A program made the translations under genes and the position numbers. The notes below the pieces were generated by a model. It worked only from the letters and a program-made list of their open reading frames with translations, had not been told where the DNA came from and ran no database searches. This document shows, in pieces, positions 1 to 64,000 of a stretch of 64,000 nt of DNA; position 1 is the stretch's first letter, and every line of letters starts with the position of its first letter. Origin of the DNA: Boletus sp. NGJ (taxonomy: Eukaryota; Basidiomycota; Agaricomycetes; Boletales; Boletaceae); contig JAGTXK010000005.1 of NCBI GenBank assembly GCA_019096195.1, positions 124,001-188,000 on the forward strand. Direction: 5' to 3'.

Positions 1-58
1 CTCCTCAATACCCCGCAGACGGCTTACTGGCAGTAGTGGACCACATCCGTTCTTGCAG

Positions 59-2777
59 ACGAATGCACACAACAATGCGCCGCGCCCATCTACGACACGT
101 CTCGCAAGCACAAGCTCCGCTTCACTCTTCTTTGGACCATCCATCCCTCAAACCGCGACCAAGAGTCGTTTGCGTACAGCATCAAATGCTGTCGCTTCAC
201 CAGTCGACAAACTTCGTGTCGACGCCCATACATTGGTATCCAACAGGCACAGTTACGCAGGACCCGGCAACGAAGCGGTTACTAGACTTCCTTGGCGTTC
301 TGCTCTTAACATACCATCGCCGGATTCATCCCCTGTGTCGTTACTTCATGGCAGCCACAACGTCGCAGACGACGAGGACGACATGTTCTTTGAGCCGTGC
401 GGTCCGCCCGAGACATCTTTCGTGTTCAGCGTGACCGAGGGCACCCCATCCCCCAGATCAAAGAAGGGCAAGAACATGCTTCCATTGAAATATAAACCTC
501 GCGATTCAGGCGTTGCCTTGAGTGATGACGAAGATGCATCGCATAGGGGCACTTCGCTCTCGGCTATGCCACGTACTTCGACATCTGCTTCTTCTTTAAA
601 TTCAGATATCGGGGATGATCTGATCACACCGGGCGTCATGCCTGGACCTAATTCTGGCTGGCCGGTGGCATTTGTCATTAATGGTTCAGACGACGACTTC
701 CGAAGGGATGACGCAGTGGACGTTGATGCATTTATCCTTCGAACGCTTGCATCTGGTGGCAAACCTTCGGCCGAGGAGTCAAAGAAGCCACCTGGTACAC
801 CGGTCAAGAAGCTCAAGAATACATATCTTGGAGGAAACCGGCCCTGGCAAAGTGCTGTGGCGGCCAAAGTTGGGTTTAACTTTGGAGGGTTGGACCTCGG
901 AGCAGCGCCTGCCGGTAAAATAAAGAACGGGCCCCGGAAGAGCTTGCCCGCAGCGTTTCCTCCACTCGGCGCTAAGAAGGTGGCGGATTTGCAAGGGTCT
1001 GATGAGGACGAGGACGAGGAGAACAGCCCAAGCACGAGGAAAGAGGCGAACAAGTATGACGGTCTTGGGCTCGGACGCCCACCAGTGCCATATGGAGCCG
1101 CTGGACCTGTCGAGCGGACACGTTGGCTAATGCGGCGAAGCAGCAGTGGAGCGTTCTCAAGTGGAAGCGACACCTCCCTTGCAACTCCAACGCGGCGTAA
1201 CAAAGGTAATCTCTAATTTTATGCAGATCTACCAACTTGATGTTGACACACAAGCGATGCGATTTAGATTGGCCTATTCATCCGCGCGTTCCGATGCAAA
1301 TATCCGCTACTACAATGCCTCAACTTCACATACCTTCGGAAAAGCCCGGCTCTCGATCGTCATCAAATAGTTCTGTGATCACATTGAATTCGCCAACGCT
1401 CACGCGACATCGCGCATCTGGTTTGACTTCACAACGCCTCCCTATCTCGCCCCTCCACCAACATGCCCGACCCGCGGTGAACGATAAGCTGGGTCGCTTC
1501 GACAAAGATTTTGTGGAGATTGATCAAATCGGGAGCGGTGAATTTGGTAAGGTCCTCAAGGTTCGATCCAAGAATGGACCGTCATCGGACAATCTATGGG
1601 CTGTTAAACGGTCTAAGCCGTTCGAAGGACCCCGGCACCGGTATGTGGCTACTAATCTTTATCTTTAATGTCCGTGTAATTTATTCTCACCCTGGCAGAT
1701 TGCGCCTGCGCGAAGAGGTCGACGTCTTGCAACACCTCCGCAGGGCTGCCACCGCAGATGGTGGACAACATCCTAATGTCCTCGCATATATCGATAGCTG
1801 GGAAGAGGATGAAGCGCTGTTCATTCGTACTGAGCTCTGCGAGCTCGGGAACTTTGCGCGCTTCCTGTGGGAGTATGGCAAGGTATATCCGCGACTGGAC
1901 GAAGCTAGGGTTTGGAAAGTATTCGCAGACCTGAGTAATGTGAGTGGGACATGTCGAATGTTTTATTTATGCTGCCAGATATGGTTTAGTCCGTAGTTCC
2001 ATGTTACTCATATCTTTTGTTTTTTTGCAGGGTCTTCGATTCATTCATGAGTCAGGTGTCATCCACCTGGATCTGAAGCCAGCGAACATTTTTTTGACCC
2101 AAGAAGGTCGCTTCAAGATTGGTGATTTTGGAATGGCGTCGTTGTGGCCTCGAGCTAGTGGAGGGAGCCCACTAGGTGTTTCACTAGGAGGGTTCGAACG
2201 CGAGGGTGATAAGGTGTACTTGGCTCGGGAAGTTCTTCAAGGGACGTACGGCAAGGCTGCCGACATCTTCAGGTATGTTCGCCTAATCACATCAGATGGG
2301 GCTCCTGGATTCACTATATCTGTATTCTCCAGTTTTGGCATGACGATGCTCGAAACAGCGACAAACATAGTCGTGCCTGATCAGTAAGTCAAGCCCCCTC
2401 CTGACCTCAGCTCGGCAAATGTTCGGTGAGCTAACGTTAACTTTTGCAGGGGAGATGGATGGCATCGCCTGAGACAAGAGGATTTCAGCCAAGTGGACTT
2501 GGACGGCAGCCCAGAACTGTTTGAGCTGATAAAGAGCATGATGAGGACTGACCCCGCCGAGCGCGCCGATATCCAGATGGTGCATTCCCACCCTGTCGTC
2601 CGCAGGGTACGCTTAGCGATGGAGCGAATGTATTCAGAAGCAAAAGCGACAGGAACATCTCTGTTCGCAGCGTCACCATTGGCCAGCGTTCCTGGTACCT
2701 TGTTGGACGAAATCCTCGGCCGTCGGGCCACCGTTGCGCGCTATAACGACGATTTCGCGATGGATCTTAGTCCATGA
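59..2777 (+). CDS. wee1: Wee1/Swe1-type cell-cycle protein kinase, 5' partial
   Basis: Inhibitory kinase family that phosphorylates the Tyr of CDK1 and restrains mitotic entry. The window opens in an intron ending TTGCAG at 58, so the N-terminus lies outside. A long low-complexity, Ser/acidic regulatory region (59-1205) is followed by a kinase domain. Visible motifs are the Gly loop GSGEFGKV (about 1531), WAVKRSK with the ATP lysine, HLDLKPANIF catalytic loop, DFGMA, and EGDKVYLAREVLQG, close to the Wee1 signature EGDxRxLAxE. Proposed introns are 1206-1267, 1641-1698, 1940-2030, 2273-2332 and 2384-2449, all keeping frame. The stop at 2775-2777 follows a short tail after kinase subdomain XI. 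The HLDxKPxN loop and EGD activation segment separate it from ordinary Ser/Thr kinases. Family assignment is firm; the upstream start is unseen. Confidence 0.92.
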
Positions 2778-3660
2778 CATTGGAGTTTTCTTTTCCCCTC
2801 GCTGCTTTCTATTCCCACGAACGAACGTCCCTGCCATCACGTTAGAACACTGAAACACAAAAGGAAGACATATCCTTGATCTTGGATACTGCGGAAGGAA
2901 AAATTTGTGGTTTTCTTTCTGCGACTGTACGTTCTTGGGACATTGTTGGCTACTATAACATTATATTCTAGGGACCATATTTCTTTTTGCTTAAGATCCC
3001 TCTGTCACCTTTCACCTTCCTCATCCCACGATATGCGCACCTGTCCCATTCCAACCTCATTGGCATCTATGACTCGTCATCCACAACCATTCAACCAACT
3101 ATCATAAACTATCCGCACAGTACGTATTGCACATGACCCGCATTTCTATTGAATATTTCTTCGAGGACTGCCTTTTTTTTTTTTTGTTCTATTCTCATGC
3201 TCGTTTACGTTGCATTTCTTTTTCTCTTCTGTTCATGCCTGTCCCCAGAATTTCTTGTGGTACAAAGGGTTTTGTGTTTTTCATACACCATGGCCACCAT
3301 ATATCACGATCGCGATTATTATTAGCAAAGTTGCTACTATGCCTCGTAATCCTCCTCGCCTCTTATGCGTGAATATGCTATTCCCATTTATTGCCTTGTG
3401 ATCTGGTGACGCCACGCATTCGGAACACGTCACAGGGAGTGAGGCACGGTGTTGGCGTCGCGGGAAACGACAAGGAAGTTGCTTGACGTGACGCGGTGAT
3501 CAACGAGAGAATGCAGGCGTTAAAGGTAGCCATCGCCGCGAGAAAACAGGGGGCGACGGACAAGGTAGTTGGCCGAGGCGATGGCAAACTGGCCCAGGGT
3601 ATGAACGAAATCGAAATAGACACGGAAAGGAGGCCGAAATGGATTAGGAGGCTACTATGG

Positions 3661-3676
3661 AGAGAGAGAGAGAGAG
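3661..3676. repeat. GA dinucleotide microsatellite
   Basis: Uninterrupted AG repeat in the intergenic region, followed within about 60 bases by a G run near 3726. No function seen. Confidence 0.7.
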
Positions 3677-4030
3677 AAAGAGTATGAGAGGCACATTGAC
3701 AATGCCGCGGCCGCGGGAATTGAGAGGGGGGGGGGGATTCACCGTGAATGGATTGGCAATTGATCATTGGATGGGACTGAGATGGATGGTGTACGTGACC
3801 GATGACCGGATGGTCAGGACAGACCAGACTGATGCTCTAGACCTGGATCTTGGTGTCCGTTTTTCTATTTTTTATTCTATTTTTTTTAGTCGTCCGAATC
3901 ATTACATGGCGCCCGTGATAGAGGAAGGCGAGAAGGAGAGGGACGTGCACGGATTGCCCCGGTAGAAGCTTCTTCAGGCCCGCATTGCCGTGCGGTGCAA
4001 GAAACCAAGCTGCGGCTGAGATCTGACCCG

Positions 4031-4059
<29 letters not shown>
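4031..4059. repeat. 29-nt poly-A homopolymer
   Basis: Pure A tract in the region upstream of the homeodomain gene. Length may be assembly-sensitive. Long dA tracts can exclude nucleosomes, but nothing here shows that this one does. Confidence 0.85.
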
Positions 4060-4062
<3 letters not shown>

Positions 4063-4921
4063 AATGAACGAGTTCCATGCGATTGGCCCGATTAAAAGAT
4101 GAGTCATGCCAGGGCTGTGAAACCAATGTCTAAAACGAAAACGAACCGAGACGACAGCTGCGGAGAGGGTCGTTGAGCGTTGAGCCGCTCCGTGCCTGTC
4201 GAGGTTTGCCGTGCCGAGGGGAGTGTGATTTGGATTCACCATACGATAAGGTGAACGAGCACGTCGCAAGGAACGGCTCGGAGGTGCCCAGTGCACGTGT
4301 GCCTTGTAAAAGGGTAATTCCGAGGAAACGTAGCTGGGCGTAGACATTGATATGATGATGGAGATCATGATGGGAGGTTACACGCAATGAATTTTTTTTT
4401 CTCTCTCGCTGGGAGAGTCTCGTAAGGAGATCCACGGGAACGTTCGGCGCATGTTGGTCGCGGTGGTGATGAAGCTCGGCTTCGAAATGAATTAGCAGTG
4501 CAGAAGCTCTGAAACGAGACCCGGAGAAGGGGCGAGGATGTCCGGAAGGTGCAGCAAAGATATTGCAGTGATCATTTTGGCCACGCTGGGATCATCCATG
4601 AGCCATACCGATCAGCGTCGAGGGCGAGGAGATTCGCGAGGACGTCCTCGATCGAAAAGAAATGAACGGCGCAGGGATATTTAGTTGACAGCGTCCTCGC
4701 ACAGACGCTGAAAGTCGTTGCCAGGTCTCACCGCCACCCCTGCCAGTACTACTAACTTTGCGTTTGCCAAGATTTAAAAATTCGGTCAAGGCAGACTCCT
4801 TGCCCAGTCGCCCGCGGCCCCATACAGGGCCTCTTCGCGTGAAGTCAGGGTTCACGTTGGACGTCTGTGTGAAGAATTGTACAAAGGTCGGTTGTCCGTT
4901 TATCTTACGGACCTCGTAAAC

Positions 4922-7425
4922 ATGGACTATAAGTTGGACCCTGGGATGTCTGCCAAGCCGCCCACCCCTCCCTCCTTTTCGTCTCACACCTCCCATTCCT
5001 TATACCCCATCCACATCTCTTCCACCAACACCGACTCCCCCCCCCACCACCACCACCACCACCACCACCAGATGGACCCAAACGTCCTCCCACAGCCAAG
5101 GTATCCGAGTACTTGCATTCCTTCCTTGATGCCGCCCGGAGTCGACCCCACGTCTGTCGATTTCAGGACTTTCTTCCCTACATCCCCAACGAAGTAAAAC
5201 ACCGCAAGAGGACCTCACGACACCAGCTCAAGGTCCTCGAAGACGTCTTCCGCAAAGATACCAAACCCAACGCCGTCCTTCGCAAAAAACTCGCCGCAGA
5301 GCTCGAAATGTCCCCTCGTGCTGTTCAGGTACGCCCCGCCTCCCTCTTCCCCCACCGGACGCGTGCTCATCCTTCGCGTCGCGCCCTCGCCAGGTGTGGT
5401 TCCAGAACAGGTACTTTTCAATTTCTCATCCCCGCTGTTGCTCTGATGCTCCACCTCCAGGCGTGCCAAGGAAAAAGCCCTTCGTAAACGCGTTTCCACA
5501 GCCGCAGACCAAGACAAACCCACTTCGCCATCACTGAAAAAGTCGCCGCCATCCCGAGACGCCTCACCAAACGACTCTTCAAACTCCTCAACCGCTACCG
5601 AAAAGCCTACACGTCATACGGAGGATGACATCTCGTCGTGTTCACCGCCTGTGGAGCCGTCTCCTAGCCCCGTGCTCAAGATCCCTTGCTCCCCTCCGCT
5701 ACTGCCTCAATCACCGCCCTCACCTTGGCCAGGTTCCTCAGGCACGCCTGTCGATGTTCCACCTCACGTCCGACCCCCGCCCATGCTCGACTCCAACGGT
5801 CAGGATCCTGACTTGCACAACATGCGACGCGGTTCCTTGCCGACCGTCATGCCCTCACAGCCGCTCACGGGACCAAACATGACACAACCACCGGTCCATT
5901 ATCCTGACCGACGTAAATCCATGGACGTCAACTTCTTCCGGCTGATGCACCATCCATTTGCGCGCATTGCCAAGGAAAAAAACGAAGCGCTGTATCTGCC
6001 CAAGTCTCCACTTTCACCCCCTGGCTCCACACCGGCCAACTTGGCGCGTTCATCTGGTATGGTACCTGGGGTTGGACCTCTCCGGAACAACGGTCATGGA
6101 TATCTACATCCGCGGCCTACCCTCTCTCACCGTGCATCAGAACCACACGTCTTCGCTTCTGTACGAACGCCCTTCCCTCCTGTCCCCGAAAGTGGTCCAC
6201 CTCTTCAATCGCACCCCCCTCCCCGCGCAGGTTCTCTGACAACCGCCCTTATGCCATCACGTCTCGCACAGTGTCCTCCCCAATTCCCGGCCCTCTTCCA
6301 ACTCCAGATTTTCAATTTGGCGAACCTTCGTCAGCCTCACCTTCTAACGCGTCTCCCACTCCCGGGGAGGTCGAGTCACCACCTCTACCCTTGCAATCGC
6401 CTGAGATTGCCCAAATGCAACGCTGGTCATTCCCTAGACAGCGCGAGATGGACCAGGATACGGAGGACTCGGGCAGCTACAGTGCTTTGTCGAGATTTGG
6501 GTCTGTCGCAAGCATGTCTGGAAGCGAGTCCAGCGCCATGTACTCTGACGTGAGCAGTTGTGTGGCGGTCGATCACGTTGGGTACGATGCATCCACCAGA
6601 CGCGGTTCTTGGTGAGTGTCGAGGCGTGTTCCTCGTAGCGGTGATACCTGACGCATGATTGGCGATAGTGCGTCGGGGGGTTATCTTGAAATGCGTTTAT
6701 CCGGGCTTAACATGACAAGTCGATCAAATCAGGGTTATCTCAATGATGTACGCTTGAATGCGGCTGCCGCTCTTGCTCACAGGGATAAGCTTGCACGGCA
6801 AGAACACCCGTCCGAGGCGATCGGAGGATACGTTTCCCCTGCCTCCACTGCCTCGCCTGGAACGAGCCCACACATTCGACAAGTCAAAGAGTCTCCGCCG
6901 TCTGGACTGCGGAGCGAAGGTATTTACGAGTATGGCCCTGTAAGCGACCTGTCGCTTGTGTCTTTGTATTGGTTCCTCATGCACCTATCCCAGCTCTCGC
7001 AGGCCCCGGAAAATGAGGAAATTACAGCAGCTCGTCGCGGAAGTATACACGCCCAAGAATCTCTTCCTCACATTTACGTTCAGAATCATCTCGAGCCGCA
7101 ACCTCCTTACAGCACACCTCCTGAGGCTCGGGCTCCCTCTGTACAGCCGCAGCAGCACTACCCACCTGGCGGCAGTTTTACACCCCAACCTGGCTTTCCA
7201 CACTCGGGAGAACCGCCTTTCGTCCCTGGGCCCGGATCTGCGCAACCGGATTCCTCGTACCAGCAACAGCCAAGCCAGTTGCAATACCCACCTGAAGGGA
7301 CCTTCCAAGGATCGCCAAACACCGTCAGTATACCACACACCAGCATATCGAGATATGCACCGCCTACGAACGAATACACCTACGCTGCCGGTCACGGGCA
7401 AGAACCATTCGCGTCCTTCACGTGA
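4922..7425 (+). CDS. Homeodomain transcription factor
   Basis: Nuclear DNA-binding regulator with a typical three-helix homeodomain. It starts near KHRKRTSRHQLKVLEDVF (about 5197) and helix 3 reads VWFQNRRAKEK. The start ATG at 4922 opens a Pro/His-rich leader with a CAC-repeat His tract (5046-5069). To join it in frame, the first intron must be 5101-5141 (41 nt); a 66-nt alternative ending at 5166 would hit a stop. Helix 3 is split by introns 5329-5393 and 5411-5460, leaving a 17-nt exon (5394-5410). A long Pro/Ser-rich C-terminal region follows, with a motif around FFRLMHHPFARIAKEKNEAL (about 5932). Further introns are 6612-6668 and 6940-7002, plus one near 6190-6310 whose borders I could not fix. 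Basidiomycete fruiting regulators (hom1/hom2 type) are possible relatives, unproven. Confidence 0.85.
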
Positions 7426-8164
7426 GAATATTGTCAAGGGAGTTGGTTGAAAAAATCTGTTCATCTAGTGAAGTCACGCTCGGATTTCACGGTATTTATT
7501 GTATCTCTGTGATGCCCTTATTTCGCCTCCTTCGGGCCAATTATCTGGTGGACGTTCTGGTACTATACTCCTCTCCATTTTTTATTATCGTATTCCATCT
7601 CATTTCTTGTTGTGTCCATCTTGGTCATATTATAATTCCCCCTTCGTTGGCATTTATATTCGTCGTTGTACCACACTTGTTTTTCTATTTCGTTTCTGCT
7701 AAAACTGGTCCAACATTGCCGTCCATTAGACGTGCTCGTGTTATCGATCATCCCTTCCTTAATCCCGCCCGAGCCGCTCGCTATATTCGCTTGCTCTGTG
7801 CTATCGGACCTTCTCGCTCGCTTTCTGTTTATTCATCATATTTCTTTCACCCCTCAAACGAGGCCCGTAAACTCTCGTTCCTTTCCCCTCTTTCTCGTTC
7901 TCTGATCCCTCATTCTTGGGCGATTTTTCGTCATGCATTTCGCTCGTTTTCTTTCTTGCCGATCTACTTATTTTCAAGCCGACGTACTCGCCTGTCCTAA
8001 TATGTACATAGCGTAATGCATCTGGTATTTTTGCGTGTGGGTAGAGTGTAGTATCAAATTATTTTTTATGGTCCGCAACCCTGGATAAAAAGTACCGGAA
8101 CTGAATTACTCAGGGTACGACATTTTGACAGCTCAAGGGTCGATGAGCGCGCGTGTGTCATTCC

Positions 8165-8188
8165 TTTTTTTTTTTTTTTTTTTTTTTT
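8165..8188. repeat. 24-nt poly-T homopolymer
   Basis: Pure T tract in the convergent intergenic region. Confidence 0.85.
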
Positions 8189-8512
8189 GGTCATGGACTC
8201 GGTTACGTTTGTCCTGGACCGTTGAAATCGCACTCCCGGATTTGGAAAGGACGAACCGGATCATGATGGCACGAACGCGGTCGTCGTCGTACTTATCTTG
8301 CATACTCTGTTCCCGGGAGACTCGGAATTTCTGAAGCAGATTCGCGTTGGTCCCGAAACGCGTCCGTACCGACGCATCGGGGGGGAGGGGGAGGGGGGGA
8401 CACATCCCTCTAGAGTATAGCGCTATACGTGGGTGCCGCGCGGCCCGGATCAGGGTTTTCTCAGTACGATATGCGACGAGCGATAGCCGTCTTTGTTCCT
8501 TTTTACATACCC

Positions 8513-8535
8513 AAAAAAAAAAAAAAAAAAAAAAA
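8513..8535. repeat. 23-nt poly-A homopolymer
   Basis: Pure A tract about 350 bases from the poly-T tract, in opposite base orientation. The two could pair as a long inverted A/T stem, but no further complementarity was found around them. Confidence 0.85.
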
Positions 8536-8590
8536 GAAAAGTCTTTTTTCAATCCCGGAATGTGGAGTGGGATCATGATGGCTGATTCGG

Positions 8591-8627
8591 AAAAAAATAA
8601 AATAAAATAAAAATAAAAATAAAAAAA
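8591..8627. repeat. AAAAT-type simple repeat
   Basis: Repeats of AAAAT and AAAAAT in an A-only/T context. Confidence 0.8.
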
Positions 8628-9180
8628 GGGTTCCATAAGGACGTTCTCACCCGACGACGAGGCGTCTGATTGTCATTGATCGACTCTAGAGGTCACATGT
8701 CGCCTTGTTTTTTTCTTCTCATGCTTTGGATTTGGATACCCCCAGTGCCTGGCGTCGTGTGACCAGCATCAAAGAAAAAAGGATTCAGAAAGGAGGGACT
8801 TCCGGACCGCATGGGTATACCGCAAAGAGTCCACCCCAACCGGATGAAAAGCAAATGATTGAATTGAGATCTCCCAATATCGACAGACCAAATCTATGGG
8901 AAAAGATGTCGTACTCTCATTGTCCCCCAACGAGCGACATGACATGGGAAAAATAAGAAAAACAGAATCAGCCAAACAGTCTGTTCTCGCGATCATGTTT
9001 TTGGATCTACGTTTGGACAAGGATACCCACCCCCATGGACCGGATACACGAATGGCGATTGGATGGCTACCCGGACGAAAAGGCTTCCCGCGACTCGAAT
9101 AATAGGTAGGTGGCGTTTGTCGTCTTCATTATTATGTACGTGATGATATGGCACGCCGGTCCGCAAGTATATCCCATGAG

Positions 9181-11017
9181 CTACAGCTTCGTCCCATGCG
9201 GTGGGGGAAATGGCGGTGTCATGATTGGAGGGTGGAAAACAGGGTGAACGGGTGCAGGTATAGGTACAGGTACGGTCGTTGCTGAACCCGCTTCTCCCAG
9301 CCGGCCCGTGACTTGAGCGTTCCTGTCCATCATGAGACGATGTAACTGTTCGGGATAAGATAAGCGAGTGCACACAGATCCACCGTGGAAAGCGAAATCA
9401 AGGACAAAGAACGCCCGATTATCGACAATGAAGAGCATGGTCTAAAAATACTTTGTGGAGCAGAGACATACCTGGAGGCGAATGCCATGCACGGCGTATT
9501 TTAGCGAACCAAGTTCTTCATTGATACGCATGTTCTCGTTCGTGAGCGCAATATCGTTACGTCGTGCTATGGAATCAACGGATGCAGCCACCGCAGTTAT
9601 AGAATCTCGCAGACCAACGAGAGACCCCTCGAGGGACGTGCTCAGGTTCAGGGGTGCAACAGGCGTGAGTGGCAACGAGCGCTGCCCAGGGTGTGACTGA
9701 AGGTCCAGCAGGCCACCTGACGTGTGAGCATGCACATGATTGTGGTTATCGTAAACAACATCAGCAGGGGGGAAAAATGAAGCGAAAGCGTCCTGCTCGG
9801 CATCGATGGTATCGAACAGATCAGGAGTTGTGGGTACCTGGGCACGCTGGGCAACAATCCTGGAAAGCGAGGGCCCGGTAAAACCTTGGAGATTGCTGTC
9901 ATCGGGGACATGAACGCGACGGCCGTCTGCACGGCTTGTTCTTTGCACGCTGGATCGATACCAAGGGCCTAGAATGGTTTTGAATGACTGCAACTCGCGT
10001 TGCATGACATGCACAATCCCCCCCAGCGCTCCTACCCTTTGCTTGAGGGCAGTGTTCTCCGCGGAGAGGGTCGAGACCCGGGCGCCGTGTATAGCGAAGA
10101 AGCCCTTTATCGATTCATACGAACACGAAGGGATGTGAAGCTCTGATAGCTCGTGACGCGGTCCGGTCCAGGAACAGCCATTACCAGCGTGTGGGCAAGG
10201 AACGACGACTTCCGAACACGTCGTAACATGATCTTGCAGCTTGGACCGCGGAACTTCAGACGTGCAAAAGGAGCAGGTTGCGATCTCTGAGGAACATTCC
10301 GAATGATGATCCTGACTTGCCAAAAAAAAAAAAAAAGATCACTCGAACGACCGACTTGGAAAATGAAAGGGAACGCAACTCACGGTCAAATCGGAATGCT
10401 TTACAGAGCTACCGCACCCGTCACATTCAGTCGAGCGATGAGCGCATGCGTCTGCGTGCTTCCCGCGATCCTTTCTCAAAATCATCTGGTCGCAGTCCTC
10501 TTCAAAACATGGCACCGTCACATATTGACATGCGTCCTTCACGTGAGATTCTATCAACTGCCGTTGGCATGTGTGCGGACAACCGGCGTTCCGCAAAGGA
10601 CATTCTACAATGAGTTCGTCCACGAGCTATACACACGCAACAGTCAGAAGAGGAAAAGGCTGTGGAAAGAAGAACGTGAGACGGACGTGTTTCACGATGG
10701 GATTCGCCGGTTCCAGATCCTCCAGCGAAACAGCAGAACGATCGATCGGGCAATGTGGTGAATGTCTAACTGCTTCCACGACGCAGTCGTAACAGAAGGT
10801 GTGCATACACGACCTGGTTGTTGTTGGGTTTACGAACGGAGCGCTAGTGTACGTCGAGATGTGAATGTGAGATCGCTGAGTGACCTCCGTCATTGCGGGT
10901 TGTACTTACTGGCAAATACAACAAATCTAGATACGAATCAGCACACGAACGGCGATAGTAATGACAGAAACTCACCAAATTACTGTTCGGGAGCTCGACA
11001 TAGTTCAGCGAGGTCAT
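9181..11017 (-). CDS. RING plus TRAF-type zinc-finger protein, probable E3 ubiquitin ligase
   Basis: Family role: ubiquitin ligation through the RING, with TRAF fingers and a coiled coil for partners. The N-terminus is assembled from a 42-nt exon (10976-11017) and a 17-nt exon (10910-10926) encoding ICCIC, the first zinc knuckle. The third exon (10687-10843) carries SCMHTFCYDCV and CPIDR, completing the RING. TRAF-type Cys/His repeats follow (CPLRNAGCPHTCQRQLIESH, then CPHAGNGCSWTGPRHEL). A coiled coil and Pro-rich tail end the protein. Introns are 10927-10975, 10844-10909, 10627-10686, 10312-10383 and probably 9346-9471. A 30-nt intron at 9442-9471 would also stay in frame, so the last junction is open. 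The second exon is too small to be found by ORF calling. No substrate can be inferred. Confidence 0.85.
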
Positions 11018-12913
11018 CGTCGAGCGTGTGTGCGCGTGTCAAGTTCAGGAGTCCCGACAACACTTCACGCTTCCAAAAATGGTAATCAAACTCGGCGAGT
11101 ACTTTTACGTCAACTCAGATCTACTACCAAACGTATCATGGCGTAGTCCGTTCCGCCCTCACAATTCTCCAATTCTCTCTGGTTCTGTCCGCCAGCTATC
11201 AACTCTACCGGAGTCGTGATCAGGAAGCATATCCAGGCGCTCAGTTTCGTGGTCGTCTTGCGAGGATGTGACCGGGGGTTGAGTATAGTCATTCGCGACC
11301 AAACTCTGTGTTTGCCGTGAGCTGCCACGGTTCTGGGATACCTAGTCGCCGACTCTATGCGATAGAGAAAAGTGTGACAATTACGAGGGAGATTGCATAA
11401 CGGCCGACGAAATGAACGACTTCCAGACGTGCGATGACAACGGGTAATGGCATCAGTTACCAGGTGAGACATCAAAAGGTTCAGGATAGGATGGTAATCG
11501 ACGACTGCCGACCCATCACCTCACCTGTAGCCACCTTTCTTCCGCCCTTGTCAGGTACGCTCCCGCATGGAAATGTTTTTTCGTGCTGCGACGAGGGGCT
11601 ATCCGGGCCAGAACAAAATCTTCCTGGCTAGACAATGCGTATGCTGTGCGATGGATGCTATGAAGCTCAAGCGTACAGCAGCAGGGTCAACATCAAAGAT
11701 GGTGCCACGCGTCAACGAGTAGAACCATCGGTTTCAACAGACTTGCCAGAGGATTCTCGGTCATGCATACGATCCGACACACGAATGTGACACTCTCGTC
11801 TGTCAATAGACGGACATTTGAGCGCGATGCTCTACAAAGCAACCAAGCAGATCGGGAAAAAATTGTACTTGCTCACCCTCTGCATCACTGATATTAACGT
11901 GGTTCCTGACAGGCGGCAATCTTTCGAGAAACTTATAGCGGCCAAAGTATCTTCCCACCAAAACCGACCAATCCAGACGTGGAGAAAATACCCCGTGCAC
12001 CGGAACTCCATGGCATGGGAACCGTGATCAAACAGGTCAAGGGTAAGTCGCTGATGGAAGGCAGAGAAAGTTATTTCGGTACGACCTATGTCAAGCAACA
12101 TGCATGGCACTTACATACGTGAAAGCAGCAAGGAGGCAAGTTAAGTTTTGGGAGCCAATGAATATATATATATCGTAATGATGGCCAACGCAGGGTTATT
12201 TCTGTGGTGACCTGATTCTTTGATACTGCGGCGAAACCTGTTCATGAGAGTCATGAGAACGGACATCTATAATTCGAGAACACCGCGTCGATGCGTAGAG
12301 TTGTCGACTTGTTCTCCGTCCGAATTGAGCGGATACCGAGTTGCTCGGGCATTAATTCCGATACTACGGCGCTCGCTTCCCTTGAAGTCCATCGAGTTGG
12401 CGAGTTGAGGTGCTCCGCAGGTACTATATACATGTGGAACGAGGAAAGTTATCATAGCATTATTGCCAGCGAGGGAATGGGGTATCAAATTTGTACGTCC
12501 CAGTAACATCTCCACATTGGCTGGAGTCTCGTCAAAGACTTTCTCAAAAAAGATGGTCCTCGACTGAAACATTGCTCATCGGATTTAGACCAAAGATTAT
12601 GATCGAATGAAGTTGCTGTGGCGCTCAGCTCATCTGAGCAGCCAACTCGCGTTCCAACGCCGCGGAGAAAAGGTTGAGTATCTTAACGTTATTTCTGAGT
12701 GTGGAACGTCGAAGCATTCGGGGAGATCCGACAACCCAAAGTATTGGATCCGTTCTCTGAGGCGTACCTTCCATGAGAAACGGGCCGGGACGACGACCTT
12801 TCGCAGCAGCGAAATGAAATTCTTGACTCGTTTGAAAAGTTCAGCATCCGAAATGTGTGGGTCCTTCCACTTATTTCGTTATCGTGTGCAATCCCGAAGC
12901 GGACAAAAGGAGA
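11018..12913. other. 1.9-kb stretch with no confident gene
   Basis: Lies upstream of the RING/TRAF gene and downstream of DBP7. Short minus-strand readings at 12600-12850 (e.g. FLMEGTPQRTDPILWVVG) and 12267-12570 look faintly protein-like, but they are in broken frames with no recognisable domain and no consistent splice chain. They may be a decayed or very intron-rich minus-strand gene. A (TA)n tract lies at about 12163-12174. Confidence 0.45.
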
Positions 12914-15482
12914 CTATGGCCGATGTCCCTGTACGAGCTTCTCCAGAGAAGCGCCAGATGCGATCTGAAACTCGCCTGTCCCGCTACTTATCATCCTTCC
13001 TTTCTTCTTCGACATTCGACCCTGCGCACGAACGACCTCGGTCATTCGTCTTTCCGCATCGCCCGTACGTTCAGATACATCCAGGTCGCGTGGTTTCCGC
13101 CCGCTAGCTGTGCGAGCGGATTTGGAAGGTTTGGGTTTGGCGGTCTTGGAGCGGTTGCTTTTCTTGCCGCCATCGGTAATGGTTTTCGGTGCTTCTCGAA
13201 GCGCAAAGGCTTTCGCGAGATGTCCAATGTGCAGATTGCGGACGTGGAACATATGTTTTTCGTCTGTCGGATGTGTGGAATAGGCCCTCATATGTGAAGA
13301 GAAGGCTCTTCGTGCAAGTTCCGAGTGCTAGAAAGTTTGCATGAAAGAGGGAAGATGGCAAAAGAAAAATAGAGGCTCACTTCTTTTCTTCGCAACACCC
13401 ACCGCTCAAACGAGAGCTGCACATCCGTTGCGCGGGCTTCGTACTCGGAACCCTTGCCTCCGAAACCCTTGGCCAACACGCCTTCAACGCTCATTCCCTC
13501 GAGCGAGACGTTTTTCTTCTGGGCTTCGTCTGATTTATTGACCAGATCCCCCCGCATCTTCTCTTCCACCCATTTTACCCACTCTGATTCATTCGGTGCG
13601 ACTATGCTCCATGCCTCGCCTCCCTTCCCTGCGCGTGCAGTACGTCCAACTCGGTGCACATACTCAGTCGCTCCGCCTTCAGTGGGTAAGTCATACTGGA
13701 CAACGGCACGCACGTGTGGCAAGTCGAGACCGCGAGAGGCAACAGATGTACAAAAGAGGACAGAGGAAAACGTAGAAGGTTGGTGACCCTTGCTGGACAT
13801 CGTAGACGAGAAGCCGCGAAGGGACGCAAGACGGGTTGGTGTAGGGAGAGAACCATGAAGCCGATAGATATGGGTGTCGGGGAGAAGGGGAGATCGCACT
13901 GATATGTTTTCGCCTTTCTCGAGACCTTCGTCTTCCGAGGAGAGTTCACTACCGTCGGACTTTTCACCAGGGTCGCCTGGTTCAGATTCTACGTCTCCCA
14001 TTTTTGAGCCGCCTAGTAATTGCCAGTGGAAATCGACAGAATCTGTGCAGCTAAGGAATACAATGACTTTCGAACCTCTCCTTGCTTGATTTTGTGCAAG
14101 GATGGAGCGAAGGAGGGCAACGAGCGCGACTAGTCGTAGCTTCAGAGGTACAACGATGTACTTCTGGGCAAGTTGAGCGGGTGGAGTAAAGTTTTCAGAG
14201 GACGAGGTCAGCGGAGAGATATTCTGTTGTTGTGAGTGTTGCTCTTCCTTGGTATCAAACGCTTTAATCATGATAGGGTTCACCAGCGTCGTTCCCGCCA
14301 ATTTCTGGACGTCCTCTCGAATTGTTGCAGAGCAAAGTATGGTCCGTCTTCTGCGTTGCCAATCCCAGCCGCCAACTTCCAAGCTTTTCCCCTCGTTGAC
14401 GGCCTGAACGGCTAATTTCCGACGCCCATCCAGTCCTTGGATGATACCCTTGATCGTTTCCTCAAAGCCAAGTTCCATGAGCCGATCTGCTTCGTCGAGT
14501 ATCAACCACCTGCATTTTCCGACGTTAAACGAAGATGTATTCTGCAAGTGGTCAAGCAACCGTCCCGGTGTCGATACAAGGATCGGAATACCTTTCCTCA
14601 GGCGTGCTTTTTCGTGGGCCCGGGTTGCCCCACCGGAAAGCAAGCCTGAGACGAGCCAGCGTGTATATCGTGTCGACGACTCGGTATCGTCGGTTTCACA
14701 ATCGGGTCGGAGTTTGAGTGTGAGGAGGGACTCGAGGACGTCTGAGATTTGTTTCGCGAGTTCGCGAGTAGGCGCGATTATAACGGCGAGTGTACCTATA
14801 GATCGGTCGATATAGGAGTGGGTGCTCAAGGGAAAGAGGTCATGGATGATGGGGAGAAGGAACGACAGGGTCTTTCCCGACCCCGTCTGGGACTGTATGA
14901 ACACGTCTCGTTCTGCCATGTCTTCCGACGATGGATTGGTAAACACGGGAAGGGCAGCTCGTTGAATGGACGTGGGTTTTGTGATCCCCATTTTAGACTC
15001 TAGGTGCGCAAGCAGAAGTGGGTGGAGTCCAAGTTCCGAAAACCCGGAGGACGCGAGTGGGGCGTTACTGGGCTGGGAAGGTGCTTTGGGAACAGAGTTG
15101 CGCTCTGGGGCATCAATTTTTGGGTTGTACGAGAATAAGGAGGATATGATTTGGGTCGGGGGGCCAGCAAGCCGATCTTCTGCGGGCACAGCACCTCGAG
15201 CCTCGTCCCGCCGGGGTCGCTTTGCTGGCCGAAGGGAGTGGACTTCATCCGCATCGGAGGCATCATCCGGGGCAGGTGCTCGTGGTATCTGACGCGCAAA
15301 TACTTTTTCCTTCCGCTTTTCCGTTCGTTTGGTCTTTAACCTAATAAGTCTTGAGTATTGATATCGGTGCATAGTATGCAGTACGCTTACCTGTCGGTCC
15401 ATCGACCAGATTTCTTGCGGGAGATATACTTCGCTGTGACCGGAGCGTCAGTAGCGATGTTCAGGACGAGCCCATCGTCCAT
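12914..15482 (-). CDS. DBP7: DEAD-box ATP-dependent RNA helicase Dbp7
   Basis: Nucleolar helicase needed for early 60S ribosomal subunit assembly (family knowledge). Start ATG at 15482 gives [12 protein letters not shown]. Exons are 15391-15482, 13381-15340 and 12914-13327; introns of 50 and 53 nt keep frame. A basic N-terminal segment precedes the helicase core. Motifs seen: [11 protein letters not shown] (Q motif), SQTGSGKT (I), APTRELAKQ (Ia), [10 protein letters not shown] (Ib), [12 protein letters not shown] (II, DEAD), CSATI (III), [10 protein letters not shown] (V) and [15 protein letters not shown] (VI). The last exon carries the Dbp7-typical C-terminal extension ([20 protein letters not shown], then KAFALREAP) and a Lys/Arg-rich tail. 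That extension marks it as Dbp7 among DEAD-box proteins. It shares a 197-bp head-to-head promoter with the cyclophilin gene. Confidence 0.95.
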
Positions 15483-15679
15483 CCCTTTTTACTCGCTTCT
15501 CGATAAGCCTGAGCGCGTTAGCTTCTTGTATGTAGAGTACTACAGGGTACTTTCCTCACAGTCGAAACTGTAGTCCGTCTGAAAAGGAAGTTTGCTCCCA
15601 CGTGCAATTGTGGTTATAGATTTCAGCCACGTTGGCACTTCTCACTCAACGAACACTTTGAATCACTGACTTGGCTGTC
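15483..15679. promoter_or_regulatory. Divergent promoter, DBP7 / cyclophilin
   Basis: 197 bp separate the two start codons, which face away from each other. Must hold both 5' UTRs and core promoters. A pyrimidine-rich CTTCTCACTCAAC stretch lies just before the cyclophilin ATG. No TATA box is evident. Confidence 0.6.
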
Positions 15680-17296
15680 ATGTTTGGCCGCATCTCTCTC
15701 GCGTTCATTATAGTATCCATCGCTGCCTTCTTCTGTGCGCAGTCTGCAGACGCCGCGAAAGGCCCAAAAATCACGCACAAGGTCTACTTTGACATTAAAC
15801 ATGGTGACAAGGAAATGGGACGAGGTGAGTCTCGTGTAAGCATATCAAGCGACAACAAAAGACTCAAAGATATCTCCTGCCAGTCGTGATCGGTCTGTAT
15901 GGCGGTGTATGTACTCCCTTCTTCCTTGTTATCTTTTTGGAGTGAGACTCAACGAGATCATTCCATAGACTGTTCCTAAAACTGTCGAGAACTTCCGCGC
16001 GTTGGCGACTGGGCAGGACAAGACGGGTGCCGAGCTTGGTTATGGCTACAAGGGCTCCAAGTTCCACCGTGTCATTAAAAACTTCATGCAAGTCTCTATC
16101 AAATTCGTCATGATTACAGCTTGGTAACACGTGTTTCCTCTCTCAGGATCCAGGGTGGTGACTTTAGTATGTCGAGGTTTCGTTTGACAGAATACTTGTA
16201 TTCGAACATATCCTAATACCTACAGCTCGTGGTGACGGCACTGGTGGCAAGGTTTGTACTCCCAAGATATCCTGTGCTAGATTCTCATTTCTGTCGCTCA
16301 GTCTATTTACGGTGACAAGTTCAAGGATGAGAACTTGTGAGTTATGAAGGATTTATTGATCCATGTCTTACTCAAACATTCACGCAGCAAACTCAAGCAC
16401 ACTGGTCCTGGCACGCTTTCAATGGCTAACGCAGGCAAGGACACAAACGGTATGTTGGCTCCAGGTCTACACCTATGTAACTATGTCTGAGAGAATTGCC
16501 TTTTAGGCTCGCAATTCGTAAGGCCCATGACTTTTAGGTATCTTAGAGGCTTAACCGTCATTTAGTTCATCTGCACCGTTGTTACCGGTTGGCTAGACGG
16601 TAAACACGTAGGTCGCAATGCCTTTCCCTTGCCGAGGCTCGTTAATCTTGCGTTCGTAGGTTGTGTTTGGGAAGGTCCTAGAAGGGATGAACATCATTTA
16701 TGCGATCGGTATGTTCCTTTATCTATGTCACCCTCGAACCTATCACGCTCACTCGCCATGCAGAGGATGTTCCGAAGGGTGGTAATGACCGACCGCTGGA
16801 GGATGTTGTCATCTATGATTCTGGAGAGGTTTGTCTGGGTAGCCACGATTACTACTACTTACTGACGATTCTCGCAGTTGCCCGTGGAGTCTGTTGTTGA
16901 CGAACAAGGACACCAGGTACCACTTCGCGCTGAGCTATAGTTCAGCCGCCCATGTTCCTCATTGACATGTCACGTCAATAATAAAATTATCTGTTGTTTA
17001 TGCAACAGGATCTCGAAGATGAGCCTGCTGAAACGTTCCCCGCTGCCGCTGCCGAAGTTGTTCCGGTAACGCCAAACACTGTCGCGAAGCCGACGGACGC
17101 TGCACCCGCTGAGGAGACTTCCCACTTTTCGCCGCCGTACCTGAGGTACGCCGGCATTGTCCTCCTCGTGTTGACCGTGCCTTGTGCTGTGTATACTTGC
17201 GGCGGACCGCGATTGATATTGTTGCGCCGTCTCTTTCGCAAAAGACGGGCTGGGAGCTATAGTCGTGTCAGCGTCGACGACGACGTGGAGAAGTAG
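15680..17296 (+). CDS. Secretory-pathway cyclophilin B-type peptidyl-prolyl isomerase, membrane-anchored
   Basis: Catalyses proline cis-trans isomerisation for folding in the ER. An N-terminal signal peptide ([20 protein letters not shown]) precedes the cyclophilin fold: [25 protein letters not shown] with the catalytic Arg and binding Phe/Gln, [16 protein letters not shown], and WLDGKHVVFGKV. The C-terminus has an acidic/Ala-Pro linker, one transmembrane helix ([18 protein letters not shown]) and a basic tail, so it is probably a type I ER membrane protein. About eleven introns are needed. Two exons are tiny: 16147-16166 (20 nt, IQGGDF) and 16507-16517 (11 nt, GSQF). Intron 16088-16146 begins with GC rather than GT (GCAAGT), and frame demands it. 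Stop at 17294-17296. Confidence 0.93.
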
Positions 17297-17488
17297 CAGA
17301 TACATTTATCACTGAAGATGAGAGTTGCACTGGAACTCGCTATTGCATCCCTGTCGTTACTCGACTAATTAATTAGTATTTAACTCTTGTAGTGACTCCT
17401 TGAGATACGGACCGGATTACGTGAGATTGGCTTGCGTGTAATGAGGATGAGGCGTGTGCTGGGTCGAGACGCAGCTTGCACTCTCGAC

Positions 17489-18333
17489 ATGACAATCAGC
17501 ATCAAAGCCCGACAAGCCGCCCTCATAACCCTCACCCTCGTCCTATTCCTCGGCACCGTCTACTCCATTAAAAACAACACCTACCTCGACACCTCGGACC
17601 CCCTCCTCGCTAACCTTCCCCACCATCTCCACAAGTCCGACTACTTTGCCAACAAATCTAACCTCCTCAACCTTTGGTTCATCAAACGCGCCTGGGGCTG
17701 GACCTCCTTCGCCTTTCTCTTCCTCTGGCTCACCAGCCCCCGGCACACCCAAGCCCTCAGCCGTGTCTTCCAATGGACGCTCGCCTCGTTCGCCTGGCTT
17801 GCGTTCACGAGCTGGTTCTTTGGACCCGCGCTCATGGTCCGGTTCGCCCTCCTCTCAGGGGGCGAATGCACCATCGCACTCCCCACCGGTGCCTCTTTTA
17901 CGATCCCCGACGAATACTGTCTCACCCACCTCCGTCTCTCGCCCCTCACGCACCCACACTTGTTCGCAGCCCCGCTGATCCTCCCCTGAACCACCCTGGA
18001 GCACGGTCCCGAGGCTCCGTAGTGGACATGACGTGTCCGGACACGTGTTTTTGTTGACCATGTCGATCTTGTTCCTCGCGGACCAGTTGGCGCCGTCGTT
18101 GCGTGCCGTGTCGTGGCCGCGGATGCATATGTGGGCGGTGGTGGCAACGATGGGTCTCGTCGCCATATGGTTATTTGCACTCGGGACGACGAGCGTGTAT
18201 TTTCATACGCCATTGGAGAAGGTGACGGGGTACCGTGAGTCGCGTGTCGTGTTGCGCGTGTGTTGCTAACCCCACTTTTGCAGTGCTAGGACTGGCAGGG
18301 TACAGTTTAACGCTATTGACACTATGGTTTTAA
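17489..18333 (+). CDS. FIT family (FIT2/Scs3-like) ER lipid-droplet biogenesis protein
   Basis: ER multi-pass protein; FIT2 members act as acyl-CoA diphosphatases that support lipid-droplet budding. The first exon gives a hydrophobic N-terminus and several membrane segments (AALITLTLVLFLGTVYS; SFAFLFLWLTS; WTLASFAWLAFTSWFF). After a proposed 61-nt intron (17962-18022) comes GHDVSGHVFLLTMSILFLAD, carrying the first conserved His. YFHTPLEKVTGY, with the second conserved His, precedes the last intron (18235-18283), and LGLAGYSLTLLTLWF ends at TAA 18331-18333. These two His-centred motifs define the family. The 17962 donor (GTTCGC) is weak but is the only one I found that joins the frames. The gene faces the reductase gene tail to tail, 193 bp apart. 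Confidence 0.88.
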
Positions 18334-18526
18334 TGTATGCACGATGCGATGGTGGTGGACGACAACATGTACCGAGTCGTGTAGATCGTTGAAGGTGGGA
18401 AATGATTAATGATTAATGATAGCGATGCGGTTTCAGTCAGTCACGGTGCGACCTCCATTTGATCACAGAACCAAGAACAAGAACAATTACTGTAGATCAT
18501 GTCTCATGCAAACCACCCTCATCCAC

Positions 18527-21500
18527 TCAAATCTTTGGCAAAAACCCACTCTCCCTCCACGCCCTAACCCACTTGGCCACCAACCCCTCCCCTACCACTG
18601 GCGCCTCCCTCAACCACCTACTCACCCCCACCGTCCCTCTTTACATCCAGCTCCGCCCTCGTCTGCGTCCTCTCCGCCGCCCCCGCACCATACTTGCCCT
18701 CGTAAAACGCCAACAACTTGCGGCTCGGGTTCCGCCGTTCGTCAGGGTCGCTCGCGCGGAGCACTTTGAGCCAGTCTTGTCGTGGGACGGGTCTAAAGTC
18801 GAGTTGCGCAGCGTGGAGCGCGGTGAGGACCGTGGACCAGGAGACGCGGGTTGGATGGAGGACGTGGTAGACGGGACAGTCGCCGGGCGTGTGCGTGGGC
18901 ATGGCTGTGGCTGTGGAGGGCTGCTGGGTGTGTGGGTAGGTCAACGAGCTCGACGATGCTCTTGGCCGCATAGTCGACGGGGAGCCACGAGACTTGTTCG
19001 TCCAGTTCGGGAAGGACACCGATCGTGTCTGCGCACTGTCGTATGCCAATTAGCCGTCGAGTCACAAGGCAAGAAACGACTGACTTTGAAGATGAGCGAA
19101 ATCCCCTCGGACTCGTTCCAGATCCCATTCGTCGTATCGCCCACCATCTGACCAATACCTGTGAAAAGAACACCGTGAGGACGTTCACATCTCATCTCTT
19201 GCATTTCAGGGCTGCGTACGTAGAACCGCTGTGTGCATCGGCGTCGTACGCGCCGCAATCTGGCACAGTTTCTCCGTGACCCATTTGGATTGTGCACTTG
19301 AAAAATAAGGAAAGAAAACATCAGAGTCTATCTAATACACGGGCGAGAAAAAATAAAAAGGGGGGGACATACTATCCTATCTCCTGCGCGACCGCCGGAT
19401 TATCCGTCACTACCTCGGGCACCAATCCCGGGCCAGGCCAATTCGCCACCGCGCTGATGGACGAGGCAAAGAAGAACTTGGCTGGCTGGGAGCGTGGCGA
19501 GGAGAGCGCGAGGCGCATCAAATTCACCGCTCCGCGAATGTGCGATTCGAAACTGTATCACGGGGCGGGGGGTGGGGTGAGCAGGGTGCACGTTTGCGTC
19601 ACACGTACCTGGAGATGCCCAAGTTGAAATTAACTGCCCAGGCGCTCTAGAGCAGGACGAGCCAAAAGTGAGGAAAAGACACGAGAGGTATGAACGCGCA
19701 CGTACGTGAATGATCACCGTCGCTCGGTTTGCAATCTCGCGGTAGCGTTCGTCGTCGAGTCCTAACTGGACCGCGGGCAAGTCTGCCGCGAGCGCCACGA
19801 CGCGTTCGTTCACACCCAGGAACCGTGTTAACAGCTTTCGCGTCTTCATCGACGCCGCGAGCCGGTCCTCCGCGTCTGCGTCGTTCTTGGCACGGCAGAG
19901 GCAATAAACGGTCTCAACAGCCGGGTCGGCGAGAAGCTCGTCGAGGACGTAGGATCCAAGAGAGCCCTGTAGCGCCTGTCAAAGACCATCTAAACGAGAG
20001 AAACGTCAGTGGCAGCGACGGTGTACACCCCATCGGGTCAATCGTGCAAGACGAGCCACGTCATACGCACCACTTTTCCAGACTCGGTGCTGGTGACATG
20101 GCCTTTCGCCCCGTGCGTTGTGTGGATGAAGTGGCTGTATTTGTCGACCAACTCGAGCATGAGCTCTTGCGGGCTGGTCTGCAAGGCGTCGGTGTCTTTT
20201 CCCGAGGAGAGCAACACGATGAGCTTTGCCAGCCTTGCCAAGGGAGAAGAGTGAGTGACTATCACGGTCGAGCTAGACGCCCACGCACTTGGTGACGGAA
20301 GGATGTTCAAAGACGGCATTGACAGATAGCTTCTTTCCACCCAGATCAATCTCCTAATAAAAAGAAAGCTCTCATCAATCCTTAATCACACCAAAATAAA
20401 TGTTTAAGAAAGGACACAAAAATGCACGCACCCTCTGAACAGCATTTCGAATCCGCGTCGACTGCAGCGAATCAAGCCCGAAATCAAACAAGTCCGTATC
20501 ATCTTCAAGCCCATCCATAGGCCGCTCGATCGTCCTCTCAATCACCTCTCTTAGGATCTCCCTCGCCTCCCCCTCGCCTTCCACGCGCGTCTTCCCCTCC
20601 GACCCCACCTCCCCCTCTATGTGCCTATATACTTCCTCGATCATTTTCTCAAACTCTTTATACACTTTTGGCCTCAAAGTACTCCCCTTATCTGCCCTCG
20701 GAATCTGCGTCCCGTATGGCAGAAACACGAGCGCCTCTGTCGAGAGCTGGGAATGCGACGGCGCGTCGGCGTTGGCAAGGGCAACGACCGAGGCTACGCG
20801 GCGGGTGAATTCGTCGTACGAGCAGCGCTGGGCAGCTTCGGTGGGGAGGATTAGGGCGCCGATTTGGGTGCGGCCGGTGCCAAAGACGATGGCGTCAGCG
20901 ATGTAGGGGGAGGAACGCAGGGTGAGTTCGATCGGGACCGGGTTGGTTTTTTCGCCGTTGACCTGTTGTATTTTGAGGGAACGAGTTATGGGAGTTTGGA
21001 AAGGAGGGGACGTACCATGATGAGGGTATCGTCTATCCGGCCAATGTACTTGTAGACATCGGGTATTGTAGGATGTTTGATGAAGAGGTCTTTGGTCGCA
21101 TAAGAGCCGTCTGGCTGGTTGGACATCACCTACTAGACGCTCAGCATGCGGGATGAAGAGAGTGCATGCACAGGACCTGCCTTGGTATGCCATCCGTCCA
21201 AGACGTAGAGCTCATAGGTGTCACTGCCACGAGGCTCGAAGCGCATATATTCGTGTACGCCGGTGTGGTTGTACGGTCCCCTTGCGCGAACCCAGTTCCA
21301 TGCCTTGTCGGTGTCGAAATCGCGGAAGGATGTCATGAGCTGACCCATCTCCGCTGAGCAGCATTCCATAAGACCCCAGGGGAAAAGTACCAAGGGAAAG
21401 GACGCACTGAGCCCATAATGACCCACCAAAGGAACGCCTTCCGAGACGAGAAAGTCACCCAGCTCGTCTGGACAAGCGCTCCCGCCAAACATGACCAATT

Positions 21501-22540
21501 TGAGACGTCTGAGGACTTGAAGGCCCTCTGGGGTCTCTGCGAGCAACTTGAGAGCAAAAGGGACTCCATAAAGGGCCTGTATGTCTGGTGCTTGCGAAAG
21601 CAGCTTGATAATATTTGCAGACGTGAGCGGAATGGACCCAGTCGGGAACAGATAAAGCGGTTTCGCAGCATACCACGCTCGGAGCATGTTCGAGTGACCG
21701 TGACCCTGCGAGACAAATTCAAGTTCAGCACGGAAAGAAGAGGATGAAAGGAACCGGGCAAACGTGGTACAAGGGCAACGTCGTGAGACTGGTGAGGTCA
21801 AAGTGCATCTTGCAGTTCCCGACGGCGGCCTTGTTGGTCGCGATGATGGGCTTTGGGAAGCCGGTGGAACCACTCGAGTGGATGATGGTGACGGGGAGGA
21901 GGAACTCGACGTCGGGGCTGAGGGGCGGGTCCCAGTGGGTCTTGTCAGGGTGTGTGGCGCGTGCATCGGGACTGAATACCTCGGAGGAAGGTTGGTGGAC
22001 GATTGATACCGACGACGGGTCAGGGAGATGAGCAAGTGCGGCAATGGCAGAAGAGTGCATTGCGTCCTGTACGATGATGTGGGAGGCATTGGTGACGGTC
22101 AAGAGGTGTGCAATCGCAGGCGGTGAGTTGTTTGGAGAGAGGAAGAGGACGCCTGGGAAATGGAGTGAGGAACTGATTGCACGAGAGAGCGGAGACGGAC
22201 GAACAGTAGCCCATGCGATACAAGGCCAACTCTGTGACGACATAGTCGATGTTGCTCACACCCAACAGGCCAACGGTGAGCCTGCTCGTTGCATCGCCCT
22301 TTGCGCGACCGGGGAGGACTCCAGTGTCTCTGAGATGGTTGGCGAAGAGAGAGGCGGCCGCATCGAGCTCAGTGGTGGTGTACTTTGTGTACTGGGATAC
22401 GGGTGATCTGGGGGAGTGTTAGGGTCGAGGAGGGAGAGACGTACATTGAAGCTTTTGTCGGGGATGCCAAGAATTTGGAGATTTGGGTGGTCGCGGACTC
22501 TGTCTGCGATGAGCTGGTTCAAGGAGAGAATGTCTGGCAT
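18527..22540 (-). CDS. Adenylate-forming reductase (NRPS-like, adenylation-thiolation-reductase)
   Basis: Activates a carboxylic acid as AMP ester, loads it on a phosphopantetheine arm, and releases it reductively as aldehyde with NADPH. The A domain shows HSSGSTGFPKPI, HYGLTEMG (across an intron) and YIGRIDDTLIMVNGEKTNP. The thiolation site is LFDFGLDSLQS. The terminal reductase shows GSLGSYVLDELL and the catalytic-type GYSQSKWVTEK. The C-terminus ends LVAKWVRAW...GFLPKI. Start ATG at 22540 (MPDILSLNQLI). There are about a dozen introns, one of GC-AG type (21130-21180). Two places cannot be read in a single frame with ordinary introns, around 19965 and 18625; both lie at short C/G runs. They may be sequence errors, real lesions, or a very short intron. 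The substrate is unknown, and no biosynthetic cluster surrounds it. Confidence 0.87.
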
Positions 22541-22793
22541 GTCTACGGAGGTGATGGTCGTCCATGACTTGTCTGCATAAATACCAGTCCAACGACCGAC
22601 GCACTAAGGTCATAAGACCGGTCACGCCCCGGGCCGGACCACTTGGCACATCCCGGGCTTCAAAGATGAACCTCGTCCTCGTCGACGTTTGGTACTATTC
22701 GGGCCTCCCAAATGGCTGACAGACAAAGTCAGCCGCATTTGCCCATAAAAATGAGTCCCTCTGTGCCCACCTCCACTTTTCCTAGCCTTCGAC
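22541..22793. promoter_or_regulatory. Divergent promoter, reductase / coiled-coil gene
   Basis: 253 bp lie between head-to-head start codons. CpG-rich. On the minus strand an ATTTATGC stretch (about 22576-22583) could serve as an AT-rich core element for the reductase. This is weak evidence. Confidence 0.45.
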
Positions 22794-25192
22794 ATGCAAT
22801 TCTTCAGGCTCCTCCACCGCCAGACAAAGTCAGAGGGCGACGTCTCCACCTTGGTGTTCCACCCAGGCTCGGCAGGGGTCACCGCCCCCATCTTCGACCC
22901 CATTCGCGAACTCTATGCGGCCCCGCCCACCGACCCAGTCCAAACCCGAATGGATCCAAATCCCACGGACAAGCTCAACGCACGGATCGCTGAATTGGAA
23001 GCGCAACTTGTTCGTTTCCAGGACCAACGCTCTACCCTCGAAGAAGACCTCGTCGACTACCGCGCGGACCTCCTCAACACCCGCGCAGGGCTCTACTCGG
23101 AGATGCTCCGTAGTGCGCGCCACCAACAGCGGGCCATGGACGACTTTAGGACCATCCGGAAGCTCGAGGCGAGGCATCAGCGCTTTTGTACCGTGTTGGT
23201 CGACATTGGTATACCTCGCTCGACCGTCGACCTGATTTGTCGAGTCATTCAGTCAGGAAACGGATCCCCAGACGACATCCTCCTGGACGCCATCAAGGAT
23301 GCCTCGAATGACGATACCGCCCTCTTGGCTAGGCTCAAACCCATCATCACGGACGAACGTACTCCCGAGCACTACCAGTCCGCTCTCAACTTGACGTTGA
23401 GCGTTCGCAAGGAACTCAAGTCTCAGAAGAAAAGGTCGAAATTTTGGAAGAGACTCGCTCAGGAAGACGATCGACACGCAAGCACCATCACCCCTTCCCC
23501 TTCGGATATTTCATCCGTTCGTCAAGACCTTTCTCCAGAGAGGCAGGCTGCATTGGACGCCCTCATCGCTCGCCGTCGTACAGTCAGGCATCCAGAGAGC
23601 AATGAATGTGATGTCTTTGGGGGTCAGCGAAGGGAATCGGCGTTGGACACGCTAGCTAGTTCTCTCGCATCTCGTCCGCGTCGTTCTATTCAGGAAGACC
23701 TAAGACTCTTCTCATCGCTCTCATCGTCTTCTGCTTCTTCCGCTTCGGCGACATATTTCTCCTACCTTTCGGGCCTTTCTCAGATTCCAAGAGAGTCTAC
23801 CACTGAGACGCCGACCATACATTCGCGTCTCCCGTACACGCTGTCCACCTCTCTGCGCCGTTCCTCCAGAAGTTCCTCCCAGTCTATCGTTCTCGGCAGC
23901 ATAAACCTAAATGTCTCTCGATCTTCCATAGACCCCACACTTCCGGAGGAAACAGAACAGCACACGGACCCCGAAACCGGTCCTGTATCTACGGTAACCC
24001 TCAGCCAAGATCTCCTTCAGGTTCGCCTGCCGTTCCTTTTCCCTATGTCTTATCTTTCACCAGCGCATTTTTACATTCATTTCCTTTCTAGAACATCAGA
24101 CGTGCGTCTCAAGGACACGCACACCGTCGCATGTCCTCATCAGCCTCGAGGCGTTCAGCACCCCCACGTTCGATCCGGTCTTCCTTCCGTCTCTCCGCGT
24201 TCTCGCCCATCCGGACGTATCGTCCCACCAGACCGCCGACGGTGCCCGACTCGGACATCTCAGGAAATATGACCATCGACACACCATCGTTCCACACGCC
24301 CGACCTCGCGATGAACACTAATGCCGATACGCCTGCGTCGAGCAACGAGGACACCCCATTCAATGATGCGCGTGCGCTGCCCAAGTACGGTGCTGATACA
24401 CCATTCTCGCCGACGGAGTTGGAGACGCAGGTAGCGTCGACGCCGTCGGACGGGTTCGTTACCTGTAAACCACTGTGTGGGAACATGTGTGCACACGACA
24501 TGCGATCCTTGGAGCAAGCGGATTGTTCCATGTCGACGACGATGACAGTGTCTACGTCAGTGTCTGCATCAGAGGCGAGCACACATGCACAAGATGGACA
24601 CGAGCGCGAAGACAGCCAGGCACATACGGACACGGGCACGGGCACCATCCCCCTCGGCGAATCTAACGACTCCCTCTTCACCGCCTCGGCTTCGGCCTCT
24701 GCATCCTCCTCGCTCACCGCGAACGAGACACTTGCGCCTACGACGCCTCCTACCCCTAGTTCCAGCCCCATCCCCAGCCCAAACCTCTTCGCGACCCCAC
24801 CCACTGGAACGGGCATTGGTTTTGGAACCGGCACACCGTCAGTCCGACGCAGCATGCTTCCCATACTCGCGAAACATCTGAGGCGGCTCTCGCTCTCGGG
24901 GACATCTCCAGAACGAGAACGGCTCGTGGATAAGCTGCGTGGGTTACGTTCGTTGTCGAGGTCCAGGCCCAGTTCTGGGTCTGGGTCGGGTTCGGGGTCA
25001 CCGCTTGGTAGCTCTGTGTGGCGGGGATCACCTGCCCGGTCCGAGTCGAGCAGGAGCGGGAGTCTTCATTTCAATCTCAATCTCAGCCCGAGTTCGAGTC
25101 CGAGTCCGAGTCCTGTCAAGGGGTCTGGGATCCCGGTGTTACAGAGAAGGATGACGATTCGTGCGCGGAGGACATCGGTGAGGAAGGTCTAG
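22794..25192 (+). CDS. Ser-rich coiled-coil protein of unknown function
   Basis: I do not recognise a family. Two exons (22794-24020 and 24092-25192) are joined by a 71-nt intron in frame. Residues about 60-130 form a coiled coil (KLNARIAELEAQLVRFQDQR and onward heptads). A helical section continues to about residue 230 and includes a charged KELKSQKKRSKFWKRL stretch. The rest is low-complexity: Ser/Arg clusters, Thr-Pro motifs (many NxDTP- and SP-type sites), then Ser/Gly repeats near the C-terminus ending in a basic KRMTIRARRTSVRKV-like tail. The pattern (coil plus disordered, phosphorylatable tail) suggests a cytoskeletal or signalling scaffold, which is only inference. Stop TAG at 25190-25192. 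Confidence 0.7.
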
Positions 25193-26535
25193 TGGGTGCA
25201 TCTGTTTTTTTGTCCCCCTTTTTTTCGTTTTCCTCTATTATTATTATTATTTACTTGTGGATGTTAGATGCATATTTTTTTGTTGTACATACAAATCCTG
25301 CACACGTCTCTCGAAGGAAGACTTCCTCAAATCTACGCGGTCCGAGCTCGAGACGGCCCAGGAACAGCTTTCCAAGCAAAAAATCCTCAATGAGACTTTC
25401 GAGACGGACCCTGCATTCGATAACCATTCCGCACAACCCTCAAGCGCGAGTGGAACGATGGGCGTCGACGACGCGGAGCACGCCGATTCTGTTCACTTCG
25501 TCTGCAGATATATCGATATATCGATAACCGCTGAACCGGAAGAGGCACGTGTTTTCGTTTTCGCTGATCCTTTGTGCTCACGGTGTAGGCAACATACGCG
25601 ACTGGGTTACATCCCTTGGTCGTCTGGATCGTTTGGAGTGGGATGTTTCGGGGGAGGGGGCTGGGTGGGTATGTCGGGGTACTGCGACCGTTTTAAATAG
25701 GTCTGCCATCGTGCTGGCTGGTTTCTGCCAGTGGTACCTCGGATCCGATGGTCAGAGCGTGTCATACCCCATTGCTCGTATCTCATCTGCGTTACCCACT
25801 TGACTGTAAATGGTACGGTGACCAGCAACCACCTTGTGATCAGCTTAATGCAACGGTAGTTTCTTCCCCGGCTGTTTTGTCGATGATATTTTTCCATTGT
25901 CGTCGCAGTTGAAACATGCGCGTGTGATCCGCCACTCCGGCGTAAAGGTAGTATGTATACATATTCCTGACCAGTGGCTGGGTTGGGCTTTGCCACTCGA
26001 GATGAGAATATAAGGAGAAGCGATCATCCTAGCTGAATTGGACGCTTGCATGATGTGAGTCGAAACGACTGCAGGCCACCAGCCTTGCAGGACGTAGGCT
26101 CGGAACATGCAGGCTCAGCTACGCCCAAGAACGTGCCGCCAATATCGCGCACGACAGGGAACAGGGAATTCCTCGCGCCGCTTGAAGTGGAGAAATTGAA
26201 GCTTCCTAGTACGATCGAACCCAAGAAGAAACGTCGTGAGTCGCCAGGAAGAGTCAGAGGAAACACAAACGCTCTATTGTCAATGAGTCTGATATCCCTA
26301 AATTATGTTAGATCGCACAAGCTCTATTATGATATGACACCTTGACCTTGACATGGTGTCGGTAGAAATAAGTGTTGAACGTTCGGCTAGCAGCTCTATG
26401 CAAAGTTGACACACCACGGGATCTGTCGGAAGTCGGAAGTGGGTACCAGACTGCTTTCTGATTCCCACACTTCGTTTCCTTCACAACCACTGACTTTTGA
26501 TTCTACTTCTCTTCGCGTACACGCTCGGATCCAGA
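25193..26535. other. Intergenic region, possible gene remnants
   Basis: Begins with the T-rich 3' UTR of the coiled-coil gene, including an (ATT)n tract near 25238-25252. A short plus-strand reading at about 25315-25450 (EDFLKSTRSELETAQEQLSK) has heptad character but no start, splice partner or continuation. It may be a relic. Minus-strand readings between 25850 and 26260 are unsupported. The last 200 bp are the probable promoter of the G-domain gene. Confidence 0.45.
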
Positions 26536-29500
26536 ATGTCGACAGAAAACACACGGGATTCAAGCTTCGAAAACATCCGAGAGAAATTTGGACGTTTCAG
26601 GGTCCTCATCGTGGGGCGGGCGAACGCTGGCAAGACGACCATTCTCCGGGGGATCTGTAACTCTACAGAAAACCCAGAGATCTACGACGGCGATGGGAAC
26701 AAGGTATGGTCCCAGTCGATGTATGCTGTCGTGGATTATGCTAACCCGCGCGACCAGATCGACCCGTCACAAGTCGAGGGATCAACGGGGGTGAGTATTG
26801 CTGCACGTCACGCATCGACACGGTGCAAGTAACGATTAACCTTGTTTAGCGCGGAATGCACAACACCGAGGATGAACTGATCTTCAGGAGCAACGATAAA
26901 CTCGTCTTTCATGATTCATCAGGTTTCGAAGCTGGTCGCGAAGATGAATTCCTGAATATGAAGGAATTTATTGCGGATCGTGCGAAGACTACTTTTCTCA
27001 AGAAGCGCATTCACGCGATATGGTAACGGGCGAAGCTGTATTACAGTACATTAATCAATTTACTCCCCTGGACAGGTACTGCATCCCAATGGATAAGCTT
27101 GATCGAGCAGTCCAACGGGCTGAGGAAAAGTTCTTTGAAGAATGTGACCCTGGAAATGGTGAGCTGATCTTCTTCATGTTTTTATTTCGAGCTCATGATC
27201 TGGTCAGTTCCTGTTGTAGTTTTATTCACCAAATTTGATGCACTACTTCCTGTAGCACTGGGGAAACTAGAACCTGCTGATCGGCGGTTACCATTACAGG
27301 AACGGCTGTCAAAGGCCAAGGCACTCATTGATGGGATTTTTAGTAGAGCTGATGTATGGGGTCGTCTTTCTCAAATGAAGCATGCCCCAAAATCAAGTGT
27401 CCAAATTGGAGGTTTGTGTCATGTTTTCTCATCAATATGCTCTCATGTACACTAGGCATGCATAAGTCCAATGAAGGATGCAAGAGTCTACTGGAAAGCA
27501 CTGCAAATGTCCTGGATGAAAGAGCTTTGCAAATGCTACTAGTTTCTGCCCAGGAAACAAACATAGGGCTTTGTATCAAATATGCAACTCAAGAGTAAGT
27601 CATGTATTCTAAAAACACTTATCTTTGATAGCCTGACACTTTCATTTGAACACAGTTTGATCTCTCGAGTAGATGAAGTATACAACCACACAATTCCCAT
27701 AAGCCATATGGAAAAAATCAAACTACATGAACTTGCAAAATGGTTTCCACATGTTCGGGTAAGGCATTATAGTTTTACATGTGATTTCAGTAGATGTGGC
27801 CTTATTGTTGATTCAATATTGATCACAGTTGGTGAGTTGTGAATTCTTGCATGTTTGTGATAGGGATTATATGTAGTGATCATTCCATGACCACCACCTT
27901 CTATTCTGGCAACGATAGTCTGAGTGCATTGTGACATATTGGTGACAGTGATCATGCTGATGGTCCCACCTCCATCTTTCTCCCTGTGCTGGCAATCATA
28001 GTTGGTGGGTCATGCACTGTACTGTTGGTGATGGTAATCATGCTGATCCCATGTCCATTTTTCATCTTGCTTTGGCAATTGTAGTGTGTGAGTTGTTCAT
28101 TGTGGTATGTTGGTGACAGTGATCATGCTGATGATCCCATGTCTATTCTTTATTCTGCTCTGACAATAACAGGGGGTGAGTTGTGCATTGTGGCATATTG
28201 GTGACAGTGATCATGCTGATGATCCCATATTCATTCTTCATCCTGCTTGGAAATCATAGGTTGTAAGTTGTGCATTGTGATGACAGTGGTCTTGCTAACA
28301 ATCCAATGTCCATTCTTCATCCTTCTCTGGAAATTACAGGAAGTGAGTTACATATTGGGTGTGTTGATAATATCATACTGATGATCTCATGTCCATTCTT
28401 CATCTTACTCTGACAATCAAAGTTTGTGAGTTGTACATTGTGATTTGTTGGTGACAGTGGTCATGCTGATAATTTCATGTCCATTTTTCATTCTGCTCTG
28501 TAAATTGTAGTGTGTGAGTTGGTGACAGTGTTTATGCTGATTATCTCATACCCATTCTTCATCCTGCTTTGGCAATTACAGGAAGTGAGTTGTGCATTAT
28601 AGCATGTTGGTCACAGTGACTTCACTAATAATTGTGCATTCTTTATTCTACTCTGGAAATCATAGGTTGTGAGTTTTGCATTGTGGCAGTTGGTGATAGT
28701 AACATACTGATACCCTGCCCATTCTTCATTCTGTTCTGGCAATTGTAGTGTGTGAGTTGTGCATTCTGGCATGTTGGTGATAGTGATCACACTAATGGTC
28801 CCATGTCTATTCTTCATCCTGCTCTGATCATAGTTGGTGAGTTGTACATTATGGCATGTTGGTAACAGTGATTATCCTAATAATCCAATGTCCATTCTTC
28901 ATATTGCTCTGGCAATCACAGCAGGTGAGTGTATCAATACATTGGTGACAATGATAACACTGATGATTTCATGTCCCTTCTTCATCCTACTCTGGAATCA
29001 TAGTTTGTGAGTTGTGCATTGTGAGAGTTGGTGACAAAGATTATGCTAATGATCCCATGCCCATTCTTCATGCTGCCCTGGAAATAAAGAGAGTGAGTTG
29101 TGCATTATGGCATGTTGAGAATAGTGATTATCCTAATAATCTCATATCCATTCTTCATCTTGCTTTGGCAATCATAGGAGGTGAGTTGTGCATTGAGGCA
29201 TGTTGGTGATAGTGATCACACTAATGATCCTATGTCCATAATTGTTCATTCTTCTCTGACAATTATAGTTTGTGAGTTGTGCATTGTGGCAAATTGGTAT
29301 CATGCTGATGATCCCATACCTATTCTTCATCCTGCTCTGGCAATCATAGGAGGTGAGTTGTGCATTGTGGCATGTGGCATGTGGTGTGTTGCTAACAGCA
29401 ATTGTATTGATGATCCAACGTCCATTCTTCATCCTGCTCTGGAAATCACAGGAGGTGAGTTGTCATAGTGGCATGTTGGTGACAGTGATCACACTAATGA

Positions 29501-30706
29501 TTCCATGTCTGTTCCTCATCTGACTTTGGCAACCATAGTTTGTAAGTAGTGGCATGTTTGTAACAGTGATCATGCTAATGATCTCATGTCCATTCCTTAT
29601 TTTGCCCTGGAAATGATAGAGAGTGAGTTGTCTATTTTAACATGGCAGTGGTAGTCATGCTGATAATTTTATCCTCATACTTCATGTCTGGAAATCATAG
29701 TTTGTAAGTCATGCATTATGGTATGTTGGTGACAGTAATCATGTTAATGATTTCAAATTCTTCATTCTACTGTGATAACCATAGTCTGTGAGTTATACAT
29801 GTAGCTTATAACATAATATGCATGCTAATACACCCATTTTTACCTTTCTTTTTATTATTGATGAATAGCATGTAAGTTGTTACTATTCATTAAGCCTTGC
29901 TAATAAATCCTATAGCTGGTATGTCTTGCAAATATCTACCATCTATTTGTTCTTATATATTTCAATAGGATGTGAGTTTGCTATATGAGGTATATTTCAT
30001 GACAACTTATTTGCATTATAATTCCAGCAGGTAATATTTTTGTATCTTATGATTTTTATTTATTTATAAAGTTTCAGGAGGTTGTTTTTATCACAAACTA
30101 TTCTATCACTTATTTATTGAATGGTTTTATCACTTCTAGCTACTTGATGACAGGCATGTATGTAACATTTTATTATTATTCCTTAGTTCATGCTAATATT
30201 TTATTAAATAGAGTCATTTGGGTACAACTGAAGCTCAGATGTCCAAACACAACTGGGTAAGCCTACTTCTATTTTAATTTTTGGAAGTAAACCTGATTAC
30301 AATAAAAGTTCAACTATGCTACATGGAAACAAATCCTTCAAGCCAGTGTTGGTGAGTTTCAATTATTATCTTATATCTAATAGCGAATACTACTAATTGC
30401 CCACAATATACTGTAGATATAGTTCTGATATTAGAGCATTCTTTCTACCTTTCCCAGCAAAATGGCCATAGACCATTTTTCACTGCTGCCCAGCTGTACA
30501 AAGCATCAAATATACCTGCTAGGGTTAGGAAGGCCCTGGAGGAAGTTGTCAAGCAATATGGCAGATTGTCTAACAGGGAAAAAGTGGATATGGTGTCAAA
30601 TATCATTCTTCAAAATCACATGGGTGGGTGGTTTGATATATCTTTCAAGATTTTATTCACTAACAATTTTATTTCAGAAATCCCAGCATATGCAAGAAGA
30701 CAATAG
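26536..30706 (+). CDS. P-loop G-domain protein with hyper-intronic 3' half
   Basis: N-terminal GTPase domain of a type common in mushroom fungi. Visible: VLIVGRANAGKTTILRGI (P-loop), VFHDSSGFEAG (G3, DxxG), VVVLFTKFDAL (G4, TKxD), LLVSAQ (G5-like). Exons, all in frame: 26536-26703, 26758-26790, 26850-27023, 27076-27158, 27208-27411, 27456-27594 and 27656-27758, ending FPHVR in phase 0. Then comes an array of intron-like units with 3-nt gaps (27759-30139). Phase-0 exons follow at 30140-30157 (LLDDRH), 30212-30256 (SHLGTTEAQMSKHNW) and about 30309-30347. Exon 30458-30623 has KALEEVVKQYGRLSNREK. The last, 30678-30706, ends at TAG. One junction (30348 or 30352) is uncertain. Whether the 3' exons belong to this gene or to a second one is unproven. 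CpG is normal at the 5' end and nearly absent from about 27.8 kb. Confidence 0.7.
27759..30139 (+). repeat. Tandem array of intron-like units separated by exactly 3 nt
   Basis: About 29 head-to-tail units. Each begins GTGAGT, GTAAGT or similar, contains a CTGAT/CTAAT branch-like motif and a pyrimidine-rich CCATTCTTCATCCTGCTC section, and ends CATAG, ACAG or GTAG. Period is mostly 80-91 bp up to about 29787; the last five units are non-repetitive and only 44-59 nt. The 3-nt gaps lie, for example, at 27829, 28002, 28085, 28173, 28260, 28340, 28423, 28511, 28582, 28666, 28749, 28834, 28922, 29004, 29090, 29178, 29269, 29350, 29452, 29539, 29620, 29701, 29785, 29869, 29916, 29969, 30028 and 30078 (start positions). 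One junction, at 27919, has lost its donor GT. Almost free of CpG. Either a chain of introns with one-codon exons or an intronic minisatellite. Confidence 0.9.
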
Positions 30707-31772
30707 TCTTGCACCAGGTCACAACCCCAAGTCATTCCAATGGTGAGGATTGAAGAAATGTTTGAAGGAAGATTGGTTTGAAAGCAGAAGATTATCCTGA
30801 TTGAATGTGTTTCATCTTGTGACTATCTATGAATAGTGAAATGTATTCTGGACCTGTGGAGTTGTCCAGCCTGAAGCCTCAAATGAGCAGTCTATGAAAA
30901 ATTCATTCATGGATCCTAGTGAGAGTGATTGCATCAATATAAACACTGCCTTTTTATTCTCATAAGAAGAGACACCTGAAGTATCTATGTCAGAATTTCC
31001 CTGAACTAAAGGTGCCCAACAGGGACAGTTAGCTCATCAGTGACTTCCATATAAATTGCCTGATCATCTTCACAAGGTCCATCATGTCCATGAGCCAGGA
31101 GTAGATAGTCCCTTGAGGAACTTTTATGATGCGACTCACAAGTACTCAGGCTGATACCCATCTATCAATATATGTATCAAGATGAATTGTGGATGGGGGG
31201 AGGTCATCAACAATGCACTTGTCTTCAAAGTGTTGGGTGACATTAATGATATCACTACAGAAGGAGATTTGCTGGCTGAATGGACATTCTGAGCGAATCT
31301 TGACGGTTTCTGTACCCAGGATATGGGCACTGTTCAACTTTATAAGGAACAACAGATCTGGTCCCTGTACAGTGTATAACCTGGGACATTTGAACTACTA
31401 GAAAATAGAAACCTGTCAGTTGGGTACAAAGAGGAAGCATGTAGTCATCATTTTCCGTGGGTCAAGCTCTCACCATGAAGGGTCTATTGTTGTTGAGTGG
31501 ATAGCCAAACTTTGGAGATGTTTGGAGACATGAGGTATTTGATCCATGCTGTCTGCCAGTGTGTGGGCACTGGGGATGTTTCAACCACCAAGCATCGACC
31601 TCCATGAGCTCAAAAAGGTGCTCGATGATTAAGAGGCATCGAGATCGTCGAGAACGCGGAAGAGAACGTGACCAGTCGGGGGACCGCTGAGCGTACTAAA
31701 GGTACGCTCCGTTTCAGTTCATAAACCTAGACCAGTTGAAACCTCCGTGTACACAGTTCAAGAAGATCCCAG
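30707..31772. other. CpG-depleted, decayed sequence
   Basis: Continues the low-CpG, TG/CA-rich composition of the array until about 31,600, where CpG-rich sequence resumes abruptly. A minus-strand reading at 31146-31352 (contains TIHLDTYIDRWVSA) looks protein-like, but its continuations are interrupted. It is probably a relic of a gene or mobile sequence that I cannot name. No terminal repeats were found. Confidence 0.5.
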
Positions 31773-33050
31773 ATGGACGAACTTAAAGTCGATTCTTTCA
31801 AGGGGATGCTCAAAGATACGTCTCTCTTCCTCGTCGCCGGACTCGCGTGGTATAGGCGCACTCACGTCACCCTCCGACGACGAACCACCTGTTCCATCCC
31901 ACATTACCTACCAACACGAAATCGACCACCTCACAAAATGTTCCAAAGTCACCGAGTCAGCCTTTCCAAACGTCCACACAGTCCTTGCAGAAGCCTCCTT
32001 TAAGCAGTCGTGGAACACGTGATAATGTCTGAGGCGAACGCATCGTTGACTGCCAAAGTCAACGCGCTCAAGGCCGAGGTTGCGCGATTCAAGGGGGAGA
32101 ATGTTGAGTTGAAAAGGGAAAATGGCACATTGAAGGGTACGAAGAGGAAAGCAGATATCTTGGAGTACAAGGTGGGTGTGCACACTGGAGTGGGATGAGG
32201 TGCTGGTGAGGGCGCTGAGATAAATGGACGAGTTGATCGCCCAAAATGTCGCGTAGAAGGAGAAGGAAATGTATGCGACGTATGCGGGATGTGATAAACG
32301 GTGAGTGGCTTGTCGGTGGTCCTGTCGAGTCGGGACTCATTGCCATCACTTTCGTTCATCGTGCGTCACAGTGAACAGGTCTTGACGCGCCAAGTCACGG
32401 TTTACAAGTCGAACGAGACTAACCAAGCGCGTCTCTTGGATGTCAGCTTGCACGTTGATCAAGACGACAAGCTGTCTCAGATATGGTCCTCGCCGATCTC
32501 GAACGGTCGGATAGTAGGGTCGCGGCCGTGGAAGGGAGGAACGTAGGTCCCCTCTCCTAGTGCTTAATGTCTATATCCTTAACATAAGATCATCGTGTAC
32601 GACGTATCAGGAGGAGTTGCGTGCCGAGAGCGAAGCACTGCGCTGTGCGTTTTGCTGTCTCTAGGTTGTATAGATCGAAGGTGATCAGCACAATACCGAA
32701 CCTGCACTAATCGCGCTCCTCGGCTCTCGATTCAACCAACGCAGATCTAACAGCCTAGCGTCTTTTTACCCAATCACAACTGTCCGTTGCACAAACCCAG
32801 CTCGCAAGACACAACGAAGTGGGCACGAAGCGAGATGGGAGGGGAAAAGGCAGGGCTACAAGCGCAAGTGGGCACACTCAAGCAGAAGGTTGCGACTATG
32901 CCGATTGCGATGAAATCAAGCAGGAGCTCGAGATCACGAAGATGAATTGGTGTATTCTCACAATACATGGTCCCTTGCCATACATGCGGTATATATTTGA
33001 TATTTTATCTCGCGCAGTCTACTTTCTCTCGATGTCTCGTTTCCCCAGCA
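31773..33050 (+). pseudogene. Doubtful coiled-coil gene or remnant
   Basis: An ATG at 31773 opens MDELKVDSFKGMLKDTSLFL. The natural-looking continuation (SPSDDEPPVPSHITYQHEID) is in another frame. After it come a coiled-coil stretch (LTAKVNALKAEVARFKGEN, about 32043-32180) and, after a gap, LQAQVGTLKQKVATMPIAM (about 32848). Composition is CpG-rich like functional genes. Frames change more often than plausible introns explain, so it may be a broken gene or one with several short introns. No family recognised. Confidence 0.3.
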
Positions 33051-33315
33051 CTCTGAATGAATCCACATGGAACGACCTTGAAGCTGCGGCGTCCACCTTC
33101 TGGCTGCTCCTTGTGAATCGGACCTCAAGAGCGATTCTGGCACGGCGACAGACGTACTTTTTGTTATACGTACATACACGCGGTATGTCACGAGTTCTGA
33201 TCTGCTCAATGTCAGATCCTAGCACTAGACAACTCGAAAGTCATAGCTGCTCTCCAGAGCTTTCAACTCGGACGTTGCATCCATACCCCCCAACCCCCAT
33301 CATTGGTAAGCCTTT

Positions 33316-34872
33316 TCATTCCGCCTCCTTTGCCTCCCTCACGAGGTCGAAGCCTGCCTCACCCTCCCGTTTCACAGCGACATACTTTTCCGTCACGATC
33401 GCCGTAATCAACTCCGCGGGGGTGACGTCGAAGCTCGGGTTATACACCCCGCCTTCGGTCTCTCCTACGGCGCTGGGTGTGATGAGCACTTGGGCTTGGA
33501 CTTTGTTGCCGGAGGCGTCGTAGGTGGCTGGATGGAGGGCGCCGCGGACAAGGCATGCTTCAAGCGGGGGTCGGTGTTCGATCGGGATGCTGTGCGTGGT
33601 CACTCGTCAGGATGGGGCGGCACAGTGGGGGTTATGGCGCTCACCCTGAACCGTCAGTAATAGAGAGATCGACGGTGCTCGTGGGTGCGACAACGATAAA
33701 CGCAATCTTGTGTCTCGCTGCCAACACGGCGGCGTTGTACGTCCCGATCTATCGTCGAGGGTGATTGGGACGGGTGAGATGTGGGCATGGGTGGGGGGAT
33801 TCTCGGGAGGTGATTGGGGACGTTTACCTTGTTAGCGGTGTCACCATTTCTGGCGATGCGATCGGCACCAACGACTAGGTAGCGAGTGCATGACAGCTTA
33901 TGCTTATTTGTGTGCGGGGACGTACCAACGGCATGGATGGGTTTGTGTTGGAAGAGCGAACCAACCATGGTGTCGCAGATCATGGTGGAGGGGATGGCGA
34001 GCGTGTGGAGCTCTAGGGCGGTCAATCTACATACCCCAGTGAGTTCATCAGAGAGGGATTTGATGGTCGGATATTCACCGAGATCCTTGATGATATGGGG
34101 CTGTTTGGGTGTAATACGCCCTCTCGAGGAGTCCCTGTTCGTGCAGGTATGTAATGAATCCTAGCGCTGTCCCATAACCCTGCCGATCAAGCAAACTCAA
34201 GATCCGATCTTATGAAACAACGTCGAGAATCGACTACGCACAGACGTGGCGAGTGAGCCAGTATTACAGACGGTGAGCACGTTCAGGTATTTTTCGGACC
34301 CACCGATCCGCTTGTGCAGCCAGTCGCCGCCCAGCTTGGACATGGTGATGTTTTGGGCCCTGTCCTCACCTCCGATGAGCTTGGCCTCTGCGATGAGGTC
34401 TTTCGCGATCGCGATCGCCGCGTCTGCGTCTGGCGTCCGAGGCTCGGGCTGTTGCTGGTGTGCGGTGACGGCCTGGGAGAGGAATTTGGCGAGACGGCGC
34501 GTGGCTGCGCCGAGGTTGACGGCGGTGGGTCTGGCGGTGAAGAGATAGTCGAGCTGCGGGGCGATGTAGGCTTCGAGCAGGGATGGGGAAGCGAGAAAGT
34601 CGGGGCGGGGTGTCGCCTGTATGGCCCTTGAGAGGGACGTCGCGATCGAGAGCGATGCGAGGGCTCCGATGGCGGGTGCACCACGGATCTGGAGACTGGT
34701 GAGCGAGCGGGCGATGAAGGAGAGATGGGGCAACCTTCATGGACTTGATGGCGTCGTGGGCCTGTTCTATGGATTGAATTTGTACATACTGAATTGTGTG
34801 TGGGAGGAGGAGCTGGTTAACAATGTCGATCTTGTCTTGTTCGAGTGTTCGGATGGATTTGAGCGTGTCCAT
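33316..34872 (-). CDS. MRI1: Methylthioribose-1-phosphate isomerase
   Basis: Isomerises 5-methylthioribose-1-phosphate to the ribulose form in the methionine salvage pathway; cytosolic. Start ATG at 34872 ([20 protein letters not shown]). Motifs in order: [43 protein letters not shown] with the catalytic Cys, [28 protein letters not shown] with the catalytic Asp, and [16 protein letters not shown] near the C-terminus. These match the eIF2B-related MtnA family end to end. Introns interrupt after KSMK, after SLATS, and around the GADR motif. Length suits the family, about 370-400 aa. Shares a 134-bp divergent promoter with the hydrolase gene. Confidence 0.95.
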
Positions 34873-35006
34873 GGTCAAAGATTGCCACGTGGTTATCAGT
34901 GCAACCCTACTCGCCCGAAAAGGAACTGGGCGAAATCACATGCGAGTTGTCTGGGATGGGTCTTATAATGACGAGGGTGCTCTCCACACCTTCCCCACAG
35001 TAGATC
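34873..35006. promoter_or_regulatory. Divergent promoter, MRI1 / hydrolase
   Basis: 134 bp lie between opposed start codons. Includes a CCACGTGG palindrome (E-box type, about 34886-34893), a plausible bHLH-type site on both strands. Functional role is inference. Confidence 0.5.
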
Positions 35007-38000
35007 ATGATTGACCATCTCCTTGGTCGTCCAAGTCCCTCCTGGAAACGCGCTCAGGTTTGTCTCTTCCTCCAATCACACACCAACTCATCCCACACCC
35101 AGGTCTTCCTCGTCATCTTCTTCTGGATCTGGAGACTCGCCTACGCAAACCCCGGACCACCGCGTGTCTTGTGGCTGAGAAAGGTGAACAGGAAACTCCG
35201 TATGTGCATTCACCCACCTTCGTTTCATTCCTAACTTTCCCCGACAGAACGCTTCTCCCCATGGCAAATCATCGTCACCACCCTCACCACCGTGTATGCG
35301 TTCAAAAACCTCGACAAGATCGTGGGCCTAGGTTGTAAGCGCCACCCTTCTCTCTCGTAACGGGTATGAACATCCTCTTCTCTTCTTCTCAGCCCCTGAG
35401 CCCTTGGCTCAACTCGTGAGTTCAGCTACCCTACTGGTTGGATCACGCTTTCTCATTCCCGTTTAGTATTCGCCTTCATATTACCGTGCCACTTGGATTG
35501 CAACCGGCCTCGATGCTGGTTTTGCGACTGCCATGTCTATTCGCCCGAAATGGCTCAAGGATATCTGCTCTATATTATTCTCAATCTACTACATCATTTA
35601 CGCTAACGAAGCTGACGAAAAGGTCCGCCCGGTCCTTTATCCCCACAATTACACTACTCATATATGATTGGCTAGCTCCGCCGTTTCAGGGCTGTGCCCA
35701 CCGTTGAAATGTTCCGAAATACATGGGAGAAGACAGCTAATCCATATGTAATCCTTATCGTTCGTCCGAGGAGTGCCTGACTTGTTGCTGAATCCATTTT
35801 TGTCAGCTTCGATTGATAGCCCAGAGTCCAATCATGTCACTTCACCGAAAGTTCCTTTTGCCGCGTCCTACTACTTCAGCATATGATCGTCCAATCACAG
35901 TCCACATTTACTTTGCGCCGCCTGCGCCTCAGCTTCATCACACCACGGATCTCATCCTCGATTTCCCTGGCGGCGGCTTCGTGGCGATGTCACCGGACCA
36001 TCACGATGAACGACTGCGCACATGGGCCCTTAAGACCGGTAAACCTGTGCTCGCCGTTGACTATGGAAAGGCTCCCGAATGTAACACTTCACTTGCCGTT
36101 CATCTCACTCGATGCTTATCCAAGCGTTCTCTTCTTCAGACCCTTATCCGTTCGCAATGGACGAGTGTTTTGATCTTTACCGCCTTCTCGCGGAAACGAC
36201 CGGTAGATGTATTGGCATGTCTGGTAAGAAACTGAATGTAATCTTGTCTGGGGACTCGGCGTAAGTCTTTCAGTCTTGCACTGCTCTATTAACATCCCGT
36301 TCATACACGTGCATCACGCTCAACAGTGGCGCTACGCTTGTCGTGGGTGTCATGGTCAAGATTTTGCAGTACAATGCCACTCTCCCCACCGGAGAGGCTA
36401 GGCTTCCTTCGCCGTTGTCTCTCGTGCTCAATTATGCCGCACTGGACTTTAATTTCACCTCTTGGATGTCGCCGGATAATCTTCGAGTCCTACGAACCGA
36501 ACAATCCACGGGGGATCTCCCTGGCATGCGCGAATTGGCATTGCAGAAGAATCATCTGCAGCATATCAGTCCGTTGAGCATGGTAGGAGACCAGCGCATG
36601 CGAACCAAACGTTTGAAGAGGCACAAGAGCTGGAAAGATGCGCTGCAAGATCTGGTGGGAAGGTCAGAGGACCTGGCATCGAAACAGCATCATCGCATGG
36701 ATATGAAACGCAAATCGTCGGTAAAATCGTTCAAGGTGCCGTATGATGACCACGAGTCTTGGGCGGACTCTGAGAGCGAGGAGGGGGAGATGAATCCTGT
36801 GAGAGAGGAGGATCGCCCCATCGAGGAGCGTGTACGTTTCGTGTACCAGGATGCCTCCTCGGACACGGATGGCCTCCGTCGAGTGCTTGAGAAGCAACAG
36901 GAGCAACTGTCAGCGGCTGTTGCACAAGCGAACCTCAAGGCCACCACGCTTGTAACTGGAAGCCATAACGGCAAAGGTATCGGCAAAAACCGCGAACCTA
37001 TTGGCACAAGACTAACGATGACGAGCCGCACTGGATATTTCCAGGACCGTATTATTTCTCCTAGTATGGTGAGTGTGTGAACGCATCGCATTCGGATCAG
37101 ATACATGCTCATTCGACTTGACAGATGCGTGCTATGGCCATTTTGTACATTGGACCGCATCGAAACCCTGACTTTGCAACCGATTACTTCATCTCTCCCA
37201 TCCTGACGCCATCTTCGTTTCTCGCACAGTTCCCACCCCTGCTGATGCAATGCGGTGAGAGGGACCCGTTCGTGGACGACACTGTGATCTTCGCAGGACG
37301 GGTACGGGAAGCCAAACGGGCTCGCAAAGCCGAACTTGACCTCGTGCTGGCAGGCAAGAGTGCAAAGTTTGGCGAGGGTCTGCGTATGACAGACGTCCAC
37401 TTGGACAATGTTGGAGAGGACGATTCAGATGTTGCAAGATTGATTGCCGAGCGAGATCAGCTTGCCCGCGAGACGGAGGATGATTGGGTGCAGATGGTGC
37501 TATTTTCTGACTGGAGTCATGGATACCTACAGATGATGACGCTGATGAGGGAGGCCAAGGCTGTGGTGGAGGATCTCGCGGATTGGATAGAGGACGCGTT
37601 CGTAAGGCATGCGAGCAAGGAAGAGAGGACGAACAAGGTTCTGGAAGCGATGGACGCAGGAAGGACAAAGAAGAAGCGGGAGACGATGCGGAATTCGTCT
37701 CAGGCTTCTCGCTCGCCGACAAAGCGACCCGTCTGCTACGCACCGTCGACCGAGAATAGCGACGTTGATGGCAATGGGAAAGTGGACGCGAGTCCGTTCG
37801 CATCAGGGACGGAGACGGATGACTCGGGTATCACGTTTGTCGCACGAAAGCGCGGTGGGAGTGGGATTGAGTCACGGAGGAGCTCTAATGAGCGGCCTGA
37901 TGTGATAGAGATGAAACAAGGACATTCATCGCCGTCTCTGTTGGGAGAGGGAGAGCGGGAGAGTGCGAGTGGTACGCCGCGTGCGGGGAATGGGAAGACG

Positions 38001-38081
38001 GGGCAACGGATCACCGAGACGGAGCTGATGCGACGCCGGAGGTTGCTGGATGCACATATTTTCGAGGGACAGTGTACTTAG
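35007..38081 (+). CDS. HSL-like alpha/beta hydrolase (lipase/esterase family) with large insert
   Basis: Serine hydrolase of the hormone-sensitive-lipase group. The N-terminus has a membrane-type segment (VFLVIFFWIWRLAYA) and a second hydrophobic stretch (LKDICSILFSIYYIIYA), so it is likely membrane-associated. Catalytic parts: oxyanion motif LDFPGGGFVAM, nucleophile elbow GDSAGATLVVGV (across the intron near 36260), acid in GERDPFVDD (about 37256) and His in SDWSHGYLQM (about 37510). Between elbow and acid lies a roughly 150-residue charged, Ser-rich insert (about 36580-37020) that is unusual for a minimal hydrolase core. The C-terminal 170 residues are also disordered and charged. About nine introns in the first half; 37077ff is uninterrupted to the stop at 38079-38081. 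Substrate unknown; acylglycerol or sterol ester is the family expectation. Confidence 0.88.
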
Positions 38082-38479
38082 TTGACAATTGACACTGCAT
38101 TTGGTGCTGAACAAGCAGACTGAATTTGGGTGGTGAGGCGGTGCTGCGGCGCTGCTTGCTAAATGGAGACACAGCCACGTCGGTAGGTCGGATACAACGT
38201 CGAGCACGCTGACCCACCACGAGCGTGATCGTCTCCTCCCTCTCCTCCGCACCGGCTTCTCCTCGTCTTCCGTGCTCACCTTCTCTCTCCAGGGCTGTGT
38301 ACCGCATCCACCCTCAAAAGGTCCCAGGAGGTGCGCCTTGGCTTTTCCACTGAACTCCAAAAAAGACCCGGACGTTCTCTACAGAACGCTCATTAACTTT
38401 CTTAGCCCTGTCTTATTTCACATCAAAAAGAAGCTTTCCTTTCCCTCGCCTAAATAATAAAAAGGGCCCACCACAAGCC
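38082..38479. other. Intergenic, promoter of the C2H2 gene
   Basis: 398 bp containing a pyrimidine-rich run (CTCCTCCCTCTCCTCC near 38232) and an AT-rich segment at 38447-38463 just before the ATG. No gene seen. Confidence 0.5.
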
Positions 38480-39868
38480 ATGGACCTTGATCCTGCAACT
38501 CAAACACGGGCCCAGTGGCAAAATTCAATCACACACACACAGCAACGCCAGCCTGCCATTGACCCTGCCGTCAGCCACGAGTTCCAATCCTATAACCATC
38601 ACAGCAGCGACCCCGAGAATCTGTCCTACCATCCCCCGCTTTCCAACATGCCGCAGCAGTCGCCTCCTCAGGCTCACGCCCAGCCCTCCTCCTTCCCCCC
38701 CGGCGCTGGTCCCAACGATCCCACCGAACAACATGCCCATTATCCCCCCGGTCATGCTTACCGGCGCAGTCACAGCAACTCACCCTTTCGCCATACATCC
38801 CACCCATCGCCCTACCCGATCCCCTCTACCGCAGCTCAACCCACACTCCCCTCGATGACGCAGCCAATCCCGCCACCCCCCGATGGCGTCAAGCAAGAAA
38901 CGACGTATTACACGCCCACCGCCGCCGAGCTGTATAACCAAGCGCTCGCGTCGTCGTCTGCCCCGCCTCCCGATGGATCAGGCCATTACCCAACTCCGAG
39001 TGGGGTACCGAGGTTACCCCCTATTTTACAAGTGGAGAAGAAGCAGGTCACGACTTCTGCGACACAGGCGGCGAGTGCGAGTCGAAGAAGGAATGAGGCC
39101 CATTTCATCTGTCCCGTGCCGGGGTGTGGGAGTACGTTTACGCGTCGGTTCAATTTGCGAGGTGCGTGGCCCCTTGTGTTGTCTGCACCAGCGTTCTTGT
39201 TCATGTCTGTATTGTTGCTAGGTCATTTGCGATCACATACAGAGGAGCGCCCATACGTGTGCGAGTATCCGGATTGTAAGAAGGGGTTTGCGAGGCAGCA
39301 TGACTGCAAGTGAGTTCGATCTGGTGTCCTCGTTTTGATTTTTTGGTCTGTTTGCGATGACGTGACTCATCACTTGTCTTACAGACGGCATCAAGCGTTG
39401 CATGCGACGCGCTCACAATCAAACATTTGCCAAGGTTGTCGGAAGACGTTCAGTCGTTTGGATGCACTCAACGTAAGTGATCATCATGAAGTGCTTCTGG
39501 TGTGCCACTCCCCTTTGTTTGGATCTCATTCATCTGTTATATGATAGCGACATCGTGAGTGGCTGTTTGGACACGCGTCGTCCGTTGGTTTATGAAAATC
39601 GTAACTGATCCAAATGCGTGTCGCAGTGCGTTCGGAAGGTGGAGCCGAGTGTAGGCAGGCGGTCGAAGCTATACAGCAAGCTCAGGCCCAGGCCCAAGTC
39701 CAGGTGCCAGCTCCGGCCCAAGTCCAGCCGCAAGTCCAGATAGCTCAGGGGCCACCGCAAGCACATGTGCCCCTACAGGGGCTTTCGGTAGCAAATACAC
39801 CATCATCACCTTCGAATCGGCCTGGTCCCAGTAGCGCCAAAATGTTGCGGACGCCACCGGCGAGTTGA
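38480..39868 (+). CDS. C2H2 zinc-finger transcription factor (Crz1-like finger arrangement)
   Basis: A Pro/Gln/His-rich N-terminal domain (about residues 1-205) precedes two canonical fingers. Finger 1 is FICPVPGCGSTFTRRFNLRG(H)LRSH. Finger 2 is YVCEYPDCKKGFARQHDCK...RHQALH. A third, atypical finger is NICQGCRKTFSRLDALN followed by RHLRSEGGAECR. Exons are 38480-39161, 39222-39309, 39385-39472, 39548-39554 and 39627-39868. The fourth exon is only 7 nt (CGACATC), but it restores the finger's RHLRSE. The ERPYVCxxxxCxKxFARxHDxKRHxxLH pattern resembles the calcineurin-responsive Crz1 group, though calcineurin docking sites were not verified. The tail is Gln/Pro-rich. Predicted nuclear activator or repressor. 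Confidence 0.88.
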
Positions 39869-40538
39869 TTGATGCACTGCTGCGGACGTTCTGCGCTCTT
39901 TCGGGGACAATAACATAGATGCGAGTAACTGACGACGTGCCTGATGGACGTACGGGACGGTATAGATTCGTGTGTTTCTTCGTGCACGTTTCTTTTTTGA
40001 GTGTTTGGTTCCCTCCTTTACTTTTTGTTTTTGTCTGTGCGTGGATGTAATACAGTTACTTTTTTTTGTAACAATTTTCCTGTTTTCTTTCATCCCCACT
40101 CCTCGACGCACGTTGTACTCATTTGAAGGGCGTCCTAATCTTTTTTTTTTTTTTGGAACGGGGCAAGAATTCTTATGGGTCTAGTATAGATTAATACTGC
40201 CTCATAATTGTAACCAACACCATATGTTTTCTCGCTCGTAGGATCGTGTGAACGTTGTTTCTAAAAACACGTGAGAAAAACGGGTTGCCGGGTTGCCGGG
40301 CGTCGGCAAAGACAGGGCTAGGAGTGGCGACATGTAAGTAACTTGAAGTACAATTCACGGTCGACTGGGATTTTCATTCTTCTTCTTTTTCCCTCCGCAC
40401 GTTCTGTCTTGACGTTCTCGTGTGTGTCGATTTTCGATATCGTGGCCAACATTCCCATCGTCGTGTCATTCGAAATCGTTCTGAATCCGAATCACTCGCG
40501 CAATCACTTGCACCATCGCTGTCACTCGCACGGGCACG
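39869..40538. other. Intergenic, C2H2 3' UTR and PEX5 promoter
   Basis: A T-rich 3' UTR runs to about 40155, including a T tract at 40140-40154. Then a direct repeat GGGTTGCC GGGTTGCC near 40282-40297. No gene supported. Confidence 0.5.
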
Positions 40539-43500
40539 ATGTCGCTCTCGATGCTCGTGGATGGAGGAGCCGAATGTGGGCCTTTGAATCCGTTGCAGAG
40601 TCTCTCGAAGCGGTTTGATCAGGATCGTGGTGCACAGCAGGTGGGTCGATGTGGAGCCCGGGTGACCGGGTGCACCCAGTGGAGCTGGGTGAAGCGTTTT
40701 TCTTCGACCGGTCGTGCTTATGCATGCATTGTGTACAGGATGTTGCAGGGCCGTCTCGTTCCCGGGGAGAGGTATGTCTATTTCTTTTTTGTTGACCGGC
40801 GCCGCATGTCCCCGTTTCCCATTCCCCGTTATATGCTTCCTGCTTCCATTCCTTCGTCTTCCATCCCCATCCCTATGTCTATTGACATTCCTTGCGTATT
40901 CTCGGTGACCGGTGACGCCGACTAACTGACTCCCACGCCCGTCGCCTTCGTCTTTGTCTCCATGTTCATCAGGTCCATTTCCGATCCCAACACACTCCTG
41001 TACCGGAGTTGCAGCAAGAGGCGGCACGGTTCTTTGGTGCTGGACCGGCACCGGCACCACACGTGTCCCAGGTCCCTATGCCCATGTCAATACCCATGTC
41101 GATGATGTCGATGCCGGCGCAGCCGTTTGATGTGGCTGGGTTGCGCGACGCATTGCCTGTAGCCGTGCCCACCGCTGCTGCTCCCGTGGAACGCGCACAT
41201 ACTAATGGCTCGGCGAACATAGCGTGGGCCGCTGATTTCTTGGCACGTCCACCGGCGACGTCTCAGACGCATACGCCGACGCAAGCTCATACACAGGGAC
41301 ACACGCAAGCGCAAGCTATCCCGGCGACGCGGGTAGAGATAGAGCAAGACCGAGCGCAAAATCGGACGTCGCCCATGGGGGGGATGCACGGTGCGTCGAA
41401 GCGTTGCTTCGCTGACTTGTTCTTATTTCTCCTTGTTGATTTTGTTTTTTTCCGTGTCTGTTGTCGATGTTGTGTTTGGTTTGGCGACTCGTTCTAGGCG
41501 GTGCACTTCCGTGGAGCCCGGCGTATGCAGGGTATAGGATGAATATGATGGCCGGTGTGACGGGTGCGATGGCCGTTCCTGTTCACCGGCACGTCGTACA
41601 GAGCGACCGTGAGTCTCATGTCGACGTGTGTGGCAGACACGCCTGATTCGCCGGTTCGTTGGGGTAGATATATCTTGGGACAAGGAATTTCAATCGCAAG
41701 AATCCTTGTTGAACACTTCCGTGCCGGTCCTGTCCGAAGCTCTACTGGAACAACAACAACAGCAAAGTGTAAAGGGTGCGGTGCCTGGTGACGAAATGGC
41801 CCAGATTGCGGCACAGGTGATAGACTCTGTGAAACACGAGCAGAACCCCAAATTCGAGAGGAGCGACTTTATGAATCTCATGCGTCAACTGCGGGACGGT
41901 GAGGTGACCGTCGAGGAGGACAACATCGTGCCAAAAGACGTTGTGACCACCAGGGTGGTGGATGTAAAAGGCAAAGGACGTGCGGTAACGACGCATGACG
42001 ATGTGGCTGGTCTTCCCTTTTCTTCGTCACAATCACAGGTCCTTCCTTCGTATCAGGGTTCAGAGGAACTGAGTACAGCGTACGTGCAACAAGTCAATGA
42101 CCCCCACGAGGCGTACTTCCGTCGGGAGAATGCAGATTTCACCGAGTACTGGAACGCACATTACACGGGTCCAGGTGCACACACGGTTTCTTCTGTTCAA
42201 GGGAGCACAGCGTGGCATGGAATGCAACGTGACTGGGATGCGTTTGAGGCAACGACGACGGGCGTGAAGCCGGTCATGAATTACCAGTTCCAGACGAACA
42301 ATCCATATGTACTCGGGGGCTCGACCAGGACGCGGCATCATGCCTTGCACATGTCTCATTCTCAACGAGTATACGAGGTACGTACACGTTACCCGATGGA
42401 AGGGGGTTGAACAGCATGGTTGATGTTTGGTGCCTTTTTTTGTTTTTTGGTGGGAAGAGCGTTTTGGAATTGGAAGCTGCTGTGCAACGAGATCCGACAA
42501 ATGCAGCCGCGTGGTTCGAGCTTGGCGTGAAACAACAAGAGAACGAACGCGAGGCAAAAGCTGTTGAAGCGCTCCAGCGTGCCATCGATCTCGACCCATC
42601 CCACCTCCCCACATGGCTTGCGCTCGCGGTGTCGTATACCAACGATAGCCATCGATTGGGAACGTACGACGCCGTTCGGGAGTGGGCGTTGCGGAATCCC
42701 AAATACGAGGCGATCGTGTCGGGCACAAGGTTAGCCACGGACGCGCGGGGTGATTTTTCAGGATTGGTCGACGTCCTACTTCGAATGGCGAGGTATGCGG
42801 ATCAACAAGAGGGTGGTATGGATGCGGACGTACAGGTTGCGTTGGCGGTGTTGTTAAATACGAGAGAGGTGCGTCCACACACAAAAAAAAAGATCACTTT
42901 TGTTTGGACTTTCTAACTGTAAGCTATTGTCCCTCAGGAATACGCCAAAGCGGTGGATTGTTTTCTTACGGCGTTGGCCGTTCGACCGGACGTATGTGTG
43001 CCATGACGCTCGTGTGGCTCTCTCTTTTTTTTTTTGACGATCGATGGGCACCCATTTTAGGATTGGTTGCTGTACAACCGCGTTGGGGCGACGATGGCCA
43101 ACAACGGGCAGGCTGCAGATGCCCTCGAATATTACTTTCGAGCGCTCGAGTTGAACCCTGGCTATATCCGCGCAAGGTGCGTTTTTCATGTCGTCTCCTC
43201 TCTCTCATTCTTGACGATGAAACCACCCTGCCAGATTCAATCTGGGCATATCCTGTATTAATCTCCGAGTGAGTCCAGCGTGCATGCACACACACATGCA
43301 CGAACGCAATTCTAATGGTGGCTATAGCGCTACGACGAAGCGGCGTCTCACATCTTGGACGCGCTCGTGTTACAGGACAGCGATGGGATCCAAGACGGGA
43401 TGGGTATGAACGATGCGCGCGGTGTGACGTCGTCGACGCTCTGGGAGAGTTTGAAGACGACGTGTTTGCATTTACAGCGGGCTGATTTGGCGTCGGTGTG

Positions 43501-43612
43501 TGATCGTCGGGATTTAGATGGTGCGTCGTCGTCGTCGTCGTTTGATTTTGACGGTCATCGTTTATGCATGTGCGGGTGTGTAGGGTTTAGAAGGGTGTTT
43601 CACGAGGTTTGA
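40539..43612 (+). CDS. PEX5: Peroxisomal targeting signal 1 receptor PEX5
   Basis: Cytosolic shuttling receptor that binds C-terminal SKL-type signals through TPR repeats and docks at PEX14/PEX13. The N-terminus MSLSMLVDGGAECGPLNPLQ carries the conserved Cys used for receptor ubiquitination, and SKRFDQDRG follows. WxxxF-type docking motifs are WAADF and WDKEF. The TPR part runs from about 42460: AAWFELGVKQQENEREAKA, LPTWLALAVSYTNDSH, EYAKAVDCFLTALAVRPDD, WLLYNRVGATMANNGQAADA and YIRARFNLGISCINL. The end, GFRRVFHEV, lies on a last exon after an intron containing a GTC trinucleotide run (43526-43541). Many introns throughout; start ATG 40539. N-terminal exon borders between 40640 and 41000 are approximate. 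Confidence 0.95.
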
Positions 43613-44529
43613 ACGTTGGCAGGCGGGGCGCGGAGGGGGTTCCGTACCAGGGAAACTCTCTACTGCGAGTGTCCTCGAGCCTTTAAACTGATCAGTCCCC
43701 ACACCCCTTTCGTTCAAGTGTCCTTACAGACTCGTGAAGCGTAAACGTACTTTTTTTCTGCAAGAGGTTTCGACGGCACCCTGTTGGCCACGACTCTTTC
43801 CAGAGGACAACTGTGATATCAACTGAATGTGGTACCGACCGATCAACCCTGCGGCTCACTGACGATCAGACTTGGAGGTTCAGGTAATTCGGTGAAAAAT
43901 TTAATCTAGTATGTGTCGATGGCTCGAGGCCAACTATGTGAAGCCTATGTCTGCAGTCTAAGAAATGCCCATCACCGTCACCGTAGACATCCATGATTTT
44001 TTTTTTTTTTTTTTTTCAAACCAAACTCCACTTCCAGGGGATGTACCGACGAGTCTGTGAAGTCGTACGAGAGATGGTGGATTTCGTGAAACGCGCCGCA
44101 GATCTGACGTGTCCAGCCTGTCCTAAATTTCGTTCGCAGCCCCGCTGTGCCAATGCCAAGTTGCGTCAAACACCCATGTACTAGTACGCAACTAATGGAT
44201 GGGGCTCAAGTCCAACGGGGCCTCGCCAATCCGAAACCTACAGACAAAAATGGTTCTGAAACGTCCTTCAAGATCAAGGCGCGACCCCATCGACTTCAAG
44301 GACGCCCGTGATGGCGGGTTAACGATAACGTATAGTATGAGTCAGCGGACGACAAAGGAACTTTGAACGAAGTCGAAACGTTTTTGTTTTTTGCTGTAAG
44401 ACGTTGTACATTGCCTCGTCGTTCCCCATCCCCCCCCCCCTTGTAAGCTTCGGAATCGATTCACGCTCAACTGGTGCTGACGTTGAGAGATTCTGTTTCT
44501 TTATTAGTATTTCCTTGAAACCGAGGTCT

Positions 44530-44560
<31 letters not shown>

Positions 44561-44738
44561 CGCTCCGTACCAATGCCGATGCTCACCCATGTATGACTGG
44601 ACTAGCTCACGAGTCAAGATGAATCCCGAGCTACGTCAACGATGATGCCGATAGCATTCGACGTCGCACGACGCACGCGCGATAAATGGCAACGCAAGAC
44701 ACGTCATGTCTTTTGCTTCCGCTCGCGAACACGAAACT
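43613..44738. other. Intergenic between convergent genes, two long T tracts
   Basis: 1.1 kb with poly-T at 43997-44016 and 44533-44560 and a C run near 44432-44441. No gene supported. 3' ends of PEX5 (+) and the F-box-like gene (-). Confidence 0.55.
44533..44560. repeat. 28-nt poly-T homopolymer
   Basis: Pure T tract in the convergent intergenic region. Another of 20 nt lies at 43997-44016. Confidence 0.85.
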
Positions 44739-46440
44739 TTATTGTTCCCTTTTCGCCTCTAGAACGTGTGTCAAGGAGTTGACGCACAGGGCTTCTCCTG
44801 ACGCGTCCGGCGTCTTCCCCGAAAATATGTAGGTCCACGTTATCAAGAAGGGAGGATAGCCTAACACTAGCCACCCCCCTCGTTCAAACATGAATGGGGT
44901 GTCACCAGGCTCGGAAGAGGGGGGTACCCAAAAAAAGTCAAGAACGCTGGCTGAGAGCCTCGCTGGCCCGGTTATATACATGAACCCAACGGTATCTGTA
45001 TATTTTCCATTTCTCAACGAGCAGACATTGACAACCCAAGCACGGAGCAAGGCGCAATACTAGCGAAGAAAACGGCCATGGCCGCCACGGACTTTTCTTC
45101 GATACTAGAGTCGATGACATGGAAGTGAAACATGTGTGGCAAGGTCCATGCGAGGCTCGCCGACGAGCCGTATGGAGGGAATTCGGTATAACCTCGCGTA
45201 TCGATGGCGAGGGAAATCCGACTCGATGACCGACATGTCTGCAAGAGGCGTACGAGCCCGTCCGGCGTGATTCCACCTGGCGTATCCTCATTTATGCGGA
45301 GATGTTCCAGGTAAGGCCATGCTGATATCAACTCCAACAGGTCGTTCTCTGTCAGGCCCACGCTCCAGCGGGGTTGAGGTCTATGTGACGAAGGTCTCTC
45401 AACGCCATGCTAGGCCGCAAGTCATCCAAGGCAAGTACGGGAGGGTCTGCGCCAGGAAATTCGAGTCAACTTTAACCGCATGATGGAGTCACCGATGCCA
45501 AATGTCTGTAGTGCGGCTGTCACGTCCTGCTTGAAAGGGCAGCCGTCAGTTTTGACAGAAGAAAACAGGTAGTTGGACACGGGCGAGTAAATTTGAAATC
45601 GGGACCAAGGACTCGGAAAATAATTTCAACTCATGCAACTTTAAGAAAAGAGAAAAGGTGCGTCGGAAGGAGTGATCGGCGTCTGGTAATGTGGCGCGTA
45701 GTATGAAGGAGGGCCGAGTCAAGCCCGACATGCGAGACAGATGCGTGAGAGCGTCCACCCCCAAGGTGATCTGAGAACGATACACAATCTGTGGGTTTGA
45801 CCAGCGGCACTCGAAGACAGCTTCGGGCTGACACACGCGAATGGAGAGTTTCCGCATATGAGACAACACGGGAAATGCATCAAGTGATTCTTGAAGGAGA
45901 GAGAATTTCCCCTCGAAGACGATCGAGTGATCGAGGGAAACCAACGACGGGAGAAGCTGGTGCAACAAGGGTGTGGTTTCATTAGCGAATATACAGGAGG
46001 TTTGGGAAGAGTGGATCAGGAGCAGAAGGGCCCAAGAACGTGTTGACAGAGTCGGCGTGGAATGCACCTCCAAAATCCGGTACACGCGATGTGTGTAGTT
46101 TCGAAGGGTATCCAACTCAGCTTGTTCGAGCGATCTGTTAAATGAATATCACTTTGTAGCGCGGTGGAAAGATGTTCACAACGAATGAAACGCGATGAAG
46201 ACTAGCTACTCACCTTTGACTCGGAAGCCTGGAGGCATTTGATAGGAGGTTTTCGGAAGACACCGGGCCAAGGACGATAGGTCAGGCAACCGTGACCGAA
46301 GCACGTACGACATGTTCTAGCCAGAGTGACGAGGTGAGAAACAGCGCCAAAGGGACATCCGTACCTGGAGTTCTTGAAGTAACATAGATAATCAGAAGGA
46401 TTTGGTATGCGATATTCGAACAAGGATTTGGAGAGCGCGA
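44739..46440 (-). CDS. Divergent F-box/LRR-like hypothetical protein
   Basis: Belongs in style to the large fungal F-box families. The N-terminal exon reads VSHLVTLARTCR, the usual end of an F-box helix, followed by LPDLSSLARCLPKT in a nearby frame. Middle exon 45546-46100 contains TLRNYTHRVYRI and leucine-rich segments (LLPSLVSLDHSIVFEG, FPVLSHMRKLSIRVC). Exon 45014-45361 contains LLELISAWPYLEHLRIN and DGLVRLLQTCRS, LRR-like with 20-30 residue spacing. Exon joints were not all resolved and the start is uncertain (about 46440). Likely an SCF substrate adaptor if functional. The F-box itself is degenerate. Confidence 0.5.
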
Positions 46441-46612
46441 GTCGATGTCCAAATGGTCTCAATTGGTACGTCAACGTACTTTGAGAAGGCTGGCCATCCT
46501 CCCAATTGCAACTCTAGAGTCATCAATCAATAACGTTACACCTCTTTGCGTGTGGTCGGTTGCTGAATCGCATGCCGTCGTTTCCACTCGTACGACTTGC
46601 ACCCAAGTTACG

Positions 46613-47215
46613 ATGCGCTCGACTGATCTTCCCAGTTCACTGCTAAACATCTTGAACCAATCTCCTCGCCGATATTTCGACCGTCACGAGCCCACCCTGC
46701 TCTGGGCTCTTGCTAAATTGCGCTTCGGATGCGTTCGCGTGCCAACGTGTGACCCCCAGAGAACCCCCCGGTACGAGGTTCAGCATATCCGAGTCTGGGA
46801 AGGACGTGGAAACAGTATCATGGACCGAAGCACGACATCATCGGCCATCGACAGTCGGTGCGAGACATTGATACCATCCACCTCATCGCTCATCTGCTTT
46901 CAAAAGCACGCGAGGATCTCCCCGCGTTCGCAATCGAATTTGTAAACTTGGATTGTTCGTCCCGAGATGATGCTGACGATCGACTCGGACTCGGGGGAGT
47001 GGATGGTCCTGAGCGACGACGAACGACTGCTAGTTCCTGCTTCTGGGCCATGTCATATCAGAATGCGACTAGCGATCCTGTTTCGTCGGAACGAGACGCA
47101 CTCCAGCAACATTACCTACTATCCTCGATCCAATCGATACACGTCGGGACCTCTACCGGAGTGTTGAATTTTTATAGATATCGGATACACGCGACCAGGG
47201 TCCTGGGTGTGTGAG
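46613..47215 (+). CDS. Weak hypothetical gene
   Basis: ATG at 46613 gives MRSTDLPSSLLNILNQSPRR. A better-looking continuation, RDIDTIHLIAHLLSKARE then DLPAFAIEFVNLD, is in another frame from about 46857, so an intron or a break lies between. No family recognised. It faces away from the F-box-like gene at 170 bp. Confidence 0.28.
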
Positions 47216-47467
47216 CAGACGTGCTTTCAAGCATGGCGAGCGTTGTGGAAGAAAACATCACAAATTGAGGTCGTATACGGTGTTATTCGGAACGGTGATC
47301 GGAAGGGTTTGGTGATGACAGTCGAGTGCTGCGCAAAAGGGCAAGTCGCAGTAAAGCAGTGCACTACATCTTCTAGTCTTACCCCGACCAACGACCCCGT
47401 ACCTACTCTCTATCTCCCTCTCCAATTCTAACCACCGACACCGACGAACAAGTCTTGCCTGTGACCA

Positions 47468-48346
47468 ATGGACGCCCTCATTCGTGTGACAGAGACAATC
47501 AAGTCTTTCCGGGTCCGTCTTACTCGTCCTTTTGGTTCTCGGGCTTGGGACCACACGTACGAGGGCTTATTGTACCGTTTTGGTTTCATAACAGGAGACG
47601 CGCTTGAGCGCACTTCGATCCCCCACCGAGTTCTTTGACGTTCATCGCCTGTCAAGACCAGCGGACACGACGCAAGCCGTATCGGTGCGTCAAGAATCGT
47701 CGAGCCAGCGGACGCCCATACTGACGCTCCTTTTTTTTTTATACTGTTTTTTTGCTCGCCTCTTCTCTCTTCGCTTCCGCTCCCGTCCTGTCGTCGTCGC
47801 TCCTCCCTCGCGCGTTCGTCCACGGCGCATCGACGATAGCGCATCACCTACAACACGCGGTATTTCTCTGGAAACTACACCCTCATCGTCCTCGTCCTCG
47901 CCGTCTATGCCATGTACGTCCCATTCCCTCTCCTGCGTCTCGGAACGCTGACGTCGCCCTTTTTTCGCGATTAGCATCACGAGTCCACTCCTGCTCATCT
48001 CCCTCGCCTTTCTCTTTGGTGGGTTCGCAGCGATCAACAAGTTTGGTGCGTCTCTTCCTTGTGCCATTTCTCTCTCACTCACCCATCGCATCCTTCCCTG
48101 CCGCCATCCGCCGCTCACACACACACAGGCCCCTCCGAGCCCGTCCAATTCGCCTCCTATGTCATCACCCAAAAGACCCTCTACACCGCCCTCTTCGTCA
48201 TCGGTCTTCCCCTCCTCTGGCTCTCATCCCCTTTCATGACCTTTTTCTGGCTCGTCGGCGCCTCGTCATGTCTGATCCTCGGGCACGCCGCATTAATAGA
48301 ACCAGGGATAGAGAGCGAGTACGCAACCGTGCAGGATGCAGTGTGA
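47468..48346 (+). CDS. PRA1/Yip3 family prenylated-Rab acceptor
   Basis: Small four-helix membrane protein of the Golgi/ER that binds prenylated Rab GTPases. Exons join as MDALIRVTETIKSFR, then ETRLSALRSPTEFFDVHRLS (the conserved RP-FF-D signature region), RITYNTRYFSGNYTLIVLVL, and ITSPLLLISLAFLFGGFAAI. The last exon adds LYTALFVIGLPLLWLSS and FFWLVGASSCLILGHAALIE, with an acidic tail ending at TGA 48344-48346. Five exons with in-frame introns (from 47504, 47686, 47912, 48043). Length, about 165 aa, is normal for the family. Convergent with ERT1. Confidence 0.9.
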
Positions 48347-49073
48347 GGCATTGTACTCGGGATCTCGTCCTTCAACCTCCACACGTTTTCCTTGTTTCCT
48401 TTGTTTCCTTTCTTTTTTTCTACTGGATTCTTCTTGAGATTCGGGTTCGATTCCGTCATGTAGATGTGACCCCTCCTCGGATCTTGTTCCACTCGGACTC
48501 TTCCCTCCTTCCTCTCTCGTACCTAGTCATGATATGCCAATACACATATGGTCATCCCCCTGCGCCGCGCCCCCAAATCCCGCCCTTTCGCCCCGGATCC
48601 AGTCGAACCCCACCGCGCGGTCACATACCATGACACGACACGATCCGACAATCGCGTTCCCTTGCTGATATTCCATTTTTCCGTGCGTAGCAACACACGC
48701 ACGTATTAGTAGCCTCCTAAAATCCCCAAGTTACTAGGAGGGATCATGTGTCGTCGTTTGGACACGTCGACCATCGTAAGCGACGGGGTCATGATTTGAA
48801 ACGACAAATCGATGAATGAATGAATGAATGGCAATGAAATATGAAATCCACAATGATGCCGTCCGAAAAGAAAGAGTGAACGGAAAACCAATCCATGGCG
48901 AGTAAGGACGGACTTGAAAGCATGCGAAATCGAGATCGACGTGAACATGCTCTCCGGGAGATGCAACACGAAACTTGATAGGTAGCGACATACGACATAC
49001 AACAAGAAAGAGCGCCAAAAAAAAAAAAAAAAAACAGGACGCGAGAGCGGCGAACGAGCGGAAGCGCATGGCT
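48347..49073. other. Intergenic between convergent PRA1 and ERT1
   Basis: 3' UTRs only. A (TGAA)n-type stretch lies at 48813-48830 and poly-A at about 49017-49034. A GGTTCGATTCC string at about 48447 mimics a tRNA B box but lacks a tRNA around it. Confidence 0.5.
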
Positions 49074-51289
49074 CTATAGCAAAGGTAACCACTGGCCTTG
49101 ATGAAACAACAAATAAAAAACGACCTCATCAGCATGGTGTACGGTGAATCAAAAGAAAACCGAAGAGAGACGGCGGGCTTACCGATCACGATGCTCGGTA
49201 AATCAAAAATGTCCCTGCGGATCGAAAAGCAAAACGTGGCTGGCAACGGTGCGCCGGACGGCTTGAGCAAGACACAATGCGAATACACCGCCTTGGTCGT
49301 GTTTTCGAACGCGTGCGAAGCAAAGTTTTCCCAGTATTCGACCACGGATTGGTTTTCAAACAACTGCGGAGAGACGGAGGTGGCGAGGCGGTGCAGCGTA
49401 TAACGGGAGAGAGACGGAGGGGTAGCGTCGATTCGTGCGCGCGCCGTGAACAGAAAGAGATGGAGTAGAAAAGGAGCGGGGCGTTACCTCGTAAATGTAC
49501 TTGCGTCTTCCGACGAGCTCTTCCATCGGCCATTCAGTCAACATGCAAAATTCAGGTGCGACGAGACAGATTTCGCCCGTACGGCGCCATACGACGGTTG
49601 GCGTGCCGTTGTACGAGATGAGCTTCTCAAGTTCCTGCTCCAGTGCGTACATGCGTCAGATCACGTACCTTGCACAACACTGCAAAAAAAAAAAAAAGGA
49701 CATACGATCAAGGACCGCTGGAAGCACTTTTCGACAAAAACTTCGTCCTCGTCTGTCATGGGCATTTGCAGCGCGATCAGTGATGGTCTAAAAATGGCAA
49801 GTGCTCGAACAATGCGCAGGATATCATTCTTTTCAAATCTGTCAACCACGGCGTTCCAACACAAGGTAGGGGATCATCAGGAATGGACCTGCATAAGCCA
49901 TGCACGTGTCATGCCTGAGCGTAAGAGATGTACATACCGGGTCGGAAGATGTTTCATGAGGAAATGATACCCCTCGGTATAGTCATATGGGGTCGTGACG
50001 GTAAGCGGCTATTGTCATGCTCAGCCCAGATGATCGGGAATAGAAAGGGAGGACGAACGGAATGGTGGTCTAGACTGCTCTGGTGCGTTGAGGCCGTCGA
50101 GGTGGGCGAGGGATGTGCGGAAGGCTCGAGGGAATGAGGACCAGCCTCTTTCGAGGATACGCGAACGATTCCCATTGTACTGCTGGCGTCGCGGGGATAA
50201 CGTGGGGGTATGGATGATGTCGGGGGGGGCGTAGACTGGGCCAGAGGATAGGATGGGTTATATGAGAGATCAGCGGCAGCGTCCTGGGAAGGACGTGAAA
50301 ACTGCGTGGGAGAGTAGGAGATAAAGGCAGCCGTGGGTGATGGATGGGCGGTGGCAGCAAGCGTCGGTTCGGGTATGGACAATTGGGTCGGCTCTGCATA
50401 GGGATACTGGGGTTGTGGCCCTGGTTGGTAGGGAGGTTGGGCGTGGAGTGGTTCTGGAGACCAGGCTGAGTTTGGTACAGTCGATTGCATTTGGGGCTGC
50501 GAGGGAGAGGACGCAGCACCTGAAGCGGAATCGGGGGGACTTGGGTTGCCGAGGATAGCAGAAAGGATGGAGTACTCCAAGTTTGCAGCCTCTGAGCCAA
50601 AGGCAAAGTTTGAATCAAAGGAGACATTGAAGAGAGGGTCGTTTGCGGGAAAGGGTTCGGCTGTAGAGATGGGCATTGTGAGGGGGGGGGGGGGTCGGAA
50701 GAGATATGGGAAATGATTTACATGTGGGTATGGCAGGGAGTGGGTGATCAGAGTTCTTTTCTGGGTGAGGCGCCTTTGATTTCAGTTGTTCTGTAGGATC
50801 ACGTGATCAGGGGAGGCACTAAAGGGGAAATGGCGGCCACGGACCGAGCTCTTCATCGTCGAGGAGATACTTTGCCTTTTTGCGATGGCCCTCGACGCAA
50901 CTTCCAGCCATGCCGCGTTTTATGCAACGTTGGCAGGGACGCGCTGCGGACGGGAGGTGAGAGAGGACATCGAGGAGAGGGAGGGAGGACGGACAATCGT
51001 CGCAGGTGAGGTGAGCCTTCTGGCAGTGGGCACAGGCACGGTTCGCTTTTTTCTTCTTTGGACCGTCTCTGTGTTTGCGTGGGTGGTGTGAAGAGGAGTC
51101 GCCGCTCTCGTCTGGAGAAGTAGCGCGCCTTCGTTTGGCGGGTACGGCGGGCTTGCGCTTGTGTTGGGTGGGATCCGAGTGGTGGTCAGGATGGGACATG
51201 TGGGCGGGGTTGATATAAGTGTTGGAGGACATCGGGCTGCTGTCCGTGTCGGCGGGGGAGTCAGTGGGAGAGACGACGTGGGTGGACAT
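49074..51289 (-). CDS. ERT1: ERT1/AcuK-type Zn2Cys6 regulator of gluconeogenesis
   Basis: Nuclear zinc-cluster factor that switches cells to gluconeogenic and non-fermentable carbon metabolism. The first exon (50819ff-51289) encodes a basic, Ser-rich leader and the binuclear cluster: [15 protein letters not shown], then [15 protein letters not shown], with the RKKAKYLLD arm. The second part (49954-50676) has [20 protein letters not shown], typical of the family, then Pro/Gln-rich disorder. The C-terminal PAS-like domain is in 49090-49680: [38 protein letters not shown] and [19 protein letters not shown]. The protein ends IGQWLPLL at TAG 49074-49076. The spacer between the two cluster halves is longer than in yeast. 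A 13-G run in the first intron (50682-50694) is sequence-error prone. Confidence 0.92.
50682..50694. repeat. 13-nt poly-G tract
   Basis: Lies in the intron of ERT1; on the coding strand it reads as poly-C near the acceptor side. Confidence 0.8.
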
Positions 51290-51398
51290 GGGGAGTACAT
51301 ATAGTCGGCCGTCGAGGTGGAGGAGATCTCCAGCTGTTCGGGCTTCAAAATTATGTAATATTTAATCACCGTATTTATTTATTTTAGTTACCTCTACG
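51290..51398. promoter_or_regulatory. 109-bp divergent promoter, ERT1 / MTQ1
   Basis: Shortest head-to-head gap in the window. Its right half is AT-rich (AATATTTAATCACCGTATTT, 51357-51376) in a GC-rich setting, so it is the likely shared core promoter. Confidence 0.6.
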
Positions 51399-52388
51399 AT
51401 GGTACAGAATCGACTCGCGAAACTCGCTCTGGTCATTGGACGCGAATGCGCGGACCAGGAACTGAAATGGATGAAACAATCGCGACCCACCGCGCTCCTG
51501 GACACCCTCGACCGAAGACTCGCCGGTGAGCCTCTCCAGTACATCCTCGGTCGGTGCATGTTCACCCCACCCCCGATCCCCGCACTCATACAGAGAATCC
51601 TAGGTACCACTCCATTTGGTCCCCTCGACCTCCTCACCCGACCACCCACCCTCATTCCCCGTCCAGAAACAGAGGACTGGGCCCTTCGTCTCGCACGCAC
51701 ACGCACACCTGACCCCACGCGTCCGGTTCGCGTCCTCGACCTCTGCACCGGCTCTGGTTGTATTCCCCTCTTATTATGTCATGTCTGGCCACCAGGCAGC
51801 ACCCGCGCGGTCGGCGTGGACATCTCTCCAGATGCAATTCGGCTAGCAGCCGATAACGCCGCGAGATCACGATCAACCGCACGCGCACGCGCACGCCATT
51901 CCTCCACCGCCGCCCCGTCCGCCAACAACCTCCGCACCCACGCCCACGCCCGGTACCGGTACCGAAACACGCCCGGATCCGAGAACATATTCACGCCCCT
52001 CCTGGGCGATGTGTACGACCCGGACTTGCTCCACCGTCTCGATACCCCCTTTGACGTCATCACCGCCAACCCGCCCTACATCCCGCTCAACGTCTACCGT
52101 ACCCTCTCAAGCTCCGTCAGAGACTACGAAGACCCCCGCGCCCTCATCGGTGACCCGCCCAACTCTACCCACCAGGACGGTCTCTCCTTTTACCGCACCA
52201 TCGCCGCACTCATCGCCCGTAAAGGTGTGCTCGCGGCAGATGCTGTCGTGGCACTCGAAGTCGGCCATGGACAGGCCCATGTGATCAAACATATGCTCCG
52301 CCATACCCCTGATCTATCACTCGGACCGATTGAAATCTGGAAGGATCCGTGGGACAAGGAGCGCGTCGTGTTTGCGCGCGTCGCATGA
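51399..52388 (+). CDS. MTQ1: HemK-type protein-(glutamine-N5) methyltransferase, mitochondrial release-factor type
   Basis: Methylates the GGQ glutamine of the peptide-chain release factor using S-adenosylmethionine. A single uninterrupted exon of 329 codons, unusual for this intron-rich window. N-terminal helical domain with GEPLQYILGRCMF (the HemK G-P-L/QYI signature). Then LIPRPETEDWA, the SAM site VLDLCTGSGCIPLLL, GVDISPDAIRLAADNA, the catalytic NPPY in FDVITANPPYIP, and EVGHGQAHVIKHML near the end. An Arg/Ala/His-rich insertion (about residues 155-190) interrupts the Rossmann fold between strands. Assigned to MTQ1 rather than the cytosolic MTQ2 by the two-domain HemK layout. Confidence 0.93.
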   Translation: MVQNRLAKLALVIGRECADQELKWMKQSRPTALLDTLDRRLAGEPLQYILGRCMFTPPPIPALIQRILGTTPFGPLDLLTRPPTLIPRPETEDWALRLARTRTPDPTRPVRVLDLCTGSGCIPLLLCHVWPPGSTRAVGVDISPDAIRLAADNAARSRSTARARARHSSTAAPSANNLRTHAHARYRYRNTPGSENIFTPLLGDVYDPDLLHRLDTPFDVITANPPYIPLNVYRTLSSSVRDYEDPRALIGDPPNSTHQDGLSFYRTIAALIARKGVLAADAVVALEVGHGQAHVIKHMLRHTPDLSLGPIEIWKDPWDKERVVFARVA

Positions 52389-52750
52389 CCATACTCGCTC
52401 GTAACAAGCGACATTTACACCCGTCTAACCGTTCTTGCTAGTGACGTGTGCTCCCGCGTCACCATCACCTAGTAACATAACATACTTTTAAAGTATCCGT
52501 CGTCTGCCAGCTCACCTGAGTTGTCCCAGCACTCTTCTTTGAGCTCGAAGCCTTGGTTTCTCTATGCACGCACTATTTCGGGAAGGTTCACTAATAACTA
52601 CACACGCAGATCATGATTGTCGTTGTGTGCACATGTCAGATTTTTCGGGACCGTGGTTCTACATGTTTCAATCGTTGCTATAGTAGTATATTCATGCCGA
52701 GCGAAAAGAAAAAAAAAAAACCTACCTTTGTTATTCCCCATCCCGATCCC
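52389..52750. other. Short convergent intergenic region
   Basis: 362 bp between MTQ1 and the next minus-strand gene, carrying their 3' UTRs. No feature beyond a poly-A stretch near 52709. Confidence 0.5.
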
Positions 52751-53518
52751 TCAGATATCCCCATTCTCCCATGCATCCAACAACCTCCCCATCTGCCGCT
52801 GCAACCCCCCAAACGTCACCCCATCCATAAACACCCCTTGAAAACCCCCCCCAACAGCTTTCACAACCTCATACACCCACTGCTGGCTCCGCCAGTCCGG
52901 CCTATGTCGCCACACCGGCACCTGCCTCACCACCGTCTCAAATACGCTCATCTGTCCCGGATGCACCCACCCAATTACATGTGTCCCCCGCCAATCGACC
53001 AGCCCATCCGGCTCAAACGTCGCGTTGGGCAAAAACTGTGCAGTGTACGTGTCCGGCGTGCCGACGAGCTCATAAAAGTTGCCGCGCGGGGCACCCGTGT
53101 TCATACTCGGCCGTCGCGGTCTTGCGTGCGCGAAGGGTCCCGGGCCGTGTGTACCGGCGGAAGGCACAGGGGCGGGGGAAGGGGCGCGGGGCGCGGTGCG
53201 GACAAAGAGGGCCCAGTGGAGGGGAAAGGGCTGACCGCGTTTGTATTCGTCGCGCCAGAATTGAATGACCTCGATGGGGTAGTGGCCGGGGGGCACTTGG
53301 ACTGGGTTGAGCACCGGTGCGGTGGGGGTGTGGGACGGGACGGGGACTGCGGGGGGAGCGGCGCCGGTGGTGTAGCCCGGAGCAGGTGCGTAGGCTGGGT
53401 TCGACGCGTGTCCCTGTGGGGTAGCATAAGCATCTGTACCACACGGTGAGTCGACGCGCAAGGAGAAGGATGCGGGGGGAGACTTACGATTACCAGTACC
53501 GTGGTTGTATGCGTACAT
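52751..53518 (-). CDS. Conserved-looking hypothetical protein, beta-rich C-terminal domain
   Basis: Two exons: a short first one from ATG 53518 (MYAYNHGTGN) and, after a 53-nt intron, the rest to the stop at 52751. An Ala/Pro-rich leader is followed by a compact domain: YPIEVIQFWRDEYKRGQPFP, LHWALFVRT, NFYELVGTPDTYTAQFLP, WRGTHVIGWVHPGQMSVFE, then WVYEVVKAVGGGF and LLDAWENGD. The HWALFV...GNFYELVG pattern recalls fungal domain families of unknown function (DUF6914-like is my guess, unverified). A Pro-rich loop of about 35 residues sits between the first two blocks. No function assigned. Confidence 0.7.
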   Translation of the reverse strand: MYAYNHGTGNRKSPPASFSLRVDSPCGTDAYATPQGHASNPAYAPAPGYTTGAAPPAVPVPSHTPTAPVLNPVQVPPGHYPIEVIQFWRDEYKRGQPFPLHWALFVRTAPRAPSPAPVPSAGTHGPGPFAHARPRRPSMNTGAPRGNFYELVGTPDTYTAQFLPNATFEPDGLVDWRGTHVIGWVHPGQMSVFETVVRQVPVWRHRPDWRSQQWVYEVVKAVGGGFQGVFMDGVTFGGLQRQMGRLLDAWENGDI

Positions 53519-55342
53519 TTCTTCGAGATCCGTCAAGTTTTTGACTCGGAATCCAATGCTGTACCGCTAGGTGGAACTCAAAGGTGGGTCCTTATATACC
53601 TCTGGATTGTCCTGCGGGTCGCTCGCGTGGACGAGGCATTGGAGAGATGGGGAGACGTTGGACGTTGTGGACCCCACGTTTTTGCTTCCGGCGTTTACGC
53701 CGGTTTAATTAATTTACTTAATGAAAAATGTGGCCTCGTTGTGTACCTGCGGTTTTGATCCCATGTTTGACGGGGAGAGCTTACCGTGCATACTGAGGGA
53801 CAATGGAGACAGCATGGTTCGCATGGGGATCCGAACCAAGGTAAGTGGAACTGCTATGATCCAGATCGCGTCGAAACACTTTTGTAACACAGCTCGAGGT
53901 GTGGACATGGACATGCCAGTGGACAATAGTGCGGTGGATAACGAGGACAATGCCCTCGAGAAGCGGTCCAAGTGGAGGGGAAGACCAAACCGTGGAGATA
54001 AATTCGCGACGTCGCTTCATGGTCGGTTCGAGTCTCAGCGTTTCAACCTTGGCTCAGGCTCTCCCGTCTCTCGGCGCGTCCTGGTCGAGGAGCGTCAATC
54101 GAAAAGTCGCTGCGTGCCTGACGCCTGACGCTCTGGAAGCACAGCACACCCGCATCGCCATCTGCCCGTCCGCAGTCCTGCCAGTAGACAGGCGCTCCCA
54201 TGGATTTGATCGTCCGTTGGGGGCCGGTGAGCGCCTGGGCGAGATCCTTGCCTTACCCTTTGCGACTCGGAAGCGGTACCATCCCGGGGAACCAACGACC
54301 GGATATCCATACCATGCTGTGTTATCCTTCATATTAAGCCCGAATCGCGCGTCGGACACCGCATGGGGTGGCTGCGAAATATGCGGAATGGTAGGCTGGC
54401 TGGCAAGAAATGGTGACTCGGATGTTCCGAGTCGGGTCGAAGACCTTGTGTGTATGGATGAACGAACGAACACGCGTGCGGTTTTCTATGCAGTACGCCG
54501 TTGGAGAATTTGCCTCGCAAATAGCTCCTGCGATCGAGCGAGGCTGTCGGGTGTACTAGGGGGTGCGATATGGAGTGAAAATGGAGGGTGGTTGGAATGG
54601 ATGGTACCGATCACTGTACATTCATTCGACAGTGAACGAGATCCTGGGGACTCACCAGCTCGACTACTAGAAAATGTCATCCACAAGCTCCATGGGAACT
54701 GTAGAACCACTTTTGGTTGATTTTGGTAGGAGCGGCAAAACTGGCGAAAGTCGCGGTCTTGCCACTCCTGCCAACGCGGCAGAATAGTACTTGTAGCTAC
54801 CTTTTGACGACGTCAACACCCTCGTGTCCCAGCTCTCGACCGGGGCAAGATCCCTCGTCTACATGACGCGGCATCTCGAAATCATACACATGATCCTCGA
54901 GCAGGGACCCACAGGAAATAGAATGGATAACCTGTATTCGTTGCATGAAACCAATAATTGAGAGCCGAATTTGCATGTTTCTAGAAGCTGACATCAAGGG
55001 TCAGGATCAAGAGCGAGCTGAAACACGTGCCTTGCACAATGTACATATTAGCTCTGGCATACAGTCAGCAAGAGATGCCTAGCCATAATTTCCAAGTTTC
55101 TAATGGTATCCATGACGAAGTTGATCGTTTTGATGAGCTGATCAAGGGGTTTCCAGTAGAGGCAACCATAATGAATGATGTTGATAACAGTCCGGAGCAT
55201 CTTGTTCATCATGACCTTCCAATAACTGCAGTCCTCTATTACCTTTCATCTCCTCCAAAGCCAACACGACAGGATAGTGGTTAACTTCTGATGCAATAGC
55301 AATAGGTGCCACTTCATCCCAGTCATCAAAGAGATGTGCGAG
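53519..55342. other. 1.8-kb stretch with no confident gene
   Basis: Contains a 274-codon open frame (53899-54720) with no recognisable motif and a Trp/Arg/Cys-heavy composition suggesting chance. A plus-strand ATG at 54675 opens SSTSSMGTVEPLLVDFGRSG and a later reading MTRHLEIIHMILEQG (about 54863). Neither extends in a clean exon chain. From about 54,950 to 55,320 CpG becomes sparse, hinting at an old repeat. Confidence 0.4.
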
Positions 55343-55980
55343 TCATTCCCGCTCCTTTAACCCGTCTATATCTTCCTTTTGAACCCGAACAGCTTCGGTA
55401 AAGAAGATGGTGCAATAGGACATATTGGGGAGGGGCTGTGTATGATCATGACGGACGAACGTCGTCGAGAAGTTGACGAAAGCGTGGATTTTAGACAGCT
55501 TCCCCTTCGGTGTCATTGTTCTGCGTTTCAGAGCTCGGCTGAGGGGCAAACGTAGAAATAAACAGGCAGGCTTTCCTTCGCAGCATCAGGTGGTGCGTTG
55601 CGCCAATCGTCGGGCCGGTAAAGTGTTTTGGGAGGATTGTTGTCACGACCTTGGATTTTCCCCCCGGGCCTTGCGAGCCTGCTTCATCTCCGCACGTGTT
55701 GCAACAATTCGATTTGACTTGTTGGCTACCTTTTTTTCAAGGTGCATGAAAGTGGCAGATATGAATGCAGGGACAAGGCCGTACTCGTGGTCATCGTAGA
55801 ATACCTGGATAACAATTGAAGATGAGTCCAACCAGCGGCACTGTCACACGCCCGGTCTGCAAGGTTATTCCCGAACAGTCCCGACACATTTTCAAGTTAC
55901 CGCTGGGCAAGATGGCAGACATCTGCCAACAGTAAGTACAGGTCCGAGTCAGCGCGGGCCTCGGTGAGAGAGGGAGAACA
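55343..55980 (-). CDS. Weak small hypothetical gene or remnant
   Basis: Minus-strand readings separated by plausible introns: LPSGNLKMCRDCSGITLQTG, VFYDDHEYGLVPAFISATFM, ATRAEMKQARKARGENPR and DDWRNAPPDAAKESLPVYFY. They look protein-coding in amino-acid make-up and lie in order, but I do not recognise the family. No clear end was found. Confidence 0.3.
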
Positions 55981-56091
55981 AAAAAGGGTCGGCTGGACAC
56001 CGTCGATAAGAGATCTGGCGATAGAGCGACAGGGGTGATACACAAATATGATACAAACCCGTCCCAACCACCAAGTTCGAATCGAACGTCC

Positions 56092-58440
56092 ATGTCTTAT
56101 CAGCGTGTCCTACTCGACGCCTTCCCGACGACGTTTGGTCAGGCGACCGGTGAGTCCCGCGCCGTCTCTCTCTCTCGCCCAACCCTTCTGTCGCTTATTT
56201 ACTTTTTATTTTATTTTATTTGCCTATCAGAGCTCTCAAGCGCAGCACTCGGTGGAAAGATCATCAACGTCTCTGATGAGTTTTTCGCCGCAGCCTTTCA
56301 TCTCCTCCTCGTCGAGGTAAGCACTCTCCGTCCCCTTTCCGATCCTCCACCCGTTCGATATATTGATTCCTGATCATGGTCTCTATCGGCGATCATCGTC
56401 ACGTAGCCCGCTCCCAGTCTGAAAGGTCAATTTGGACCGAATGGCGCACTGTATAGCGGGTGGGAGTCGAGGAGGCATAATCCGACGTTTGACTGGTACG
56501 TTCGCGTCAACGTGCGTCGCGTTCACAAATAACCGTGTTCAAGGTGCATCATCCGCCTTGGGACGACGGGCACGATCGTAGGCTTTGACATTGACACGTC
56601 CCATTTCAACGGTGAGTTTCCATGTCCTCGTGCACGCGCGCGCGCAGGAGTCATTGTCGATGTACATCGTAGGCAACGAAGCACCCGAAGTCTCAGTCGA
56701 CGCGCTCCTCGCACCTGATTCCGAGTCCGATCCGGACCTCACCAAAGCGACGGTACGCACACCAACGCATTTTCTATAACATCTTCCTCACCACCGCGAA
56801 TGCTCGCGTCCATCCTCTCCCAGTGGACAGAAATCCTCCCCAAAGTCCAACTCGGACCCTCCTCCCGACACCTCTTCAAGATCCCCGACACTACGCGGCT
56901 CAACTACGTCAAACTCAACATGTATCCTGACGGCGGTATCGTGAGCAAACACCAATATTCAATCCGAATAGGTGATACGAACGGATATTTGTAGGCACGC
57001 TTCAGGGTCTATGGCCATGTTGCGCCCGTTCAACCGGTCGACGACGCAGTGCCGTTTGATCTGGCTCATGTCTTCGCAGGCGGACGGGTCGTGTTTACAT
57101 CTGACCAACATTTTGGGGTGGGTTCGAACTTAATCTTACCAGGACGAGGTGAGCATGGGGTTCGTTGTCTCAATCACGTTCTGCTCGGTGAAACACGTTG
57201 TAGGCAAGGATATGGGCGACGGATGGGAAACCAAGCGAAGTAGGCAGAAGGGACACAAAGACTGGGTTATTATTCAACTGTGAGTATTTTCTCGCGTCCC
57301 CTACTGACTGACCAATGACGCCTACCCTCTTTCGTGATATTTCCCCACAGGGGTACCCCTGGGAGGTTACAAGTCGCTGAAATCGACACAGCCCATTTCA
57401 AGGGCAACTTCCCAGAAAGCTGCGAGTTGCATGGATGCAAATTGGCAGCGGGAGATGTTCCGAAGGGTGACAGCGACTTGTGGGTTCAGATTTTATCTCG
57501 GGTAACGTTAGGGCCGCATCGGAGACATTTCTTCCAACTGGATACGAACCCAGTGGATATGTTTAGTCACGTGAAAGTGACAATCTATCCGGATGGGGGG
57601 ATCAAACGGGTAAGAATCATCGGTACGAAGGGGGTGACGGGTCAGGTCGCGGCTGCAATTGTATCTGGTGACGGTCTCGTGGATACAGAGGAACCTTCTG
57701 CAGGGAATATGGAGAGGATCGCCCATGCTGTAACCAGGGCCAAGGTTATCCCAGTTCTGGCACTGACACACGAAGCATTTGCGCCATATGGGCAGGTCAT
57801 TCAAGCGTACGGCGATCATGCGGCTGCGCCACGAGGTACCAAGATTACTCCTGCCAACGGTGGTACTGCGAGTAAATTTCACAAGCTTGCGCGGTTGCGG
57901 TCGTCGTATCATGCTGGTGCTGGTGCCACGTCGGGACTGTCTGTGTACCGCTGCCAGCCTGTGGCGGTCGAGAATGGACGGGTGAGACTAGGTGTATTGG
58001 AGCGGCATCCGTACACGAATCAGGCGTTTGTGCCGATGGGGGGAGGGGGTTTTGAGGGCGACGAGACGATCCGAGAGCCGGGGAGAAGGTACTTGGTGGT
58101 GGTGGCTTTGAACGGGGAGGACGACGGGCCGGATTTAGGGACGGTGAGGGCGTTTGTGGCGAGTGCGGGACAGGGGGTGGTGTATGATACGGCCGTTTGG
58201 CGTAAGTGTGTCGTTGCTACTCGGTCGTTGGTTCACTCATGGTCTCCCCAGACCAACCGATGACGGTGTTGGACAATGTGAATAGCGGTCATGTTTCCTC
58301 TTTCCCTCGTGCAGTACTGATAAGTTGACTAGCCGATGGACTTTACGTGCGTGGAGACACAGATTGGGAATGGAGACAAGGCGGACTGTGAGGTGGTGGA
58401 ATTGAAGGGGGAGATTGAGCTACAGATACCCAAAGGCTGA
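56092..58440 (+). CDS. DAL2-DAL3 fusion: Bifunctional allantoicase - ureidoglycolate lyase
   Basis: Two consecutive purine-degradation enzymes in one polypeptide: allantoate to ureidoglycolate plus urea, then ureidoglycolate to glyoxylate plus urea. The N-terminal half has the two allantoicase repeats: [61 protein letters not shown], then WVIIQL...[20 protein letters not shown] and [19 protein letters not shown] linker leads to the lyase: [59 protein letters not shown], and after short introns HQPMTVLDN and [13 protein letters not shown]. The downstream 930-nt exon (57334ff) spans the junction without an intron, so the fusion is not an annotation artefact. A similar multi-enzyme gene is known in Cryptococcus (DAL2,3,3). 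Stop TGA 58438-58440. Confidence 0.93.
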
Positions 58441-58561
58441 CTTTGTTGCTCGTGACGAGTGTCGGAGTTTGAAATAAGTGGAATAGACTCCTCGCGTTTG
58501 CGCAGAGTCGACTTTGACCAAACTTGCGACTGCGTTTCTCTCTTGTCTCTGTTATGCGACG

Positions 58562-61500
58562 ATGGAATCAAGGAAACGGCCATTTACTGACGACACTGAG
58601 CTCGCAACCCAGCCCAAAAAACGAATCGTCACCTCCCCCGGCCTCGGCGCAAGTCCCCATTCCATTGCCAACGGCACTTCCGACGCCGTCCAAGAGCCCA
58701 CGGCGGACGACCAGCTCGAGGTGGGCACACCCCGCGTCGACCTCTCCTTCGTAGTCACACTTCCTTTCTTTTTTTTTTTTCTCTATATTTTTTATGGGTA
58801 TAGCTCTTTCGCAAGGATGCCTTGTTTCGTAGGATGCGCCATTATGCACGAGAGAACGAGAAGAGTCAGGCGCGTATCGCACAGTTGGAGCAGCGCAAGA
58901 GTACGTGTGAAGCGGGCCTGGTCGCGATCGCGGCATGTTGGGAACAGGTGAGGTCCTTGGGTCTCACGCAACGGTGTCGTTGACCGACGATTTGTCCCTC
59001 TTTCATATCCTAGTTGGTAGACACGATACGAACGCTCACGGCACAGGACGACATGCCAAACGTCGTCATCGAGACCAAAGGTACGCCTCCTTTTCCCGAG
59101 ATCGAACGTATGAGTCAGAAGTGTCTCACACCACCCTTGATTATCCACGCAGACCTGTTCGATCTCTCGCAGCACGTATCGGCCGACTCGAGTCTGAAAA
59201 TAGCGCTCGAGCAGAACATGCACGCGACGCAACGCCTCGTCACGAGTTTCCTCAAGGCACGACCGGCGGTCAGTCACGATGCCACATATCAGCGTTGTCA
59301 AAAGGCGCAAACGGAGGTGCGTGCTAGATCGCACAGTTGGGTTTCATGTCCACTTAAAAGTGTAGTGCACGGCACTCCGTTCCGAAGTCGCGGCAATGCG
59401 GAAACGGTTGGAAGAGGTCGAGGCGGATAGGGCGCGATGTCAGGAGGAGCTCTCGGCTGCGGAGACGCGGATTGATAGGTTGAAGAGTACTACTGTTGTT
59501 GCTATGCAGGTGCAGCCGTCGTCGTTGCCCAAGGAAGAATCGGTGATGGAGGATGTTCAGCTGGGGGGTGGATCACCACAGGCTCATCCGGATTCACCAC
59601 CGGTGCGTATGAGGCAGTTGCGTTGGGTTGTCACTGATGGGCGGTCTAGCATACTCAGTTGAATGGACACGACCACCTCCCACCAGGGGATTCCGAAGAG
59701 TTTCGGGATGCGATGGACAACAGGGACGAACAAATCTCGAGTCTTGAGGCTGAGAACAACCGTCTAACAGAAGAAGTCACACGTCTCAAAATAGAGGTAT
59801 GGACGTCATCATTGGATTTAATTGCTTATTTAGCATTCTGAACATTCTTAGGTGAAAGCGCCGTCGGTAGAGGTCATCAGCGAAACCCCGCATTACAAGC
59901 TTTTACTGGACCATACATCGCAGCTGGAGAGCGCGCTGGCCGAGAAGACGCAAGAGATGACACAGCTCAACGAGACGCTCGATTCACTCCGGGCGTCGCG
60001 AAAAGATTTTGAGGAAGAAATCCAAGTCCGTCGTCGAAAAACGTTGCAGTGTCAACTATTCTTACATAACGTAGGTTGCAGCACAGCAAGTGACGCAAGA
60101 ACTCAAGACGCTCTTGTCGAAACGGGACGCAGACAACCTTCGAGTCCGGGAACTACGTGACCAATACGGGGCTGAATTGTCTGAACGGAAAGCCAGGGAC
60201 TCGGTCAAGCTGCAGTCTATACATGAGCTGAAGGAGCTCGCGGAATCACGGTCGGAGCGGATCTCGCAGTTGCAGTCCGAAGTTGCGCGACATAAAGCGA
60301 GGCTGGCGGCGCTGTCCGGAGACGAGGACCTCATGAAGTACTTTTTCGAGGGCAAGTTTGAGGATCTCGACTACGTGCGCAACTTGAAGCGCAAGCTGGA
60401 GTGAGCGACTACTTGACCTTTTACTTTGGCGTGCCAGGCTGACGTTTGATTAGTGAGGCTCAAGTCAAGTCTGCGGCGCTTGAACAAGCCTTGTCCGCGA
60501 TAGATAAGGACCATCCCGACGTTGCGCAACATATCACGGCCGAAACGACCGCTCGCGAGGAGCTTGCAAGGACATCGAAAGAGTTGGCACGTTACCGTTC
60601 CATATTTGGTGAATTCTCCACACCGGAAACGCGTACCCTTTCCCAGCAACTCGAGACAAAGGACGGCGAGCTACAAAAGCTGCGGTTACTCACAGAACAG
60701 CAAGCGCAAGCGGAGACGTCCTTGTTCGCGGAGATTGATCGACTTTCTTCTCTCTGGGAGGGTTTGGACCAACAGGTGAAAAAGAAGGTGTTTGACCTGG
60801 GTGCATTTGAGGAAAAGTTGCAAAAGACGGCCCACGAGGTGTGTTTTTGTCGTATTAGCGGTCGATGGGACGAGCTGATGGCATGATGGTGTGACACAGA
60901 AAGCCAAGGCAGACAACAAGTATTTTGCTGCGATGCGCGAAAAGGAGATGGGTGAATCGGAGCGAAAGGCGATGGCGCGTCAGCTTGAGAAACAGGGCAA
61001 GGCGGTCGAACGTGCTGCAGAGGTCGAGAAACAGCTGAGTGGCCAAGTCGTGCGTCTTTTTTCTTAATATCCATCCTGTTTCATTCTATTGGAACGATCG
61101 TGATCGTCTTTTTGTCAAGGCCGATCTCGAGAAGATGAACGTCTTGAGCCGGAGGGCGATCGACAACGCGGACAAGCGGATCAGGACGCTTGAAGCAGAC
61201 GCTTCGAAATGGCAAATGCTGGTGGAAGCAGAGAAGAGACGTGGGGCAGAGGTACGCCGACACGGGTTCTATTGACTCTTGTAACTTGACCAGTGTGATA
61301 TCTGTAGGCCTGTGCTTTCGCCAGCGAACGCGGTGTCTACATGCGTAAACTAGAGTCGTCATTGAAAGTGGTTGCGGAAGAGATCTCGCGGACGAGAAAG
61401 GAAGCGGAGAAAAAGATCAAGAAGATGAGCTCAGCGGTCGCCCCCGCGAGCACGCGGGAGGAAGCCCTCATTCAGGAAAACGAAGGGCTCTGGGTGGGTA

Positions 61501-61781
61501 CCGCCCCCTTGTGTTCCATTGCGGTCGATTGACTTTTTTCTTCGTTTCCAGAAAATTGTGAAATGCACGACGTGCAAACAAGGAATGCGTGAAGTCGTGT
61601 TGACGAAATGCATGCACAGTACGTCGCCTCTTTGCGGCTCACACTAAAGCTCACCTTGCGGTCCACGCCAGCGTTTTGCAAGCCGTGTGTGGACTCGCGT
61701 ATCTCGACGCGTCAACGACGGTGTCCGAATTGTAATCTGGCATTTGCTCAAAGTGAAGTGCAGACAGTTTATTTCCAATGA
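58562..61781 (+). CDS. BRE1: Bre1 E3 ubiquitin-protein ligase for histone H2B
   Basis: Monoubiquitinates the histone H2B C-terminal lysine with Rad6, upstream of H3K4/K79 methylation. The N-terminus MESRKRPFTDDTELATQPKK is basic and nuclear. Long coiled coil over most of the length: LFRKDALFRRMRHYARENE, AQIAQLEQRKSTCEAGL-type Rad6-binding segment, DLFDLSQHVSADSS, ISSLEAENNRLTEEVTRLK, LDHTSQLESALAEKTQEM, and ELARYRSIFGEFS. The C-terminal C3HC4 RING is KCTTCKQGMREVVLTKCMHT, then FCKPCVDSRIS and RRCPNCNLAF, split by an intron after MHT. It ends VQTVYFQ at TGA 61779-61781. About twelve introns of 50-70 nt. Total about 860 residues, normal for fungal Bre1. It starts 121 bp after the allantoicase fusion stop, in tandem. 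Confidence 0.95.
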
Positions 61782-62785
61782 GCTGCATGGTATTTAAGCT
61801 AGTTCGTCGGGGCGGGTCGTTGTGACCTTTTTTCTCGCCTCGCCTCTTCCTGCCCGCTTCTCTTACCGAGAAATTAATGTTCTCGCCTTTTAATGCCCAC
61901 TTGCTTTTTTTTCGATTTTCGACGTTGGGGGAGACGAAACGAATAGAGGTGGATATTTGACCCACCATGTACGAACTGACCTTTTTTTTTGTTTCTGTTT
62001 TCCTTGTACTTGTAGTCTCTAGTTTGCTTCCCTCTTTTTTTACCATTCGACGTTTCCGGGTTTTTTTATACGTTTTTTATGTGAATGTAGATGGAAAGTT
62101 GACCAGTGTGTGATGCCGAGTTAGGGGGTACGTTTCTGGACAAGTGTCTAGTTCAACGAGTTAATGGGAAGGCGACTCTGAGAAACCAGTTGAGTATATC
62201 GTAGTGGCACTGCGCGCCAGATTATCGATTATCCCCCCGACTCTGCATATGGAGGGATCTCAAAAATGATAAGTGACCCAAGTCAAAATTAAGTAAAAGC
62301 TCATCCTCGGTCACAGTACATACGACATTTGGAACATCCCTCCCCGTACGTTCCCACAGCACGCAGCGGTGCGCAGCATGAGCGGTATATATATCGCTTT
62401 GCGACATTCGATACGGGAAGCACCGCTCGATGACGGAAAGCGCAGCCCGATGACAAGAAACACACAGCACAGTACTATCATTATTTTTTTTCTTCGCAGA
62501 TGTAGTTATAGTACGAGAACTAGGATGTGTGTAATAAAACTGTGAAAATGAATGTTGTGTGTTTAGCGGAGTGCCGAAAAGTGGGTATGTAGGTGCCGGT
62601 TCGAGGGATTGATCGATAGTAGCCACCGGGGCTGCTTTATGTATAGAAATAGCATTACATATCGATTTCTCATTCGACAGTGCTCGTTGGGAGTCCGGGG
62701 AGATCCAGTCCCCCATTGCTATAGTTTAACTTGATGGTTCTCTCGGTCTGCTCCCTGGTCAACCCACAGCGATCCCCAAAGTTTG
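61782..62785. other. Intergenic between convergent BRE1 and kinase-GTPase gene
   Basis: T-rich BRE1 3' UTR to about 62090, then spacer. A minus-strand ORF at 62222-62716 (164 codons, MGDWISPDSQRALSNEK) has no recognisable domain. It could hold a downstream exon of the kinase-GTPase gene, but no splice pair was convincing. Confidence 0.45.
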
Positions 62786-64000
62786 TCAACAGTCATCTTC
62801 TTTTCGCCTGTTGCCCACCTCCGGGTTATCTTCAGGCAAAGTTTGGCCGAGATTCCTTCCACCTTTGCACACGAAAGTTTCAAGACCGGGGTAAATCGGG
62901 AGGGTTGCCGTGGCGTAAGTCCGAAGGAATGCTTTCAACGGTTGTTTGGACCGATCACGACCTGTCTGAAACGTGGTGACGCACGCATGAGGAATGGATT
63001 GAACCGGGATACCGGTTCTTCCAGTGATATTGTCTTGATTGTGCTCCCACCACTGATCATCCAGCGTGTCACGGTGGGTCACGACGAGGGTTATTGGAGC
63101 ACGACCGCCGAAGAAGTCGTTGATCAGCCGGTAGAGACTACCAAGCGAAGCGAAGATTCCGCCCATGCTTGTACAGAGAAGAATAACGTTAATGCCACTA
63201 GGGAGGCTTCGCAAGACAGCATGTGCTTGTTCGTAAGGCGAAAGAGGACTGACTCCTTCCCCGTGGGCAAGGCGGAATCCCATCATGTCCCATAATCGGA
63301 TCCGCCTTTCACCGATGGACATCTGGGGTCGCCTAGTGCAAGTTTCGTCCCCGGGTGCTCGTACAATTGGCTTCTCGGCAAGGAGATTGATGGCCGAGCT
63401 CTTTCCGCGCCCGACAGCACCGAATAGCACGACATTGATATCAAGTGCAGGACTTCGATCATGTGTCAGGAATTTGCAAGAAAATCATTACATGAACTTA
63501 CTTTGGTAGCAGCAGTTGCTCTAGGCAGTCTCTGGAAAACGTCAATGCTTCTTGGGCTGATGGCCGATTTGTCGGTCGTCGTGGAGACCAACATCGCTCG
63601 ATGAAGTCCCACACACCGTCCGGAATACTATCAGGCCATACTGGGCGTGGTGGATTCTGGAATTCCTTCAATTTACAGTCGAACTCCATTCCGTTTGGCC
63701 AAGGGTATTTCCCCGAAAGGATCTGCAATTCCAATTCAGGCGCTGAGGAAAGAAGCTGAGTAATCACTTACGAAGAGGATGATGCTACCGAGAGAGTAAA
63801 TATCGCTGTTGAGCGTAGCTTCAATCTTGACGTCCGGGTACAAGTCAGGATATTGTAGCTCTGGTGCAGCCCACATCGCTGCCCCGGGACGAATGGAATC
63901 GGTCCAGAGGTATGTCAATTGATCATACTGGCTAAGAGTTTGAGACAACCCGAAGTCGGTGAGACGCGCGTTATGTTCGCCGTCAATCAGAATATTTCCC
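62786..64000 (-). CDS. Protein kinase - P-loop GTPase fusion, 5' partial
   Basis: Read from the right edge: GNILIDGEHNARLTDFGLS (end of catalytic loop and DFG), MWAAPELQYPDLYPDVKIEA (APE), NSDIYSLGSIILF, ILSGKYPWPNGMEF, and WDFIERCWSPRRPTNRPSAQ, i.e. the C-lobe of a tyrosine-kinase-like Ser/Thr kinase common in Agaricomycetes. A phase-2 intron then joins LLLP to PALDINVVLFGAVGRGKSSA, a P-loop (GxxxxGKS). It is followed by LWDMMGF (DxxG) and ITLVVTHRDTL (G4-like THRD), an AIG1/IRG-like GTPase. Both domains are in one frame across exons 63901ff, 63498-63720 and 62786-63430. The kinase N-lobe lies beyond the window. The C-terminal end may be longer if a further intron exists near 62800. Role unknown; such receptor-like fusions suggest signalling or self/non-self response (inference). 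Confidence 0.82.

Follow-up and report, generated by a model that had tools for sequence, protein, structure and literature searches.

Introduction

Codon-sized ('3 bp') mini-exons have been reported in the NACHT-ankyrin genes of the truffle Tuber melanosporum, and this mini-exon architecture is described as alternatively spliced in the available excerpts of the reports (PMC9815663, PMC4986451). Very small exons are also described elsewhere. In the excerpted accounts, an aphid 'megacycle' gene has >100 microexons (PMC9168663), plant APC11 and VPS55 contain 1-nt microexons, with conserved GTRAGT donors reported for VPS55 (PMC8831610), and Fusarium CYP621A contains a 1-nt exon (PMC12940212). As for multiplied introns, the exon bases bordering those of Hypoxylon are without similarity according to the excerpts (PMC9860276, PMC4457414, PMC8469720), and <1% of the single introns recently gained in Zymoseptoria are attributed there to tandem duplication within a gene (PMC4457414). 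In recursive splicing, the first splice restores a 5' site because the exon begins with GT (PMC6224609).

The initial annotation of the Boletus sp. NGJ locus considered here knew of no described fungal locus like it. This statement has to be withdrawn, since the truffle genes cited above have codon-sized microexons. Within the excerpted literature, an earlier description of a one-codon-exon chain was found only in that truffle receptor family.

Results

The host gene and its flanking exons

In the window (the whole 64-kb stretch of DNA that was analysed), the gene lies on the plus strand. Its 5' part (26,536-27,758) consists of six ordinary exons (26,536-26,790, 26,850-27,022, 27,076-27,158, 27,220-27,411, 27,456-27,594, and 27,656-27,758) coding for 315 aa with a P-loop G domain. 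These exons are open and are joined in frame at GT-AG sites, and the five introns between them are 59, 53, 61, 44, and 61 nt long. The chain region follows at 27,759-30,139. Downstream of it are two exons, both in phase 0, of 18 nt (30,140-30,157) and 45 nt (30,212-30,256), and then tentative last exons at 30,309-30,347, at 30,458-30,623, and from 30,678 to an in-frame TAG ending at 30,706. The 3' half of the gene is AT-rich, and the chain contributes 84 nt to a tentative coding sequence of about 1.33 kb.

The 315-aa part gave weak Pfam-A matches to RsgA_GTPase, MMR_HSR1, Arf, AAA_23, and Roc, all of which were below the cut-off. No match to the NACHT domain was obtained for this part in Pfam-A at E values up to 1, and no match to ankyrin was obtained for the 315-aa part or for two pieces of the tentative exons from 30,309 onward. 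The pieces of the tentative last exons matched no Pfam family above the cut-off; Pesticin, the sole match of these C-terminal pieces, was far below it (E 0.056-0.07) and was taken as chance. The scan covered the six upstream exons and these C-terminal pieces. A search with the 315-aa protein returned 12 pattern matches in viral_contigs, none of them a relative, and the P-loop motif, written as a degenerate DNA pattern, had 0 matches in viral_contigs and 0 in genome_contigs. One match to the junction pattern was obtained in a viral contig (L001), where the AGNNNGTRAG sites were scattered (8 versus 3.8 expected, with 8 reached in 6 of 200 shuffles); it was taken as chance.

Intron-like units separated by exactly 3 nt

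The intron-like units at exactly 3-nt gaps that the initial annotation had described were confirmed: there are 27 non-overlapping AG-NNN-GTR junctions from 27,827 to 30,030, and a 28th, AG-GAG-GTTGTT, at 30,076-30,086. Thirty AGNNNGTR strings were listed in 27,700-30,300, and those at 28,517, 28,688, and 29,026, which lie inside units, were set aside. All 28 chain junctions have a 3-nt gap in phase 0. The claim that every gap equals one codon in phase 0 also held, as both the end of the exon before the chain and the exon at 30,140 are in phase 0. Read as mini-exons, the gaps are TTG (27,829-27,831), TTG (28,002-28,004), TGT (28,085-28,087), GGG (28,173-28,175), GTT (28,260-28,262), GAA (28,340-28,342), TTT (28,423-28,425), TGT (28,511-28,513), GAA (28,582-28,584), GTT (28,666-28,668), TGT (28,749-28,751), TTG (28,834-28,836), CAG (28,922-28,924), TTT (29,004-29,006), AGA (29,090-29,092), GAG (29,178-29,180), TTT (29,269-29,271), GAG (29,350-29,352), GAG (29,452-29,454), TTT (29,539-29,541), AGA (29,620-29,622), TTT (29,701-29,703), TCT (29,785-29,787), CAT (29,869-29,871), CTG (29,916-29,918), GAT (29,969-29,971), CAG (30,028-30,030), and GAG (30,078-30,080), the last of which is followed by the weak donor GTTGTT and is the least certain of the 28.

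The chain is not entirely uniform. The 28 junctions hold, but at 27,917 a dead junction, AG-TCT-GAGTG, has lost its donor, and two units are fused there into a 170-nt intron (27,832-28,001). Counting the dead one, AG acceptor and GTR donor are both intact at 27 of 29 junctions, and GTRAGT accounts for 24 of the 29 chain donors. Apart from the fused intron, the chain introns are 44-99 nt long, which is near the 44-61 nt of the upstream introns.

On the plus strand of 27,759-30,140, all 24 GTRAGT sites stand exactly 3 nt after an AG, versus 3 of 53 on both strands of the remaining window, where the spacing spectrum is flat. When the donor was set to GTRNG and the intron length to 40-120 nt, a gap-3 chain of up to 25 junctions was obtained in the region, and chains outside it did not exceed 3 for any of 9 gap sizes. 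Moreover, YAGNNNGTR was observed 26 times in 27,759-30,139, compared with a mean of 2.8 and a maximum of 10 in 2000 dinucleotide shuffles. The absence of stop codons was not significant (P 0.06-0.26).

Homologous core units and unrelated introns at both ends

The core array (27,827-29,868) contains 24 homologous intron units, whose single introns are 68-99 nt long and mostly near 80-85 nt. Because the 24 matches of a common profile fit by construction, a leave-one-out profile was used; the units are not independent samples. Each of the 24 units outscored all 100 of its own shuffles; the last unit (29,783) did so weakly, with 11.0 bits compared to a shuffle maximum of 6.3. The similarity between units is nearly flat with distance (0.72 at separation 1 and 0.70 at separation 10). 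No copy of the unit was found outside the array within the window. A period of 256 nt is reported by TRF.

The first chain intron (27,759-27,828, 70 nt) and the five introns of the 3' edge (29,872-30,139) have no detectable relation to the unit. The latter, which are 44, 50, 56, 47, and 59 nt long and enclose four one-codon exons, scored against the unit profile with P 0.06-0.99. Nevertheless, YAGNNNGTR occurs 3 times in 29,880-30,139 versus 0.16 expected, a count reached in 0 of 2000 shuffles. That other introns form both ends of the chain had been missing from the initial annotation, as had the observation, given below, that the codons hardly follow intron similarity.

Conserved splice signals beside variable gap bases

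Among ungapped rows, the AG, GT, and donor +5/+6 columns were all invariant (6 of 6), compared with 5 of 77 interior columns; the branch-motif T and A account for two of these five. MAFFT misplaced the donor of unit 28,509, with a gap in two donor columns, and two rows of alignment A1. As the units were cut at AG-NNN-GTR junctions, the invariance of AG and GT is partly by construction; this bias is answered because a double-length unit, that is, one lost junction, occurs only once. The donor +5/+6 positions, the branch motif, and the AG-free zone are free of the effect. A random-set test of the invariant columns (0 of 200,000) is trivially satisfied, the interior having only 5, and the plain count was used.

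Across the 24 homologous units, no stretch varies more than the gap bases. Pairwise identity in the codon columns was 0.39, 0.28, and 0.36, versus an interior mean of 0.71 and 0.56 for the lowest adjacent interior triplet; the mean of the three lowest single interior columns was 0.39. None of the 31 indel events counted falls inside AG-NNN.

In 23 of the 24 core units, a YTRAY branch-like motif precedes the acceptor by 38-45 nt, and the pattern was absent from four of the five 3' edge introns. Between branch and acceptor, no AG occurs in the 24 units, compared to 8.1 expected (0 was reached in 1 of 5000 relocations). When only variable columns were considered, the count was 0 versus 8.0 expected, reached in 0 of 5000 relocations, and under a stricter allele shuffle it was 0 versus 2.9 expected (p 0.003). 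The core units thus have the features of U2-type introns: a GT donor, a branch-like motif at a usable distance, an AG acceptor, and an AG-free 3' zone, with signs of being kept by selection.

As for RNA folding, no pair was given by RNAalifold for a conserved hairpin across the introns. Eleven introns folded singly had z from -0.92 to 0.94, and halves-shuffled folds of 22 introns gave a mean z of -0.21. For one specified end-to-end hairpin, double changes were seen in 10 pairs versus 6.4 in shuffles (11 of 500) and in 14 cells versus 9.5 (32 of 500). The inverted-repeat symmetry of the unit was not significant (consensus P 0.07; mean z 0.6 over 22 units).

Composition and linkage of the codons

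At position 3, the 28 chain codons contain no C (P 0.0007 against all 315 gene codons and 0.0099 against the last 125); at position 2 there is one C (P 0.017-0.025), and at position 1 there are few A. This composition resembles the 5' half of the introns and differs from the other exons of the gene, and the chain codons are therefore not ordinary coding sequence.

Codon similarity hardly followed whole-intron similarity in permutation tests (p 0.20-0.35). Flank identity was at least 0.85 in 31 of 253 junction pairs, and codon-base identity in these was 0.33 (4 pairs) and 0.47 (27 pairs), compared to 0.34 expected if codons are unlinked to introns. Full decoupling was, however, weakened by a link between the codon and the final 12 nt of the intron before it (two measures, p 0.002 and 0.014). 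These p values call for caution, since the window was picked from 11 sliding windows, each compared with both neighbouring codons. In the 12 pairs identical over these 12 nt, codon-base identity was 0.58. Furthermore, there are 23 identical codon pairs versus 11.0 by chance (p 0.003). The recurrence of triplets, together with the 12-nt linkage, points to duplication of the codon plus the intron end.

Neighbouring codons repeat no more than chance, as judged for a target-site duplication (lag 1: 2 matches, 1.8 expected), and a mirror order of the codons was not significant (P 0.70 and 0.74). Of 13 lags, lag 3 had 5 codon matches versus 1.7 expected (p 0.02); no autocorrelation is claimed from it.

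Discussion

The 3' part of the G-domain gene probably contains 28 single-codon exons between small, individually spliced spliceosomal introns. Of the two models offered by the initial annotation, one-codon exons fit the sequence clearly better than a minisatellite removed whole. They are preferred because the splice-site columns are invariant, the zone before the acceptor is free of AG, and the spacing is kept between unrelated edge introns. The variable gap bases, the indels that spare AG-NNN, the size of the chain introns, the prevalence of GTRAGT donors, the rarity of codons with an initial GT, and the architecture reported for Tuber melanosporum also count in their favour. The weak last donor, the four edge introns lacking YTRAY, the codons unlike ordinary coding sequence, the non-significant absence of stop codons, and the dead junction are points against them.

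A mere minisatellite within one 2.4-kb intron (27,759-30,139), removed whole with its internal sites as relics of duplicated introns and its codons never in the mRNA, is unlikely. The tandem homology of the units, their nearly flat similarity, as in a homogenised array, the non-coding-like composition of the gap bases, and the dead junction would agree with it. However, it does not suit splice-site columns that are invariant beside varying neighbours, a branch-to-acceptor stretch without AG, unrelated 3' edge introns at one-codon spacing, or upstream introns of so small a size. Loose splicing with frequent skipping, in which most mRNAs hold some codons and the chain is tolerated and not used (constructive neutral evolution), overlaps with the preferred explanation and is a tentative possibility of some weight. 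Every skip would be in frame, the codons are the most variable bases, and the fused 170-nt intron shows that the loss of one codon is tolerated; the strong donors and the AG-free zone, however, suggest that each unit is selected to be spliced efficiently.

It is very improbable that an invading, introner-like intron with a 3-nt step cut an ancestral coding exon codon by codon, the codons being old and the introns new copies. The near lack of linkage between codons and intron similarity would fit, but the codon composition does not match the codons of the gene, the triplets recur above chance and are tied to the preceding intron end, and the rest of the window gave no further copy of the unit. 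Introners are also not known to insert with a fixed 3-nt step. An unexpressed, decaying gene, whose pattern reflects past function only, is just as improbable: the dead junction, the AT-rich 3' half, and the weak last donor speak for decay, and the six open, in-frame upstream exons and the acceptors and donors kept at nearly all junctions speak against it.

Under the preferred reading of 28 one-codon exons, each unit would be a working small intron recognised one by one (intron definition), each step would leave one codon in the mRNA, and the mRNA would carry a string of up to 28 single codons. Since all chain exons are 3 nt and the introns are in phase 0, any donor could join any downstream acceptor in frame, and exon skipping would therefore yield different versions, all in frame, of a stretch of at most 28 residues. 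The dead junction indicates that loss of a junction is tolerated. Re-splicing to erase a codon would be unavailable at most sites, because only two of the 28 codons, both GTT, begin with GT. The core array probably grew as the intron unit was copied, with heavy local recombination, and the codons changed more than the introns did. As the truffle NLR genes suggest by analogy, the chain could plausibly serve as a variable segment downstream of the P-loop NTPase domain. A further proposal goes beyond this: a one-codon-exon diversifier would have arisen in a second family of fungal P-loop NTPases, separately from the truffle NLR genes, with the repeated intron as scaffold, the intervening codon hypervariable, and skipping and unit reshuffling yielding a changeable segment, possibly for nonself recognition. 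We consider this proposal conceivable but rather doubtful.

If the preferred reading is true, codon-sized exon chains are no peculiarity of one truffle gene family, and the locus lets one follow how such a chain may lengthen, through the duplication of intron units that carry a frame-neutral 3-nt exon. Intron definition would be put to a severe natural test here, with 29 adjacent introns and only 3 nt from each acceptor to the following donor, and so would gene annotation, in which exons of this kind tend to be overlooked.

Internal exons of the aphid bicycle genes are longer than one codon. According to the excerpts, these genes share with the present one many unusually small internal exons of one phase and rapid evolution, but the phase is almost always 2, and no homologous-intron array is mentioned in those excerpts (PMC9168663). 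Schistosoma micro-exon genes are described in the excerpts as having very small symmetrical exons that allow in-frame alternative splicing, and as evolving fast (PMC4350168). Here, in a fungus and not an animal, the chain exons are all one codon and lie between tandemly copied introns. Small symmetric exons take up most of the coding region in the Schistosoma type, whereas the chain, with its 84 nt, is a small part of it here. APC11, VPS55, and CYP621A indicate, as excerpted, that 1-nt exons can be spliced, yet these are isolated and not in a chain (PMC8831610, PMC12940212).

Introners, introner-like elements, and symmetrical stwintrons are alike in that similar functional introns have multiplied; in the excerpts they are spread over many genes, whereas the copies here stand head to tail in one gene, and the inverted-repeat symmetry of symmetrical stwintrons did not reach significance here (PMC9860276, PMC4457414, PMC8469720). 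Nor were the terminal inverted repeats or target-site duplications of DNA-transposon-type introner-like elements seen, and the GT start of recursively spliced exons is confined to the two GTT mini-exons.

The closest system is the Tuber nank family, which, as excerpted, also comprises fungal P-loop NTPase genes with dozens of 3-bp exons (PMC9815663, PMC4986451). The C-terminal part is said there to diversify by alternative splicing, whereas the Boletus chain is known from the sequence of one gene; the latter has weak G-domain matches and no NACHT or ankyrin in the parts scanned. The in-frame 3-bp exons of the nank type are represented here, at the sequence level, by 27 canonical junctions and one weak junction. 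What the Boletus sp. NGJ sequence shows is repeated introns with hypervariable codons, and the chain appears to be a variant of the truffle mini-exon arrangement in another P-loop family.

Results

The gene starts at 26,536 in the model, and its six ordinary exons encode 315 aa ending in KWFPHVR. This part gave weak Pfam matches to RsgA_GTPase and MMR_HSR1, both under the curated cut-offs. G-domain proteins of the GRANAGKTTIL type form a family that is common in agaricomycetes. The gene model past 30,256 is tentative. Small GT-AG introns occur in the window and the DNA is eukaryotic; the Pfam matches of the 20 window ORFs scanned included the PEX18/PEX21 C-terminal and ERT1/acuK PAS domains, which indicate a fungal origin. 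A second P-loop GTPase-like ORF lies at 62786-63484 on the minus strand, with MMR_HSR1 just over the cut-off. Open frames at 19400-22255, minus strand, matched NAD_binding_4 above and AMP-binding below the cut-off, which suggests a putative NRPS-like reductase gene. The 3' half of the G-domain gene and what follows it form an AT-rich island (27600-31500; GC 0.28-0.44 in 300-base steps), compared with GC 0.49-0.58 in 2-kb steps outside 26,001-32,000.

From 27,759 onward, 3-nt gaps between an AG acceptor and the next GT donor alternate with introns of 44-99 nt (one of 170 nt). Twenty-seven AG-NNN-GTR junctions and a 28th with the donor GTTGTT were counted, and the codons in the gaps translate, free of stops, to LLCGVEFCEVCLQFREFEEFRFSHLDQ plus E and run in phase 0 into the exons at 30,140 and 30,212. 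The 3-nt-spaced intron chain described in the initial annotation (27,759-30,139, plus strand) is real. All 24 GTRAGT hexamers of this stretch have an AG 3 nt before them, against 3 of 53 elsewhere in the window. The longest gap-3 chain in the stretch has 25 junctions, the maximum elsewhere being 3 for any of nine gap sizes; on the minus strand of the window, gap-3 chains never exceeded one junction. When the stretch was shuffled 2000 times, the count of YAGNNNGTR had a mean of 2.8 and a maximum of 10, compared with 26 observed. Since the array is repetitive, the informative point is which segments of the repeat have been kept.

Twenty-four homologous intron repeats (units; core array, 27,827-29,868) could be aligned, and in every case the left-out unit outscored all 100 of its own shuffles against the profile. 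Their mean pairwise identity was 71% over 77 interior columns. Among ungapped rows, the acceptor AG, the donor GT and donor positions 5 and 6 were invariant, the gaps in the donor columns being a dead donor at 27,917 and an alignment misplacement at 28,509 (actual sequence GTGAGT). Invariance was seen in 5 of the 77 interior columns, including those for the T and the A of the branch-like CTRAY; for 6/6 versus 5/77, the Fisher probability was about 1e-6 (hand arithmetic, with the relatedness of the units ignored). The AG/GT invariance is partly built in by where the units were cut; despite this caveat, the intron lengths reveal a lone double-length unit, so just one junction was lost. Indels within AG-NNN numbered 0 of 31. 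No AG lay between branch motif and acceptor in any of the 24 units; 8.1 were expected when the 175 observed substitutions were relocated to same-base sites (zero in 1 of 5000 trials), and 2.9 under a shuffle that preserved the column alleles (p 0.003).

At the dead junction (27913-27925), AG-TCT is followed by GAGTG, not GTGAGTTG, and the donor loss merged two units into the 170-nt intron. The preceding unit is the sole core unit lacking YTRAY in its normal position, with an AG a little upstream of that point; both features fit relaxed constraint, in a single case. Each intron of 28005-29868 may also form an imperfect end-to-end hairpin, for which compensatory changes were slightly above shuffles (10 pairs versus 6.4); folding energies and symmetry tests over these introns gave it no support.

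As a stretch, the three codon positions showed the lowest conservation in the unit (identity 0.39/0.28/0.36). The lowest three adjacent interior columns reached 0.56, above the codon columns, and a few single interior columns were comparable (0.38-0.42). The codon p-distance was 2.2 times that of the intron 5' half (range 1.85-2.61 over random draws of 14 units), and the Jukes-Cantor distances were 1.58 and 0.39, respectively. The codons barely track intron similarity; the same triplets recur beyond expectation, in association with the terminal 12 nt of the intron before them. Their composition resembles that of the intron 5' half and not that of the gene's codons.

Discussion

The initial annotation posed two models, a series of one-codon exons and the removal of 27,759-30,139 whole, as one 2.4-kb intron with a minisatellite inside. 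On the sequence evidence we prefer the former, which is probably correct, and disfavor the latter. The chain ends bear on this choice. Against the unit profile, the first intron scored no higher than shuffles (P 0.15), and the five edge introns at 29,872-30,139 gave P values of 0.06, 0.96, 0.40, 0.60, and 0.99; their branch motif is weaker, and a pattern search found none in four of the five. Nevertheless, these six introns keep the 3-nt spacing despite no detected unit similarity, and a repeat that had merely diverged within one long intron is unlikely to retain its splice junctions alone. Recursive splicing, as the term is used in PMC6224609, cannot remove the codons successively, since just 2 of the 28 start with GT. 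For one-codon exons, the small introns would be recognised as units, so that a 3-nt exon needs no definition of its own, and every splice would lengthen the upstream exon by one codon. With a length of 3 nt for every chain exon and phase 0 for every chain intron, any skip would be in frame.

The codon data suggest to us that units of intron plus codon were duplicated, with strong local recombination, and that the codons then changed where the introns did not. Diversifying selection on the codons fits, as does an unconstrained choice of residue with the introns held by splicing and homogenisation; an ancient exon cut up into codons fits less well.

No title among the literature matches listed (in part the best 20 of 427 and the best 8 of 16) concerned chains of one-codon exons. 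The truffle Tuber melanosporum has genes that an abstract by Iotti et al. 2012 reportedly likens to schistosome micro-exon genes. The available passages of PMC4986451 describe 'multiple codon-sized microexons' in these NACHT-ankyrin genes, so the kind is already known in an ascomycete, and the statement that no fungal locus of this sort had been described does not hold. In the scanned parts of the Boletus gene, neither a NACHT nor an ankyrin match turned up. The introns of the Boletus chain are mostly repeats; those passages do not mention repeated introns in the truffle genes.
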